NCBI GenBank assembly: GCA_001630475.1
Contig: KV419398.1
Location: 1,029,825 to 1,093,824, forward strand
DNA: 64,000 bases
Source: Sistotremastrum niveocremeum HHB9708
Lineage: Eukaryota > Basidiomycota > Agaricomycetes > Sistotremastrales > Sistotremastraceae
Reading direction: 5' to 3'
Shown here piece by piece: positions 1 through 64,000 of the stretch (positions are counted from its first letter, which is position 1; every line of letters begins with the position of its first letter). Under the pieces are notes generated by a model. That model saw nothing but the letters and a program-made list of their open reading frames with translations, was not told the origin of the DNA and searched no databases. A program made the position numbers and the translations under genes.

Positions 1-3000
1 CGCTCACCAACTATCTATAAACTCCGGCTCTGTATCCCTCTCTGACCTGACGTTCTCTAGTCAAATACGCTCTCGTATAACGGTGGTCTGTGCCGAGTGT
101 AAAAGGCTGAAGCTCAAGTGTGACCGCCGCACCCCTTGTTCATCATGTCTCAAAGTCCGTCTTTCCCTTCTCACTACGGAGTGACATATTGACCCTACTT
201 TGCTCCCCAGCGAGACACTGTGCCTCGATGTCTATACTCTGCTGCCGCTGCTGAGAAAATGTGAGATTCTAGTGTCACAAATGCGCAGAGTATATCGTTG
301 ACCTACGTGGCTGCAGTGACGTCCAGTCTTTGCACAACCGAGTCCTCCTATTAGAAGCGCAATTAGCGCAATTTTCAGCTGGGGGTTCTGGCGCAAATGC
401 TCCCAGTGCCTTCAATGACCGTTCGTTGATTGCTACGGGATCTTCATATTCATCTATCGTCATTTCGTTGGAGGACGTCGCCGGCATCTGGCTCGAAACC
501 CTTGGTCTTTCTCAGGATTTACTGCGACCAGTTTCACCCATCCCACCTGCACCTTCTTTCAGTCTCTCAGGTGCATTGCCTTCGCTGGATTTATTTCGTC
601 CCGAGGACAGTGAAGGGCTCCATCCGACTTTGACGGACACGGTACTCTCACTCCTTCCCCCGGCTGAAGCAAGGGAAGATTTACTGCGACAGCTCGAATC
701 CATCATGGAGCTACATCCTTGTTTCAATTTCCCTCATTTTCGATCCCGCGTCAACCTTATGTTTTCTTCCGGAGAAACGGGCGAAACGTGTGAGGCAGAG
801 TCTATTCATGGTGCTGAAGGTTCAACTTTCCTCCCCGATCCACCTTCTCCTTCGGGCACGACTCTGTCATTCTTCAGTGCTGTTTGTGCTGGATTCGCCC
901 TCGCCAGTCGTGTGTCGGCTGGAGTTCACTCGCCTATGCTCTCTCCCAGCTCCCATCACTCCCATACATCTCCGCCTTCGGCCCCGCCTCATTACCGCGC
1001 TTCGTCTTTCACTGCTGCGAAGTCTCCCCAGTATCTCTGGGTGCTCTCGCGGCAAGCCCTAAGTCTTCATGAATTGACTGCAAGTTATGACTTAGACTAT
1101 ATTATTGCTCTTATCCTCCAAATCCTCTTCTTACTCTACGATGGCATGCCTAATCTTCACCACTCTATCTTCCCTGCGGTGGGCCACATGGTCAATGTTG
1201 CGAGGATGATGGGCCTCTATATGGACCCCGACGAGCACCCCGGGCGATATGGGTTATTTGAGTCAGAGATGAGACGTCGGATATGGTGGGACGTGTATTA
1301 TTATGATCTGTGAGTGGATCACTTCCTCATTACGCGCAAACTTAAGAGCCTCTCCAGATTTGTATCGGATTGCATGGGCCATCCTCCCTTGATCGCGGAC
1401 GATTTTCCAACTTGCAAATTACCGTCGGACGTCAATGAAGAAGTGTTCTACCCCACATCTACTAGTTTACCACCGCCGGTGGAAGGAGGCCCAAACTTTG
1501 CATATTTCCTGCAAAAATGCCGGTGCGGACCATATGATATTATCTCTTGTCCCCTGTTCTGACTCTGAGAATCATTCATCAGGTTAGCTCAGCTGGTGAA
1601 AAATGTGAAGAAACGTACCTTTCGCGATCCATTCCGAACATCGGTTCCTCCTACAATTGACAACCCGTCGCCATCAAACGACCTGTCGATCGATGCGGCC
1701 ATTTCCTTTGAATCTGAGGTCGCTGCTTGGATGTCAGATCTTCCGCCTCAATTCAAGTTGGATATGTTACAAGAGGATCCCACCCGCATGATCAGTGGTG
1801 TTAGCCCGCCTCTGGTTGCGCAGCGCTGCGAAATTGCCACAATCACGGCTCGGCTAGTGATTAAACTGTTTATCCCGTTCCTTAAAAAGGGAATTGCGTC
1901 GTCAAGCGCCGCCCATTCGAACATCACCGTCAATGGCTTCAGTCACCCACCTCCACTCCCTCCTCGTCCTCCCCATCACGCTGTCCACGCTTGCGTGAAC
2001 GCTGCTCACGCAATCCTTCATGCAAGTCGGGTCGCCCATGCCTTGTTCAAACAGCGGACCCCAGGGGTGGCTTCTACTGCCTCCGAATCTCTATTCTACT
2101 CTTTCGGCCGACAGGTTTTCGATGCGGCTGTTATATCTGCACATAGCGTCATATCCGCTCCTCAATCGCTATTTGCTAAAGTCGCCATGGAAGACTTGAG
2201 GCTAGCGTTGGAGATTATGCGGGATCCTATGGTGAGCACGGGACGAGGACCGATGCGTGGTGGAGTGGAAGGCAGTCCCAGCGAAGCTTTGAAGATCGTC
2301 GAAGCATTGCAAGCGAAGGCCGAAACTGCGAGGAGTGGTATGATGGCATATAATGCTGGTGTGAAAAGGAAACACGCCGAAGTTGACCAGGGCTTCCAAC
2401 CGGGATTCCACCTGCCTTATGTTGGGTCTGCAGTCGTCACAGCTGCACCTCCTCTGGCGTCTTCTTCTCCGGATAAGCTCAGTCGCTCGAAGCATTCTGA
2501 CTCTGGGCGGTCAACCAAGGATTGGAATGGTCCGGGAAGCGACGCCGGGAGCGAGCGCAGCGCTCGCGTGAATGGAACGATGTCGAGGGATCGGGGGAAT
2601 ACCACTGCGACGGCGTCCGTGGCGAGGGTCACACATCCTCACATAGGCGTTCGGGTGAGGAGCAATACAAACGTGAGTACTAAGACGCAAGGTGGGCGAA
2701 GTCGAGCCGGTAGTGTGTCGAACCGGAATCCACCAACTGTTATTCCTTCAAACTCGACCCATCCGGCCGCACCACCATCCTTAGTCACTACTGGAGGCAC
2801 CTCTAGCTCACCCCAACCAATGTCCACGACCCACGAATTCCCTCCACCTCCGCCGCCAGCTTCAACTGCATCTTCAGCACCTCCCATGGCCACAAATCCC
2901 ACCCCGCCGGAATATTCTGGCATGCCTGCCTCCTCATTCAACACATCTGATGACGCCCACATGCGCTATGCAAGTAGCAGCTACTCCCATCCTCATCCTC

Positions 3001-3581
3001 ATCCTCATCCGCCTCCGTCTCAACCCGTGTATGATCACTATTCCACTTCGGCTTCAACATCTGGTGGTCCCTCCCCTAGTGCGACGGCTGGCGGCGGCGC
3101 AACGTACTATATGCCTTCAACATCATACCCAGCCGGTGGATACGATACCACTATGGCATCTCATCCTCCACCACATGCCCCAGCCCACACTCCTCATACC
3201 CACGTGAATTTGCCAATGCTCAGTCTATCGAACCCAGCTCATCCTGCTCATAATGATCACTCTGCAATGCCAGTGGACACAAATATCCAGGGCTCTGTTC
3301 CGAGCACACCTCGAGACATGCGATACATGCCTTCCACTTCAACTGCCCCTGGCAACGCGTCCGAAAAGCCTCATCAGCCTCCTCCGCAAGCACCTCAGCA
3401 CCAGCAGCTACCTCATCCTTACAAAACTGATGGGGAAGAGGATGCAATGATTGGCGTCAACCCTATGAACTATTCGATGCCTGGCGCGTCGACACCCCAG
3501 ACTGGATGGGGTGACTCAGGACGATATCCCACCCCCAATCCGCCATGGCCGCAGCAGTATTATTGGAAGGACGGACCTTAG
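1..3581 (+). CDS. Zn2Cys6 fungal transcription factor, 5'-truncated by window edge
   Basis: Nuclear DNA-binding regulator of the Gal4-type binuclear zinc cluster class; target genes unknown. Exons read as 61-154, 211-260, 317-1309, 1358-1522 and 1583-3581, with all phases agreeing; bases 1-60 look like an intron ending in CTAG, so the start codon lies outside the window. The zinc cluster CX2CX6CX5CX2CX8C (starting VCAECKRLKLKC) is split by the first visible intron. A short heptad-like linker (LHNRVLLLEAQL) follows, typical of this class. The fungal_trans middle domain is seen around MRRRIWWDVYYYDL and continues across the next intron as FVSDCMGHPPLIADDF. The last exon carries a long Ser/Pro/His-rich low-complexity tail, including a His-Pro dipeptide run near 2985-3015. 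Specific orthologue not recognised. Confidence 0.9.
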
Positions 3582-4848
3582 CATTGTCAACAGTTCGCCT
3601 ACGAAAACTCCCTCAACGTTGTCTACGAACAACGCCCGAAGGATAGGGTTTGAAACCTACTGGAGGGCGATCGACCATCTGAATGATTAAATGTCTTTAT
3701 TGATGTACTGTACGGGCTCTCTCTTGTTTTCGCCATTGTTTATATGCTTCATGCTGTGACATATCTGCGACACTGTCGCACTTCTTTCTCGACCGCTATT
3801 ATCACTTCCATCTATTCTGCCCAATCTACTCGCAATTCATCTTTGTTATTTGCTTTCGTCATTCTCTGGGTTTTGGTCTTCCATCTCTGGTGCTTGCTCG
3901 TTTCTTATCGTGATAATATAACACTTTATCTGTGTAAAACCCGCTCGTCTATACCCATATATACCACCCTACCTCGCTTTCAACACAGCCTCTGGGAATG
4001 CAATTATGTTTATGACGTTTGCCGGCAGCATTTCTACCGGATGACCCTGTTTCGATTGACAGCGACGAAAGACACTCAGATTTGCTTCCATGAGATCCTG
4101 CTACTTTCCGACCCTTTACTTGCCTGAGAAAAATATCGGTTCCGTTGCCTCGGTCTTACCATTTTCTCACTAGCTCTCTCACTGCGATAAATTAAATAGG
4201 ATAGCCGAGCGTCCAGACCCTGCAAAGTCGAAGAGTCGATCACGAGAAGAAGCTAAGAAGTCTTCGATAAAGCGGGGAACTCAAGCTCAAAACGTAAGCG
4301 ACTGACGTCGAAGCTCATATCAGTGCCGCTACTTGACGGCACGATAATGGACCTGACGTGAATCAATTGTTCTAGGTGATCAATCACCGTCTAGAACCGA
4401 GTCCATTTTCTCGACTTGAGAATAAAGATCCTCTTGAGTTTTGCTTCCCTAGGTCACTCGTTCCTGGCAACCTGACCGGCATGTCGTCGTATAAGTTTCT
4501 TCTCATGCAAATTTAGATCCGTTTCGTTCGTGCGACCCTGCAACTGTCACCAGCTCATCAACGGTACTTACGGGTAAACTGCAAACACCTTATCTCCAAT
4601 GCAGGCACGTTAGATGACCAGATTGGATCGACCGCTTCAGTGCATGAAGCCTGAGGCCCGAGGACGATGACATCCGCAATTCAAAGTTGTACCCCTGTCC
4701 TTCATGTATGGAACAATATTTGATTCGCTGGGCGCGGAAAAGTGGTATCTCGAGATGGTGATTATTAAGATGGCAACGACAAGGTGAACATACAGTCTTT
4801 CGTAATTTCGTAATGTAGCGCTATTCGTTCTCACACCAAAAAGGGGTT
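3582..4848. other. Intergenic region, no supported gene
   Basis: The 3' flank of the zinc-cluster gene and of the convergent DUF1774 gene. A 127-codon open stretch at 3744-4127 lies directly downstream of the transcription factor and has no recognisable domain. A short splice-like open stretch near 4200-4330 could not be tied to any gene. Nothing here is supported. Confidence 0.5.
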
Positions 4849-5999
4849 CTAGACTCTTGGATGTACCTCTTCGTCTGGCGGCAGGGCGATGGCACCGCGC
4901 TTACGATTGCGGAGGTGTGAGAACACCGTTGCAGCCACCAGAGCCAGAGGAAGCACAACAGTAAAGACGACGGTGGTGATCTGAATCAAACGCTAACAGT
5001 CAGCGAGGATACAATTGATGATGAGAGAATACGCACGAAGACAGGAGCCGCCTTGGGTCGAGCACTCCAAATGGCCGCGTTGATCCAAGCTGCGCCGAAA
5101 CACCAGACGACGTCATGTCGTAAAATCACTGCAACGAGTGCCAATATGTTGACTGGGAGGACAACGGCGAGGCCCTCAAGTTGATAATCGCCGTAACGGG
5201 TAGGATCTCCATAGGGCCAAGACCAGCCTAAGGTGATGCTATGATACCGCGTCAGTTCGGCGGAAAAACAAGACTAAGAAAAACTTACAATAATGAAAGC
5301 CAGAACAGTAGATTTAAGGGCAGGATAAGGAACAGACGAGCGGGTAAATGTATCAAAATAATATCCAAAGGTCGGCGAGTGGTCGGGGTGTGATAGATAA
5401 GAAGGACGATGTTGGCATAGGAGAGGGAGATGATCATCAGCCCCAGCAAAATAGTTGATACGAGCCAAAGTTGGAAAGACTACTTCGACATTAGTTCGGC
5501 AAGATCGCATAGAGCCTTCAAGAACTCACCCAGGCCACCGCCCACATAGCCATGAGCCAATTGGCTATGACGAAGCTTATGCCCACGCCCTTCACGAGCG
5601 TATTCTGTAAATAGAGGAAAATGTCAAGAGATAGGACACGATGAGCTCTTCAGAAGACTTACTTTGGTCTCAACCTTTCTTGCTAGGACGAGAAGCAGAC
5701 AGTAACCTATCTGGGTGACATAGAGAATGACGACGAAGGTGCCAATCATAGAAGACTGGGGAGTCAACGGATTCGGGTGAATCTTGGACAAGTCTCCAAT
5801 CGTGGGCTTGATGACGAGCCCGCATACTATGACAGCGACAATATTGACTAAGAAAGACAATGGCGTCAAGACTTGTAGTCTTCAAAGTCGCGTTCAGCTG
5901 GGATGTATCGAGAGGCAAGACCTGTACATACCGTATGAGGGCGATATAGTCACGAATCCTAGGATCCGACATATCAATGGGCAAGTCTGAGGGTGGCAT
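4849..5999 (-). CDS. DUF1774 family multi-pass membrane protein
   Basis: Uncharacterised fungal integral membrane protein of the DUF1774 family, about 294 residues. Six exons on the minus strand: 5999-5932, 5879-5663, 5604-5530, 5479-5289, 5238-5037 and 4980-4849; phases agree throughout. The product begins MPPSDLPIDMSDPRIRDYIA and reads through successive hydrophobic segments (LTPLSFLVNIVAVIVCGLV; TFVVILYVTQIGYCLLLVLA; ISFVIANWLMAMWAVAW; STILLGLMIISLSYANIVLL; LAVVLPVNILALVAVIL; TVVFTVVLPLALVAATVF). The pieces TPTTRRPLDIILIHLPARL and ITLGWSWPYGD are family-like. The C-terminus is short and basic/acidic. Molecular function is unknown for the family. It is convergent with the upstream transcription factor and divergent from URM1. 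Confidence 0.8.
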
Positions 6000-6143
6000 G
6001 GTCGTCGGTGAAGATGATGATGGGCGTTGAAGCCAAGGGGTGAAAGGTCGTCAGTGGGAGTTCGAGATGCGTCATAGCTTCCTAGCAGAGCCAGTTCGGC
6101 AAACCCCGGAAGAATATTTCCCTGCTCATCTGCGTCGTCTGCG

Positions 6144-6559
6144 ATGTCGACCGTATCGCTCAAGGTCGAGTTCAGCGGAGGACTCGAGCTACTGTTCAAC
6201 AACCAACGACAGATTAAACTGGATCTACCGGCTCAAGTGCCCTCGGATTCACAGACAGTCGTCGCAGCTGGCGGTCAGGCCGATGCATCTGAAGGACGGC
6301 CAGCTGATGTCAGATATCTCATCCATTGGCTCAAGGACAATCGGCTGAAAGAACGTCCTGAGCTTTTTGTCGAGAATGGGACAGTGTGCGTGGCTCGTGG
6401 CATCGCATGACTTTACTTCGATCTTGATTCAACTCTGGCAGTCGACCTGGTATTCTCGTCTTGATCAATGATACGGATTGGGAACTCGAGGGAGAAGAGG
6501 AATATGTGCTGGAGAACGGCGATGATATTGTTTTCATCTCTACACTACATGGGGGCTAG
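6144..6559 (+). CDS. URM1: Urm1 ubiquitin-related modifier
   Basis: Sulfur-carrier and protein modifier that donates sulfur for 2-thiolation of wobble uridine in cytosolic tRNAs and can be conjugated to proteins (urmylation). Two exons, 6144-6385 and 6442-6559, give 119 residues. It starts [18 protein letters not shown], carries the hallmark [20 protein letters not shown], and ends [18 protein letters not shown], so the C-terminal Gly-Gly needed for thiocarboxylation is present right before the stop. About 17 extra residues ([20 protein letters not shown]) sit between the N-terminal beta strands and the helix, making it longer than the roughly 100-residue yeast and human proteins. Identity is firm. 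Confidence 0.95.
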
Positions 6560-6840
6560 GGGCGGGTATGGGGACATGTATTTTTAGCGGGCATCGGTCA
6601 ATTGCCATGGGTTCAAATTATTGTATCATGCATATGATGGAATTGGGATGTATAAAGTGATGGCGCAGATTGACGTATAGAGAGCCCAGTGGGAAATTAA
6701 AGAGGTCGCAATACAAGATAGAGAAGCGAGATATGGCGGTCAAAATCTAAATCGCCGTCCGTCGAGTCAGTCGATGATATCACACAAATGACGGCTCACA
6801 GTCGTACTCACCTAAAAAAAGATAACCAGAGACAGAATGA

Positions 6841-7194
6841 TCATGTGTCTCCTCGCAACCGAACAGCGCCCTCTCTCTCCACAACCAACTTCTGACCGCC
6901 GTACATTCCGTTAATGAGCGCTGCTCGTCTTAGCACTTCCAGCTCTTTCGATGCCTCGTCATAGAACCTCGTGAGTTTGTCTGGATCCTGTTCGTTCTAG
7001 AAGCATCGGCATCGTCGTCATCGTAGATCTGCACAGTAGAACGCCGCGAGCGGACCCACCTGGATGCTCTTGAACGTATCCCGCGTCCGTCGGATGAAGT
7101 AGTTCCTGAAATTGTATGAGCTAAAACTCTTCGAAGTCCGGAGCGTATTAGAGTAGAGTTGAAGCAGAGCTGCTCGAGAGGGAACGGATGCCAT
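6841..7194 (-). CDS. ISD11: Isd11/LYRM4, LYR-motif partner of cysteine desulfurase
   Basis: Mitochondrial matrix LYR protein that stabilises the cysteine desulfurase Nfs1 together with acyl-carrier protein in Fe-S cluster assembly. Two exons, 7194-7060 and 6996-6841, give 96 residues, close to the 94 of yeast Isd11. The start MASVPSRAALLQLYSNTLRT holds the LYR-type tripeptide (here LYS after LLQ), followed by FSSYNFRNYFIRRTRDTFK, which is the conserved core. The second exon reads NEQDPDKLTRFYDEASKELE and LRRAALINGMYGG. An in-frame upstream ATG at 7233 is less likely because the conserved block begins at 7194. The gene is convergent with URM1. Confidence 0.88.
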
Positions 7195-7876
7195 CGCGGA
7201 GGATGAGATAATCGACAGTGCGGTCGCAAGCAAGCGGCAAGAGCGTGGGAACTTCCGCTTCGCACTTCGTTTACGCGATTTTGTTGACTCGGGCGAAATA
7301 CTCGCCTACGACTTAGCCTTCCTTATCTAGGCTTCAAAACACCGTGTTTCACCTGTGCTATTATCCACCTCCAGTTCACTCTAGAATTTCAGGGATGATG
7401 CTGCGTCGGCAAGCATTTTATCAGTGTATATATTTAGTCCTGATGACCCTGAGTAACAGAGCCTTTGCCTGCCGAAAACAGGGATGACAAGTAGAGTTCC
7501 AAAGTCCAATCACAAGGGACATTATAGAATGAACCAAAGCTAGTTCAGACATGTTTCTACAATATGATTTCTACTATCAAGTGTTTTTCTGCAATGGATG
7601 ATGGGCAGACAAGGGGGGGGGATGGGGCCACTGGGTTGGCTTTATATATACCTTGCTTGCCGGACTTCATTAATACTAAAGAAATTGGAGACATCTCCAT
7701 TGACTAATTCAGATAGAAAAAATCTTTTCCAGGTCCCCGCGAGATGTCAGGGTCAAAAACGAAATTCTAGCCTGCATACAGTGACCCCAGAATGAGATCA
7801 AGCTGCATATAAATATTCTCTGGGTCCACCCGGGTCGCGCAGATATACTCCAACCATCCCAACCATCAGAACAATA
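7195..7876. other. Intergenic region upstream of ISD11
   Basis: No supported gene. The region contains a run of nine G residues near 7613-7621 and, at its right end, a TATA-like box. Open stretches here are short and without recognisable domains. Confidence 0.5.
7808..7815 (+). promoter_or_regulatory. TATA-like box
   Basis: TATAAATA sits about 60 nt upstream of an ATG at 7877, which is a normal spacing for a core promoter of the small C2H2 locus downstream. Confidence 0.35.
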
Positions 7877-8252
7877 ATGGCGACAGTGACTCAAATCCAT
7901 CTTCGCTCTGCGTACCCGTCTAACGGCTCTCTTCATTTTCATAGTTTCGGTTCCGGAACGGATATCGGAAGCGTCGGGCGCCTCGCACTGCCCGGGCCTC
8001 GAGAACCCCAGCAGAGCTCCCAGCAGAAGTACCTTGCGTAAACTGCTCGAGAATATTTTCCCGTCAATGGGACTTAAAACGTGCCGGTTTTGTGATGTTT
8101 CCCTCCTCCTGATTCGGCTGATAACAAAGTTAGGGCATATAGAGACAAAGCATATGGGCCTCCGGCCCTTTGATTGTCTCTTTTGCGATAAGTCATTTAA
8201 GCGGATGGACCACCTTCATTGTCACCTCCGGTCTATTCACGGGTGTCCTTAA
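7877..8252 (+). CDS. Possible small C2H2 zinc-finger protein (model uncertain)
   Basis: A 72-codon open frame at 8034-8252 encodes one good C2H2 finger (CLFCDKSFKRMDHLHCHLRS, then IH) preceded by a TG-like linker (KHMGLRPFDC) and a poor first finger (CRFCDVS, 14 rather than 12 residues before the first His, with no aromatic). An ATG at 7877 downstream of a TATA-like box opens a separate 51-codon frame ending near 8030; a splice that joins the two could not be settled. It may be a short zinc-finger protein with an undetected intron or a decayed copy. Target and role are unknown. Confidence 0.35.
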
Positions 8253-9705
8253 TTTCTAGCAGACTGTACGTCGTGTTTCACCAGCGCACTGTGTTCGCTC
8301 TGACATTCTAGTTGACAGGTAGATCAACTTCACACCAACTACCTTTGCGGCAGAGATCGTCCAAGAAGTCAAGTTTGTGGTCATAGGTGCGGAGTCGAAG
8401 GGCCAGGCGTTGTAACTGTATACACAATGTTAAAATCAAGTATCCGATACTAGTAATTGTGAGCAAAACGACAAAAAGTCGGTATATTGAAGACGAATGG
8501 GAAGAAACTATTGGGAATCCTCGAGCACCCAGCCTCGTCACACGCCAACGGACCGACCCTGACAAAACTGAAGCAAATCGTCAACCTCAGCCCGGCACAC
8601 CGAACGCCGACACAGCCATCGCTGCAGCCGACGAGTCTCCAGCAGTTAGCCAAATTTTCTTCTTCGGATTGTTTGATGACGACAACGAATAGACCGCATA
8701 ATAGAGAGGTGGATTTTGCACAGGCTGCGACATACGAGATAATCGCTGTCGCCGGAATGAATCAGAGTAAGACACTGAGACCGGAAGACGAGATGCCGAT
8801 GGCATATGGAGAGACGTAAATTCTGCCCCTATCGTTGCGTAGCGTCAGAGTATAGGTGACAATCGATTCCCGATCTTTCTTGCGATGTGAAGTCTCCGGG
8901 CGCGCGAGAAGGCCGGTTACTAGTGCCGACAGAGGTAAAAGGGACATGAAAGGCCTGCAGTCTGAATTGACTGTGCACAAGTAATATTGCCGACACTGTA
9001 GCGTAGGGTCGACGACTAAGACAGGGCGTAATGCAGATGCTTCCGCGAGATAAGAGCTAGGTTTTTCAGGAACAGAGATTGTCTCGAAATGAGAGACGAT
9101 GCGAAGGTGCAAGAAAGGGGAACATGAGCATTTCCGGCTGTGCTTTGCTTATTTTCGATCGATCAAGGGGCTGAAATGGTGGCTGGCCAACATGAAGATT
9201 AAGGTGGCTCGTGGGCGGTATGCCACAGCCGGGACGAATGAGACATAAAAAATATGTTTCTAGGCCTGGAAAAGGTGAGACACAATGCATCGTCAGCATA
9301 ATCCAATTAGATGCGGACGCTCTGGACCATGCCTCTCCATATTGAAGACCTCATGCAGCGGGGCGTCGACAACACGTTCGCAAGCATGTTCGAGAGAGAT
9401 CGGTTCACATGTGTTTCCGGAGCGAATCTAATCACAAATGGTATGAGCTGTACATGACAACGCGCTATTTTGAGCGGATGAAGAGAAGAAGAGTGGAGCG
9501 GGTGGCAGTTGCAATGAACAAGACGTCCACAAAGGACAATAGGCTTTGAACATCGGCAAGTTCCGGCCGGCTGCAATGATGGCGAGTATAAAGAGTCAAA
9601 GGGACCTTGTCCCCTTCCCATACTTTTCCCTCTTCCCCGCCGAGCTTGCTCATCTTTTCTTACCTTTCCTTTACTTATCCCCAGTCGTTCCTCACACCTT
9701 TCACG
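8253..9705. other. Gene-poor interval before the AA9 gene
   Basis: Contains overlapping open stretches (8387-8692 and 8487-8819 on +, 8308-8565 and 8762-9112 on -) with no recognisable domain and no convincing splice pattern. The right end (9540-9705) is the AA9 promoter and 5' leader. I see no supported gene. Confidence 0.45.
9587..9593 (+). promoter_or_regulatory. TATA box of the AA9 gene
   Basis: TATAAAG lies 113-119 nt upstream of the AA9 start codon at 9706, followed by a pyrimidine-rich leader typical of highly expressed fungal genes. Confidence 0.6.
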
Positions 9706-10787
9706 ATGATCTGCTCATTCCGCTCACTGTCCACTCTCCTCACACTCGCTACCTACGTTTCCGCCCATGGCTTTGTCACTAGCATCAAGATCGGTGGCAC
9801 CGTTTATGCTGGACCCAATGCTCAGAGCCCTCCATCTTCATCACCCATCCGTGCCGTCGCGTCAGGCTCGCCCGTACAAGACGTGTCCTCCAACGACATG
9901 ATTTGCGGCCTCTCGTCCAAACTTGCACCCGATGTTGCCAAAGCCAATGCTGGCGACCTACTCCAATTCTACTGGAGTGGTGAGACATTCATCCCCTGGT
10001 TCCACAACACTGGTATGTGTCTGTCGTGAATGGCGCGGAGCGTTGGCTGAGGATTATTTTGCATTCAGGACCGATCATGACTTACATGGCGAAATGCGAT
10101 GGTTCATGCTCTTCTTTCACGCCTTCCAGCTCTACCAAATGGTTCAAGATTGCAGAGTTCGGCGAAAAGACACCCGGTACTCCTGACACCTGGGTTCAGG
10201 CCGATATCAACGGCGGTGCTCCCGTCAATCTCACCTTGCCCTCCAACCTTCCCTCCGGTGACTACCTCCTCCGCCAGGAGATCATCGCCCTCCAGAACGC
10301 TCAGACGGAGAAGGGCGCCGAATTCTACCCCAGTTGTTTGCAGTTGACCGTCAACGGTGCTGGGTCAGGCACCCCTGCGCCGACTGTAAGCTTCCCCGGT
10401 GCTTATTCACCCACTGATCCTGGCATTTTGGGCAACGTAAGTCTCTTTGATGTCCTCGCGTATCGTCTATCAGACTGACGGATTGATCAGATGTACAATC
10501 CCGGTGTCATTTACGAGTTCCCTGGTGGCCCTGTATCCAACATCGCTGCTCCCCAATCTGCCACCGATGACTCCATCTCTGCTTCCGGGGGTGGTTCTCC
10601 TGCCCCTGCCTCGGGCTCGTCAGCTCCAGCGAACGTAGCAGCTACTCCTTCCTCCTCTTCCCTCCCCACTCCTAGCCCCTCTTCATCTTCATCCGGCTCT
10701 TGCAAGCGAAAGCGTGCCGTGACCGTGCCAGTCAAGAGAAGCGCGGTCCAAGCACACAAGAAGCGCCGGCTCACCAACCACTACTGA
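9706..10787 (+). CDS. AA9 (former GH61) lytic polysaccharide monooxygenase
   Basis: Secreted copper monooxygenase family that oxidatively cleaves cellulose and related glucans. Exons 9706-10012, 10069-10436 and 10491-10787 give 323 residues. A signal peptide of 20 residues ends at SA, leaving His21 as the mature N-terminal copper ligand (HGFVTSIKIGG). The second His lies in WFHNTGPIMTYMAKC. The axial Tyr block is GAEFYPSC. By motif alignment the second-shell His of the usual IALH block is Gln here (EIIALQNA) and the usual Gln before Phe-Tyr is Glu. No CBM1 is present; instead there is a Ser/Pro-rich linker and a very basic C-terminal tail (CKRKRAVTVPVKRSAVQ). Family assignment is firm; activity is not proven by sequence. 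Confidence 0.93.
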
Positions 10788-12139
10788 GCAGTTGCATCGT
10801 TCTCATTCGACTGCATTTGATTCTCATATCTACCATCATCTCTCGTCTACTGCGTAGGCGATCATGCTAGGCAACCCCAGTGGTTCCTAACGAGCAATTT
10901 GGTTCTCGTGCATCTCTCTTTACTATCTCATCTGTATCCTTAGCATTCTTGCTATTGTGTAGCACTGGAATAATGCGCTTTCGATCTTTGTACATCTCTA
11001 TATTTTTCTATTGTCTCATTATAAAAGTTGACCTCAGTGCGAGTCACACCAAATCCTTCCGCAGTCCGACTGCAAGCTTCTTGTTTGCCCACTCCTTCGC
11101 ATCCATGCAAATTGCCATCTCTATGTCGACGTTTTCACGAGCGATACTCACTCTCTAAATCTACGCCTTCAACTGAAAAGACTTCTTTTAATCGAGTAGC
11201 GCACCGAACGAGTCGTGGACCTGCTCTTGCACTTGTTTTGGATTCCCTGCTATCCGGAACTTCCAAGAAACAACTTGCAAGATCTAATACAGGGAACATG
11301 CTCAATGCTTATGAACATACCGACGTCGACATCGACACGCGCATCAAATACATCGACTCTGAGCCTGTCGCGTTCCATGATCAGGCGAGCTTAGACTTCC
11401 GCGTCCAAGCACTGAAGCAGCCCTTTTCGCTCTGTTATCCCTGGATGTAATTCTGATCCCTCTTTGTCTGGACATACCCCTTCAAAATTGATTGCCAGAA
11501 TGAAGCCTACTTTGGGGCGTGCTGTAGGAAAATCCTCACCTTGAGGCCGCGTTGCTCAGACCGGCCGGAAATTACCAACACCATCGATCATCATCAACGT
11601 TTAGATACGTGTCGAATGCGTGTCGAACGACCTGATCATCTAAAGCTGCGGAAAGACCATACGATGCGATACTGCACGAACACCGTCCTCCGAGTGACTG
11701 AGTCCTGAAATTCACTTCCGGGCCTCTTGTGGGAGACGATGTCGGAGTGGAACAGGTAGCAAATTAATTCAGGCCTGATTTCATATTGTCTCGCATGGGT
11801 ATCGACTGTCTGCGTGTCTTGTATCTGTCCTCTTTCCTGTCTCTCGTCCTTGTCCTCGTCTTTCAAATTGGCCTGCTTGTCGCGGCGTGCGATTCTGCCG
11901 AGATGCCGCATTGCATCTCATGAGCCTAGATCCATTTGACTTGCAGAAAATTCAGCCAACGAGTTCAACACGAGACGTTCTGTAAAAATGACATAGTTCT
12001 TCCTCTCGCAGTTTCGATAATTTCGCGATTTGTTGGTCTGCAGGAATAGACGCCGATAAATCGGAATTATTTTCAGCGCTTGACGTCACACGCCTTTTCT
12101 TGCGCTCGACGTTATCTTTGCGAGCGGACAGAATCTAGG
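10788..12139. other. Intergenic region between AA9 and oxidoreductase genes
   Basis: About 1.35 kb. Open stretches at 10880-11158, 11028-11450 and 11636-11911 show no domain, and codon use looks random. The left part is AA9 3' UTR. A CGATAAATCGG-like AT-rich patch near 12050 precedes the oxidoreductase start. No supported gene. Confidence 0.45.
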
Positions 12140-13399
12140 ATGACCGCCTCTGATCAACGAAACATCGTGATCATTGGAGGAGGCATCATTGGCTGCACTA
12201 CTGCTTATTATCTCTCGAGACACCCCAAATACTCTACTGAGAACACATCAATCACTGTCCTCGAGGCAAGCTCGATTGCTGGTGGTGCCTCCGGAAAGGC
12301 TGGAGGCCTCGTTGCGAAATGGGCCTATCCGAAGGAACTCGTCAAAGTCACATTCGCTGAGCACGAGCGGCTTGCGGCTGAACACAATGGTGCTGAACGG
12401 TGGGGATGGAGATATACTGGATGCGGCCAATGGGAAGGACGAGGTGAAGAACTCGAAGGGGGTTCTAAGAAGATGGACCCAGATCGAAGTCTTCAGAAGA
12501 AAGAAGGGCTTATAGATGGTGATTCTGAAGCGCCGCTATCTGGGTCTACGAAGGGCTTGCCCCGAGATCTGGATTGGGTCAAAAGCAACCTTACGGACTC
12601 GTATGCACCTATGGCTCGGCATGGCGAAACTGCTCAGGTCCATCCTTATCTCTTCACCACCAGCATGATCGAACTTGCCCAAGAGAAAGGCGTCAAGGTC
12701 GTCTATGGGAAAGCTACCTCAATCGGCTATTCCTCTGACGGTGCCGTAGAGAGCGTCACGTATATCCAGGATTCAGAAAGCCACACAATTTCAGCTACGG
12801 ATGTCATAGTCTCTGCGGGACCTTGGACATCCACCGTTCTTCCTCAAGTACCGATTTCGGGAACCAGGGCACATTCCATAACAATTCGACCTTCACGGCC
12901 TGTATCAGCGTACGCACTCTTCACGGAAATCCAGCTTCCAGATTCTGCGCAAGCTGTGACTCCAGAGATCTACGCTCGGCCCAACAACGAGGTTTATGCC
13001 TGCTCTCCAGGTGACGGAAAACCTATGCCGGAATCCACAAAGTTAGTAGAGGTCGATGAAAAAGTCTGCGAGGCCCTGTTCGCTCAGGTCGCTTCAATTT
13101 CCGATGAACTCAGGAAAGGAGAGGTCACGGTGAAGCAGGCATGTTACTTGCCAAACGTGAACTCGGGTCCACAAGGTCACCCCATCATCGGTTCAGTGAG
13201 AGGAAGCAAAGGTTTGGTCATCGCAGCTGGACACACTTGTTGGGTAGGCTCATATTTTCTACGCATGATAATATCGCTCATGGTTCCTCAGGGGATATGC
13301 AATGCACCTGGTACTGCGAAGGCTGTCAGCGAACTTGTGATGGACGGAAAAATTACTTGTGGAAAACTCGACAAACTAGCCCCCCACAACTTCTTTTAG
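12140..13399 (+). CDS. FAD-dependent oxidoreductase, DAO superfamily (Tda3-like)
   Basis: Predicted FAD enzyme of the D-amino-acid oxidase fold; substrate unknown. Exons 12140-13243 and 13292-13399 give 403 residues. The N-terminal dinucleotide-binding motif is IVIIGGGIIGCTTAYYLS, followed by VLEASSIAGGASGKAGGLVA. A central DVIVSAGPWTSTVLP and the C-terminal HPIIGSVRGSKGLVIAAGHT plus CWGICNAPGTAKAVSELV resemble yeast Tda3 and its fungal relatives. The 48-nt intron is a multiple of three, so retention would insert residues without a stop. An in-frame ATG at 12080 exists, but 12140 places the Rossmann strand at the usual distance. No targeting signal is obvious. Confidence 0.85.
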   Translation: MTASDQRNIVIIGGGIIGCTTAYYLSRHPKYSTENTSITVLEASSIAGGASGKAGGLVAKWAYPKELVKVTFAEHERLAAEHNGAERWGWRYTGCGQWEGRGEELEGGSKKMDPDRSLQKKEGLIDGDSEAPLSGSTKGLPRDLDWVKSNLTDSYAPMARHGETAQVHPYLFTTSMIELAQEKGVKVVYGKATSIGYSSDGAVESVTYIQDSESHTISATDVIVSAGPWTSTVLPQVPISGTRAHSITIRPSRPVSAYALFTEIQLPDSAQAVTPEIYARPNNEVYACSPGDGKPMPESTKLVEVDEKVCEALFAQVASISDELRKGEVTVKQACYLPNVNSGPQGHPIIGSVRGSKGLVIAAGHTCWVGSYFLRMIISLMVPQGICNAPGTAKAVSELVMDGKITCGKLDKLAPHNFF

Positions 13400-13543
13400 A
13401 GGTAGTACTGAACTTCGCGGTTGGGATGTGCTGGAATCTCATTGATGTATCAATATTACTAATATGACAATGTATCTTTCGTCTATCCTTATCAGATATT
13501 ACTTGGTTATACCGATGGATCCAACCGATCAGTTAGGTGATCG

Positions 13544-14730
13544 TCATGAATGGCTAGATGAAGCCAAGACGTCGGCTTTGCGGACAGCGCGCCTGAAACG
13601 CTCTGCCTTCCACCCGTCCAGTTTGGGACCCGCTGCTTTCCTCAAAAGCCATCCAGGAGGCTTAGGAGGCCCGCCTTTGCTCTCGAGTGCGTGGCGAAGG
13701 AGTGCACGTTGTTCTGAGCGAGGAAACATTGGTATTCGTGCAAAGATCTCTTTCGAGGTTTTCTTTGGCGTCGCCGCTGAAGTAGATGCAACGGGCTTGG
13801 GGGAAAGCATTTGAGTTAATGAATCAAGAACTTCGTTCGAGGTAGATGCGGCACCAGGTAATGAGGAAGGGAAAGAGGTAGAGATGGTTTGTGATAGTTT
13901 TGAAGGAGGTGCGAGGGAGGGGAAAGCTCTGGCGACGTAATTTTTCATCGAAACGAGGGGTGCGAACGTAGGCGCGGCAGGTACTGGCTCGGGCAGTGGC
14001 TCGTCCAGCTCTGCCTCATCAATGATTTCTGTGGCTTCTTCCGGATGAGAGGCTTCGACATTCGCTGCATCGACTTCAAGTTCGACGACAGAATCAACGT
14101 CAGGAGACAGAGGTTCTGAGGGTGGTGGAGGGGTCGCTTCGACTGAACGCTGTTGCACGAGCTCCATTAATCGCTCGACTCCTTTTCTATGCCCTTCGTC
14201 TCCAGCCTCTAGCCGTTGGCGGACGATTTCTTGAGCCTCTGGCAATTTAAGACGTTGAGCGGGTGAGAGCTTCTTGAGGGCGCGACCGTAACGACCCTCG
14301 AGGGATAATGAAGACCCAGGGGCAGGAGAACGGTACCCTGCCTTGACTTCGTCTTTGTACTGTTGTAGTACGACCCGTAGACGCATGCCTTCATCTCCTA
14401 GAAGTTCGGGTTTTGTGTTGAACAGATAATTGTCCAAGCCACCCAGCTAGCCACCTCGGTCAATCATCTCATCTTGTATTGAGAGATATAGTAACTCACT
14501 TTGTCCACTGTTCTCAGAGCTCTAGCTGAGATAGTTACTCTGACTCTCTGCCCAAGGATTTCGCTGTACAGGTTTTTGGAAAGGGCATTCGGAAACCACT
14601 TTCTTCGTGTCTTGTGTTTCGAAAACGGGACATTGTTGCCGCTCAGGATTTGTGCTCCATGGAACAGTCCAGCTTGTCCCCTCTTGAACGGCTGAGCAAC
14701 TGCCGCAAGACGCGGTGCTGTGATGTGCAT
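13544..14730 (-). CDS. MRPL24: Mitochondrial ribosomal protein bL28m
   Basis: Large-subunit mitoribosomal protein. Two exons: 14730-14500 and 14446-13544, phase 0, 377 residues. The first exon reads FKRGQAGLFHGAQILSGNNV, HKTRRKWFPNALSKNLYSE and RVTISARALRTVDK; the second continues LGGLDNYLFNTKPELLGDEG, the classic bL28 order. The remainder is a long Pro/Glu/Ala-rich extension absent from bacterial L28 and longer than in yeast Mrpl24 (258 residues), ending in a basic segment (GWKAERFRRAVRKAD). The N-terminus (MHITAPRLAAVAQPFKRG) is basic and hydrophobic, fitting mitochondrial import. It diverges from DBP4 across 114 bp. Confidence 0.9.
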
Positions 14731-14844
14731 TCGAGCAATCGAGCAGCAGGGAGAGATGTCGGCTATTGCAGCGACTAAGTCCGCAACTTCTCTTCCGCAA
14801 CTTTTCTGCATAAATTTCTGGACTCTGTGTGGCGTTGTCCTACG
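14731..14844. promoter_or_regulatory. Bidirectional promoter between bL28m and DBP4
   Basis: Only 114 bp separate the two start codons, which point away from each other, so both 5' UTRs and core promoters must lie here or overlap the genes. Both genes serve ribosome production. No TATA box is seen. Confidence 0.5.
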
Positions 14845-17590
14845 ATGGCGACAATGCACAAGAACGCCAAGGCTGGGCCTTCCAACATGAAAGCAGGAAA
14901 GTCGAAACCGAAAAAGGCTGGGAAGGGCAAGGTGCTGCGTCGCACTGAAGAAAGTCAGGCTCTTGAGGAATTGGAGGCGGCAGCAATGAATTTCGTGAGT
15001 GCTAGAACCGCGGCTGGTCTTTCCTATATCTGAGAGCACCGCATAGGATGTATCCAGACCAGTCGAAGCCTTCAATGAGCTCCCGATATCAGAACTGACG
15101 AAGAAAGGTTGGTATTCATATCCTCTGTTCCATGTCTGACGCTGACGTTCTACAGGATTGAAAAAATCTTCCTTCGTCACAATGACTGACATTCAAGCAA
15201 AATCTCTTCCAATTACTCTGAAAGGACGTGATGTACTAGGTGCAGCCCGAACAGGAAGTGGCAAAACTTTGGCCTTTCTGATACCCGTATTGGAGATACT
15301 TTACCGTCGAAAGTGGGGTCCTCAAGATGGATTGGGTGCATTGATTATTTCCCCTACACGCGAACTGGTGCGTTTCTTTGCCACACCCTTTTCTTTGACC
15401 TAAACGTTGTCTCTTGTTGTAATTCAGGCGGTCCAGATTTTCGACGTCCTCCGTTCTGTTGGTCAATATCACAGTTTCTCAGCCGGGCTCGTGATTGGAG
15501 GGAAGAATCTGAAAGATGAGAAAGACAGACTCAATCGTATGAATATTTTGGTGGCTACACCAGGGCGCTTGCTGCAGCATATGGACCAGACAATTGGGTT
15601 TGACTGCGACAATCTTCAAACTATAGGTGCGTCTTGTGCCTGCTTTCATACTGAATCGAATTTGAATGAAGATTAGTTCTGGACGAGGCGGATCGTATAC
15701 TGGACATGGGCTTCGCACGTTGCATCAATGCCATCGTTTCCCACATTCCGAAATCTCGTCAAACCCTTCTATTCTCTGCCACCCAGACCAATTCCGTGCA
15801 AGATCTTGCACGGCTTTCGTTAAAAGACCCTGAATATATCGGTGTTCAGGAACAAGGGTCAGAAGCTTCAACTCCCAAGAGTTTACAGCAAAATTACCTT
15901 GTCTGCGAGCTTGATCAGAAATTGGATGTGCTGTGGAGCTTCATCAAAGCACATTTGCAAGTGAAAGCTCTAGTTTTCGTCTCCAGTGCTAAGCAGGTGT
16001 GTTCCGAACACTGATGGTTCTGAGTGTAAATGAACGTGATCCCCCGCAGGTGCGATTTATCCACGAAGCATTTCGGAGGCTACATCCTGGTGTTCCCCTT
16101 CTCCTCATTCACGGGAAACAGAAGCAAACAACTCGACTGGACACCTTCCAACGTTTCACAAAGATGTCTCATGCGTACTTGTTCGCAACGGACGTAGCAG
16201 CCCGCGGACTGGACTTTCCCTCGATAGATTGGGTTATCCAGCTGGACGCACCAGAGGATGTGGATACGTACATTCATCGAGTAGGAAGAACAGCCCGATA
16301 CGAAAAGGGTGGAAAAGGACTCCTGTTCCTCTTGCCCAGTGAAGAGGATGGAATGACGCGACATTTTCAAGAAAAGAAGATTGTCGTTGAGAAAATCAAG
16401 GTCAAAGAGAGCAAAACCATGAGTGTACAAAAGTCTCTGCAAAACTTTGCTTTCCAAGAGCCGGAGATCAAGTACCTTGCCCAGTGTGTATGTGGTCCCG
16501 TTGTGTTTGTTGTTCCAGTGATTGGTCTGATCTTCGACGATAGGCGTTTATATCGTATGTGCGGTCAATTTACCTTCACAAGGACAAGACTGTATTCGAT
16601 GTCGACGCCCTGCCTGTGGAGAAATTCGCTCTCAGTCTTGGTTTACCTGGCGCGCCCAAAATCAAGCTGCTGAGCAAAGAGAGTACGAAAGCCAGGAAAA
16701 ACGCAGTCAAAGCACCCCCGGCTTCGTTCAGTGACGAAGATGAAGATTCTTCCGCAGCCGAAGATAGCGATGTTCCAGCTCCGGCAGCGGAAGACTCGGC
16801 CAAGGTAACATACCCCGCTATGTCTCAGAAAGCATTGCTTATCTCACACCAGGCCAAGAATATCGTTCGCACGAAGTATGACAGAATGTTTGAAAGGAAG
16901 AACCAAAACATCCTTTCGGAACATTACAACAAGCTCATTGACCACGGAGAGGACTCGCAATCCGATGAAGACTTCTTGACTCTTGCTAGGGCGGACCACG
17001 ACCTCGATTCAGAGCTTCCGGAGGCGTCAGACATGTCAAAACGGAAGCTGAAGATGTTGAAGTCGAAGAAGAAGATGCTGAAGTTGCAGGAGTTAGGATC
17101 CAAACTTGTCTTCGACGAGGAGGGAGGTGCTCATGAACTATATGAGTTGAAGGGTGATGAAGAGCTACGCAAAGGGGATATCAAAGCCGCTGGCCGCGAA
17201 TTTGTCGACGGTCTGAAGGAGAAGCTTCAAGGAGACGATCTTTTGGACAGAGAGGAAGCAAGAGAAAAGAGAAGAGAGAAGAAGAGGAAGCGGAAAGAAA
17301 AAGAGCGAATGGTCAGTATTCACTCCTCTAATCTTCTTCATGTCCTGAAAGTACCGTGACAGGAACGCGAAGGCGATGGAAGTGGTCTTGCTGTTCTGGC
17401 TTCCGCTGGGGATTCTGATGGCTACGAATCACCCGTCTTCAATATTGACTCATCGGAAGACGAGGCCCCTGATGCTCCGCCACCCAAACGTTCTCGGCCC
17501 AACTCCACTACTCAACAAAAGCAAGCCTCTCATTCTAATCGTTTGGCAGAGGAAGAGGAGTTGGCCTTGAAGATTCTGCAGGGACATTAA
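14845..17590 (+). CDS. DBP4: ATP-dependent DEAD-box RNA helicase Dbp4
   Basis: Nucleolar helicase required for 18S rRNA maturation and release of U14 snoRNA from pre-ribosomes. Nine exons: 14845-14994, 15047-15107, 15156-15367, 15428-15626, 15677-15996, 16050-16487, 16544-16804, 16853-17311 and 17363-17590; 775 residues versus 770 in yeast. Visible motifs in order: Q-motif region [13 protein letters not shown]; motif I ARTGSGKT; Ia [73 protein letters not shown]. The family-specific post-helicase segment [19 protein letters not shown] and the coiled, Lys/Glu-rich tail match Dbp4. The 48-nt intron at 16805-16852 is stop-free and a multiple of three, so retention would be tolerated. Confidence 0.95.
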
Positions 17591-17918
17591 ATCGGCGGAT
17601 ACTAGGTGCTAACTGCTAAATCAGACCGATATTCATGATTGGTATGAGTCTCCTGGGGCTGTAGGTCTTTGGACGATTGCTGTCGAAGAAGAGCCTTGTT
17701 CAGGGTTCTCTTGTCGAGATAATTAGGAAAAGACAATGTGCTAGCCGGTGATTCGAGCCTTACGATAATCCCGTAGACGCTTGTTTGATTATATAATGAT
17801 CCCGCCTCGCCTGTGCCGGGCTCTCGGATGCAGTGTGGCATCTAACCTGCCAGTGACCCAAGCAGTCTCGTTGCGACTTATTCTTGATTTTGAGCGGGAT
17901 ATGTGCTAAGAGCTGTGA
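17591..17918. other. Intergenic region between DBP4 and CLN3
   Basis: 328 bp holding the DBP4 3' UTR and the CLN3 promoter. Nothing else is seen. Confidence 0.5.
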
Positions 17919-19895
17919 ATGCCAACCTTGGACTCTGCAGTACCGGAATACATTGAGTTGCAATCTCCGGCCATGTCGCGAACGGATCCCGCCTACCCCA
18001 TCGAAGATGTGCACGAAGACGACATGTCGGAAAGCCACCAGTTGACTGACGAATCATTGAAATCTTCTGCCTCACGTACTGCGCTCATCTATTTGCATGA
18101 TATGTTAAATAACGACGTAACGGACAGGACGTCGTACTTTGCTGTTGCGTTTGGGCGCGTCATTCTTTCTCTTTGGACTAATCAATAATGGTACGTCGCA
18201 TCATCTTAGACCTTTCTTGCGGCTGCTAAGAGTATCGAAAGTCCTCTATGTCATCATTCTTTCAGCCGCTTTAGATCTTGTTCCCCCTAATACCCCTAAG
18301 GTACGTAAACTTCGAGAGCATCACGTCCGAGCCGAGATGCGAATTTGATACCAGGGAATCATTGCGTTCTGCAATATATTTCCTGCTTTGGTTTCGAAGA
18401 TTGGTTGGCCGTACATACTCAAAGGTCGAATACGCTATGCACGACGTTTGATCGGTTGTTGCATCATCAGCATCCTTGGCATGATTGTGAGATTGATGTT
18501 CCGCACTTAACACATCGTATTCACGCCTGGCAGGTTGTCGCTGCATCAGAGGGACTCCCAGGACGCTTACTAGGCATCAGTTTGGCTTCTTTCTCATCTG
18601 GCCTTGGAGAGCTGACTTTTCTCCAACTATCAACAACATACTCTCCGCGACCCGTCTCAGGCCATGCCCTCGGCTACTTTGCATCCGGGACAGGAGCGGC
18701 AGGACTTGTGGGGGCTGCATTGTGGTGGTTTTTGAGAGCTCTGGGAGTTGAACTAGGTGTTGGATTATCATCGGTGAATACTATCTATGTTGCTGTGGTC
18801 TTGTGGTCGCCACTCACAATATTGCGCTGCAAAGATCTTCCCTTTAATCATTCCCTTAGCATACTTCTTTCTTCTGCCGTCTACCTCTCAATTCCTCGAC
18901 ATCGAAATTTCTTCTTTGACGGAAGATTCTGGTGCCAATGAATATTCCGCTGTTCCTGTCCTTGATCCCAACGAGGCCTCTGAAGCCCCTCTCCTAGTCG
19001 CACCAGGTGTGTCATTGACATTGGCCGAGAAGCTGGCCTTGGTGAAGCCCTTACTTCTACAATATATGCTTCCACTATGTACGTCAAGTCATTATATCAT
19101 GATTTATCACTTATAGTCTTTCGGGTTAGTCTGCGTATATACGGTACGTGAGCTCTGAGCTTCGATGGTTGTCTACTAAAATGAGGGCTGAATAGTTTGA
19201 ATATACCATAAACCAAGTAAGGACCTTTCTAAGCAGTTGCTCATCGTATTAACCTTGGGCTAAGGGAATATCTCCTACACTGGTATACCCTGTTCCATCT
19301 GATTTTGTATTCCGACATATTATAAAATCAATTCGCGACTATTATCCGCTTTGGCAGGTAAGTGTTGTTGATTGAGGCTTCTATCACCCCGTCGATCTCT
19401 TTCTGTAGCTGGTCTATCAAACAACCGTGTTCCTGTCGCGGTCCTCGTTAAGCCTGGGCTTGCCCCCTATCTCACGGCGATCACTCCCTCTTCCAGCGGT
19501 TGTCCAGTTGATCATATTGACTATCCTCGCTACGGAATCTGCATCTGGTCTCTTCGGCAACTCGGAAACCTTCAGCATCGCACTGGTATTTCTGTTGATT
19601 GGCTTGGAGGGAATATGCGGCGGGCTTGCCTAGTATGTGTTGCTCATGAGCGCTGTGTTGTCCTCCGGAATAACGTTCGGCCCTAAACAGCGTCAACGTC
19701 TTCTATCAGATTGGTCAAGAGTCTTCACCCAGTGCGGGGGAGAAAGGTAGACAAGAAAGAGAGTTCAAAATTGGTTCGATTGGGTTTGCAGATTCTCTTG
19801 GAATCTTACTCGCATCCATTCTCGCTGTTCCAACTGAGATTTTCCTGTGCCAGACCCAAGTTAACAGAGGGAAAACTCTCTGCAAATCTCTGTAG
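17919..19895 (+). CDS. CLN3: CLN3/battenin lysosomal (vacuolar) membrane protein
   Basis: Orthologue of human CLN3 and yeast Btn1, a multi-pass vacuolar membrane protein linked to pH and amino-acid homeostasis. Eleven exons: 17919-18075, 18128-18190, 18242-18300, 18355-18486, 18534-18773, 18835-19078, 19130-19143, 19196-19216, 19265-19357, 19409-19632 and 19691-19895; 483 residues, phases consistent. Diagnostic blocks: RLGASFFLFGLINN, VLYVIILSAALDLV, FSSGLGELTFLQLSTTY, SGTGAAGLVGAALWW, PLIIPLAYFFLLP, VYTFEYTINQGISPTLVYPV, YVNVFYQIG and FADSLGILLASILAVPTEIF. Exons 7 and 8 are only 14 and 21 nt. An in-frame second ATG lies at 17973. The acidic hydrophilic N-terminus is expected for the family. 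Confidence 0.92.
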
Positions 19896-20908
19896 CCATT
19901 GCACCGACTTTTTTTTGCCGCCCTGTATACCTTATTCGGGCCGAATACATCTATGAAACCATGACATCAGTCTGACTCGTATTCAATTTCTCTGTCTTCT
20001 GTGTTTGTCGCAAGCACTAAAACAATTAGATGCCACTGATTGCGCACCTTTTTCGGCAACTAAGCAGTCCCGCCGCCGGCGATCTCAGATTCACTACTGC
20101 GTGATGGAACTCAATCATTGATGCGCCTAGTCGCTCGTTGATTGAATGGTGTGTCTTAGGATTGGTTCCCTTTTGGAAGTCAGGTTACTAACTCTTCTTC
20201 TCCCCGTGCGTTTTTATACTCACTACTGAAGTGTCTCAGACACTACACCGCTACACATGTTTGCGACAGTTTCCAAAGGAGATTGAACGGTAGGGTTTTC
20301 TCGTGATGAAACTTCTCACAGAGTGCAAAGGCGTCGCAGTTATGTCCAGGCTGATGGTCGCTCCTGCTCGCTCCTGCCGCGCCTATTCGCTCATTCGATC
20401 CTTGATTTGACTCCAGGACCGTCTGATCTCAGGTGAAGCAGGGACAAAGATATCAAATGCTGGATTTTGTTACCTCCGTCCTACCTTCTCACACAGTACG
20501 CCTTGCGGACGCGCAGGGATGGCGGGGCAATGTCCATTCTAGTCAATGTGTGTCGCCTACCTCCTAGACCCCATACAACTTGTTGCGACTGAATGATGCT
20601 TTCCCACCGCAGAGAAGCGACAGACTATACGCACCCTAGACTTGGCTGCCGTCGGACGACACAAGGCGACTGAACCATACTGTCCGTTCTCTGGCTCGCT
20701 TCTGTGCTGAACTCGATGAGACCCTATTGTTGCGCGTCTGAAACCGGATCCTCCAGTAGGAGAGTGTTCGATGAGTAACTAGGGTGACTTTCCGGACGGT
20801 CACCATTCCATTAAGTGTGGTAAAAAGGGTATCAAATGTCCGGTCAATGATGATTGTACAATGTGCATGCAAGAGATCTAGTCCGAAAACAGTGCTACCG
20901 CCGCGCAA
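19896..20908. other. Intergenic region after CLN3
   Basis: About 1 kb of sequence with no domain-bearing open frame. It includes the CLN3 3' UTR. No repeat of the local 38-39 kb type was recognised. Confidence 0.5.
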
Positions 20909-21229
20909 TTATTTCTTGCGACCGTCACGGATCTTCTTTACTGGCGCCCCAATTTTGTTTGCGACACGCTGTTCACTTCTGGTCAGGATCATTATTCATA
21001 AATCTTAGTCTCAAGTCACTTACGGATACCATGTTGTTTGATGAATTGCCGTTATGCGAGGAAGATGACGCATTTTGGCCAGCGGTTCCATGTCCAAGCA
21101 GCTGCATCTGTAGAAGATCTTCCTCTGAATTCATTGGCTTCGCAACCACATACTCTTCAGAAAAAGGTGCCCGTTGGTTATATGTCAATGACTTACAGGA
21201 AGAATAGTGCGTTGTGAGCTATCACTCAT
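20909..21229 (-). CDS. Small three-exon hypothetical protein, 73 residues
   Basis: Assembled here from splice signals: exons 21229-21197, 21152-21024 and 20968-20909, with GTAAGT donors in both introns and phase 0 at both joins. The product starts MSDSSQRTILPYVVAKPMNS, continues EEDLLQMQLLGHGTAGQ, then a Ser/Asn/His-rich stretch, and ends RVANKIGAPVKKIRDGRKK, a basic tail. There is no signal peptide or membrane segment. The strong donors, clean phases and compositional structure argue for a real gene, but I do not recognise a family. It is flanked by about 1 kb and 0.7 kb without other genes. Confidence 0.5.
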
Positions 21230-21941
21230 GGCTGGTGTGTGGATAGTGGGGCTGCTGGGTGTGTAGTCGGTGATGAGGTTGAAGCCTGATCATTAGCCAG
21301 CTATCTCGAGAGACTAAATACCATACCCGAGAGTATTGTCCCTGTTCGGACTACAAACCGATAGAAACAATCCTATCCAGGGCCAGGTTGCAACCCAATT
21401 GGCCGCAACAAGAGGTCTGGGACATATGATTGATGGACTGGCGTTACCAAGCGCCGTCCTAGTCAGGAAACACAGTTCGCCATCTGAAAACGTTGCTCAT
21501 CTTGAAACATTCATTTGATTGAGAACCCCACTTCGATCCGAAATCGCATGGATCGCTTGTCAAAAGATCCTCTGGAGCTAAAACAACCGAGCGAGTCTGA
21601 CGTTCTGACTAGAAGCATGCACAGCCACGATCCGGCATGATCGGCAGGCCCAGGGACTACAATCTTCTTCCCGCACGCGATAGAATGAACACAAGAGTAA
21701 GACACATCTAAGTTATATGCCATCCCACGAGTTTACATCAAATATGCCCTGACGATCGCGAACTCGATTGATGCTACAATGGGAATCCTGTAAAAGTTTC
21801 AAACCCAGAGAGCACTTGTACAGCCATCCCCTGCGTTGACATCAAAGATCGCAGATTCCCGACGGGAAGGACTAGGCAATTGTTGGTTGCCATAAGTTGC
21901 ACAAGGGTTTGAGCATTACCGCATAGTTGATGTGTAAAATA
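21230..21941. other. Intergenic region between the small gene and SLX1
   Basis: About 0.7 kb. Open stretches at 21336-21518 (+) and 21511-21723 (-) have no recognisable features. Probably the promoter of the small gene and the 3' UTR of SLX1. Confidence 0.45.
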
Positions 21942-23921
21942 TCAGTCTGAGATCTCGATGACTTCACGTCCCCGTGGTAGGCTCGTGGCCACGGCTCTGG
22001 ACGCTCGGACGGGATCATCGCTGATCAACAACTGCTTCATTGCGTGACTGAGTGGTTTCGACGGCGAAACCGGGCCAAGTTTGTGTGAGGGATCGACCTT
22101 AATTAATTCCTCTTCTGTTGAACCAGAGATATTGTCAAGATCGAAGAATTCCTCTGACTCTTCGCGAGACGCTTTCTGCTGCGCACGATGTGATCTTTTG
22201 GCTTTGGAGCTCGTAGAGTTCGGTATGGCTGATGTCACTGAGTTAGCCCCACACGTGTTCTTGGAAGCGCGCCGAGCAGTGGCGGCTGGTAGCCCGTTGT
22301 TTCCCGCTCCAGAATTCCGTCTGACGCGTCTGAGGACGTCCTCCATGCTCAGTCGGGGTTCTTCGGAATTGAGCTTGTCTTGTTTTTGATCATAAGGGCG
22401 CGATCTGGCTTTAGTCTGACTGTATATAGAGTGGGTAAATTGTTGACGAGAAGCTTTGAAACTCACGCAGTTTTTTCTGTATGCTGTTCGGGTTCTTCTT
22501 CGGAGTCACTCCCACTGACCATGTCAAGATCAAAGCACTCTCCCTCCGATGACAAAGTTCGCGCTGGCGAATGTGAAGGGCCCGCGTGTTGATGCTTCCC
22601 CGATAGCTTGGTTTTTCTGAGTGCTGATGCTTCTTTCTTGCCTCTTGCATTGTAACGAGAAGCACGGACTGTGCTCTCCGTTGGTTTCCTTCTTTGTGTT
22701 GTTTTAGTGTTTTTAAGACTTTTACGATCGGATGCAACTTCGTCTTCAGAATCCGATTTAGTGTGCGACGAGGATCGACGTCGCGGTGAGATGATCAGCC
22801 TTTCGTCTTCGGATACGTCGTATTCCACGTCCTTGACGGTTCCATGATGGGGTTTACGTCTATACATTCCTCGTATCACATCTCCCCACAAGATGTAATG
22901 TGTGCATGATGGGCAGGGTCCGCCTCGTGGGATCAACATAGACGAATCATTGAGAGACAAAAGGTCCGCCCGATTCTCCAAAAAATGGGCGGCTAAACAT
23001 TCCAAGTGCGTGAAAGCGGAACATGTTTCCTGAGGGCATAAAGATATCGACTCCACGGCCTAGAGACGGTACAGATTAGCCGTAATGTAACATGTGCTAT
23101 CATGATATCCCTACAGATGTATGGAGATCGATGGGTTTTGCACAAACTGAACATGAGCCTCGATAGGAGTCCGTTTGTCCTGACAGAGTTCTCCATTTGG
23201 CTAGATGGATTTCGGTGAAAGCAACTGAATGAATAAGTATGAAAATCTGAGGAACAGGACCATGGATGACATGAATGTCTTCACCGTCTTTGACATCAAT
23301 TGGAGGTTCCCTCACGCGATTGATAGCTTCGGACTGGCCATCAACTCCTTCGAGCTCGGTTGAATACGTGAAACCCAATGGCATCTCTGGGATGATTTTT
23401 TCGGCAGCGCTCCAGGCTTTGACAGCTTCTGGCCGAAACAATTTGACGTGTAGGGGCCAGGTGCTGTATGGAGGATTGCATATCATGGCTCGAGCGATCC
23501 TAATTGACTCGATATCAAGGAACGGGATAGACGGAAGTTCCTGATAGGAGGCTTACTCCACGCTTTTGTTGAATGTGGTCCGCTTGATATCATAAGTGGC
23601 CTTTCCATCAGTCTTCAGATGGCGAGACACGTTGGGATGCTGCCAAGCCCATTCAAATTGCAACGCGGCCAGCTTAGAGGGAAATCCATAGACGATCATT
23701 GTCATTACCCAGGGCCGCTTCAAACGAGTCTTCCAGGCACCTTGAGTAAGCTCTCCGTTGTGTTGGCGAATTCGACGCGGCGGATCAGGGGTGCTACCGA
23801 TGTAGGTTGCCGTGGAAGTGGGCGTTTGGATAGATTTCAACAGATAGCAAGCATAGAACAGTGGAAATCGGTGGCCCTCTGCCAGGCTCGACTTTGATTT
23901 AGTTTTGACAGTAGCCATCAT
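21942..23921 (-). CDS. SLX1: Slx1 structure-specific endonuclease subunit (GIY-YIG)
   Basis: Catalytic subunit of Slx1-Slx4, which cuts branched DNA such as flaps and Holliday junctions. Exons 23921-23557, 23499-23115, 23059-22467 and 22419-21942; 606 residues, about twice the usual length. The GIY-YIG nuclease is seen as [50 protein letters not shown] and [12 protein letters not shown]. The mid region has [20 protein letters not shown]. The C-terminal RING/PHD-like finger reads CSVCAKP, then across an intron [19 protein letters not shown] and [17 protein letters not shown]. Beyond it is a 300-residue acidic, Ser-rich extension with a repeated motif, FDLDMVSGS and FDLDNISGS, and a final EVIEISD that resembles a SUMO-interacting motif. 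Start is the MM pair; MATVKTK is an alternative. Confidence 0.92.
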
Positions 23922-24197
23922 TCCAACACGTTGTATAAAGGCCAGCGCAAGGGGAGCAAGAAACTGGAAGGAAGAGGAGAACACGAACGTCACAACAAAA
24001 GTCACACTTCGCGTGTTCAGAAAAGGAAAGACATAGAAGCGCTGAAACCCTGCTTCAGCGCTATTCTCAGGATATCGATCCTTATACTATACCAAGTGAT
24101 GGGCGTTCTAGTGGAGAACAAAATAATAGATGTTGTTGTACAATACAGAATTTCAAAAAGGTATTCAATAGATAGCAAGGCTACTGTAACGGCGATC

Positions 24198-26969
24198 TCA
24201 ATCGTCCATACAATCGTGTATCCCAACCGCGCTCCCAGGTGCAGCTCGACTTCGTCGACGGGCAACTTCACTAGCCCTGAGTCTCCTCCTGGCTTCCAAT
24301 CCTGCTGCGCCTCCAGCGCCGGAATGTCGACTAATTCCTGCTGCCGCTTTTACACCGCCGAAACTCTTTCGAGATCTTGCTGATGACGTCTGGGAAGATG
24401 CAGAAGCAGCTCGATGCGAATGCAGCTTCGCAATGATCTGAGAGCGCGAGATCCGCGGCCTGCGTACCGGAAGATGAGGCTTAGGAGCTATCAGGGTCGC
24501 CTCTGCATCGGCGGGCTGTGGTGAACTTGATGCCTGGTCAGGTTCTGGCTTGTTCGAGGACACCTTCCTGGAAGAAACCACATGACGTTCGATGTTCGTG
24601 ATATCGCCCGCTACGGCAGGTTTCAAACCGACCCGCGAATCCGTGTCGACTAAATTTGATGGTCTTCGGGAGATGGATGGTTTATCTTTAGAGATGTTCA
24701 GGGGCCGAACGGTGCTCTGCATCCGGGCTAAAGAACTCGCAGTTGGCGCCAAAAGAGTCGAGGTCCGCTCTCTCTTGCGCCTTGATCCATCAACAGAGGC
24801 AGTGGTGTTGAGAGATGGCACCCGATTCTCGTTGTTTGCAACCAGATTGCTAGGCCTGCGTAAACCCAAACTATTGGCTGGCGGACCTCCTTTCACCGAC
24901 AGTCTGGTCCCAGTACTGGCGACACTCCCTGGTCGAGACACTGATCCTCGCGGAACCGGGGCCGCAGATTTCGTAGAATTAATTGAGGCGGTTGGAATCG
25001 ATGACTTCGAAGCCACGGACGACGCGTCCTTCGGCTTCAAGGCTGATGAGGAAGATTGCTGCTTGCTTGATGCCGCCTTTGCGGCAATAGCTGCGGGTGC
25101 CATGCGTGGCGGTACGGGGGGTTTCTCTTGCTTTGTGGGAGCGGTGGCGGTTCTGTTCACTGGGATATTGGACGGTGGGGCAGGCGTCTTGGTTCCAGCA
25201 CCTCTGTTCCACACATTCTTCACAGCGCCAACAGCACCCTTGAAGAATCCGAACCTTGATGTCGCACCCTTCTTTGCTGTTGGATAAGTGCATCAGTATC
25301 AACATTGGTATTAAGGGATTCTCAACAAACCGGGTACGATCGAACTCCTTCTTCCGCCAGCACTCGGTCTACCTCGTGAGCTTCTTCGTCGGGCCCGCTC
25401 TAGCTCTAATTTCCGTCGAATAGCTTCTCGCTCTCGATCACTATACTGACTCGGCTGAGCTTCAGGGGCAAGTTGTACCTTGGTGGTCTGCGCGGGGACC
25501 TTCGCAGGCGGGGGCGGTGAAGGTGGGACGGCCGACGTTCGCATTCGTTTGGGAGCACGCTGGTCGAGTTGCTCCTCTTCCTGCGCATCGTCGTCGTCGC
25601 CAAATCCTCCAGGCATGCCACCCGGTAATTTGGAAGGAGACAGTGCCGGGTGCCTTGGGCTTTCTATCGCAATAGACTTTCGCTTCTGCCCAGTTGTTTC
25701 AGCCGACTCCGTCGACGGACCTGGACGCCCCAATAGAATACCACGACGAGCTGCATAGTCCTGGATCCCTTCCATCTTATTGAACTGCTTCTCATGGGCT
25801 CCTGAGAACCGGCTGTGGGTCTTCATTGGTCTAGCGGCTTTTTCCTTTTCCTTCGCCAAGGCAGCTGCGTCGATAATAGCCTGTGCTTTACCGAGTTCGC
25901 GACCTTTGAGGATGGAAGGGGAGACTGGGACCGCGCCCGCAAGACCTAAACGTTTGTTCATCTCTTCGAGAACCGAATTGGCAGCGGCATTGAATTGAAC
26001 GTTCGAAACGGAATGGCGAGGGTGTGGTGAACCGAAGACGAATGGTTCGTCGGCCTTGGATGGTGTATGGGGAGTAGCAGTGGTCTGACCCAATTTCGAG
26101 GCTTGGTTGGACTGCGACAACAGATCGCTGAAGGTGGGATTACGAGGAGGTGGGTACACTGGGACGCGGTGAGTCGGCGATGCGGGAGCCAATGCGAAGG
26201 ACGGAACGAATGGACGAAGTCGAGGTGGTGAAGGGTATGCCTCGATATCCTTTGAGGAAATCAAACGAACTGTAGTGGAGAGCTCGACGGAAACATCGGC
26301 CATAGTGACATCCTCTCGTTCGGCATGGGTTGGCTCGGGTTGGAATGCTTCAGGTTCGGTCGCGCTCGCTGTCGAGTGTTGTGGTTCCTGAACAGTCTCG
26401 ACGGCTTTCTCAGGGAAAGCAGAGGTCGCACTGGACTTGGATCCCCATTTGAACGTATTTGCAAGAGATTTGAGGGACGAAGTCACACCAGACGCTACGA
26501 AGACAAATAGGTTATATGAGAGGTTGCAAGTAATCGCGGAAAACATACATTTGGTAAGTCCAAATTCTCCAACGGTTCTATTACTTCGCATCGAGCCGTG
26601 ACTATTCACGCTCCCCTTCTTGCTGTTGAAACTGCCTTGTTGAGATCCATCCATCGCATCCATCTCCTCATTCGTCTCCTCGTGAATAACCTCCCAGATC
26701 TCACTTGGCCGAACCTTCGTCTTCCCAGGCCCCATCGTATCCTCCCCATCATCCGTAGTCTCATCCAAGGAATTATACTCCATATCGCTCGTCATGATCG
26801 TAAGAGGCGCATCCGCAGGTCGATTTCTCGCGTATTCCTGGAGCTTTTCCACGAGTTCCGTGTTCTTCCCTGTAGCTTTGATGCCGTATCGTTTACACAG
26901 TTTGATAAGTTGCGTTCGTTTTAATGAACTTAGGGCATAGGAGTTGTGCAGGATATCCGTGCTCGACAT
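24198..26969 (-). CDS. SAP-domain protein with NuSAP-like architecture
   Basis: Three exons, 26969-26549, 26494-25331 and 25276-24198, 887 residues; both introns are 54 nt. The N-terminus holds a SAP-type helix pair (SLKRTQLIKLCKRYGIKATG, then NTELVEKLQEY). A central SRFSGAHEKQFNKMEGIQDY resembles the block around the KEN-box/helix region of animal nucleolar and spindle-associated protein NuSAP (family pattern HEAHFxxMESI). Ser/Pro/Arg-rich disordered sequence surrounds it; two repeated-looking blocks, TFKWGSKSS and RFGFFKGAVGAVKNVWNRG, may be short motifs. The C-terminal third is very basic and Ser-rich, as expected of a DNA- or microtubule-binding protein. The NuSAP comparison is by eye and tentative. 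An upstream in-frame ATG at 27011 is possible. Confidence 0.7.
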
Positions 26970-27132
26970 GGTCGCGAGCTTAGCATAAGCGAGATAACAC
27001 GAACCAAACAAAATAGAGTAAAATCAACCACGATCACGTGAGATGAGTCTCGGACGTAACGTCGCTATTCCCGAGAAGTGTAACGTTGTGACACTGCCTC
27101 TTTCGGCGTCACACAGCTTGTCATCCTCACCC
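26970..27132. promoter_or_regulatory. Bidirectional promoter between SAP protein and SYF2
   Basis: 163 bp separate the two divergent start codons. It contains a CACGTGA (E-box-like) site near 27034-27040. Both upstream in-frame ATGs (27011 on - and 27043 on +) fall inside this interval. Confidence 0.4.
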
Positions 27133-28640
27133 ATGCCTCCTCGCAAGACCAAAGCCAAAGCGCCACCTAAGAAGGGGAAGGGAAAGGCCAAAGAAGTCGA
27201 GGCAGTTGAAGATGAGAAGATGAAAGTCGAGCCAGTGGAGGAGGCCAAGCCGAAGGTTGAACCGGAACGGCCTGAGGACGTGAAGATGCAGGTCGACCCG
27301 CAGGAACCCATTGTGGACGAAAAGCCAAAAGTCGAACCTCCCATCGAGCCTTCAACAGCATCTGTCATCGTTGAGGAAGCTACTCAGGTAGTTTCGGACG
27401 CTGTACAAGCTACGAAATCTGCCGTGTCGGATGTGGCTGATGCAACTGTCGAATTCGCGGAAACACTCAGTGGGACGAAGGCAGCGGACGAACAGCCCGC
27501 TGTCGAAGCATCTACATCGAAACCCGATCTGAGTGAGACTATTGTGGAGAAGGTCGAGGATATCCGAGATGCAGCTCAGGAATTCGTGGAGAAGATTGAC
27601 GATGCACGGTCTGAACCTGAGCCTGCGGAGGCAGGTCCCAGTCAGCCTGCTCTGAGTCCAGAGGAGCGTGCAAAGAAGATGGCTCAGTTACGAAAGAGAA
27701 TGGTACGACGCCAACTATCTCAATCCCATATCTCACCCTAACAAAATCTACAGCTCGAATCATCACACGCGAACAGATCAGCAGTTATCAACGAAGCCAC
27801 CACCGCAAAAATAACTGTAAAAGAAGCAGCGCGTCTCGAGAAACAACGCAAACTCGCTGAAATGCTTCGATCAAAAGCCCAAGCGGAGGAAGAAGGAAGA
27901 GATCAAGACGAAGAACGAGAAAAGAATTGGCAATACAGTATCGAAGAGAACGATGCATGGGAGAAGCGAATGAAGCGGAAGAAAGCACGAGCTGATTTCG
28001 AATTCCACGGTTTGTCAAATCCTCTCTTAATCCCACCTACTGTAGGCCTTATACTTACACCATCAATAGACGACGTCACACAAGCCCGTCGAAAATACAA
28101 GAAAGATCTAGATCTGCTCAAACCAGATCTAGTAGCTTACAACCGTCAAAAAGAAATAGCTATGGGTCTCGCACCAGGTACACTTGTCAAAACAGGCGAA
28201 TCAGGCTCTAAAGCGCTCGTACCGACATCACAACAACAACAACTCGCTGCAGAGAGTTTGTATCGCGATGCGAATACTCTGATATATGCCGATAATAAGC
28301 CGAGCGAGGAAGCTGTTGATAGGGTCGTGTCGAAGATTAACGGAGAGTACGTCCCTGATCTCCTTAGTCCAATTTTGATTAGGATGCTCACTTTCGTCAT
28401 TTTTAGTTTGGACAAGAAGAATAAGTTCTCACGGAAGAGAGCAAATGAAGATGAAGGTGATATCACCTACATCAACGAGCGCAATCGGGTCTTCAACAAA
28501 AAGGTACGCCATTCCCCTCCGTTCCGTTCCACATCGGCAACTCAACTGAACGTTCCTCATCTCCACTCCAGATCGCCCGTTATTACGACAAATATACGAC
28601 AGAGATCAGGGCGAGCTTCGAACGAGGGACAGCAATATAA
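27133..28640 (+). CDS. SYF2: Pre-mRNA-splicing factor Syf2
   Basis: NineTeen-complex/Prp19-associated splicing factor. Exons 27133-27702, 27754-28009, 28070-28346, 28407-28503 and 28572-28640; 422 residues. The Syf2 core is unmistakable: EKNWQYSIEENDAWEKRMKR, ADFEFHDDVTQARRKYKKDL, DLLKPDLVAYNRQKEIAMG, LYRDANTLIYADNKPSEEAV, DEGDITYINERNRVFNKK and IARYYDKYTTEIRASFERGT. The N-terminal 190 residues are an extension rich in Lys, Glu and Pro with repeated KVEP-type units, followed by MAQLRKRM at the usual beginning of the family domain. An in-frame ATG at 27043 would add 30 residues. It is an intron-rich gene that itself encodes a splicing factor. Confidence 0.94.
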
Positions 28641-29153
28641 TCTTTCGAAATTTTCTCGAATGTCTTTGGAAAAATTTTCGAAAGATTTCGGAATTGGACC
28701 ATACGTCGCCCCACGCACGTTTTGTATTTGCCATGCTGACGCCACACTCCACTTATTTATGCAGACATTGTTACTGTAGCACCACTAATGTACAACCATA
28801 TAAGAATTCTAGAACACCGTGCCAGGTCATGAAATTGATACAGTAATATCGAGATGGATATCGGTGGAACGATGCCGAATCGTCATTGTTTTGTTTTAGC
28901 GCGAAGGAGAGGAAAGGAGATACAAAATATCAGATCTGGACCTAGATAGAAAGTACCTTCACCATCACCACATGCATATGCGTACCCATCAAATCATCAA
29001 GAATCAAGAAACGGACCTCAAGATCTTCAAGATCTCGATCTCAATGACAATCGAACGAAGGAACGAAAGAGTAAATCAGAAGAATCAGAAAATCAACCGC
29101 GAATACTATAATCAAATGATCCGTCTACCAAGGCTGGATTGACAATCCGAAAA
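28641..29153. other. Convergent 3' region of SYF2 and multicopper oxidase
   Basis: About 0.5 kb of AT-richer sequence between two convergent stop codons; holds the two 3' UTRs. No other feature is seen. Confidence 0.5.
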
Positions 29154-32090
29154 TCACGAAGCGCCGCACTGGCTAAGAATAGCCTGAGGAATATCAAACT
29201 GTGAAGAGACGGAGGGGAGGGAGTTGAACTGCATCAGAAGACCTGCTGCCATGTGCCATGACAGATCTTCATTCCCAACCGAATCCAAATCCAATCCACC
29301 ACGACCAGATGAAAATCAAATTAAACGCAGATCAAACGCGGGACGCAGAAAAGGCCGATGTAGAAGTAGAAGAGTCGCAGATTAGACGCGGGTGTGAAAT
29401 GAGATCATCATCGAATGAAGATCATCCAAAGAAAAACAAGAAGAGATAGGAGATAGTCAGCGTGTGTATAAGATCAACTTAAAAGAAGAACGTACGACAA
29501 TGGAAAGCCCATACACCCGGATTATCAGTGACGAATCTCAAAACGACATATGTATACGCAGGGATGAGTATCACGTCTCGACTACGTGTACAGCCATTCC
29601 ACAAAGACGAACGTTAGTTCGGTCATAATGTAAGAAGATGAAGGCAATAACAGACCTCATGGGATTCGTACTGTTGAGAGGTTGTCCGGTGTATCTCCCC
29701 GCTCCAGCACCGACACTACCAACAAACAATCGAAATCATGAGTAACGACAAAAGAGAAGGAAAGAAGGAGGGGAAGGGGGACGTACATCCAAGGCCGATG
29801 TCCATGCAAATGGAACGGATGATCTCCATCGTCCAAATTATCCTACCCCCCAAAAATCATCCATTAACACCACCCACAAAAATGAAGAGAGAGAGGAAGA
29901 AAAGAAGGAAAGAAGGAAGAGAAAGGAGACGTACGACTTCAAAATCAATAACAGATATCCGATCTTCAGTGACGATAAGCTGATCACCAACACTACTAAT
30001 CCCCGCTCCCTCCTCCGCAAAACTACTCGAATTCTTCACAGCAAGTAACGTCGATGTCCCAGCTAGAGGTTCCCAGCTCTACCACCCCATGAACCCATCA
30101 GCCCTCCCATTCTATTTTTTTGAAGAGAAAAAGACGCACGGTGCTATTTAGGAAAGCAAGGAACTTGCCCTGATCTGTATTTTGAAAGGACACAGTCGCA
30201 GAATAATGAACCGTCGATTCAGGCGCGTTCACTGCTATCGCAGGGACGAGAAGGGAAGTATCGAGGTCCCCGAGTCCGTTGGCGCCTGGGTCGTCGGATG
30301 CTGTTGGCAGAGCGTCGAGAGGGGTGTATTTGAGGATTCCGCGGATGTCGGTGTTTTGGCCTGGTTGGGTGTACTATTTTTTTGGTAAGTAGGGAAAGGA
30401 GAGGGGGGAGGAGGGGGGAGGGGACGTACGGTGAACATGTCTGTGGCGAGTTCTGCGCGCATCCAGTAATTTCCTGCTGTTTGATTCGTGGTGAAAAGGA
30501 CTGAATAGCGTTGAGCTACAGCGAGCGTTACACCTAAGTATCCCTCGATTAAATTCTGCATATAACAGTAGTGATAAAATAGTACCTGAGACATTGATAG
30601 GTTCGACGAGGAGACTGTCAGCTTCGACGATTGTTAGAGTGTGATTGTCGATTGAGAATCGGATAGAGGTGAATGAGCCTGTGTTGATCAGTCGAAGACG
30701 ATATCTGTTCGCATAGCATGATGATCGTGTGAATATACGAAAATAAAGTTTGGCGAGTCTCACGTTTTATTCGCTTCGAGTGTGAACTGAGTCACTGCAT
30801 TAGACGACGTATGGAATAAAATGGATAGGACGAACGTACGTTGAAGTATGTTCCACCGGACCCTGCGGCGCCATATTGACCCAGACCATTCAAAGTCTAG
30901 AATCCGTGATAAGAACGAAGAAGGAGTGATACACGTGCTACGTACTCCACCGTCAGGAACAGGTTCATTACCAGGAGTACCTTGAATTCCATCGGGCTGC
31001 ATCAACTGTGTTACCATCTCACTTCGGTTATAGAGAGAAAGACATACGCTGAGATATTGAGCGAGAAGATCAGTTGAGAAATCGTGGTACCAATCTGAGA
31101 GTTCGACCACGAGATCTTGGTCGTATTTGGGGATGGAAGGGGGGTTGGAAGCTGTTGGATAGACGATGAGTGCACCTGTTATTCCATCGGAGTATTGCGT
31201 GGAGTCTGAGCGGGGCGTAAGAATTCGAAGGAGGTAAGCTTGTGGAAAGCTGTGACTCACAATCTAGAGTGGGAGGATTATGTACGAGTTGAGAAATGAC
31301 AGGTAAGAGGAAGCTCACGTGCGCTGTAGCGCGAGGTGAGTTGATTCTTTTCTAGAGAAGGATGATAGGAGGACTTACTGGTACCAGGTCGTTCCGTAGA
31401 ATTCGCCAAATGTGAAGCTGCATGTGGTTGAGAAGGGGTGCATGGACTGGTGGTGTCACTTACTTGTAAGTGAGGGATTGGCCAGGGGGGATACCGCACT
31501 CTGTGATGCCAGCGGTTCCGTCGAAGAAGTTTGTCCCGTTTTGGAACTGGATGAAAAATGAGATGACGACGATCAATGAGAGCAGTGGACTTACGAGACC
31601 GTGCCAGTGGATCGCACTAGGACGCGTTAGTGAATGCAAGCATGTAGGCGGTGCAAAGTGCTTACGTCGCGTTTTCAATTTGGTTGAATACGTTGACTAC
31701 GAGACGATCGCCCTGGTTTGCTTCGATGGTGGGCCCTGGATACAAGCCATTGACGACGAGCATGGAGCGCTGGACGCCATCAGGGGCACCGGAGACTTGG
31801 GAGATTGTAAAGTTGTAGGTGCGAGTTTGGGGTGGTTGGCCGACGATGGAGCCTGAGAGGACGAAATTTTCGGTGGGGGATGTCTGGAGGGGTGCGGCAG
31901 ATGGTGAGGGAGATGAGGAGGCAGCAGAGGCGTTGTGGTGGTGTTTCAGACCGAGGCCAAGACCGAGACCAAGGGCGAGTGCGAGGACACCGACGACGAC
32001 GAGGCCAGCGACGACGAGGAGCGGTTTGCGGCTCTTGGTCGTCGGCCTCTGTGCAAAATACTGCTTGTCGTTGAGGGAGGGAGAGGACAT
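29154..32090 (-). CDS. N-terminally membrane-anchored multicopper oxidase (laccase-like)
   Basis: Copper oxidase of the laccase/ferroxidase superfamily. I read 18 exons; the first are 32090-31666, 31616-31595, 31546-31464, 31417-31379, 31323-31319 (5 nt), 31263-31261 (3 nt), 31205-31048, 31005-30946, 30896-30836 and 30794-30764, and the last is 29266-29154. A single hydrophobic segment (LLVVAGLVVVGVLALALGLG) near residue 25-45 makes it a type II membrane protein. All four copper motifs are present: AIHWHGL, WYHAHYSTQYSDG, HPFHLHGH and HCHLSWHMAAGLLMQ (Leu at the axial position). Yeast Fet3 instead has a C-terminal anchor, so this is probably not its direct orthologue. A 229-nt intron (29495-29267) splits the HCH motif; the others are about 45-100 nt. 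Substrate unknown. Confidence 0.9.
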
Positions 32091-32349
32091 GGGGATGCGA
32101 GGCGGTGTCCTGTCTCATTGTCTTAGAGGTGAAGCGAACGCACGCGCCAATCTGGATCTTGTGTTCCTGGTTCTCGGCAGCGATCGGCATTCGACTCCGC
32201 GCGGTTTTGGCCCGAACGTGCTCAACTACTCGACGCTCATTCGCTCAGTGTTGGTAGCCCTAGCATTGCTTCTGAATCGCTGCACGTGCTGCTTCTCCTC
32301 GTCTTCTGCTATAAATCTTTCTTGAAAATGTCGAAATCAGCAGACGACC
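32091..32349. promoter_or_regulatory. Shared upstream region of multicopper oxidase and phosphoesterase
   Basis: 259 bp between divergent start codons of two surface enzymes. A TATAAAT box at 32310-32316 serves the plus-strand gene. It lies only 34 nt before the annotated ATG at 32350; an out-of-frame ATG at 32327 lies between them and would normally be upstream of the transcription start. Confidence 0.5.
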
Positions 32350-33981
32350 ATGTTTGCCTCCCTCTTCAAACTCGCCCTGCCCTTGGCTGTCTTGGCTGCC
32401 CAGGCCCCCACCTTTGAGCCCGCCGCTGCCACTCCCGAGTCAAACTCGACAGACTATGTCGGCCAGTCCAACGGCACTCTCTCCAACAGCCCACTCGTCC
32501 CTGGCAAGGCCTTTGATCGTGTCATCCAGATCTGGCTCGAGAACACCGACTACGACGTACGCGACCCATCTCTCTTTCGTTCATTCACTAACTCTGCCTA
32601 GGACGCTGCATCGTCATCCGTCTTCAAAAGTCTCGGCGAACAGGGTATCACCCTCACCCAGTACTACGCCGTCACCCACCCTTCAGAGCCCAACTACGTC
32701 GCCGTCGTCGGTGGTGACTTCTGGGGCATGGCAGATGACAATCTGTACAACATCCCTTCCAAGTATGTGATCACGCGACCCCTTCTATTATCTTACTCAT
32801 TATAGTTAGCATCTCCACCGTCGTCGATCTCCTCGACGCCAAGAACATCTCTTGGGCCTCTTACCAAGAGAACATGCCCACTGATGGCTTCCAGGGTTTC
32901 AAGTCAGTCCATCTTATCTCGGATCAACTTCGATCTAACTCATCCCCAGCTACACCTCTGAAAACTACCTCAACTCGAGTGCACCTCCCTACACCTACTA
33001 CGTTCGGTGCGTCTCCCCTCCTTATCATCTTCACCTACTAACAACCCCACAGCAAGCACAACCCTCTGGTGATCTACGACTCCGTCGCCAACGTCCCCGC
33101 CCGTCTCGCCCGCCACCGCAACTTCAACGACTTCGCCGCAGACCTCAACGCCTCCGCCATCCCCCAATGGCTCTTCGTCACCCCCAACCTCGTCGACGAC
33201 GCCCACGACACCACCATCGACTTCGCCTCAGACTGGCTCAACTTCTGGCTCGTCCCCCTCCTCAAAGACTCCAACTTCAACGACAACCGAACCCTCATCA
33301 TCCTCACATTCGACGAAACCGAGACATACACAATCAACAACCGTGTCCTCACTATTCTCCTTGGAGGCGCTATACCCGAGAATTTAAAGAATACGACGGA
33401 TGAGACTTATTATTCCCATTATTCGTGTCTTTCGACTGTTGAGGCTAATTGGGGTCTTGGATCGCTCGGGAGGGGAGATACGAATAAGACGATGTCGAAT
33501 GTCTTTTCGTTCGTTGCGAACGCTACGGGATACAAGAACCTCGATATCACAGGCGACGCTATCCCCCTCACAAACGCAACCGGCACCATCCCCGGTCCTC
33601 TCAGTAAGCCCCCCTTCCTCCTCTCCCACATCCTAACACTAACCAATCAATCATACAGACGCCGAATTATACGTCCCCTTCCTAGCTCCCAACACCACAG
33701 CAGTAGGCGCAGGCGGCGGCTCCGTCTTCATCTCCAACACTACAAACACGAACCTCACCACCTCATCCGCACCTGCCCCTGTCAACTTGACTGCAAGCGG
33801 CTCTTCGGTCCCTGCTTCAGGTCCTGATCCTACTTCTACCAGTCCTTCTGGATCTTCTTCTGGAGGATCTTCGAGTGGAGGAAGTGGAAGTAGCAGTGGG
33901 GCTGTACCTGGGGCAAAGGTTGCTGGAGGGATGATTTTCGGTGCTGTTGGCGCTGTTGTTGGTGCTTTCCTTGTCCTCTAA
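32350..33981 (+). CDS. Secreted phosphoesterase (acid-phosphatase type), probably GPI-anchored
   Basis: Member of the phosphoesterase family that includes fungal PhoA-type acid phosphatases and bacterial phospholipase C (PF04185-like). Exons 32350-32556, 32602-32762, 32810-32902, 32950-33006, 33053-33603 and 33659-33981. A signal peptide (MFASLFKLALPLAVLAAQA) is followed by IWLENTDYD, the family metal-site motif (ENxD), then THPSEPNYVAVVGGDFWG, LFVTPNLVDDAHDTT and TLIILTFDETETY (metal-binding DE). The tail is Ser/Gly-rich and ends in a hydrophobic segment (GMIFGAVGAVVGAFLVL), a typical GPI signal. Several N-glycosylation sequons occur. The enzyme is likely at the cell surface or wall, in phosphate scavenging. 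Confidence 0.88.
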
Positions 33982-34361
33982 ATCCCTTCTTTGGGATCTG
34001 AGGGATAGATTAAAATGACTTTCGTAATTTGGGGGTATATATGCTAGGGCTTCTTGAACGATCTGTCTTTCGATTTTGTAATTTGCTCAGGATACCCTTC
34101 CTCACTAGCACATGCGCATACGTAAAATAATACAAGATCTTGTCCTTCGTCTTTCGATGATAAGCTTGATGAGATGAGAAATAATTATAGAAGTAGAGGT
34201 TGGATACGGATACATGCGATACGATAGATATACAAGATTCCAGGTCCAATCATATCAGTTAAATGCAACGAGAGTAAGATCGAGAATGAGAGTGCAAGGA
34301 AAGCGAAGACAAAGATGAGATGAAAACCGAGCCACGAGATGCATGAAGACCAACGAGACAC
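33982..34361. other. Convergent 3' region of phosphoesterase and IRE1
   Basis: 380 bp between two convergent stop codons; 3' UTRs only. Nothing else is seen. Confidence 0.5.
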
Positions 34362-37300
34362 CTAAGATCCCTCCGCCAACTCAAAGTACGCCTTGAACAT
34401 CGGCTCACGCGCCAATCCACTCCTCAACACGACATTATGCACGTGCAAGAAGAGAGCAGGGAAGCGCATCGTGAAATACCGTAGGAATCCTTCGGGTAGA
34501 GTTCCAAGATGTCTCTTCACATTATCTGGTAAATCCTGATAATGATGTTTCTGCCCCATCATCAGCACCCACTCCACACCATTATCACAAAAAGAGAAAA
34601 GACGAACTTTGTTACGTAGAGCACGAAGAAGATCCTGTACGCTCTTCCCATTATATTTCCTAAACTTTCCAAGATTCTCGATGAACGTTCGATCGAGCCG
34701 TGAATGCCAGTCGTTCCCGACGACATTGTATGCGCCGTCTTCGAGCATTACGAGCGGCTCTTCTGGAGGATCCCGATTCATAATTTCGAATCTGTCCGAT
34801 GCGTCTTGGAGGAATGTAAGTCGACGAGCGGGGGTCCAGAAGAAAGGGTGCATGAGACAATATGTCGTGTCGGGCCTGCATTCCATTTGCATCAGCAGAG
34901 ATTTTGGAGAGTAAATGGAACGCACCTTCGTGATGATTCTGGATCGAGCATCTTACTGATAAGATCTTCAGCTTCTACACCCTCTTCTCCAAATACATCC
35001 AACCCCGTTAAATTCCTCGCGTCTTTAAGAATGTTCAACTCCCTCTCATACCGATCTCCATAAGGATGCGATCCAGTCGTCAACGTATAATAATAAAGAC
35101 ACCCCAGCGCGAAAATATCCACCGCTTTCGTCAACCTCGTTCGATTCGGGTTAGGTGTCGGTTGAACGCCATTGATCACCGTCCCTCTAGAAGACTGCGA
35201 CGCATCGTCTCCTCCGCCCAATTCATCCAATTTGACTTCCCCACGAAGGATCTCGGGAGCCCTCCATCCTACAGTTCCAGCAGCCATAGCTCCATGAGCA
35301 GTAGGCAAAAAACTCGTCTCGTCAATCTCCAATTTCTTACACAGTCCGAAATCAGAGATCAACATCCTATACGAACCAGGTGCTTTTCCTTTCGGTAATG
35401 AAACGAGGATATTGGGAGGTTTGATATCCCTATGAATGATTTTGAGTCCGTGGAGATGTCGGAGACCTTGGGTTATTTGGATGAGGGCTTTGGAGCGGTC
35501 GAAGCCGTTTGCGATCTCTTGGAAGGCGGGGATGTCGGGTCGTTCGACTATGTCGGCTAGGGAGGCGGGACAGAGTTCGAGGGCTATGTAAAGGAAGTTG
35601 TTCCGGGCTTCTTGGAAGTAGTAGCGGATGACGTTGGGGTGATCGTCGGATTCTTGGAGGAGAGTCACTTCTCGAGCGGCGAGAGTGACAAAGTCTTGTA
35701 AGAGTCGCTTGACAGCGACTGCACGACCTTGGAACGCTCCTTTGTACACTACAGTACCGTGTGATCCGAATCCTACAACAGCCGTCAGTTACGCTCAATC
35801 AACGAATCGAGATACATACCGAGAATCTCTTCCGACACGACCAAACTCGTAGAAGGTGGAGGTTGCACAGGCTGTGGTTTCTCCTCAATAATAAGTGGCT
35901 TCAAGTGCTCCTCAAGAGCCCTCTCCACGATCTCAAATTCCTCGCTCGACTTCCCTCCACTCCCACTCCCACCCGCACCATTCGCAGCAGCAGCAGCATT
36001 AATCGCACTCGCCTTCCTCTTCTTCGCTCGCGTCCTTCCTCTGTTCTTTTTCTTCTTCTCCCCCGATCCTTCAGTTTCGTTATTTTCGGTCTCTCCTTCG
36101 CCTTCTTCAGCTGTTTCGTCGGGCTGAGTGGAAGGAGTGGCTGGAGGATCGGATGTAGGGATAGGTGGCACGACGACGAGGGAGGGTGATTCTGGAGCTT
36201 CGGGTGGAGGGACGTATACGGGTTCTGAGACGGGAGCTGGAGGAACGATTTCGGGTATTGAGGGAGGTTCATTGGTAGGGTGGATCTGAGGGAGGGCGTC
36301 GAGTTTCAAGACTGGTTCGGAAAGAACCGAAGTGTTCTCAGGGACGCTGGAGGGGATGGGTTTGGCTAGGAGCCATCTTGCAGCGAACAACATTGCAAGG
36401 AGACTCGATACCAGTACGCCAAGGAACGGGTATGATTTGCTCTTCCAGAATCCTGGAGTCATGATCGCCGGTTCTGTGGGGTAAGCGGGAGGCGAAGCAT
36501 TACTGCTCATAGCGTCGCCTTCGCCCAGAGTGGGTATCTCAGGTCCATCAATGAGATGAATATCCCTCGAAGTACCCAACTCTCTGCTTCCGGTCAAACA
36601 AAGTCTCGTCCGACATCGATCGTCGTCGGGATGAGTTTCATGTCCTTCGGCAACTTTGTAGGAATTTCCATCGGGTCCGTCGATCGTTTTGTACCGATTT
36701 CGGGGAGGCGTTTGTTCGAAGATTACGAGAGGGTAGTTCTCGGGACTCATGGCGTAAAGTGAATCTTCGATTAGCCCGACATAAGCCTGATGTGATCTCC
36801 CAGGAGGATGAGTGTGGGAAGGCATTATTTGTGAGAGACGAGGGACGGGTTGCTGGAGAATAAAGGGAGTGCCCCGGGAAGGATCTTGCACCAAGTCAAA
36901 GACAGCGACACTAAGAAGAGAATATTCAATTAGACGAAAGCGTGAGACAAATGGGTTTGACTCACATCGTTTCCTTCATCTGATTGACCCACATAAGCTC
37001 ACTTTTACTCTTTCCATCCGTGTCGTTGGGAGTACGGAAAGAGAAGACTTGACCATTCGGCAGAACTTGCATGTATTGATTATCAGGAGTCTTCTTCCAG
37101 CTATTCTGCCTCGCTCTATCCACGTTGTTTGGTCCATACGCAGAGAAAGTCAGATACTGGGTAGGTTCGTCGCGTGTATGAATTTGGAGGTGATAATCTG
37201 TCAACGGAAATTGAGCGCACATAAAGATATTCGGGGTAATGAAACAGACCTGTCCGGCCAATGTAGATCTCTGTTCGAGTCTTTGGTTTCGTGGGCTTCG

Positions 37301-37961
37301 TGCCGTCGAGTTCATCGAGATCAAGGACACTTGGATACTCAGCGGAATGAGGAGATTCCCAGATGCACTCAGCATCCGGATTGATGACTCCGGTAATCCG
37401 GCCTGTCTCCAACTCAAGAACCAACAACGTCGTCTCCTTCTTGCCCACAAATACTGTAGCCTCATCTCCCGGAAGGTATATAGGCCCCATCTCAATTAAT
37501 TGGGGTATAGAAAGCGGAAGTTTCGCCAGAGGGGCTGTAGGGTCGGCGTCCGCTGGAAGGACGTAGATATCGCCGGACTGGGGTTCGACGATGTACAGCT
37601 CCTTCCTTTCGTCGAATAGGGGGTCGTCGGGTGAGATGTCTGGGTGTTTGGTCTTCACGAGAGGCGTAAGGGTCGAACTGTTAGAGTCCTTGTCGGTGTG
37701 CATGGACCATAACAGGTTCCCACTAGCTCTATCGACGGCATGGAATTTACCATCTACGCTGGCTAGTAGAACAGTGTCGAGGAGCTGCAGATCTTCAGCA
37801 TTGGGCTGAGAAACGGAAGCAGTGTGAGTGTAATGGCGAGCAAGATGTGAGTTCTGGTCTGAGCGTTTGGTAGCGAGGTCGAATGGACTAGTAGACTGGG
37901 ATATTGCAAGTTTAAGAAAAGCTGGCAGGAGAAACAAGTAAATGTAACCGGTGAAGGCCAT
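34362..37961 (-). CDS. IRE1: IRE1 unfolded-protein-response sensor kinase/endoribonuclease
   Basis: ER transmembrane sensor that oligomerises on unfolded proteins and splices the bZIP (HAC1/XBP1/Cib1) mRNA. Exons 37961-37250, 37197-36966, 36910-35820, 35772-34926, 34875-34608 and 34550-34362; 1112 residues versus 1115 in yeast. Signal peptide MAFTGYIYLFLLPAFLKLAI; luminal start LLDTVLLASVDGKFHAVD and ASGNLLWSM; transmembrane YPFLGVLVSSLLAMLFAARW near residue 475-495. Kinase: FGSHGTVVYKG loop, AVAVKRLL, IIHRDIKPPNILV, ISDFGLCKKL, GWRAPEILRG. KEN RNase: VQDLLRALRNK joined across an intron to KHHYQDLP, so the catalytic Arg-Asn and His are present. Introns 3-5 (just before the glycine loop, before PDTTYC, and RNK/KHH) recur in the chimera at 46594-49518. 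Confidence 0.96.
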
Positions 37962-38538
37962 CGAGAGGCATCACTCGAGTAGATCACACTAGTACTCAGC
38001 CACGACACTCAAGCTATTTCTCCCACTCGGCAAACTCCGCTCCACTGCGCTTTCCCACTGCCAGCAACTCTAATCCAGAGTCACCCGACACCTCCAATAT
38101 TCCGCGTTTATTCTAGGTGTGCTCAAGTTTGCCTTCATCACTGAATCATGTCTACAGTTTGCGTTAAAATTGCTAGGAGACGTTCTGCAGCGACCCAACT
38201 GAAGCCCTTGGATGACCGGGATCAATTGTGCCCAACTCATCTCCTTCCCCGGTTACGCCGAACCCGCATTCCCTGTGATTGATTCGAACTAGAAAACCTT
38301 GAATTTTAGGCTTTCGACACCGTTGATGGTGCTCCATCTGATTTGATTGTTTTGACCAGCCATATATCATCTCCGACTATCACTGGTTGCGTGCGCCCAG
38401 CCGATGTCGAACGACTGCTTCAGTTCTTGTCAGCCTGATTGATTTATCTGACATCACTGGAGACGATGTTGACTGCGTCTCAGCTTTGACTGGCAACTCG
38501 TCTTCTTCCGCTGACTCGCTGCCCTGGTGCGACGACCA
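37962..38538. other. Intergenic region upstream of IRE1, with a possible orphan exon
   Basis: Contains the IRE1 promoter. At 38309-38432 (+) a TTTTAG acceptor is followed by a 40-codon open frame ending in a stop (AFDTVDGAPSDLIVLTSHIS at its start, then VRPADVERLLQFLSA); an ATG at 38148 opens a short frame upstream. This may be a tiny gene or a decayed exon. I could not assign it. Confidence 0.3.
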
Positions 38539-39215
38539 GATCTCGGGCTTGATCCCCTCACATTGGCGCTATGCGTCTATTTGCTATTGACTTCCCCCGG
38601 ATAACCCTGCAATTGCCTCAAAGGTTATCACTGAGGCCAAGAGAATTATGGACAGTGTTTTATCGAGGAAGCAAAGTGCAGAGATAATGTCACCCTTCGG
38701 GTCGGGTCGGAATTCCTTCGATTGTCGACTGTGCGCCTAATGGCAGTCAGTCAGTGCATTCATTCTCTTTCCTCTTGTCGTGAGGCTCTGAACAACCTCT
38801 TCAGCTGAGCCATCTCCACCCGCGTTCTTTCACAATCAAAATTTCAGTTCGCCCATTCCCAAAGACGAGCACGCTATGTATGAGCAGTTTCGGCTACGAG
38901 AGTAGTTTGAAGTGAGGGGATGGGTTTCCACGCCCTGCTAGGCTGTTGTATACCGTTCGGTAGGACGAATACATCTGGGCCTATTGAGGTAGGAAGCCCA
39001 TCTACTGAGGCCCGCTAACCGCGGGCACTGCTTTTACTTTTTGTGAGCGGATGGTATGGTTCACCTCTTGGCTATTCGAACTCACAAATTTCCACCACAT
39101 TGTAGGGAAAAGTGGGCATGATGCATGATGTTTGGTTTGGCGAGTGCCTGTATATCGTTGAATTGAAATGCTGTTCGGACGCTCATTGACAGCTTTCTCT
39201 TTTCATTATGTCCTG
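38539..39215 (+). repeat. Dispersed noncoding repeat, copy A
   Basis: One of three diverged copies in this window. Landmarks shared with copies B and C include CCACCCGCGT-CTTTC-CAATC (here 38817-38840), GTTCGGTAGGACGAATA and GCGGGCACTGCTTTT. Copies A and B lie head to tail about 30 bp apart, beginning with a similar ATGCGTCTATTTGCTATTGA segment. No open frame is conserved, no terminal inverted repeat or target-site duplication was found by eye, and the family is not recognised. Orientation is arbitrary; boundaries are approximate. Confidence 0.75.
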
Positions 39216-39249
39216 TCTTGACTCCAATCAATAAAAAGTGTGCATTTAA

Positions 39250-39900
39250 CGAGATTCTGGGCTTAATCCCATGCGTCTATCTGCTATTGATCTGCATTTA
39301 AACAACCGCTGACTCGTATCTCGAAGACTACGACTGACGCTAAAAGTATCAGGAGTTTTTACATGTCCCTTTCGGGGTCGGGTCGGAATTCCTCCAGTTG
39401 TCGACTCTGCGCGCAGTGGCAGCCCAGCAGTAGCCCAGCCAGTGCACTCGATTGCTTCCCCTTGTCTTAGCGATAAGAACGACCTCTTCAATTGACCAGT
39501 CTGCCACCCGCGTCCTTTCACAATCAAAAATTCAGTCCACCCTTCCCCAGAGACGAACAGTGGAAGTAAGCAAGTTTCGGGCTACGCGAGTAGTCTGAAG
39601 TGAGGGGTGTGCGCAGTCAGCCGTGCCTGTAGGCTAGGTTAATCCCGTTCGGTAGAACGACTAACACTGGTCTATTGGCTAGATTCCATATCCTGAGGTT
39701 CGCCGTGTTGGCGGGCACTGCTTTTTTGGAGAGCTCGATGTGGTTCAACTTCCAGCCATTCAATCCCGCAAAATACCATCACATCGTTAGGGGCATTGAA
39801 AGGGTGCGCATGATGGTACGTTTTGGCGAGTGTATGTGTCTTGATCAATCGAATAATGAGTCGGGACGATTGTCGTTTGGTGTTTTTTTTTCATATCATG
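39250..39900 (+). repeat. Dispersed noncoding repeat, copy B
   Basis: Second copy, same orientation as A. It shares GGGTCGGGTCGGAATTCCT, TTGTCGACT, CCACCCGCGTCCTTTCACAA, GTTCGGTAGAACGACTA, GGCGGGCACTGCTTTT and ACCATCACATCGTTAGGGGC with A or C. It ends near a T-run at about 39885-39892. It is noncoding, and divergence from A is substantial, with small indels throughout, so the duplication is old or the copies arrived separately. Confidence 0.75.
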
Positions 39901-40573
39901 AATTGTATATTCAACATTATTCACACAGTGGTATCTGAAGATCATCTCGCCGAACTCCATGTCTATTGAAACATGCAACAAGCGCGATAAACTGCAATAT
40001 CAATGATAAAAGAATCTTACCTGCTGAGCTCGAGAAAACTCCAGCAAAGATGTATCAAATTTGCCTGGAAAATTCCTAAGGATGGTTGCACAGTGTGCCT
40101 GCGATTTCGTCAACGCAAACGTCCAGTTCGACCTCGCAGGAATATTAGGACGCGGTTTGGTTCGCAAGGACTGTAGGAATGGAATGCCGAAAGAAGTGCC
40201 GAGCCCTTGCGGCGATAGCGGATCTCTTACCGAATCTATTCTCAAACCATCATCATGGTGTCTGAGAACGTACAGGAGCTCGTACAGGTCCCTCGGTTAT
40301 GTGTATACAAAGAATACACCGGCGCATTTGAAGGCTCGAACCATGAGGTATAGAGACTAGAGCGAGGCGGTTGATATACTGTGTCGCGACGTCGTTCGAT
40401 CCCCAAAATGTCTCAGTCGACGACCTTATGGTCTCGGATGAACACTCGACCATTGTCGCGGAAGCAAACTCACCTCCGCACCCAGCTATAACTTTCTGAA
40501 GCCCCGATAACATGTTTCAGTCCTTTACTCCTTTGCATTTCATTATCCCATCAACCCTCCATGCCAGTGACTT
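39901..40573. other. Intergenic region before the seven-TM gene
   Basis: About 0.67 kb. Opposed open stretches at 40061-40360 (+), 40000-40245 (-) and 40253-40513 (-) show no domain. Includes the promoter of the seven-TM gene. No supported gene. Confidence 0.45.
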
Positions 40574-41877
40574 ATGGGCCTCCCTGACATTAAAGGTGTG
40601 AACGGTAAGCGTCACTTTCTGCTCTGTGCATCCCACGAGCTGTATGCTCATCATGTTTCTTTGTTTCAGAAATCGGTGCTGGTCTCGCTGCTTTCGCTTC
40701 ATGTGTTACTATCTTCCGCCTGGTGTTTCGTTGGAGGAAGAGCAGGCTATGGTGGGACGATGCATGGGCGTTCTTCGCCATGCTGAATGTCATCGTCACT
40801 GCATCCCTAGTCTGGGTAGTCTACGCACCTAAATGTGAGTCTTCCGCCCTTACATTCATGATACATGAGACTGACACTGTTTTGCAGCCTCGAATGTCTC
40901 GCAACATTCTCGTGTTGCTTCATTCCTCATACTCGAAGTCGGTTTCACTCTCGTCATCTGGGCAGCTCGACTATCCATTCTCTTCACCGTCATCCGTATC
41001 ACGCACGATGTGATGCAAAATCGACTCTTATACGCTACAGCCGCCATGTTCTGTCTATTCGCCCTCATCCTCAGTGCACAGAAATTCTGGGTCTGCATCC
41101 CTCAATCCGGCTGGAAAGACATCCCTGGAGCCAGCTGCAATCTAGGTGCTCAAGTTGCGATCACTGAAGTAGTCAGTGAGTACTCCGTATGTTTTCCCAC
41201 CTGAAACTTGCTGAATAGGTTCGCGGTAGCCGATATCATCGGCGACACAGTGCTCATAATCGCCCCAGTTCGACTTATATGGCACATCCGACTCTCAAAA
41301 CCTCTCCGTGTCCGTCTGATATGCGTCTTCTCCATGAGCATCCTCACGACTCTCGTATCCCTCGTTCAAAACTATTTCCAAATACACCGCGGCGGAATCC
41401 GCAATTTCATCGTGTCTCACGTCGAGGTATTTACCCCCTTCTTTTAGTCTCATTTCCATATCCTGACCTGGCCTCTAGATGGCTACAGCGGTCACAATCT
41501 GCAACCTTAGCGTCGTCGTTGGAGCATTGTACAGATTTTTCCACCATTCCGATTTCGATTCGGAACATTCAGACCACGGCCAGGGCGTCGTCACTGTTGG
41601 GTCTGCGAACACTCGTCGGCGCTCCCTGGAGTTTGCTATTCCATCCGATCTGCCATCTGACATATCTACATGCGACGCGAGCACGGAAGAGTCTTCTCAT
41701 CCTTCGGATCCCGAGAAAAAGCATGTTGAAGAGTCTGAGGAATGGAATCCGGATTCTTACATTGAAGAAGAGTTGAAGCGCATTTCAGAGGAGGATAGCG
41801 GAACAGATGAGGGGTCTTCGAGCAGCGAGCCTCGACCTGAGCCTCGGAGAAGACACAGTATCTTATCACCTTTTTAA
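40574..41877 (+). CDS. Seven-transmembrane protein, fungal rhodopsin-domain type
   Basis: Integral membrane protein resembling the abundant fungal 'rhodopsin domain' family; ligand and function unknown. Exons 40574-40604, 40670-40834, 40888-41175, 41230-41426 and 41479-41877; 359 residues. Seven hydrophobic segments can be followed: IGAGLAAFASCVTIFRLVF, WAFFAMLNVIVTASLVWVVY, FLILEVGFTLVIWAARL, LYATAAMFCLFALILSA, VVTDIIGDTVLIIAPVRLIW, LICVFSMSILTTLVSLV and TAVTICNLSVVVGALYRFF. The segment EVVTDIIGD at TM5 is family-like and defines the third intron. The cytosolic tail is long, acidic and Ser-rich (EEELKRISEEDSGTDEGSSS). The very short N-terminus MGLPDIKGVN comes from a 31-nt first exon. Confidence 0.78.
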
Positions 41878-42244
41878 ACCATCTTCTTGCATGTAGACAC
41901 ATTTACGGTCAATACCGCGCAATAGGGATTTGGCAAGTCTATCGCATTGAGGATTCTACTGCACGGAGGTTTTTGGACCAATCAGTGTTGCTTATAGGTT
42001 ACGGCTCAGTTGAGAGACGATCAAATGTTGTCAAGAATATTGTGATTACATCCCGTTCACGGGGTATCATATAAATGCGTCTAATCAGAGAATACATGCG
42101 TTCCGTACACAGTCATAAAACGAAAAATGAACACGAAGCCGATGCAGTGATGAAAGTCATAATGTAGTTCGAAAGCGGATGAAGAGAGAGATGCTCCAAG
42201 AGCGAAAGCGAAGATGAGAAAAGTGAAGAGATCGTCCAGAAGAT
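41878..42244. other. Convergent 3' region of seven-TM gene and CLP1
   Basis: 367 bp between convergent stops; 3' UTR sequence only. No further feature is seen. Confidence 0.5.
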
Positions 42245-43594
42245 CTACGATCTAGAATCCGATGAAGCGATGGCAGTCGATGAGTGTTCTTTGACCAAGC
42301 CACAGGCAGCATATATGACGGCCCATGTATGCTCGATGGTCCGCCAGAGCTGCTCGTCCCACACACCGACGCAACAAGCGTTAGCCCAAACGCCATGCAC
42401 TCGGAATGTGAAGCGGGTCAAAAGCTCGGTGTTCGACGTCAACTCGAGGAGTAGTTTGCGCGCGATTTGTTCGATAGTTCCAGTTTGTTCGAAAATGGAG
42501 TAGTCGAAAGGGCAAAGGAATTTCATCATGGTCCGAGAATCGCCCGTATAGAGCCAGTTCATCAGAGCAGGCCATGAAAGGGGGTCGGGAACGGATATAG
42601 CGACGGACGGAACGGGTAATCGTCCGTATTTGCCGCTTTTGTCTTTCTCGATATCTACGATGTCTGCGCGTGATGGGGGTAAAGTCGGTAGATGGGAACA
42701 ATGGGCAGCAAGGATGAGGGCATGAATGGGGAAGAGGGCGAATTTGGGGCCTCGGGGGTCAGAGGAGGATCCGGGCTGCTGACGTTTATAGACGGCAAGA
42801 GCATGAGTGGGGGGAACAATGTTCAAGTCGTTCATGACGAGATGGAGCTCCTTCGGGAGAGTCCTGCTATTGGTGGGAGGTACAACAATACGAGTATGCT
42901 GCTGATCTCTGCATAGCCTAAGATAGGGGACTGGTTAGACAAGAGAATCGGCACAATAAAGAACAATAGCTCACTTGAGCCCGAGCTTTGCAGGACCATG
43001 GAGCTCCCTCTGTACATATCGATGGGGAACCTGAGCTAAATCTCCGCCCACCGCCTTAAGAGCCGCATCGTTGTAGCTGGGAGGGGCAGGACGTTGCAGG
43101 ACCTGGGGGATTTTAAACTGGAAGTCCGTCCATCCAAGGCGTATAGGGATGGTGACGGACGACTCCTCAGGCATAGAAGGCTCGGCTTCGTTCATCTGAA
43201 CATCACCAGGCGAGCGTTCGACGAGAGGGGCGCGTTGGGAAGAGGGAGTGGAAATTTGAGGACGAGGTTGTTCGTGAGCAGAGGTGGGAGTCTGGGGCTG
43301 AGGAGAGCGAACAGCTCTTGTACGCCTGACATATGCTTCAGTGGCGGAATGACGAGTCCTGGACCTGGATTTGGTGCTGCCGGGTTTGCTCAACGAGCGA
43401 CGTCGCGAGGGGGAGATAGGCGAGGAGTGCGCGGAGTTTGATTTGACATCAGGGTAGGTATTTTCCTTATTGAGTCTGTTGGTGAGCATTTCGTCAAAGA
43501 GCTCGTCGGGCGAGTGAGGCGGGGGCGTTGCAGGAGGAGACGAGGCGGACGAAGTTGGGGACAAAGAGCGAATTGATGCCTGCATCTCGCCCAT
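42245..43594 (-). CDS. CLP1: Clampless1 (Clp1) homologue, regulator of dikaryon development
   Basis: Basidiomycete-specific developmental regulator: required for clamp formation in Coprinopsis and for dikaryotic growth in Ustilago, where Clp1 binds the UPR bZIP factor Cib1. Two exons, 43594-42975 and 42917-42245, 430 residues, one phase-2 intron. The N-terminal 150 residues are Ser/Pro/Arg-rich. The conserved part begins FKIPQVLQRPAPPSYNDAAL, LAQVPHRYVQRELHG, then IVVPPTNSRTLPKELHLVM, FALFPIHALILAAHCSHLP, WPALMNWLYTGDSRTMMKFL and RVHGVWANACCVGVWDEQLW, which is the Clp1 signature. The protein ends soon after (ASSDSRS). Start chosen at MGEMQASIRS; an ATG-like upstream extension is possible. A paralogous domain occurs in the chimera 3 kb away. 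Confidence 0.85.
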
Positions 43595-45885
43595 TTTATA
43601 TGCAGCGTCTCCAGCCAGAACGAACACCGAGTGTTTGTGTGCGACGCGCTATGAGTGTTTTGCGTCGCTTGTGGGTCCACGTCGCCGCTTTTCAAGCTTA
43701 TAGCGGTGCGCAAACAATGCCAAACTGCCAATCGGCAATGTGTACCTCTGTGGATAACAATCTCCGATCAACCCCCGAACCGACGGCTCGGCTTGAGAAC
43801 AATAGCACATCGCTTCAAACTCTATTCTCAACAATGTGAAGGGTCACGCCTGTCAGGTACGCTTCCGAGAACAGTATTTGAGGCGATTTACCGTAAGCGA
43901 ATGCTCAAAGAACATAGCGCTATCATTGTTGAGACTTGAAATGATAGGCTGGCCTGGAATTTGATTCCTCAGGACTGCATTAGACTGCATTCCGTTACTG
44001 CTGCATGAATGTTCGGGCTGGCTTGCTCTTCGTTTCAGAATAGGGGCTAGAATACGGATGCAGAATATCATTCACGCTGCACATTTCATCCCTAAAATTG
44101 CCGATCACATCATATATGTTCTGGACTCGAGCTTGATTGAGATAAACTCATGAAAGAAAAATTGCAACGACCTGATACAGTTTTCGTCACCAATATGCAC
44201 GTTTCAAGGTAAATCCGTGCGAGACTTGCGGGTCAGGAGGATCCCAGCGCGGAATGAACTGTTTCGGTCGTTCCGATATTTACACGGTACTGTTGGCCCT
44301 AGTCTTGGAATATATGTTGCTTTGTTCGAGGTTTGATCTTGGTAGTGTATGCGTCTTGCTCGTGCATTCGGCAGATCTCGTACGCAATGTTTATCGACGA
44401 TGTATGTAATTTTGATACTCGGGGTTCCTTTTTTCGCTTCTCGGGCCCGTATTGGCGACCATGAAATCCTTGACAATGCAATCCGGAGCGACAAAAGGGT
44501 CGGAACAAAGCATAAATTCCAAAAGAACGCTCACCTCGTCAAGTGCCTCAGTGTGACCTGGGGAACATGACGGCATGGCACCGGGCCCGCCGAGCTCTCG
44601 GAGACTTCACATCAAGATAGGGGGTCCAAACAAGGTTCAGAATGTTCAGAGATCGCAAATCTCAAAAGTACAATACCCAGATCTTGTGGGTCCCTGTCGA
44701 AGATTTCCCCCACATGTTGGGATCGTGAGCTCGGGACTTGCCTTCTAAGTGTGTAACAAGAAGATTCGATCGAGGTCGGGCGCAAGGTCGTCTCCAGGGC
44801 CGTTCTCATCCGATTTGAAAGCTTAGCGGAGGCCCGGTTATTCAAGAGCGCTTGACGCAAAAGTGACACGTGTTGACGAACCACATTCGTTAGATAGGTC
44901 TATGTATGCACTCGATAGCATTATTGCAGTTCGGCGAAGGATACACAGGCGTAGACGCTTTCGCTTTGTCGAATCTCTGGCAGACGGTTGAAGATATTGT
45001 GAATAAAGAAAGAGAGCGCTTTGACCTGAGTTGCCTCGTTTCGCTGCGAGATCGGCTTTCCGCACGGGTGCAACAGGGTAAGACAGACCGGGCTGAATCA
45101 CCCCTATCTCTCGAGGGACGATCTGGCGTTCAATGACAGGCTCAGATTTGGGGACCATAAGTTCCATGCGCTATACATGGAAGAGAAAGAGGGCCCCGAG
45201 TTTGAGGGACGACAGTGATTCGCGAGCCTGCAGCTGACGAGTCGATCTTGAAAGGGGTAAAGAGCTGAAAAGGATTCAGCACGATCCTGCGAGGGACGCT
45301 AGTGAGCACGAGGTGAGGGTCGGTCGCATGGCCATTGGTTCAGTACATTGCACTGCCTTTCGCTGAGATAGAATCAAAGGCTCATCCGCTAGGATGTGCC
45401 GACCCAGCGAGGCGTTGTAGCGTTCTCGATCTTGACACGGGTAAACTGCGTGAGCTCGCTAGAACTACTCGGTAAAGAAAAGCATCCGCCTGTTCAACAT
45501 CAGTCAGACCATGAGATGAAAGAAGTATTTTATAGGATCGGCGGCGGACCGCTCGGAGTTATGTACGATGAGATTTGACGCACCAGATGGCTCAAACAGA
45601 ATCGTGGAGATCTGTGGGGAATTCGGGGCGAACGACTTTCTCGTGAATTTTCATCACGCTCTGGGCGCCGTATCTTCCTCTGCGGAACAAGGGGTGTGTA
45701 GAGCATACATAGAGTCATCAAAGTGATAGTCTTGTTCTGTTCTCGTTGATTTTTGGCAACGAGATCGGTTAGCATTTCGCTTGATGACCTGGATTATTCG
45801 AGCGTCTCGTTCGCAATGATGGGTGCTGATTGATAAAAAGGGTGCAACGATTAAATCAATAACTTAGGTATATTATAATAGCAAA
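43595..45885. other. Gene-poor interval between CLP1 and the Clp1-IRE1 chimera
   Basis: About 2.3 kb. Short open stretches on both strands (44349-44570, 44838-45167, 44906-45136, 45396-45578) have no recognisable domain. I looked for leftover Clp1 or IRE1 pieces that would mark the duplication break and found none by eye. The left end contains the CLP1 promoter. Confidence 0.4.
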
Positions 45886-46260
45886 CTAAACAAACTGGTA
45901 GGTAGCCTTGAGGCATCTCGAATAAATGCAACAAAGAGGTGCGCCTGTGTCGGAAATCCCATGTAAGTAGAAGGGAGTCGAATTCAGCAGAGTGATAGAC
46001 GACAAGGAGGGCCATATAACAGCTGAAGGAGGTCCTAGTTTCCCAGGTCTGTCCGTCGTTTTTTTCTGCCTTCGACGCTTGAGCCTTAGGCTTCGGGGGA
46101 AAACGACGCCGTAAACGACACTATTCCGCTCAGTTCGTTCTACTGAACCGGCTTCGGTGGACGCCGATGAGTTGGAGAGTCTCAGATCATAAGTGTTGCC
46201 CAGTTGAAGTCTTGCAGCAATTTTGGTCTTCGTTTCAGTCGTTAAAATCGTCCCATCCAT
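45886..46260 (-). CDS. Hypothetical ORF divergent from the Clp1-IRE1 chimera
   Basis: Intronless open frame of 124 codons starting MDGTILTTETKTKIAARLQL, with a basic RSLRLKRRRQKK patch in the middle. No domain, signal peptide or homologue is recognised. Another open stretch just upstream on the same strand (46376-46560, with YVEAVTNWMEEGGDNAVGRL) has coding-like composition, so a longer spliced gene is possible. It shares its upstream region with the chimera. Evidence is limited to length and composition. Confidence 0.25.
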   Translation of the reverse strand: MDGTILTTETKTKIAARLQLGNTYDLRLSNSSASTEAGSVERTERNSVVYGVVFPRSLRLKRRRQKKTTDRPGKLGPPSAVIWPSLSSITLLNSTPFYLHGISDTGAPLCCIYSRCLKATYQFV

Positions 46261-46593
46261 TCACTTCCATTCGTGAATGGTATGGCCGGACAGGTTGAAA
46301 CTTCCGGACCAGTCTCAAAATGTCGAAGAGGTTTGAAGACGACGACGAGAAGCTGGTCAGAGTCACTAGGAGCTATCATGATGACACTCGGTCCCGATGA
46401 TTGAGGGCGAAGCTAGCATATAGACGCCCGACGGCGTTGTCGCCACCTTCCTCCATCCAATTCGTCACCGCTTCCACGTAACTAGACTTGGATTTCGAAT
46501 GTTCTAGCAATTCTGAGCGATTCACTATAGGCTGCTTATCATTTAGCACTTTGCTAGTCTCATGAAATCCTGATCTGGAGGCCGTCCACCTCC

Positions 46594-49518
46594 ATGCCAG
46601 GTCGCAAGAAGAAGAACAAGCGGCCGAAGGCCAAACGACGTGCAAGCTCAAGTGTATCGGAATCAACTCACGACGATTCACAAGACTCATCTCCAAACGA
46701 ATCTACTTCGCCTCTATCACCGCCATCAGATAATGTCCAGGTCACATATGCAGATCAGCTACCCACCGTCACTTTGCCTCGGCCAGAGCCTGTCGCAGAC
46801 AGTCATGCCGCTCTACACGCACTGGAACCGGAATTGGCTCAGTTTCCTATTGCACATGTGAAAGATCAGCTATTGTCTACAAGTCCTGAGTGCTTTATCT
46901 CACCACGTGAGGCAGGGATATCATTCTGAATATATCCCCCTATAGGCTCTATGCAAACATAAGTCGGTTGCGATTCAACACTCCGAAGATTGGTGCTTCA
47001 TCTGCATTACCGACCGAAATACAAGTATCTATCAATGGACAACCAACAGCCGATCTGCCCAGCCATATCATTGCCGTCCATTCTGACGCAGAATCATCAT
47101 CCCAATCTCCAGTTACATTCCATCCAGTTCACCCCCTTATAATCGCATCACATTGCGCAGCTATACCGCCTTTCATAAAACCGAAGCTAGAAGGCTTCTC
47201 TTCGTCCGAGGGTAGTGGAAGTTCCACACTTTCCGTCCCGATACTTCGTGTTGCACTCCCGGATCCATCAGCATTTCCATCCTTGCTTCTCTGGATCTAT
47301 AATCGAAATCCTCGCACCCTTCTTACAACAATCCTGAATCTCCAAGCGCCACTGGTTGATCCCGCCCACATTGACAGCTATACGCCGACAGAACTTGCGG
47401 CGGTACTTGCGGACACATTTTCCACAAGCGCTCTTGCACGCATCGCTCAGCATGTCCACGGTGTATGGGCCGATGCATGTCGCTTGGGAGTATGGGAGCC
47501 GGATTTGTGGGCAACACTTGAGTTGGCCGGTGGTGCAGTTCAGGTCGCTTGGAACGCCGTTCAGTCCAACAAATCACTGAGCTCGGTGCTTCCGGCCTTG
47601 CCATACACGAACAGGATCACCAAAATGATTGCAACTGGTGGCGACGAAAGTAATATGATCATTGGGGGACGGTCCCCCGATGGCGATATCGCAACCGTGG
47701 CTGAAATCCCGAACTATACCTCGATGATCTTCGAGGTGGACCCTTCCACCCCGCCTCGCATTGATGAGCTCGAACTGGAAGATGACGATGGGTACATGAC
47801 GTCGTCGACTACGACACGAAATCAGGTCATGTCGCCACCTGGGTCGCCGCTGCGGAATTCACTTGGATTATCCTTGCCGATCAGCCCGGAATCACAGACT
47901 GGGAACTCCCTTGGTCTATCCATCTCTATTCCCGGCTCACCCATTCTGAGCCCGACTAGTCTGTCGATTCCACCACCTACTCCGACTGCAGCTTCCATCT
48001 TGACTGTATCCACCGCTGTCCTGGGTTGGTCCATGTACCTCTATTATAATTGGTCGTTCTGACCTCCAATATCAGGGTATGGCTCTCAAGGGACTATTGT
48101 TTACAAAGGCGAATTTCAAGGACGCCCCGTTGCGGTCAAACGGCTTCTCAAAGCCTTCGTCACAATCGCCAGTCGCGAGGTGTCCCTACTGCAAGAGTCA
48201 GACCATCACCCGAATGTCATCAGCTACTACTACCAGGAAGCAAGAGAGGACTTTTTCTACATCGCCCTCGAACTATGCCCGGCCTCCCTCTACGACCTAA
48301 TTGAGCGTTCCTCAGAAGAGCACGTCACTGATCTTCTCCCTGCCTTCGACCCGAAGAAAGCCCTCCGGCAGGTCACGCACGGACTTCGACACCTCCATTC
48401 TTTGCACATCGTTCACCGAGATATCAAACCTCAGAATATCATGGTGGCCATGCCACCCGCTGCCGCTAAGAGCAACGGGAAAGGCAGATCAAGATCTCAC
48501 TCCAAGGCCAAAGACTACGAGTTGAGGATGTTGATATCCGACTTTGGATTGTGCAAGAAAATGGAGATGGATGAGTCGAGTTGGAGGGCGACAAGTGATG
48601 GGCAAGGAGCGGGAACATGCGGGTGGCGAGCTCCTGAGTTATTACGCGGAGAAGTCAATCTGGATGTCAACGCTCAGCCTGACTCCGATGAACCTCACCC
48701 CCCTATGGCAAACGGTCGTGGAAAGACGCCCGTACGAAGACTCACGAAGTCCGTAGACATCTTCTCATTGGGCTGTCTCTTCTTCTACACCTTAACGAAC
48801 GGCGGCCATCCGTTTGGGGATAGGTATGCGAGAGAGATGAACATTATTAACAATGAGAAAAACCTTCGGAAATTGGAAGGTTTAGGAGATGATCAGCTTC
48901 AAGCGGCCGATCTTATCGAACGAATGTTAAATCCGGATTCGACGTTAAGGTGCGTTCGGGCTCTTTCGATGAAATTTCCATAGAAGCTGAACTTACGCTC
49001 TGTAGACCTGATACCTCGGCGTGCCTCGCACATCCCTACTTCTGGAGTCCTTCGAAGCGTCTATCGTTCCTATTAGACGCGTCAGATCGATTGGAGTCAT
49101 CTAACTGTAAACCATCCGACAAGTTGGTCAAGCTCCTCGAAGAAGATTCTCAGAAGATCGTCGGAACAGATTGGACGAACCGGCTGGACAAAATGCTCAT
49201 TACCAACATTACGAAGTTCAGAGATTACGACACCGGCAAGATCCAAGATCTACTTCGAGTCATTCGGAACAAGGTACGAGCGCCCCTGCAAATCCGTAGA
49301 CGTATCAACGACTAACGGGCACCACATAACAGAAACATCACTATCAAAGTCTCCCTCAACACATCAAGAAACGTCTGGGACCTCTACCGGATGGATATCT
49401 TTCTTATTTCACTTCCCGCTATCCGGCTTTGTTAATGCATATTTATCATGTAGTTGCTCGTGGTGGATTGGACACCGAGGAAATGTTCCAATCATATTTT
49501 CGCCCTGATGATGCTTGA
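46594..49518 (+). CDS. Clp1-IRE1 chimera: Clp1-like domain fused to IRE1-type kinase/KEN ribonuclease
   Basis: Exons 46594-46889, 46946-48024, 48076-48949, 49006-49273 and 49333-49518; 900 residues, all phases agree. Residues about 45-310 are Clp1-like (RPEPVADSHAALHALEPELA, ALPTEIQVSING, FHPVHPLIIASHCAAIP, LLWIYNRNPRTLL, HVHGVWADACRLGVWEPDLW). A Ser/Pro linker of roughly 150 residues follows. The 51-nt intron 48025-48075, with a CTGAC branch-like site, joins STAVLG to YGSQGTIVYKG, the kinase glycine loop. Kinase motifs: RPVAVKRLLKAF, HIVHRDIKPQNIMV, ISDFGLCKKM, GWRAPELLRG. RNase: IQDLLRVIRNK joined to KHHYQSLP, so Arg-Asn and His are kept. There is no signal peptide, luminal domain or transmembrane segment. 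The kinase exon has an in-frame stop immediately upstream of its acceptor, so it needs the Clp1-like exon. Confidence 0.82.
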
Positions 49519-49728
49519 AGGTCTTGACTCTTTGTATCACTCAATAACTTATTTCGATCTAAGCTATTTTTGTATCAATTGTATATAGTGTTTAATTAGT
49601 ATTGATTTTCTATGTTTTGTACATTTTGTTCTATGTATACGTGTGCAGTGTCCGGGCGGAGTGAGTAGCAAACTGGAAAGCGTGCGAGCAACGACAACAG
49701 ATAGAGAGACAGTTCTCAGGACAAACTA

Positions 49729-50935
49729 TCAATCGTGAAACGGATTCGATTCATCTGTCGTTGCGCTATACGGAGGTGGCACAGACCGCTGGCTCGCTTC
49801 ACTAGTCTCACTAGTAACCGAAGCGGGCCGTCTGGTCGATATCCTCCGTGATGGGGTGCTGGCAGGTGGAGAAGGAGGCGGCGGAGGGAAAGATAGTGTG
49901 GATCGCGAATTCGAAAAGGAGGGAGTTGTCAGTGAAGGAATTGACACGAATGACCTCGAGAGCATCGGAGGAGGGATGTACGCTGGTGCTGGGGCAGAAA
50001 TGATGGGAGGGGTGCTGGCGCCTGGAAGACTAACGGGGCCACTCTGAGCAAAGCGACCTTGGGGGTTTATGACGGATGATGAAGATGACCCAAGTACAGA
50101 TTGAGAGATCATGATCGCGGAGGGATATTGTTCCACCTCGGCCATTTCGCCATGCTCGTTGTATTCGGGAGGTGCATTGGCGAATGCAAGACTATCTTCG
50201 TCTGATAGTCTTCGATGACCGCGGCGTTTACGTGATTTGTGCGTCGAGGAGCGACGATTAAGGCTCACGAAGGACGCTTTCAATAATCCTTTTCGGCGGG
50301 CGATGAAGATCGCGACCGCTATTAAGGCTACCAGGGACATCATCGCGCCGACGATACCGGCTATGTCGCCTGCTGAAAGTTGACGATGTGGGTAGTAAGC
50401 GGCGAGAGGCGTGGAGGATGCGAGGGTAGATTCGACTGGGGTAAAAATTGTTCTTGTGACCGTCTGACCGTCCAGGGTGGCATTGACGACAGTCGCAGTC
50501 GAAATAGTGCCGTTCAGCATCTGGGTAGTGGACCAGCTAACAGTTGCAGCTTCGGATGAGATGGGCACGGAGGTCACTGCCGTGCCAGAGGGGAACGTGA
50601 AGTTGCTTGTAGTCGTGCTGTTTGCATCGGCGGCCAGTGTGGTTGCAGAAGGGGTTGGGGTTGTGAAATCGAATTCACTCTCGAAGGTAGTCGCGGAAGC
50701 CTCTGGCGGTCTCAATGAAGTGCTTGTCGATATGCTCAACGAAGATGAGGTACTTGAGGACGTTATCTGACGAACAACGATGTTCCTGTAGCGGGTCAAT
50801 CAGTGACTCAAAACGGCAGGGAAAAAAGACTCACTCGTTCGATCGCAGATGAAGATGATCTCCTGGAATGATTGGAGATGAAACAGCTTGTCTAGCTGAA
50901 GCAAAGACGAGAGCTAAGAGGGCAAGACGAGACAT
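49729..50935 (-). CDS. Mucin-like single-pass membrane protein
   Basis: Two exons, 50935-50835 and 50785-49729, 385 residues. The signal peptide is MSRLALLALVFASARQAVSS. The extracellular part is Ser/Thr-rich with several N-glycosylation sequons and probably heavily O-glycosylated. One transmembrane segment (IAGIVGAMMSLVALIAVAIF) is followed by a basic stop-transfer (ARRKGLLK) and a Pro/Ser-rich cytosolic tail with proline runs (SFPPPPPSPPASTPS) and PPPYS/PPEY-like motifs that could bind WW or SH3 partners. The layout resembles fungal cell-wall stress sensors (Mid2/Wsc type), but no WSC domain is present. Family not recognised. Confidence 0.78.
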
Positions 50936-53900
50936 TGGGAGGAGAGAGATGGGGGAGTAGACGACCTTGGCAGAAAGGCTGCGGTCTTGGAGCCATAACT
51001 GCGTTGCTGAAATAAAGCTGCGGATAGGATAGACATGCTATCCGTTCTAATTTTGTGCTGATGCCAAGTGATCGAGTGGCCTATAGCAGACGACGACAAG
51101 CCAGCTGCGGAGGCTCGGCGTTCGATCGTCGTTGCCGGCGTTGCCTTCGTGCTTGCCGAAGCCCGTGACGGACCGTGACCCGCGCGTTTAATCTGGCATT
51201 CAGGAACAGATACGGAAATAAGATCATTGTCTTGTATATTTAAGATTACTACAGGTCATCAATACACACAATCTATAATGCTATAGCCAACTCTAAGGCT
51301 AGGAAAAATTGGGGTACGGGAAAATATTGATCATGCGTTTTCCCCGCGACTGCCCGTTCCGGGAATGTCTTCGCCGCGCCCCGAGGTAGCCGCACCATAT
51401 ATTCTGCAGCAAATGATGCCCCAGGTGAATGCTATGATAGGGCTGGTATTGATGCTATCTCTCAAACAAGTGTAGTCTCTTCAGAAATTCTTGCTACTAA
51501 TAGTAGTACTATAGCGCAGGCCGCTCTTCCCCGGATTAGTTGCTGTAGTATAATTAGAAACCAGTCAATAAGTCCAACCATCTTCAACGACGAAACGTTC
51601 TTTTACATGGGGACACAGACTATCGCTGCTTTCTGACACTTGCACGGCTCTATCGAAATTGAGATTAAGGGTCAACGACATTTAATTGTCCAACGACGAA
51701 GGGAATCAAGTGAAGAAATCGGACAGATGGGGCAAGATGGCAAAATGGGTCTCATGGAATGCGCGGGGTGATTATTCGGCAATTGAAAGCCTACCAGAAG
51801 ATCAACAGATCGTACGGACTCTCCTATAAACGCAGTGAGCCCGTTTCTAAATCCTGAGAAGTGTCGCAAAAATCGAAAACCTCGGATAAGGCCGAATAAG
51901 GCCGTATCAGGCAATAAGATTTTAGGCCCCTTCTTAATTGTATAATAAAAACACAACGCCGTATTTCGTATATTGGAGACTCCGAGTGATCTGATCGGCA
52001 CCTGACACAGCCTACAAGGGAAGCCAGAGAGTCTGATGCGCCATATACGGTTACTCGGCAACCCTGATATCCGGAGATATAGCTCACCGAAGAGCCGAAT
52101 ACCCCTGGATTAGAGCATCCGAAGCGCCTGATCGGCCGGAGGAGGCACACTGCAAGACTCTGAGCAAGTCAATCAGGTGCAACGGTTGGCCTTGTCAACC
52201 CAGTCAGAGAGAAGAGTGACACTTGCCATGCGGATAAGGATACTTCAAATTTCCGATTACAATGAATCAAAAATCAAATATCCCTCTTCACGCACCCTTC
52301 CATTATCTTCTTAGCTTTTGTTGCTATTGCATTGACTCCTTACACCCTCTATGTATTTGATCAGGCTATTCTTTTGGCTTGCTATGACGGTCGTATGTAA
52401 CTGACTACGAACAGTCTTAAGTAAATTAGCACTCGCTTGGTTGTGTTCACTCACTACACGGTTGACATTGATTGGCTTGCTCACACAACAGACGCAGGAG
52501 CTCAACGGAGTTTATTAACAGATGTTTATATAAGATTAACATGCTACGCTATGGTTCGATCTCGGGGACGGCTCGCACGAAAATCTGCGCTTTACCGCTG
52601 CGTTACGAAGTCTCAGTATTGAAGAGAAGCCGGTATGGATGATGAACTCACGGGCTCAGATCTTAGATATGACAACCTCCGGGAGAGAGAAACACCGAGG
52701 AACTTTGCCACCGCCTCTTGCTGCGCCAAGGCATAGCCTGCGCGGCGCCGTAGCCTGCAGAGTGCTGTGCGTCAGCTAGGCGACGATGTTGTGCTTTTGA
52801 GCAGTAGATATAAAGCGCTTGACTATCACTGAACTAGGAGCCATTATCCGGGTCCCTCAGAAAGTGCTTCAATATCGCACCAGAACCCAGTCTGCGACCG
52901 ATAAATGTATATATGACATTGCGAACTTGCGAACGTTGATGTACCCATAAGGTTCCATATAACTGAACGGCGTTCAATGAGCATGGAATGTGGACAGTAA
53001 TGATATGTTGATGTTTTGGAATGATTTGACAAGGAACAGAGACACATATCGATGCTAAAACATAGACTGGCAAAAGCCATGTTAGTCAGTTTTGAGCTAG
53101 GGGGTAAAGAAGCACGATAACACACGTTTTTATACCAGCCAATGCTTCATCAAGATAATTCCAGCAATGAAGACAACATCGCTGCGTCTTCTATCGCCTC
53201 TCTCGTCTTTGAACGCGTGACTTTCCTGCTCTTGTCTTTTCGATGCTGGCAGAGAACGCGTTCGCGTGAAGACTTCGAGTTGAGGGTTTGGATACAGAGA
53301 ATGGAGGATGGGAGGTGGATTTTTCTCAGTTGCCTAGATTGTTGTTAGCGTTGGACGTTTCGAGTTCTGCAAGCCGATGGTATCGTTGACATCGACGAGC
53401 CTGCAGATGAGAAGGTTCCGAGCGGAGTGCGAAAATCGCATGGCCGATATCACGCTCGTCTTCGGGTTGTTTCGGAACAACAGCTAACTANNNNNNNNNN
53501 NNNNNNNNNNNNNNNNNNNNNNNNNNNNNNNNNNNNNNNNNNNNNNNNNNNNNNNNNNNNNNNNNNNNNNNNNNNNNNNNNNNNNNNNNNNNNNNNNNNN
53601 NNNNNNNNNNNNNNNNNNNNCTTCGTAGATTTGTCAAATTATTTGCCCTATATTATCTTTAGTATGAATTGTCTGGCGATCACACCGGCTCGAGTTGGAA
53701 CCGCAAACTATAGCCACTACTATCCAGAAGCTGTTCCGCATCTTAGTTTCAATGCAAAACTGTTGGAAATTTTATATTCCGAGGACATGTTGTGCTGACA
53801 TGATACAGTCTATCAGTCGACAATAATGGTCTCGAAGTCCTCTGATACGACCCATCTGGCCCCATCAGCACTTTCGAAGCATCTAATATAACCGACATGG

Positions 53901-55139
53901 CAACTCGCTTCCCCCAATCCCGCCAGATAATTCCTGCTTCGGGCCCTCTAGATCCCTTATAGACTGTATCCTTTCCCAGAAATCTGATACACCTTATCCG
54001 AGCCTTATTGGGCGCCCTCGGTCTACTGACACCGCCTTGTCGCTAAGGATAATGCTGTCAGGTCCGGCGGTGCCTGATCAGGGAATTTTGATTTTTGCGA
54101 CAAGAAGCCGGAAGTTCAAGCAACGTTTTCTTTGTTGAATAGGAATTTCCATAGATTCAGATGGAGGACTGTCGCAGGACATCAAGGGGTATCGTTCCCA
54201 TATATCTATTAATAGTCATGAGGCGTGGCGGAAACTTGGAAGTGAGTGAAAGGTGAGTCTGAGGTGACGTGTGACAGATCGTGTCACCGGTGACTTATCA
54301 TGTTGCCAGTGATCGCAGGGAAGAAGTCTTTTCCGATCCTTCCACTTCCTTTGGCATGTCTCGCCAAAAAAGGTCTTATTGGCAGGCTTATACTAGTAGC
54401 GGCGGAATGAGTCCGAGCCCTTGACTCAATCAATTGGGACTCGAGGCAAGAGTGGAGGAGCTCAGTGAAGGATTTCGTTCTGAGCGACACGTACACTTTG
54501 CTGGGCTTGAGTTTGGACCTGTCTACCAAACAGGTGATGTGTCAGATTTGTTCGAGTTAGAGCTGGTTCAACTTTCACAGTATAACAGGGTTCAACTCAA
54601 GCGCTACACGGGGTTAGATCACGTAATCAGGTACGCATTCTTGCGATCCAAACTCCCGGTTCACGCACTGCCACTGCCTGGACTCAAGCAGGCTTCCGAT
54701 TAGGGTTGTAGTATTTGACAACCTACAACACTAACGGATCGAGATCGCATCCACAATAGCTACTTTATTTCTCCTAACCCTGCTTATCAGATCTACTATG
54801 GGTAGCAATTCTGGGACTGTCCGTCATAAGTGGGTTATTCTCTTTAATATTCTTCATTCATGGTCACGGTACACACGAAGAAGATGATAACATTAATTTC
54901 CGATTATAGATATAGTACGGAGTTGGAGCCACCTGGGAGAATACCGTCACGATTGCGGGTTTAAAGAACTTTGTGTTTTGTTTGTGAACGATAAGAGAGA
55001 AGCATTGACAGGGTGAGTTGTCCCAACTGACATGAGGCTGTTGTGAGAACGCAATTGCTGGCGGTTCCCTGGGGATTGGATCACCTTAAAACCCTCCTCG
55101 CATGGCCCAAGCAGGCAATCGCTCTTCCCCGCCTCCTTA
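50936..55139. other. 4.2-kb gene-poor region with assembly gap
   Basis: No domain-bearing open frame over more than 4 kb, the longest such stretch in the window. It contains a run of N (53491-53620). Words around 51862-51916 (GTCGCAAAAATC, CGGATAAGGC) recur in the opposite orientation around 53991-54105, suggesting related, decayed repeat sequence on both sides of the gap. The left end is the promoter of the mucin-like gene and the right end that of the DUF6535 gene. No element family could be named. Confidence 0.45.
53491..53620. other. Assembly gap (130 N)
   Basis: Unresolved bases. The flanks are gene-free and possibly repetitive, the usual reason for such a gap. True length is unknown. 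Confidence 0.99.
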
Positions 55140-57727
55140 ATGTCAACCTCACGGACACCCCGCCATCCTAGACAGCAGTCAAGTGCTTCTCAATACGACG
55201 CTGTCTCTGACAGCCGTCAAAGCGGCCACGTTGAGACAAGGCCAATTCTTTCTGAGCTGATCAGTGTCCCCTCTCATTCTAGCTCCGTCCATTCACCCGA
55301 TCGCTTGGACTCACCTGGGGGCATTCAAACGGCCGTTCTCGAATCACCTCTTTCGTCTAGGACACTCTACGACCGCTTTCCCGAAAGTGTCGCAGGACCG
55401 AGCCGGCATGATACACTTGTCAATCCAGTGGAGCCTAACTTGAAGTCCGTTGACGACGTCCGACCTGGCACTGGTGCGGACTCTCCATTGGACTCTCCGT
55501 GTACGCCAAAACCTTCAGAAGACCCAGTTCTGGCCGCGCTCCTGGCGTTAAATCAAACGATGAAAGGAGTAAAAGACATACTCATCAACCACGGGGGGAA
55601 ATTGGACGCCTTGGCCAGGGACGCTGAAAAAGGTGACCGCCACTTTCGTTGTCATTCAAAAAGTTTGGATCACTCTGCTTAGCATTATAAATAGACGAAA
55701 AGCCTTATCCGGAGAAAAGGATGGATGATGAATTAACATGCAGATCTCTCTTCGAAATGGCAGTGGAGAAAACTAAGGAAGAAGTTGACGAATGGATTAA
55801 GAGGATGGACGTTTCATTGGTGTTTGTGAGTGAAATCCAAGCATTCGACTCAGCTATCATTCATGGCGAAATAGATTGCGCTGTTTTCGGGGGTGCTCAC
55901 TGCATTCATTGTGCCAGCCACACAAAACCTGTTTCCAATCTCAAACAACACACTTGGAAATCTAGATCTTCCTCTTCCTCCCGTACCATCAATATCTTCG
56001 CAGAATGTTTGTGCATTTTATTATCTGTCTTTGATCCTTGCAGTGAGTCGCCGACCCAACTTAATACCCAACGCAAGTGAAGTATGTTAATACTGTTCTA
56101 GATTCTGCACGCCGTCCTGTCGGTACTCGTCCGGCAGTGGACAAGCAATCTAACCATCAAGCCGCCCGGAAGTAGTTTCCGGGAACGACTTCTTCGTCAC
56201 ATATCTCGAGATAAAGTGGCGAAGAAATGGCTCAAATATCTGGTCGAGGGGCTGCACATGTTACTCGTCAGCTCCATCGGTCTGTTCATGATCGGACTGT
56301 TATTTCAGTTCCGGATATTGGCCACTTCATTCGATAGTACTGCGCCAGTACTCCTAGTCACATCGGAGCTCGGAATCGGTCTAGCACTGACCGTCCTGAT
56401 GGTTATCCTCGCAGCAACACTACATGCCATTCGTTTTGAGGCTTCTCCATTCGGGGGAATGTTCAGTACTCTGGCGCTCAACATTGCTGAGCGGTTCTAT
56501 TCTCTGGAGCAGAGTATCCTCGGCTTCGGAGACCTCGTAACGGAATCTATTAGCGAGATGGAGTGGTCGAACATCAGCTCGATATGCAACAATATCATCT
56601 TGACCGTCGCTTGCCTAGTCATAGGCACCTTGATCCCAGGATGGTTGCCTTGTTTTATCGTTCGCATTTTCAGAGTCGAGGTCAACATGCAGGGGCCGAA
56701 CACACTCATGATAGCTTTCTTGGATCTAGTCGCAGAGGCTAGCGACACAAGGCTATTGGAGCGTGCCGTAGCCTCGTTCTCGTTCTCACAAATGACCCAC
56801 TGCGACGATCCAAGTGCGGCCATGCAACTACAGAAGGCACTGGACCGGCTGGTGGCGACAGACACGTCAGTTCGAGTACGGGAGACAATCAGAGTTCGCC
56901 TAGATGAATTTCTTAACGATTGTCGGAACAATACCGCCAAGTTAGGAACATCTTGGAGCCCGAAATTGGTCGACTTCTTTATCAACTGTCTTCCCGGAGA
57001 CAAGGGCATCCAGAACTTGCGCACAGCAGTGTTATTGACTTCGTTCGGAAAAGACAATGGTGACCTGCGCCCTCTGTCCGATCAGAAACTACCCCTTGAG
57101 CGATGTGTGGCCGAGGTCTTGTGCTCATATCAGCACGAAGGAACCTTGGGAGATCGTTCTCAAATCTTCAACATCGCGCATACCCATTTCAGTCAGCTTA
57201 TTGAAGCTCGCACAATGAATGCACAAGTCCACGACATATTGCGGCACGTCGACCGTCTCTCACTCATCGCGTCGTACGTCCGGGCCCGGGTCCCCATTAG
57301 CTCTGCAATCGCCAAGCGATTAGTACGAGGTCACGAACAGGATGTTCTCGAAGTACTCCACCGCACCCTTCCACCTGAAGACTCCTGGGATAAAGAGCAG
57401 CACATCAGATCTTATGGCTTCTGCCAGGTCTTAGTGTCTCTTACACGTCCTATTCCTGTGCGGAATTTCGATCCTTCCGGTATCATCAAATACATCCACA
57501 GGTACACACCGACAGAATTTAGAGCGGAGGCGAGTATCCGGATGGTCGAATACCTCGAAACCTACGGCAAAAGAGAGATATCGGAGCTCAAGGAGGTCAG
57601 AAAATTCCTCGCTCGGTGTCATGAACGGTCGAGGCAGCTTGAATATGGTCCTCTGTGGCAAGATATTAGTTTGAGATCGTTTCATTTATCCTCTCGACTG
57701 GCGGAAATTGCCAGGACAAAAAATTAA
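55140..57727 (+). CDS. DUF6535 family membrane protein
   Basis: Member of a family expanded in Agaricomycetes and of unknown function. Exons 55140-55632, 55695-55825, 55875-56042 and 56102-57727; 805 residues, phases agree. The N-terminal 165 residues are Ser/Pro-rich and disordered. The DUF6535 core follows: EKTKEEVDEWIKRMDVSLVF, then IALFSGVLTAFIVPATQNLF, FYYLSLILA joined to ILHAVLSVLVRQWTSN, and two further hydrophobic segments (LLVSSIGLFMIGLLFQF; LGIGLALTVLMVILAATLHA). An internal hydrophobic stretch (IILTVACLVIGTLIPGWLP) and a long soluble helical C-terminus (about 330 residues, HEAT-like in feel but not identified) complete it. Start chosen at MSTSRTPRHP. Confidence 0.82.
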
Positions 57728-58055
57728 ATAGCTTCCTGGTTCAATAATCAAAGTATATAGTCAAGCATAATTAGGTCGTGGGTCCGAGTCCTTGGCACAG
57801 TGCTTACACTACACCGATCAATTGATACCGATACCAAAGAATTCGGTGGTTAGACTATATGCTGCAGGCACGGGGTTTTTCTTTCTCTGTATCCGAGCAA
57901 GACGATAAGCAACAGTTCACACGGGGGCGATTCTATACCTTCGCAGATTGGCTCGAGCGCGGAAGCGCGGAAGAAAAAGTGTGTGGCATGTGACCATCAC
58001 GGAGCGTGACAACATTGACGATGACGTCGATGACTTTGGCCAACGCTCTTGCACG
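57728..58055. other. Intergenic region between DUF6535 gene and MCU
   Basis: 328 bp. An in-frame ATG-like start at 57948 precedes the MCU start, but the sequence between (rich in Arg, then Asp) does not look like a targeting signal. No other feature. Confidence 0.45.
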
Positions 58056-59530
58056 ATGCTCCCTCGTTCAATTCTCTATCTGTCCCAACATCGTTGCATT
58101 CGAGAGATAATATGTTTGCATCATAGCAATCAGCCTCTGTGGCGAGCCAGCCACTCTTGTAACCCTGAAAAGGCTCGACACCCCGTTTCAAGCAGAGCGT
58201 TTTCATCTGGGAGGGGGATTCGAGACCAAAGTAAAGCAGCCGCACAGGAAGCTGACTCCAATGTCGACGTTGGACATTCAAAGTTTCTCGCCGAAGCCCC
58301 TCCTGATGCTGAGTGGTCTGGCCCGAGCAACAATGGTTTAGACTCCTCCAACGAGTCACACGACGGGACCAAAGTCGAGATGCAGGCCACTTCTTCCGGA
58401 TCAGGTGTTTATATTATTGGTATATCATGGTCGTGAGTATACTGATTTTTGCCTAGGAACACTGGCGTCGACGTCGTCCCATCTATTTAAGCTCATTCTT
58501 CCTCTCCACCACCTTCGACAGAAGCATCGCACCACGAAGGCTTCTGGTGAGAACGTCAAGAAAAAGCACCCGCCAACAGTCTTCCTCCTCCATCCATCCC
58601 AACCTCTATCTCATGTGTCGCGGCTCATAAGCTCCACGCTATCGCCTCTATCGCCTGAGATCGTATTCCGAGCAACAGCGCCTCATCCGACATCGGGGGA
58701 CCACTCGAAGCCAGGCGATACTATAGAAGAATGGAGCGATTCGACAGACATAGGTGACTTCGTGAAAGAAGCAGCTCGCTCGACAAATTTCGATATCGTC
58801 CTCTCCTTCCCGCATTCCAACAACTCGGTGGCTTCAAAGTCTGCTAATGAAACATCTTCTTCGGTCAACGAACAGACAATCTCAGTTTCTGTTCCGCCGT
58901 TTCCTGTCAGAACAAGATTTCTAAGAAGGAGACTACGCGAGTTGGAAGAAGAGATCGAGAGGATGTCACTTATCAAACGGGAATGTGATCTCGAGGCTCA
59001 TCGAGGAGCGAGGCGGACCGCCGTTGGTGGCTTAGGACTTCTAGTTGTCTATTGGGGTGCAGTGGCACGATTGACCTTCTGGGATTACGGTTGGGACATC
59101 ATGGTCAGCTCATCGATTATTTCTTTGTCTTGAATTCATCCTCAACATCAAACAGGAACCCGTGACTTACCTATCGGGCCTCTCGACCGTCATAGTGGGA
59201 TATCTCTGGTTCCTCTATCACAATCGAGAAGTTTCGTACACATCTGTACTCTCCCAATCTATCTCTGCGCGACGCGATACGCTCTATCGCTCTCGGGGTT
59301 TAGATCTCGACTTGTGGGCTGATATGCGGGCAGAGGCGAGAACGTTGAAGAGAGAGATAGGGAAGATCGCAGAACATTATGGCGTCAAGTGGGAAGGCAA
59401 TGATGAAGAGAAAACCGATGAGAGGGATGATGACGACCAAGCGCAGGACGATGCAGAAGGAAAAACAGGCGGTGAGACGGACGACGACATTATTAATTCG
59501 GGTAAGGATGCGAAAGCAAAAGGACAATAA
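58056..59530 (+). CDS. MCU: Mitochondrial calcium uniporter pore subunit
   Basis: Pore-forming subunit of the inner-membrane Ca2+ uniporter. Exons 58056-58404, 58457-59103 and 59156-59530; 456 residues. The N-terminus (MLPRSILYLSQHRCIREIIC) is basic and fits a matrix targeting signal. The matrix domain precedes a coiled coil (RRLRELEEEIERMSLIKREC). TM1 is AVGGLGLLVVYWGAVARLTF; the selectivity filter WDYGWDIMEPVTYL carries the invariant Trp-Asp-x-Met-Glu(-Pro) pore motif; TM2 is LSTVIVGYLWFLYHN. The second intron falls exactly inside the filter, between DIM and E. The C-terminus is acidic. No EMRE-like gene is seen nearby. Confidence 0.94.
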
Positions 59531-60040
59531 TTTAGTACTTTTAGTGGCATAGCATTTGGATTCGTAGCATGAGTGTTAGGTGGGACATATGCAGGGTCAG
59601 GCCCAAGTGGATCACAGGTATAGCTGTATGATGGCCAGAGAAATACAGCAGGAATTTTTTTCGTCCAGTTCGCCATCCGCACGATCATGAATGAGAGTGG
59701 CCCTGAGTGGGAAATGGGAGGAACAGCTTAGCGAGATATACATCATTCACAGCGATTACAGTACTTCTCTCTAGAGAAAAACAATGATGGGTATGATGGT
59801 CACAAACTGTTATCAAAGGCTCGTAGAGCTAATCGTCTCAAAGAATTGCTGGGGACAGAGACAATTTAGATAGGGAAAAATAGAAAGCCATCGGAAGCAC
59901 TTTCGGGTTTCGGCTGCAACACTCGTCTATCTTTAACGACTAATCTATCTTTTATTCACCAGAAATGGTATTTCAAAGCGGTCTGGACAACGTATTGGGG
60001 CCGCGAACAGATTATAAAAATACTATCCAACTTGCAGGTT
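59531..60040. other. Intergenic region after MCU
   Basis: About 0.5 kb. MCU 3' UTR and unassigned sequence up to the third repeat copy. No gene is seen. Confidence 0.5.
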
Positions 60041-60440
60041 AGGATTCCTCCATCTGTCGACTGGGCGCGGTCAGCCAGTGCATTCGATTCTATTCCTCTT
60101 GTCCTGAGCTTCTGGGTAACGTTATAACCCTCTTCAATCAGCTATCTACCACCCGCGTCCTTTCGCAATCGAGATGCAAGTTCAACCGTCGCCAAACACG
60201 AGCACCATATGTAATGACAGGCCAGTGGGCTGCGACGGACCCATGAAGTGCATGCAATTTCGGACCCTGCTAGGCGGGTTACTGAACTTACTCGTTCTGT
60301 AGGACGAATTTCCGTTTCGATCCCATAGGGAACATTATATCGAGGTGACCACTTTGCGTGTCCGGAGGTTCTTATCGGCAAACACCTGCATTGTTTTTGA
60401 TTTGCGTCTATCAAAATGCCATCACATTTTGGAGCAGAGT
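60041..60440 (+). repeat. Dispersed noncoding repeat, copy C
   Basis: Third copy, 20 kb from A and B and in the same orientation. It shares GATTCCTCCA-CTGTCGACT, CAGTGCATTCGATT, CTCTTCAATCAG, CCACCCGCGTCCTTTCGCAA, GTTCTGTAGGACGAATT and the end block AATGCCATCACATTTTGG with copies A and B. It is shorter and more diverged. No open frame is conserved. It ends about 145 bp from the GWT1 stop codon, so it may lie within the GWT1 3' UTR on the opposite strand. Confidence 0.68.
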
Positions 60441-60584
60441 CAGGGTACCGAACGTACAGTTTGCCCCCTGTGGTACTTCGAAATGTGGTGTAAGGACTTT
60501 GACAATTCGTAGCTCTCCTCCATGCGTATGCTTTGGCTTAATCTTATATCGTGTTTTCAACATTATCTACTCAAGAGCATTCAG

Positions 60585-62540
60585 TTATAACTTGACTAAA
60601 CGTCTATGTCTAGTGTACCATGCAACGATGGCGATGACAAAGGAGTATAAGATAAGAATGAGGAATGCCTTGGAATTAGAGGTATACATCGTTTGCACGG
60701 AGAGGTTTATGAGACCTGTCGCAACGTTTGCCTATATTTTCATGAATAGCCGATAGACCGAATCTCCAAATTTGACATACCAGCAGAAATAAGATGAGGC
60801 CATTTTTATTGATAGCCTCTAGGAGTACGGGCGCCAGGTTTGCTTCGCTGAATCGCAAGCCTGCAACGAAGGACTTGATTGGATAAAACTGAATATCAAG
60901 GACGATATATCCTAGCAAGAACGTGGTATTGAAGGACGCCGTCCATAAACCATATTGTAAATTTGCCTAAGACGAAGTTTATTCAGTCGAGATCTCATAA
61001 AGTGGTGGAAAGCTCACCAATCTTCTAGAAACTCCACCGCCCACTTCGTAAACATACGCAATCCCATAGAGAGTCCACCAGATGGCAGCGTAGCTGGACA
61101 GCTCGATTGCTATTTTATCATCTTTTCTCAACTCCCTTTTGGGAATTAAGAATTGTCTCCGAGCACCACCGCCGAATCGCCGCATGCTATTCAGCTGAGC
61201 CTGTGCTCGATCAGTTGCCATTGCGCGAGGAGAAGGTGATAAACCAATCGCGGTAGGATTCCGTGAACGGAGAGCACGGCGGAACGTAGAGGGCGTCGCG
61301 GGGAGAACAAGAGTACCCGTTAAGAGACCGAGAAGCTGGATCGATAGATATCCCGGAAGAGAGACTACGCCTTCTTTATTATGTGATAAGAGAGATATTC
61401 GAGGGGAATCGAGAGTCCAAGACTGGAGGGAAGTGTAGGATAGCAACAGTTGGTGGACTGTCGAAAGGTGAGGTGCGGTAAACCGGCTCATGGCAATATG
61501 GCTTACAACATGTTATGAGGAGAGCTATCGTGGCTATTGGGGTTGTGAGGATGAAAGGGTGGACAAGGACTTGAAGCGCGGGAAGGATGGCCAAAGTCAA
61601 GAAGAAATTCCAGTGAGTCCCGTATTCAGAGGCATGCTCCTATATAATTTCAGAAACTATAGAAACATTGGATTCGTAAACTTACAGGATAGTCCGTTCC
61701 CTTGACAAGGATGACTCTGAGTAGCCCAAGGACCACGATAGGCAACAGCTTGATGATCGTTGTCGACAACTTGGATAACATAGGTCTCCTCAGATACTCC
61801 ACGTCTTTAACCATCGGAATAGCAGAAACGAGTCCCTGCGAAAAAACGAAGGATCCGACTCCCAGATCCATCTATCTATCGTTAAATGAACATGAACTAA
61901 AACCGGGATGAGTAAAGAAAGGGAGATGCACCATCGACACGCCGAACGTTTCACATTTAGCCAGCTCCCGAGGGAATATTGGGAAATCGACTGCCAGGAT
62001 GGACAAGATGGTAAGGAGCATCATGTGTGCTCTGTAGGTCGAAACGGCAGCTACAGGCTGTAGGCCTACAATCGGTGGTCTGGGAACCTCATCTTCAGAA
62101 TCTGATGATCCTGGAGTAGCCAGCTTATCCAGAGTTTCAGGATGGTCTAGGGACAGTGTTCGTTTTGTGGGTGACATGATCGGGGTAAGCGGTGGAGGTG
62201 CAGGGCGTGGGGGGACGATTAGGGTGAGCCCAATCAAAAGACATAGGATGACAAGAAGAATGAGTGGTTTAAGGGCAAATATGGTTATTGAGAGAATGAG
62301 TGGGGTGACGAGGATGTTATATTCGAAAATAAAAGGCAGAGACCATGATAGTCGCTGTCGCAGAGCCGAGTAGAGCGCAATAGATGCCTAGAGCGCCGCC
62401 GTCAAATCTACGTCAAAAATTCTGGGAAAAACGGAGCATACTAGGGCATTACAAGAGACGAGATTTATATGCCAAATGGATGACCCAGAAGTATTCGAGA
62501 CGAACGCCTCCTTAGCAGATTTGTAGTCATCAGTGGACAT
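60585..62540 (-). CDS. GWT1: GPI-anchor inositol acyltransferase Gwt1 (PIG-W)
   Basis: ER multi-pass enzyme that acylates inositol of GlcN-PI in GPI-anchor synthesis. Exons 62540-62442, 62387-61932, 61871-61686, 61639-61507, 61457-61018, 60966-60781 and 60731-60585; 548 residues. Conserved blocks: start MSTDDYKSAKEAFVSNTSGS and SIWHINLVSCNAL; TYRAHMMLLTILSILAVDFP then IFPRELAKCETFGVSM; DLGVGSFVFSQGLVSA; YPEHASEYGTHWNFFLTLAI; HQLLLSYTSLQSWTL; NKEGVVSLPGYLSIQLLGLL; ANLQYGLWTASFNTTFLL; and the C-terminal ANVATGLINLSVQTMYTSNS. About 13 hydrophobic segments can be traced. Its product is needed for the GPI-type phosphoesterase elsewhere in the window, as for all GPI proteins. Confidence 0.95.
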
Positions 62541-62593
62541 GTCACAAAGTGACCCTCGTGTTCCTCCTCGCACTCATGTCGCTCTCTGGCTGA
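62541..62593. promoter_or_regulatory. Very short bidirectional interval between GWT1 and neighbour
   Basis: Only 53 bp separate the two start codons, which point away from each other. Promoter elements of each gene must extend into, or overlap, the other's transcribed region. Confidence 0.5.
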
Positions 62594-63673
62594 ATGGATA
62601 TTGAAGTCAACTGCTTTACGAACAGGATTCAATCTGAGCAGACTTTGATCGACCAAGCTAGAGCTCTCATCGAACAGCCGCGTTGGCGAAATTTGGAGGA
62701 AGGGAAATGGGACTCGAAGTTGTTCGACATCGACCCTGAACGCTGCTTCACCTATAACGAAAAACCACCTCGAATACCCTTCGTTGTCAGTGATCCTGAG
62801 CTGAAGGAATGGGGTGCAGAAGTTACTGCAGATGAGATTTTTGCCTTGGAAGATTTGGCAGAGTTCGCTCCTCATGTGGCAGTGGCATCCTCTGTACCTC
62901 CATCGAAGCGTGGTCTGGACACAGTTGACTTTCAAACGGCGGACCCTAACGAAGCGGAAACATCTGAGCGACTAGATTCAAGCTCTCGGGTTCTTGAATC
63001 CAATGAGCCTCCAGCGAAACGCGTAAAGCGATCGCACACCGTCACTCTCTTCAACGCGATCCCTTGGGTGCGTCTTTCGACATATCCCTTTGACTATGTT
63101 TCCTTATAGTAATACCAGCCTCATCAACACTCACGTCCCTCCCCCGCTATCCCTGCTCCCGCTGGAATACGAATTGTCGAGCCGCACGGTGTCTTGATGG
63201 TGTACAAGGCCATAACTGAACCACAAGCTCATTGGCTCGTCCCAATCCAATGTTCTCCCACTCTATTCTCCCACCTCGATGACACCCCTTCCACGGCTCT
63301 CTATAGTATCAACTTACTACCCGATAATCCGCCTTCCTCCCAGTCAAATCGAATATATTGGACCTATCATTCTCTCGTCTCATTCTGGGTCTTCCTTCTC
63401 GAAGTTCGCAAACGCAATAAGTTTGGCCCGCTCGCCATAACATATCTGTATAATTCCCCGGAACTGGCGTTTGTCAAGATCACATGCGACACGCCGAACG
63501 TGATGCGATTTAGGACGGTGTTGAGAAGCTGGAGGTGTCAGATGGACGCGAATGATCCACCTCCTTCTACCGTGGAGAAGGAAGTGCTTAACTCATCTGC
63601 TTCCGCTCGGCCCCTGAAGTTCGCTCGTTTACTATTGGTCGACGAGAGTGGTGATAATTTGCTCATTGCATGA
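62594..63673 (+). CDS. Hypothetical conserved-looking protein, 342 residues
   Basis: Two exons, 62594-63067 and 63119-63673, phase 0. The first begins MDIEVNCFTNRIQSEQTLID and includes ARALIEQPRWRNLEEGKWD, and a bipartite-type basic patch (PPAKRVKRSH) that could be a nuclear localisation signal. The second reads AGIRIVEPHGVLMVYKAITE, an ordered-looking beta/alpha pattern, IYWTYHSLVSFWVFLLEVRK and YLYNSPELAFVKITCDTPNV, then a Ser-rich stretch and RPLKFARLLLVDESGDNLLI. The second half is folded in character, but I do not recognise the family. Divergent partner of GWT1. Confidence 0.65.
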
Positions 63674-63908
63674 CGATCATTAATGAATCTATCGAAGCAG
63701 ACATGATAGAAGAGACGTCCGTGTATTGGAGTTCACTGTATTTCTACTCATTAGACAATGGATATCGTTATTATGCACGTTGTGAACGGATGCCAGTTCA
63801 AAAGTATGGTAAAACATGAAAGCGCGAAAGAGGCAATAAAATTAGTATGCCAAAAGATGAGAGAGAAACCAATTGTCCAAGATAACACCGTGAGTAATAT
63901 CATGACGA

Positions 63909-64000
63909 TCATTGAGTCGTTATACTCCTTTTTGACCGAATGCTATCGGCAGGCGTAGTAGGTCGACTATTCGACCCATTCCCACCACCCCCAAACCGTT
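63909..64000 (-). CDS. Possible 3' end of a gene running off the window
   Basis: On the minus strand an open frame enters from the right edge and ends at a TGA at 63911-63909. Its residues are RFGGGGNGSNSRPTTPADSI then RSKRSITTQ, a Gly/Ser/Thr-rich, basic C-terminus of plausible coding character. Too short to identify; a 66-codon opposite-strand frame at 63758-63958 competes for the same bases. Confidence 0.3.
   Translation of the reverse strand, partial: RFGGGGNGSNSRPTTPADSIRSKRSITTQ

Follow-up and report, generated by a model that had tools for sequence, protein, structure and literature searches.

A gene on the plus strand of the window (the whole 64-kb stretch of DNA that was analyzed) almost certainly encodes a Clp1-like region joined in frame to a complete IRE1-type kinase/RNase module: the five-exon model, when spliced and translated, gave exactly 900 residues and a stop codon (Table 1). 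Within approximately 15 kb of it, each half has a relative that is a gene in its own right, a full-length IRE1 for the C-terminal half and a stand-alone Clp1-like gene for the N-terminal half, and for this reason the fusion is regarded as genuine, old and maintained rather than as an error. The initial annotation had proposed this in-frame arrangement, which was borne out by the 900-aa frame and by the neighboring IRE1, whose structure backs the junction; the occurrence of relatives of both halves in the same window was absent from its findings.

The fusion is known from one locus, and no description of a Clp1-IRE1 fusion was found in the titles and abstract openings retrieved from the open-licence literature. 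The whole of the evidence would be best explained by a soluble, ER-detached paralogue of IRE1, placed under the control of a Clp1-like region, derived locally and kept by selection, a reading that we consider reasonably probable.

Table 1. Features of the Clp1-IRE1 fusion gene and of its neighboring relatives.
Feature	Position	Strand	Details
Clp1-IRE1 fusion gene	46594..49518	+	exons 46594-46889, 46946-48024, 48076-48949, 49006-49273, 49333-49518; 900 aa
N-terminus, Lys/Arg-rich then Ser/Pro-rich	46594..46776	+	10 K/R in 16 residues
Clp1-like region, residues ~62-309	46777..47576	+	contains intron 46890-46945; full alignment covers residues 9-309
Low-complexity Ser/Pro/acidic linker	47577..47972	+	fusion point here, within a single exon
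IRE1 linker end and protein kinase domain	47973..48949	+	intron 48025-48075 inside; IRE1 alignment starts at residue 442
Kinase end and KEN-type RNase domain	49006..49518	+	intron 49274-49332 between RNK and KHHY
Intron 1 of fusion	46890..46945	+	phase 2, codon 99; aligns with the sole intron (codon 207, phase 2) of the Clp1-like gene
Intron 2 of fusion	48025..48075	+	51 nt, phase 1; same site as IRE1 intron 35819..35773
Full-length IRE1	34362..37961	-	1112 aa, 6 exons; relative of the fusion C-terminal half
Stand-alone Clp1-like gene	42245..43594	-	430 aa, 2 exons (43594..42975, 42917..42245); relative of the fusion N-terminal half

Domain content of the fusion gene

Pfam searches of the individual exons identified Pkinase on the kinase exon of the fusion (E 1.3e-33) and Ribonuc_2-5A on its last two exons (E 4.9e-21 and 6.3e-17). 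In PDB, the sequences nearest to the kinase/RNase half were those of yeast and human IRE1, yeast IRE1 being the best (48% identity), and all 16 distinct sequences retrieved at E up to 1e-60 were named IRE1.

For the first two exons, Pfam yielded a chance match alone with exon 1 (E 0.7) and zero matches with exon 2 at E up to 1; no ankyrin repeat was detected in either exon at this threshold. From the base composition, a stop-free exon 2 would be expected by chance with a probability of approximately 1e-6.

Relatives of both halves in the vicinity of the fusion

Frames of at least 170 aa, read from stop to stop, were listed across all 64 kb, yielding 38 frames. The full-length IRE1 shows a hydrophobic N-terminus, a luminal region, a transmembrane segment near residue 478, the kinase and the RNase. 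The stand-alone Clp1-like gene is located 3 kb from the fusion and is oriented head to head with it.

In two-sequence searches, the fusion was identical to the neighboring IRE1 in 248 of 460 alignment columns (54%, E 1e-164; 54-57% across measures) and to the stand-alone Clp1-like gene in 89 of 335 columns (27%, E 2e-30; 27-29% across measures). The alignment of the N-terminal half with the Clp1-like gene had a score of 289, compared with a mean of 43 (s.d. 7) and a maximum of 70 for 500 shuffles.

The neighboring IRE1 has five introns, the last three of which, in the part coding for the kinase and RNase, are in phases 1, 2 and 0. The introns in the kinase/RNase half of the fusion are in phases 1, 2 and 0 as well and occupy the same places. 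With intron 1, all four introns of the fusion match those of the relatives in position and phase; intron 1 is weaker evidence than the other three, since it was picked among nine possible joins partly by this match.

An arrangement of this kind could also be produced by an assembly misjoin of two unrelated loci, which we hold to be highly improbable: the reading frame is kept across the join, which falls within an open exon; no repeat of at least 22 nt is found at the join; and the pieces, with no more than 27-57% identity to the neighboring genes, are not mis-assembled copies of them.

The junction intron and the start of the kinase

The initial annotation had assigned to the junction an intron joining the two halves in phase, and this intron was supported by comparison with the neighboring IRE1, which has one at the same place and in the same phase. 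When 30 joins (15 GT donors combined with 2 acceptors, stops not excluded) were scored against the IRE1 junction, the join 48025^48075 obtained the highest score, 81. The runner-up join scored 63 and contained a stop, the best open alternative, with its donor at 47914, scored 62, and the unspliced sequence scored 57. Splice rules alone permitted 20 open joins, GC donors included, and it is therefore the intron position common with IRE1 that decides. The fusion donor, GTTGGT, is unusual; the neighboring IRE1 uses GTTCGT.

An in-frame TGA had also been described ahead of the kinase acceptor. It is present, at 48060-48062, one base off the place that had been given for it (48061-48063), and lies within the sequence CTGAC (48059-48063). 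This branch-like site begins 17 nt from the 3' end of the fusion intron and 16 nt from that of the IRE1 counterpart. The TGA is considered intronic because the neighboring IRE1 has a counterpart intron with the same CTGAC branch-like site.

The further claim that the kinase exon is unable to start alone held in part. The kinase frame has its first methionine at residue 581, beyond the catalytic loop, and therefore the whole kinase cannot start in that frame; an internal start in exon 2 is possible, with in-frame methionines ahead of the kinase at residues 326, 336, 359, 383 and 394.

This could mean that the two halves also, or mainly, act apart, intron retention producing a truncated Clp1-like protein that ends in WSMYLYYNWSF, and a transcript start in exon 2 producing the kinase/RNase alone. 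The exon 2 methionines, the unusual donor and an intron whose 51 nt are a multiple of 3 and include an in-frame stop are all in agreement with such an arrangement. It is opposed by the intron position common to IRE1, with the same branch-like motif, and by a single exon that carries both the Clp1-like region and the end of the IRE1 linker, and we consider it quite unlikely.

Two features of the junction were observed in addition. An alternative in-frame join, 47914-48075 (162 nt), also yields LG/YGSQG and drops the end of the linker; it may represent a splice variant. Read-through of 48025-48062 appends the WSMYLYYNWSF tail and a stop, the tail being mildly hydrophobic (peak 1.29).

Divergence and selection

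Over 435 codons, the kinase/RNase half was 56.6% identical to IRE1. By codon position (1, 2 and 3), the identity was 65, 77 and 37%, compared with approximately 25% for shuffled sequences; dN was 0.36 and dS was saturated. For the Clp1-like half, codon-position identity was 39, 62 and 29% over 204 codons.

A Tajima relative-rate test with yeast IRE1 as the outgroup counted 34 fusion-only changes versus 39 IRE1-only changes (p 0.56). Against yeast IRE1 (2rio) the fusion scored 375.1 bits and the neighboring IRE1 371.5. Against human IRE1 (4yz9) the fusion score was lower than that of the neighboring IRE1 (313.8 and 330.2 bits, respectively), from which the fusion may be somewhat more diverged. 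The duplicate looks old and constrained, with a rate of change at most slightly faster than that of IRE1.

Decay of a duplicate into a pseudogene would share the duplicate origin, but it is at odds with the 900 open codons and the kept introns, with divergence biased towards third positions, with the conserved catalytic residues (see below) and with a rate not detectably above that of IRE1 against yeast; its probability is close to negligible.

Origin of the fusion

On the minus strand, the stand-alone Clp1-like gene precedes IRE1 and is read in the same direction, and the fusion keeps that order on the opposite strand. The simplest history would appear to be an inverted duplication and a deletion. 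The block of Clp1-like gene and IRE1 would have been copied in inverted orientation; everything between the end of the copied Clp1-like gene and a point shortly ahead of the IRE1 kinase would have been deleted, which fused the halves in frame long ago; and selection would have kept both halves of the fusion since.

DNA similarity between the fusion and IRE1 is confined to the kinase exon, where it forms three blocks of 107-227 nt with 70-72% identity, and a search of the flanks of the fusion gave no match. Since the similarity is restricted in this way and the flanks are unmatched, the local origin is something that we infer. The idea that the locus forms part of a longer inverted repeat was rejected: between the fusion and IRE1, the opposite strands match in kinase coding DNA alone.

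Collections not meant for fungi, which are uninformative as to how widespread the fusion is, were searched as well. In viral contigs, the kinase query found one locus with 26% identity, from 3 pattern matches; the Clp1-like region gave no alignment among 27 pattern matches in viral contigs or among 29 in prokaryote genomes.

Identity of the N-terminal half

The label Clp1, used for the fusion N-terminal half and for the 430-aa stand-alone gene, is a presumptive one, and U. maydis Clp1 presumably belongs to the same domain family as the N-terminal half. A Pfam scan of exon 2 of the stand-alone Clp1-like gene gave no match.

A BTB-like fold, guessed by eye for the Clp1-like region, was rejected, having support neither from Pfam (no match for exon 2 at E up to 1) nor from PDB, the models or Foldseek. 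The PDB profile search with this region gave a single match, not BTB (E 0.31). Structure prediction, made from two sequences, was poor, with a mean pLDDT of 50.7 for each of two models, and Foldseek, run with the fusion model only, returned 0 matches at E up to 0.001. Because the models are poor and the fold search was empty, oligomerization through the Clp1-like region is a guess.

The N-terminal basic stretch resembles, by eye, a nuclear-localization or RNA-binding sequence. In fungal IRE1, a basic RNA-docking box is reported to lie in the linker (PMC4279078). The possibility that the basic stretch of the fusion is a transplanted copy of this box found no specific support: its basic cluster scored 45 against the IRE1 linker, an unrelated ORF (27022-27738) among 461 ORFs scored higher (47), and 2.2% of 5000 block shuffles reached the score. 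With simpler shuffles, the score was reached by 0 of 2000 shuffles of the target and by 0.2% of 2000 shuffles of the query. A relationship between the linker of the fusion and that of IRE1 was rejected, 94% of 500 shuffles being as good.

Catalytic residues and dimer contacts

The catalytic residues of the kinase, namely the catalytic lysine (Lys480) and the aspartates of HRD (Asp574) and DFG (Asp614), are present in the fusion, as are those of the RNase (Tyr824, Arg837, Asn838 and His842). We take the human equivalents to be K599, D688, D711, Y892, R905, N906 and H910, with numbers placed by motif.

The back-to-back dimer of human IRE1 is described as having two intermonomer salt bridges, D620-R627 and E621-K706 (PMC7736581). 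At human positions 620/621/627/706, the neighboring IRE1 has D/D/R/R and the fusion has D/H/S/R, the changed residues being H502 and S508; yeast IRE1 has D/D/R at the equivalents of 620/621/627. Each kinase salt bridge would therefore be without one partner in a fusion homodimer.

At the RNase interface, the residues corresponding to yeast 992/1059 (positions mapped by count) are D/K in both the fusion and the neighboring IRE1. D/K is reported as the S. pombe-like pattern, found in most IRE1s and tied to a more promiscuous RNase (PMC8104961). In yeast, disruption of the back-to-back interface IF1C is reported to have abolished RNase function (PMC4279078).

Loss of the salt bridges together with retention of the RNase-RNase pair fits a module that would not pair by itself and would depend on the Clp1-like part or on another partner. 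The lost salt bridges could equally be compatible with a weak or inactive RNase.

Alternatively, the fusion could act as a brake: soluble and IRE1-like but poor at forming dimers, it would bind full-length IRE1, the bZIP mRNA or the partners of Clp1 with no activation. This would agree with the replacement of back-to-back salt-bridge residues by H502 and S508, and a mixed dimer with IRE1 could retain half of these contacts. A pure brake, however, would not need the kinase and RNase catalytic residues that were checked and found to be kept, and the half is not detectably faster evolving than IRE1 against yeast. We regard such a role as rather doubtful.

Predicted location

The fusion N-terminus is MPGRKKKNKRPK; the protein begins MPGRKKKNKRPKAKRR. 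A 19-residue hydropathy scan of the whole 900-aa fusion reached a peak of 1.23 and detected no membrane-like segment, the two hydrophobic segments of IRE1 reaching 1.98 (transmembrane) and 1.72. An ER-luminal sensor was searched for elsewhere in the window by tblastn with residues 1-520 of the neighboring IRE1, which found itself alone (E up to 0.05).

Because no membrane-like segment was seen, the fusion would be soluble, cytosolic or nuclear, and would be unable to detect protein misfolding inside the lumen of the ER. It is likely to be both soluble and catalytically competent, as judged from its sequence.

Proposed mode of action

In the soluble paralogue favored here, the Clp1-like part would be the input in place of the luminal sensor. 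The abundance and the binding partners of the Clp1-like part, set by the mating/dikaryon programme, would cause kinase/RNase units to assemble. In the absence of ER stress, the RNase would then cut mRNA, either a Hac1/Cib1-type bZIP mRNA or, in a decay mode, others. That the RNase is gated by Clp1 in this way is put forward tentatively. The complete account, in which a soluble IRE1 has had its stress sensor swapped for Clp1, sexual development drives mRNA cleavage, the gene came from a local duplication of two nearby genes belonging to one circuit and the self-pairing contacts were lost, is possible and somewhat speculative. An activating link is not favored by the finding that expression of clp1 in U. 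maydis is reported to lower spliced cib1 mRNA (PMC6490947).

Clp1 of U. maydis is reported to interact with Cib1, the bZIP whose mRNA is processed by Ire1, and to alter the stability and phosphorylation of Cib1 (PMC6490947, PMC6918084). The binding of Cib1 that the initial annotation had invoked is published for Ustilago Clp1 itself, but not for this diverged copy. In those reports Clp1 is a protein on its own, with Cib1 as the point of contact between it and the IRE1 branch; here the Clp1-like region is covalently joined to the kinase/RNase, and the fusion would by analogy physically join two members of one circuit. If this is true, such a natural covalent fusion would imply that the contact between Clp1 and the IRE1 branch is direct and of long standing, and it would offer a handle for testing that contact.

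Comparison with known systems

The fusion resembles the neighboring IRE1 in its kinase and KEN RNase, in its intron sites and in the catalytic residues common to IRE1. It differs in having no luminal sensor or membrane-like segment, in the Clp1-like region placed in front and in the changed salt-bridge residues.

RNase L consists of ankyrin repeats, which sense 2-5A, followed by a kinase-like domain and a KEN domain. Its resemblance to IRE1 has been noted (PMC8104961). As in the fusion, an IRE1-type output module is under a different soluble input domain; the input there is ankyrin and 2-5A, whereas here it would be Clp1-like, and the kinase catalytic residues are kept.

Arabidopsis IRE1C is described as a sensor-less IRE1 paralogue whose role lies in the development of the male gametophyte rather than in the response to ER stress, and a sensor-less Arabidopsis IRE1B drove mRNA decay and not bZIP60 splicing (PMC6788458). 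IRE1C is, as the fusion, an IRE1 paralogue minus the sensor domain. It differs in being a plant gene of independent origin, and no added regulatory domain is mentioned for it in the available text of that source.

In kind, the fusion is most likely comparable to RNase L or Arabidopsis IRE1C. If so, it would be a fungal counterpart to RNase L of animals and IRE1C of plants, with the IRE1 output module governed by a non-ER input. With the Clp1-like gene, IRE1 and the fusion close together, the origin of a signalling fusion could be traced within one locus.

Other features of the locus

Approximately 4.3 kb separates the full-length IRE1 from the stand-alone Clp1-like gene, which has the same orientation (34362-43594), a notable linkage of two interacting pathways. 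From its gene content, the window is presumed to come from a basidiomycete. No Rfam family was found above threshold anywhere in the window. Between the two genes, a multi-exon frame on the plus strand (40580-41840) resembles, by eye, a fungal rhodopsin-like membrane protein. Beside IRE1, at 38687-39853, four direct-repeat pairs with a spacing of 676-692 bp are 75-79% alike and form two tandem blocks that look non-coding.
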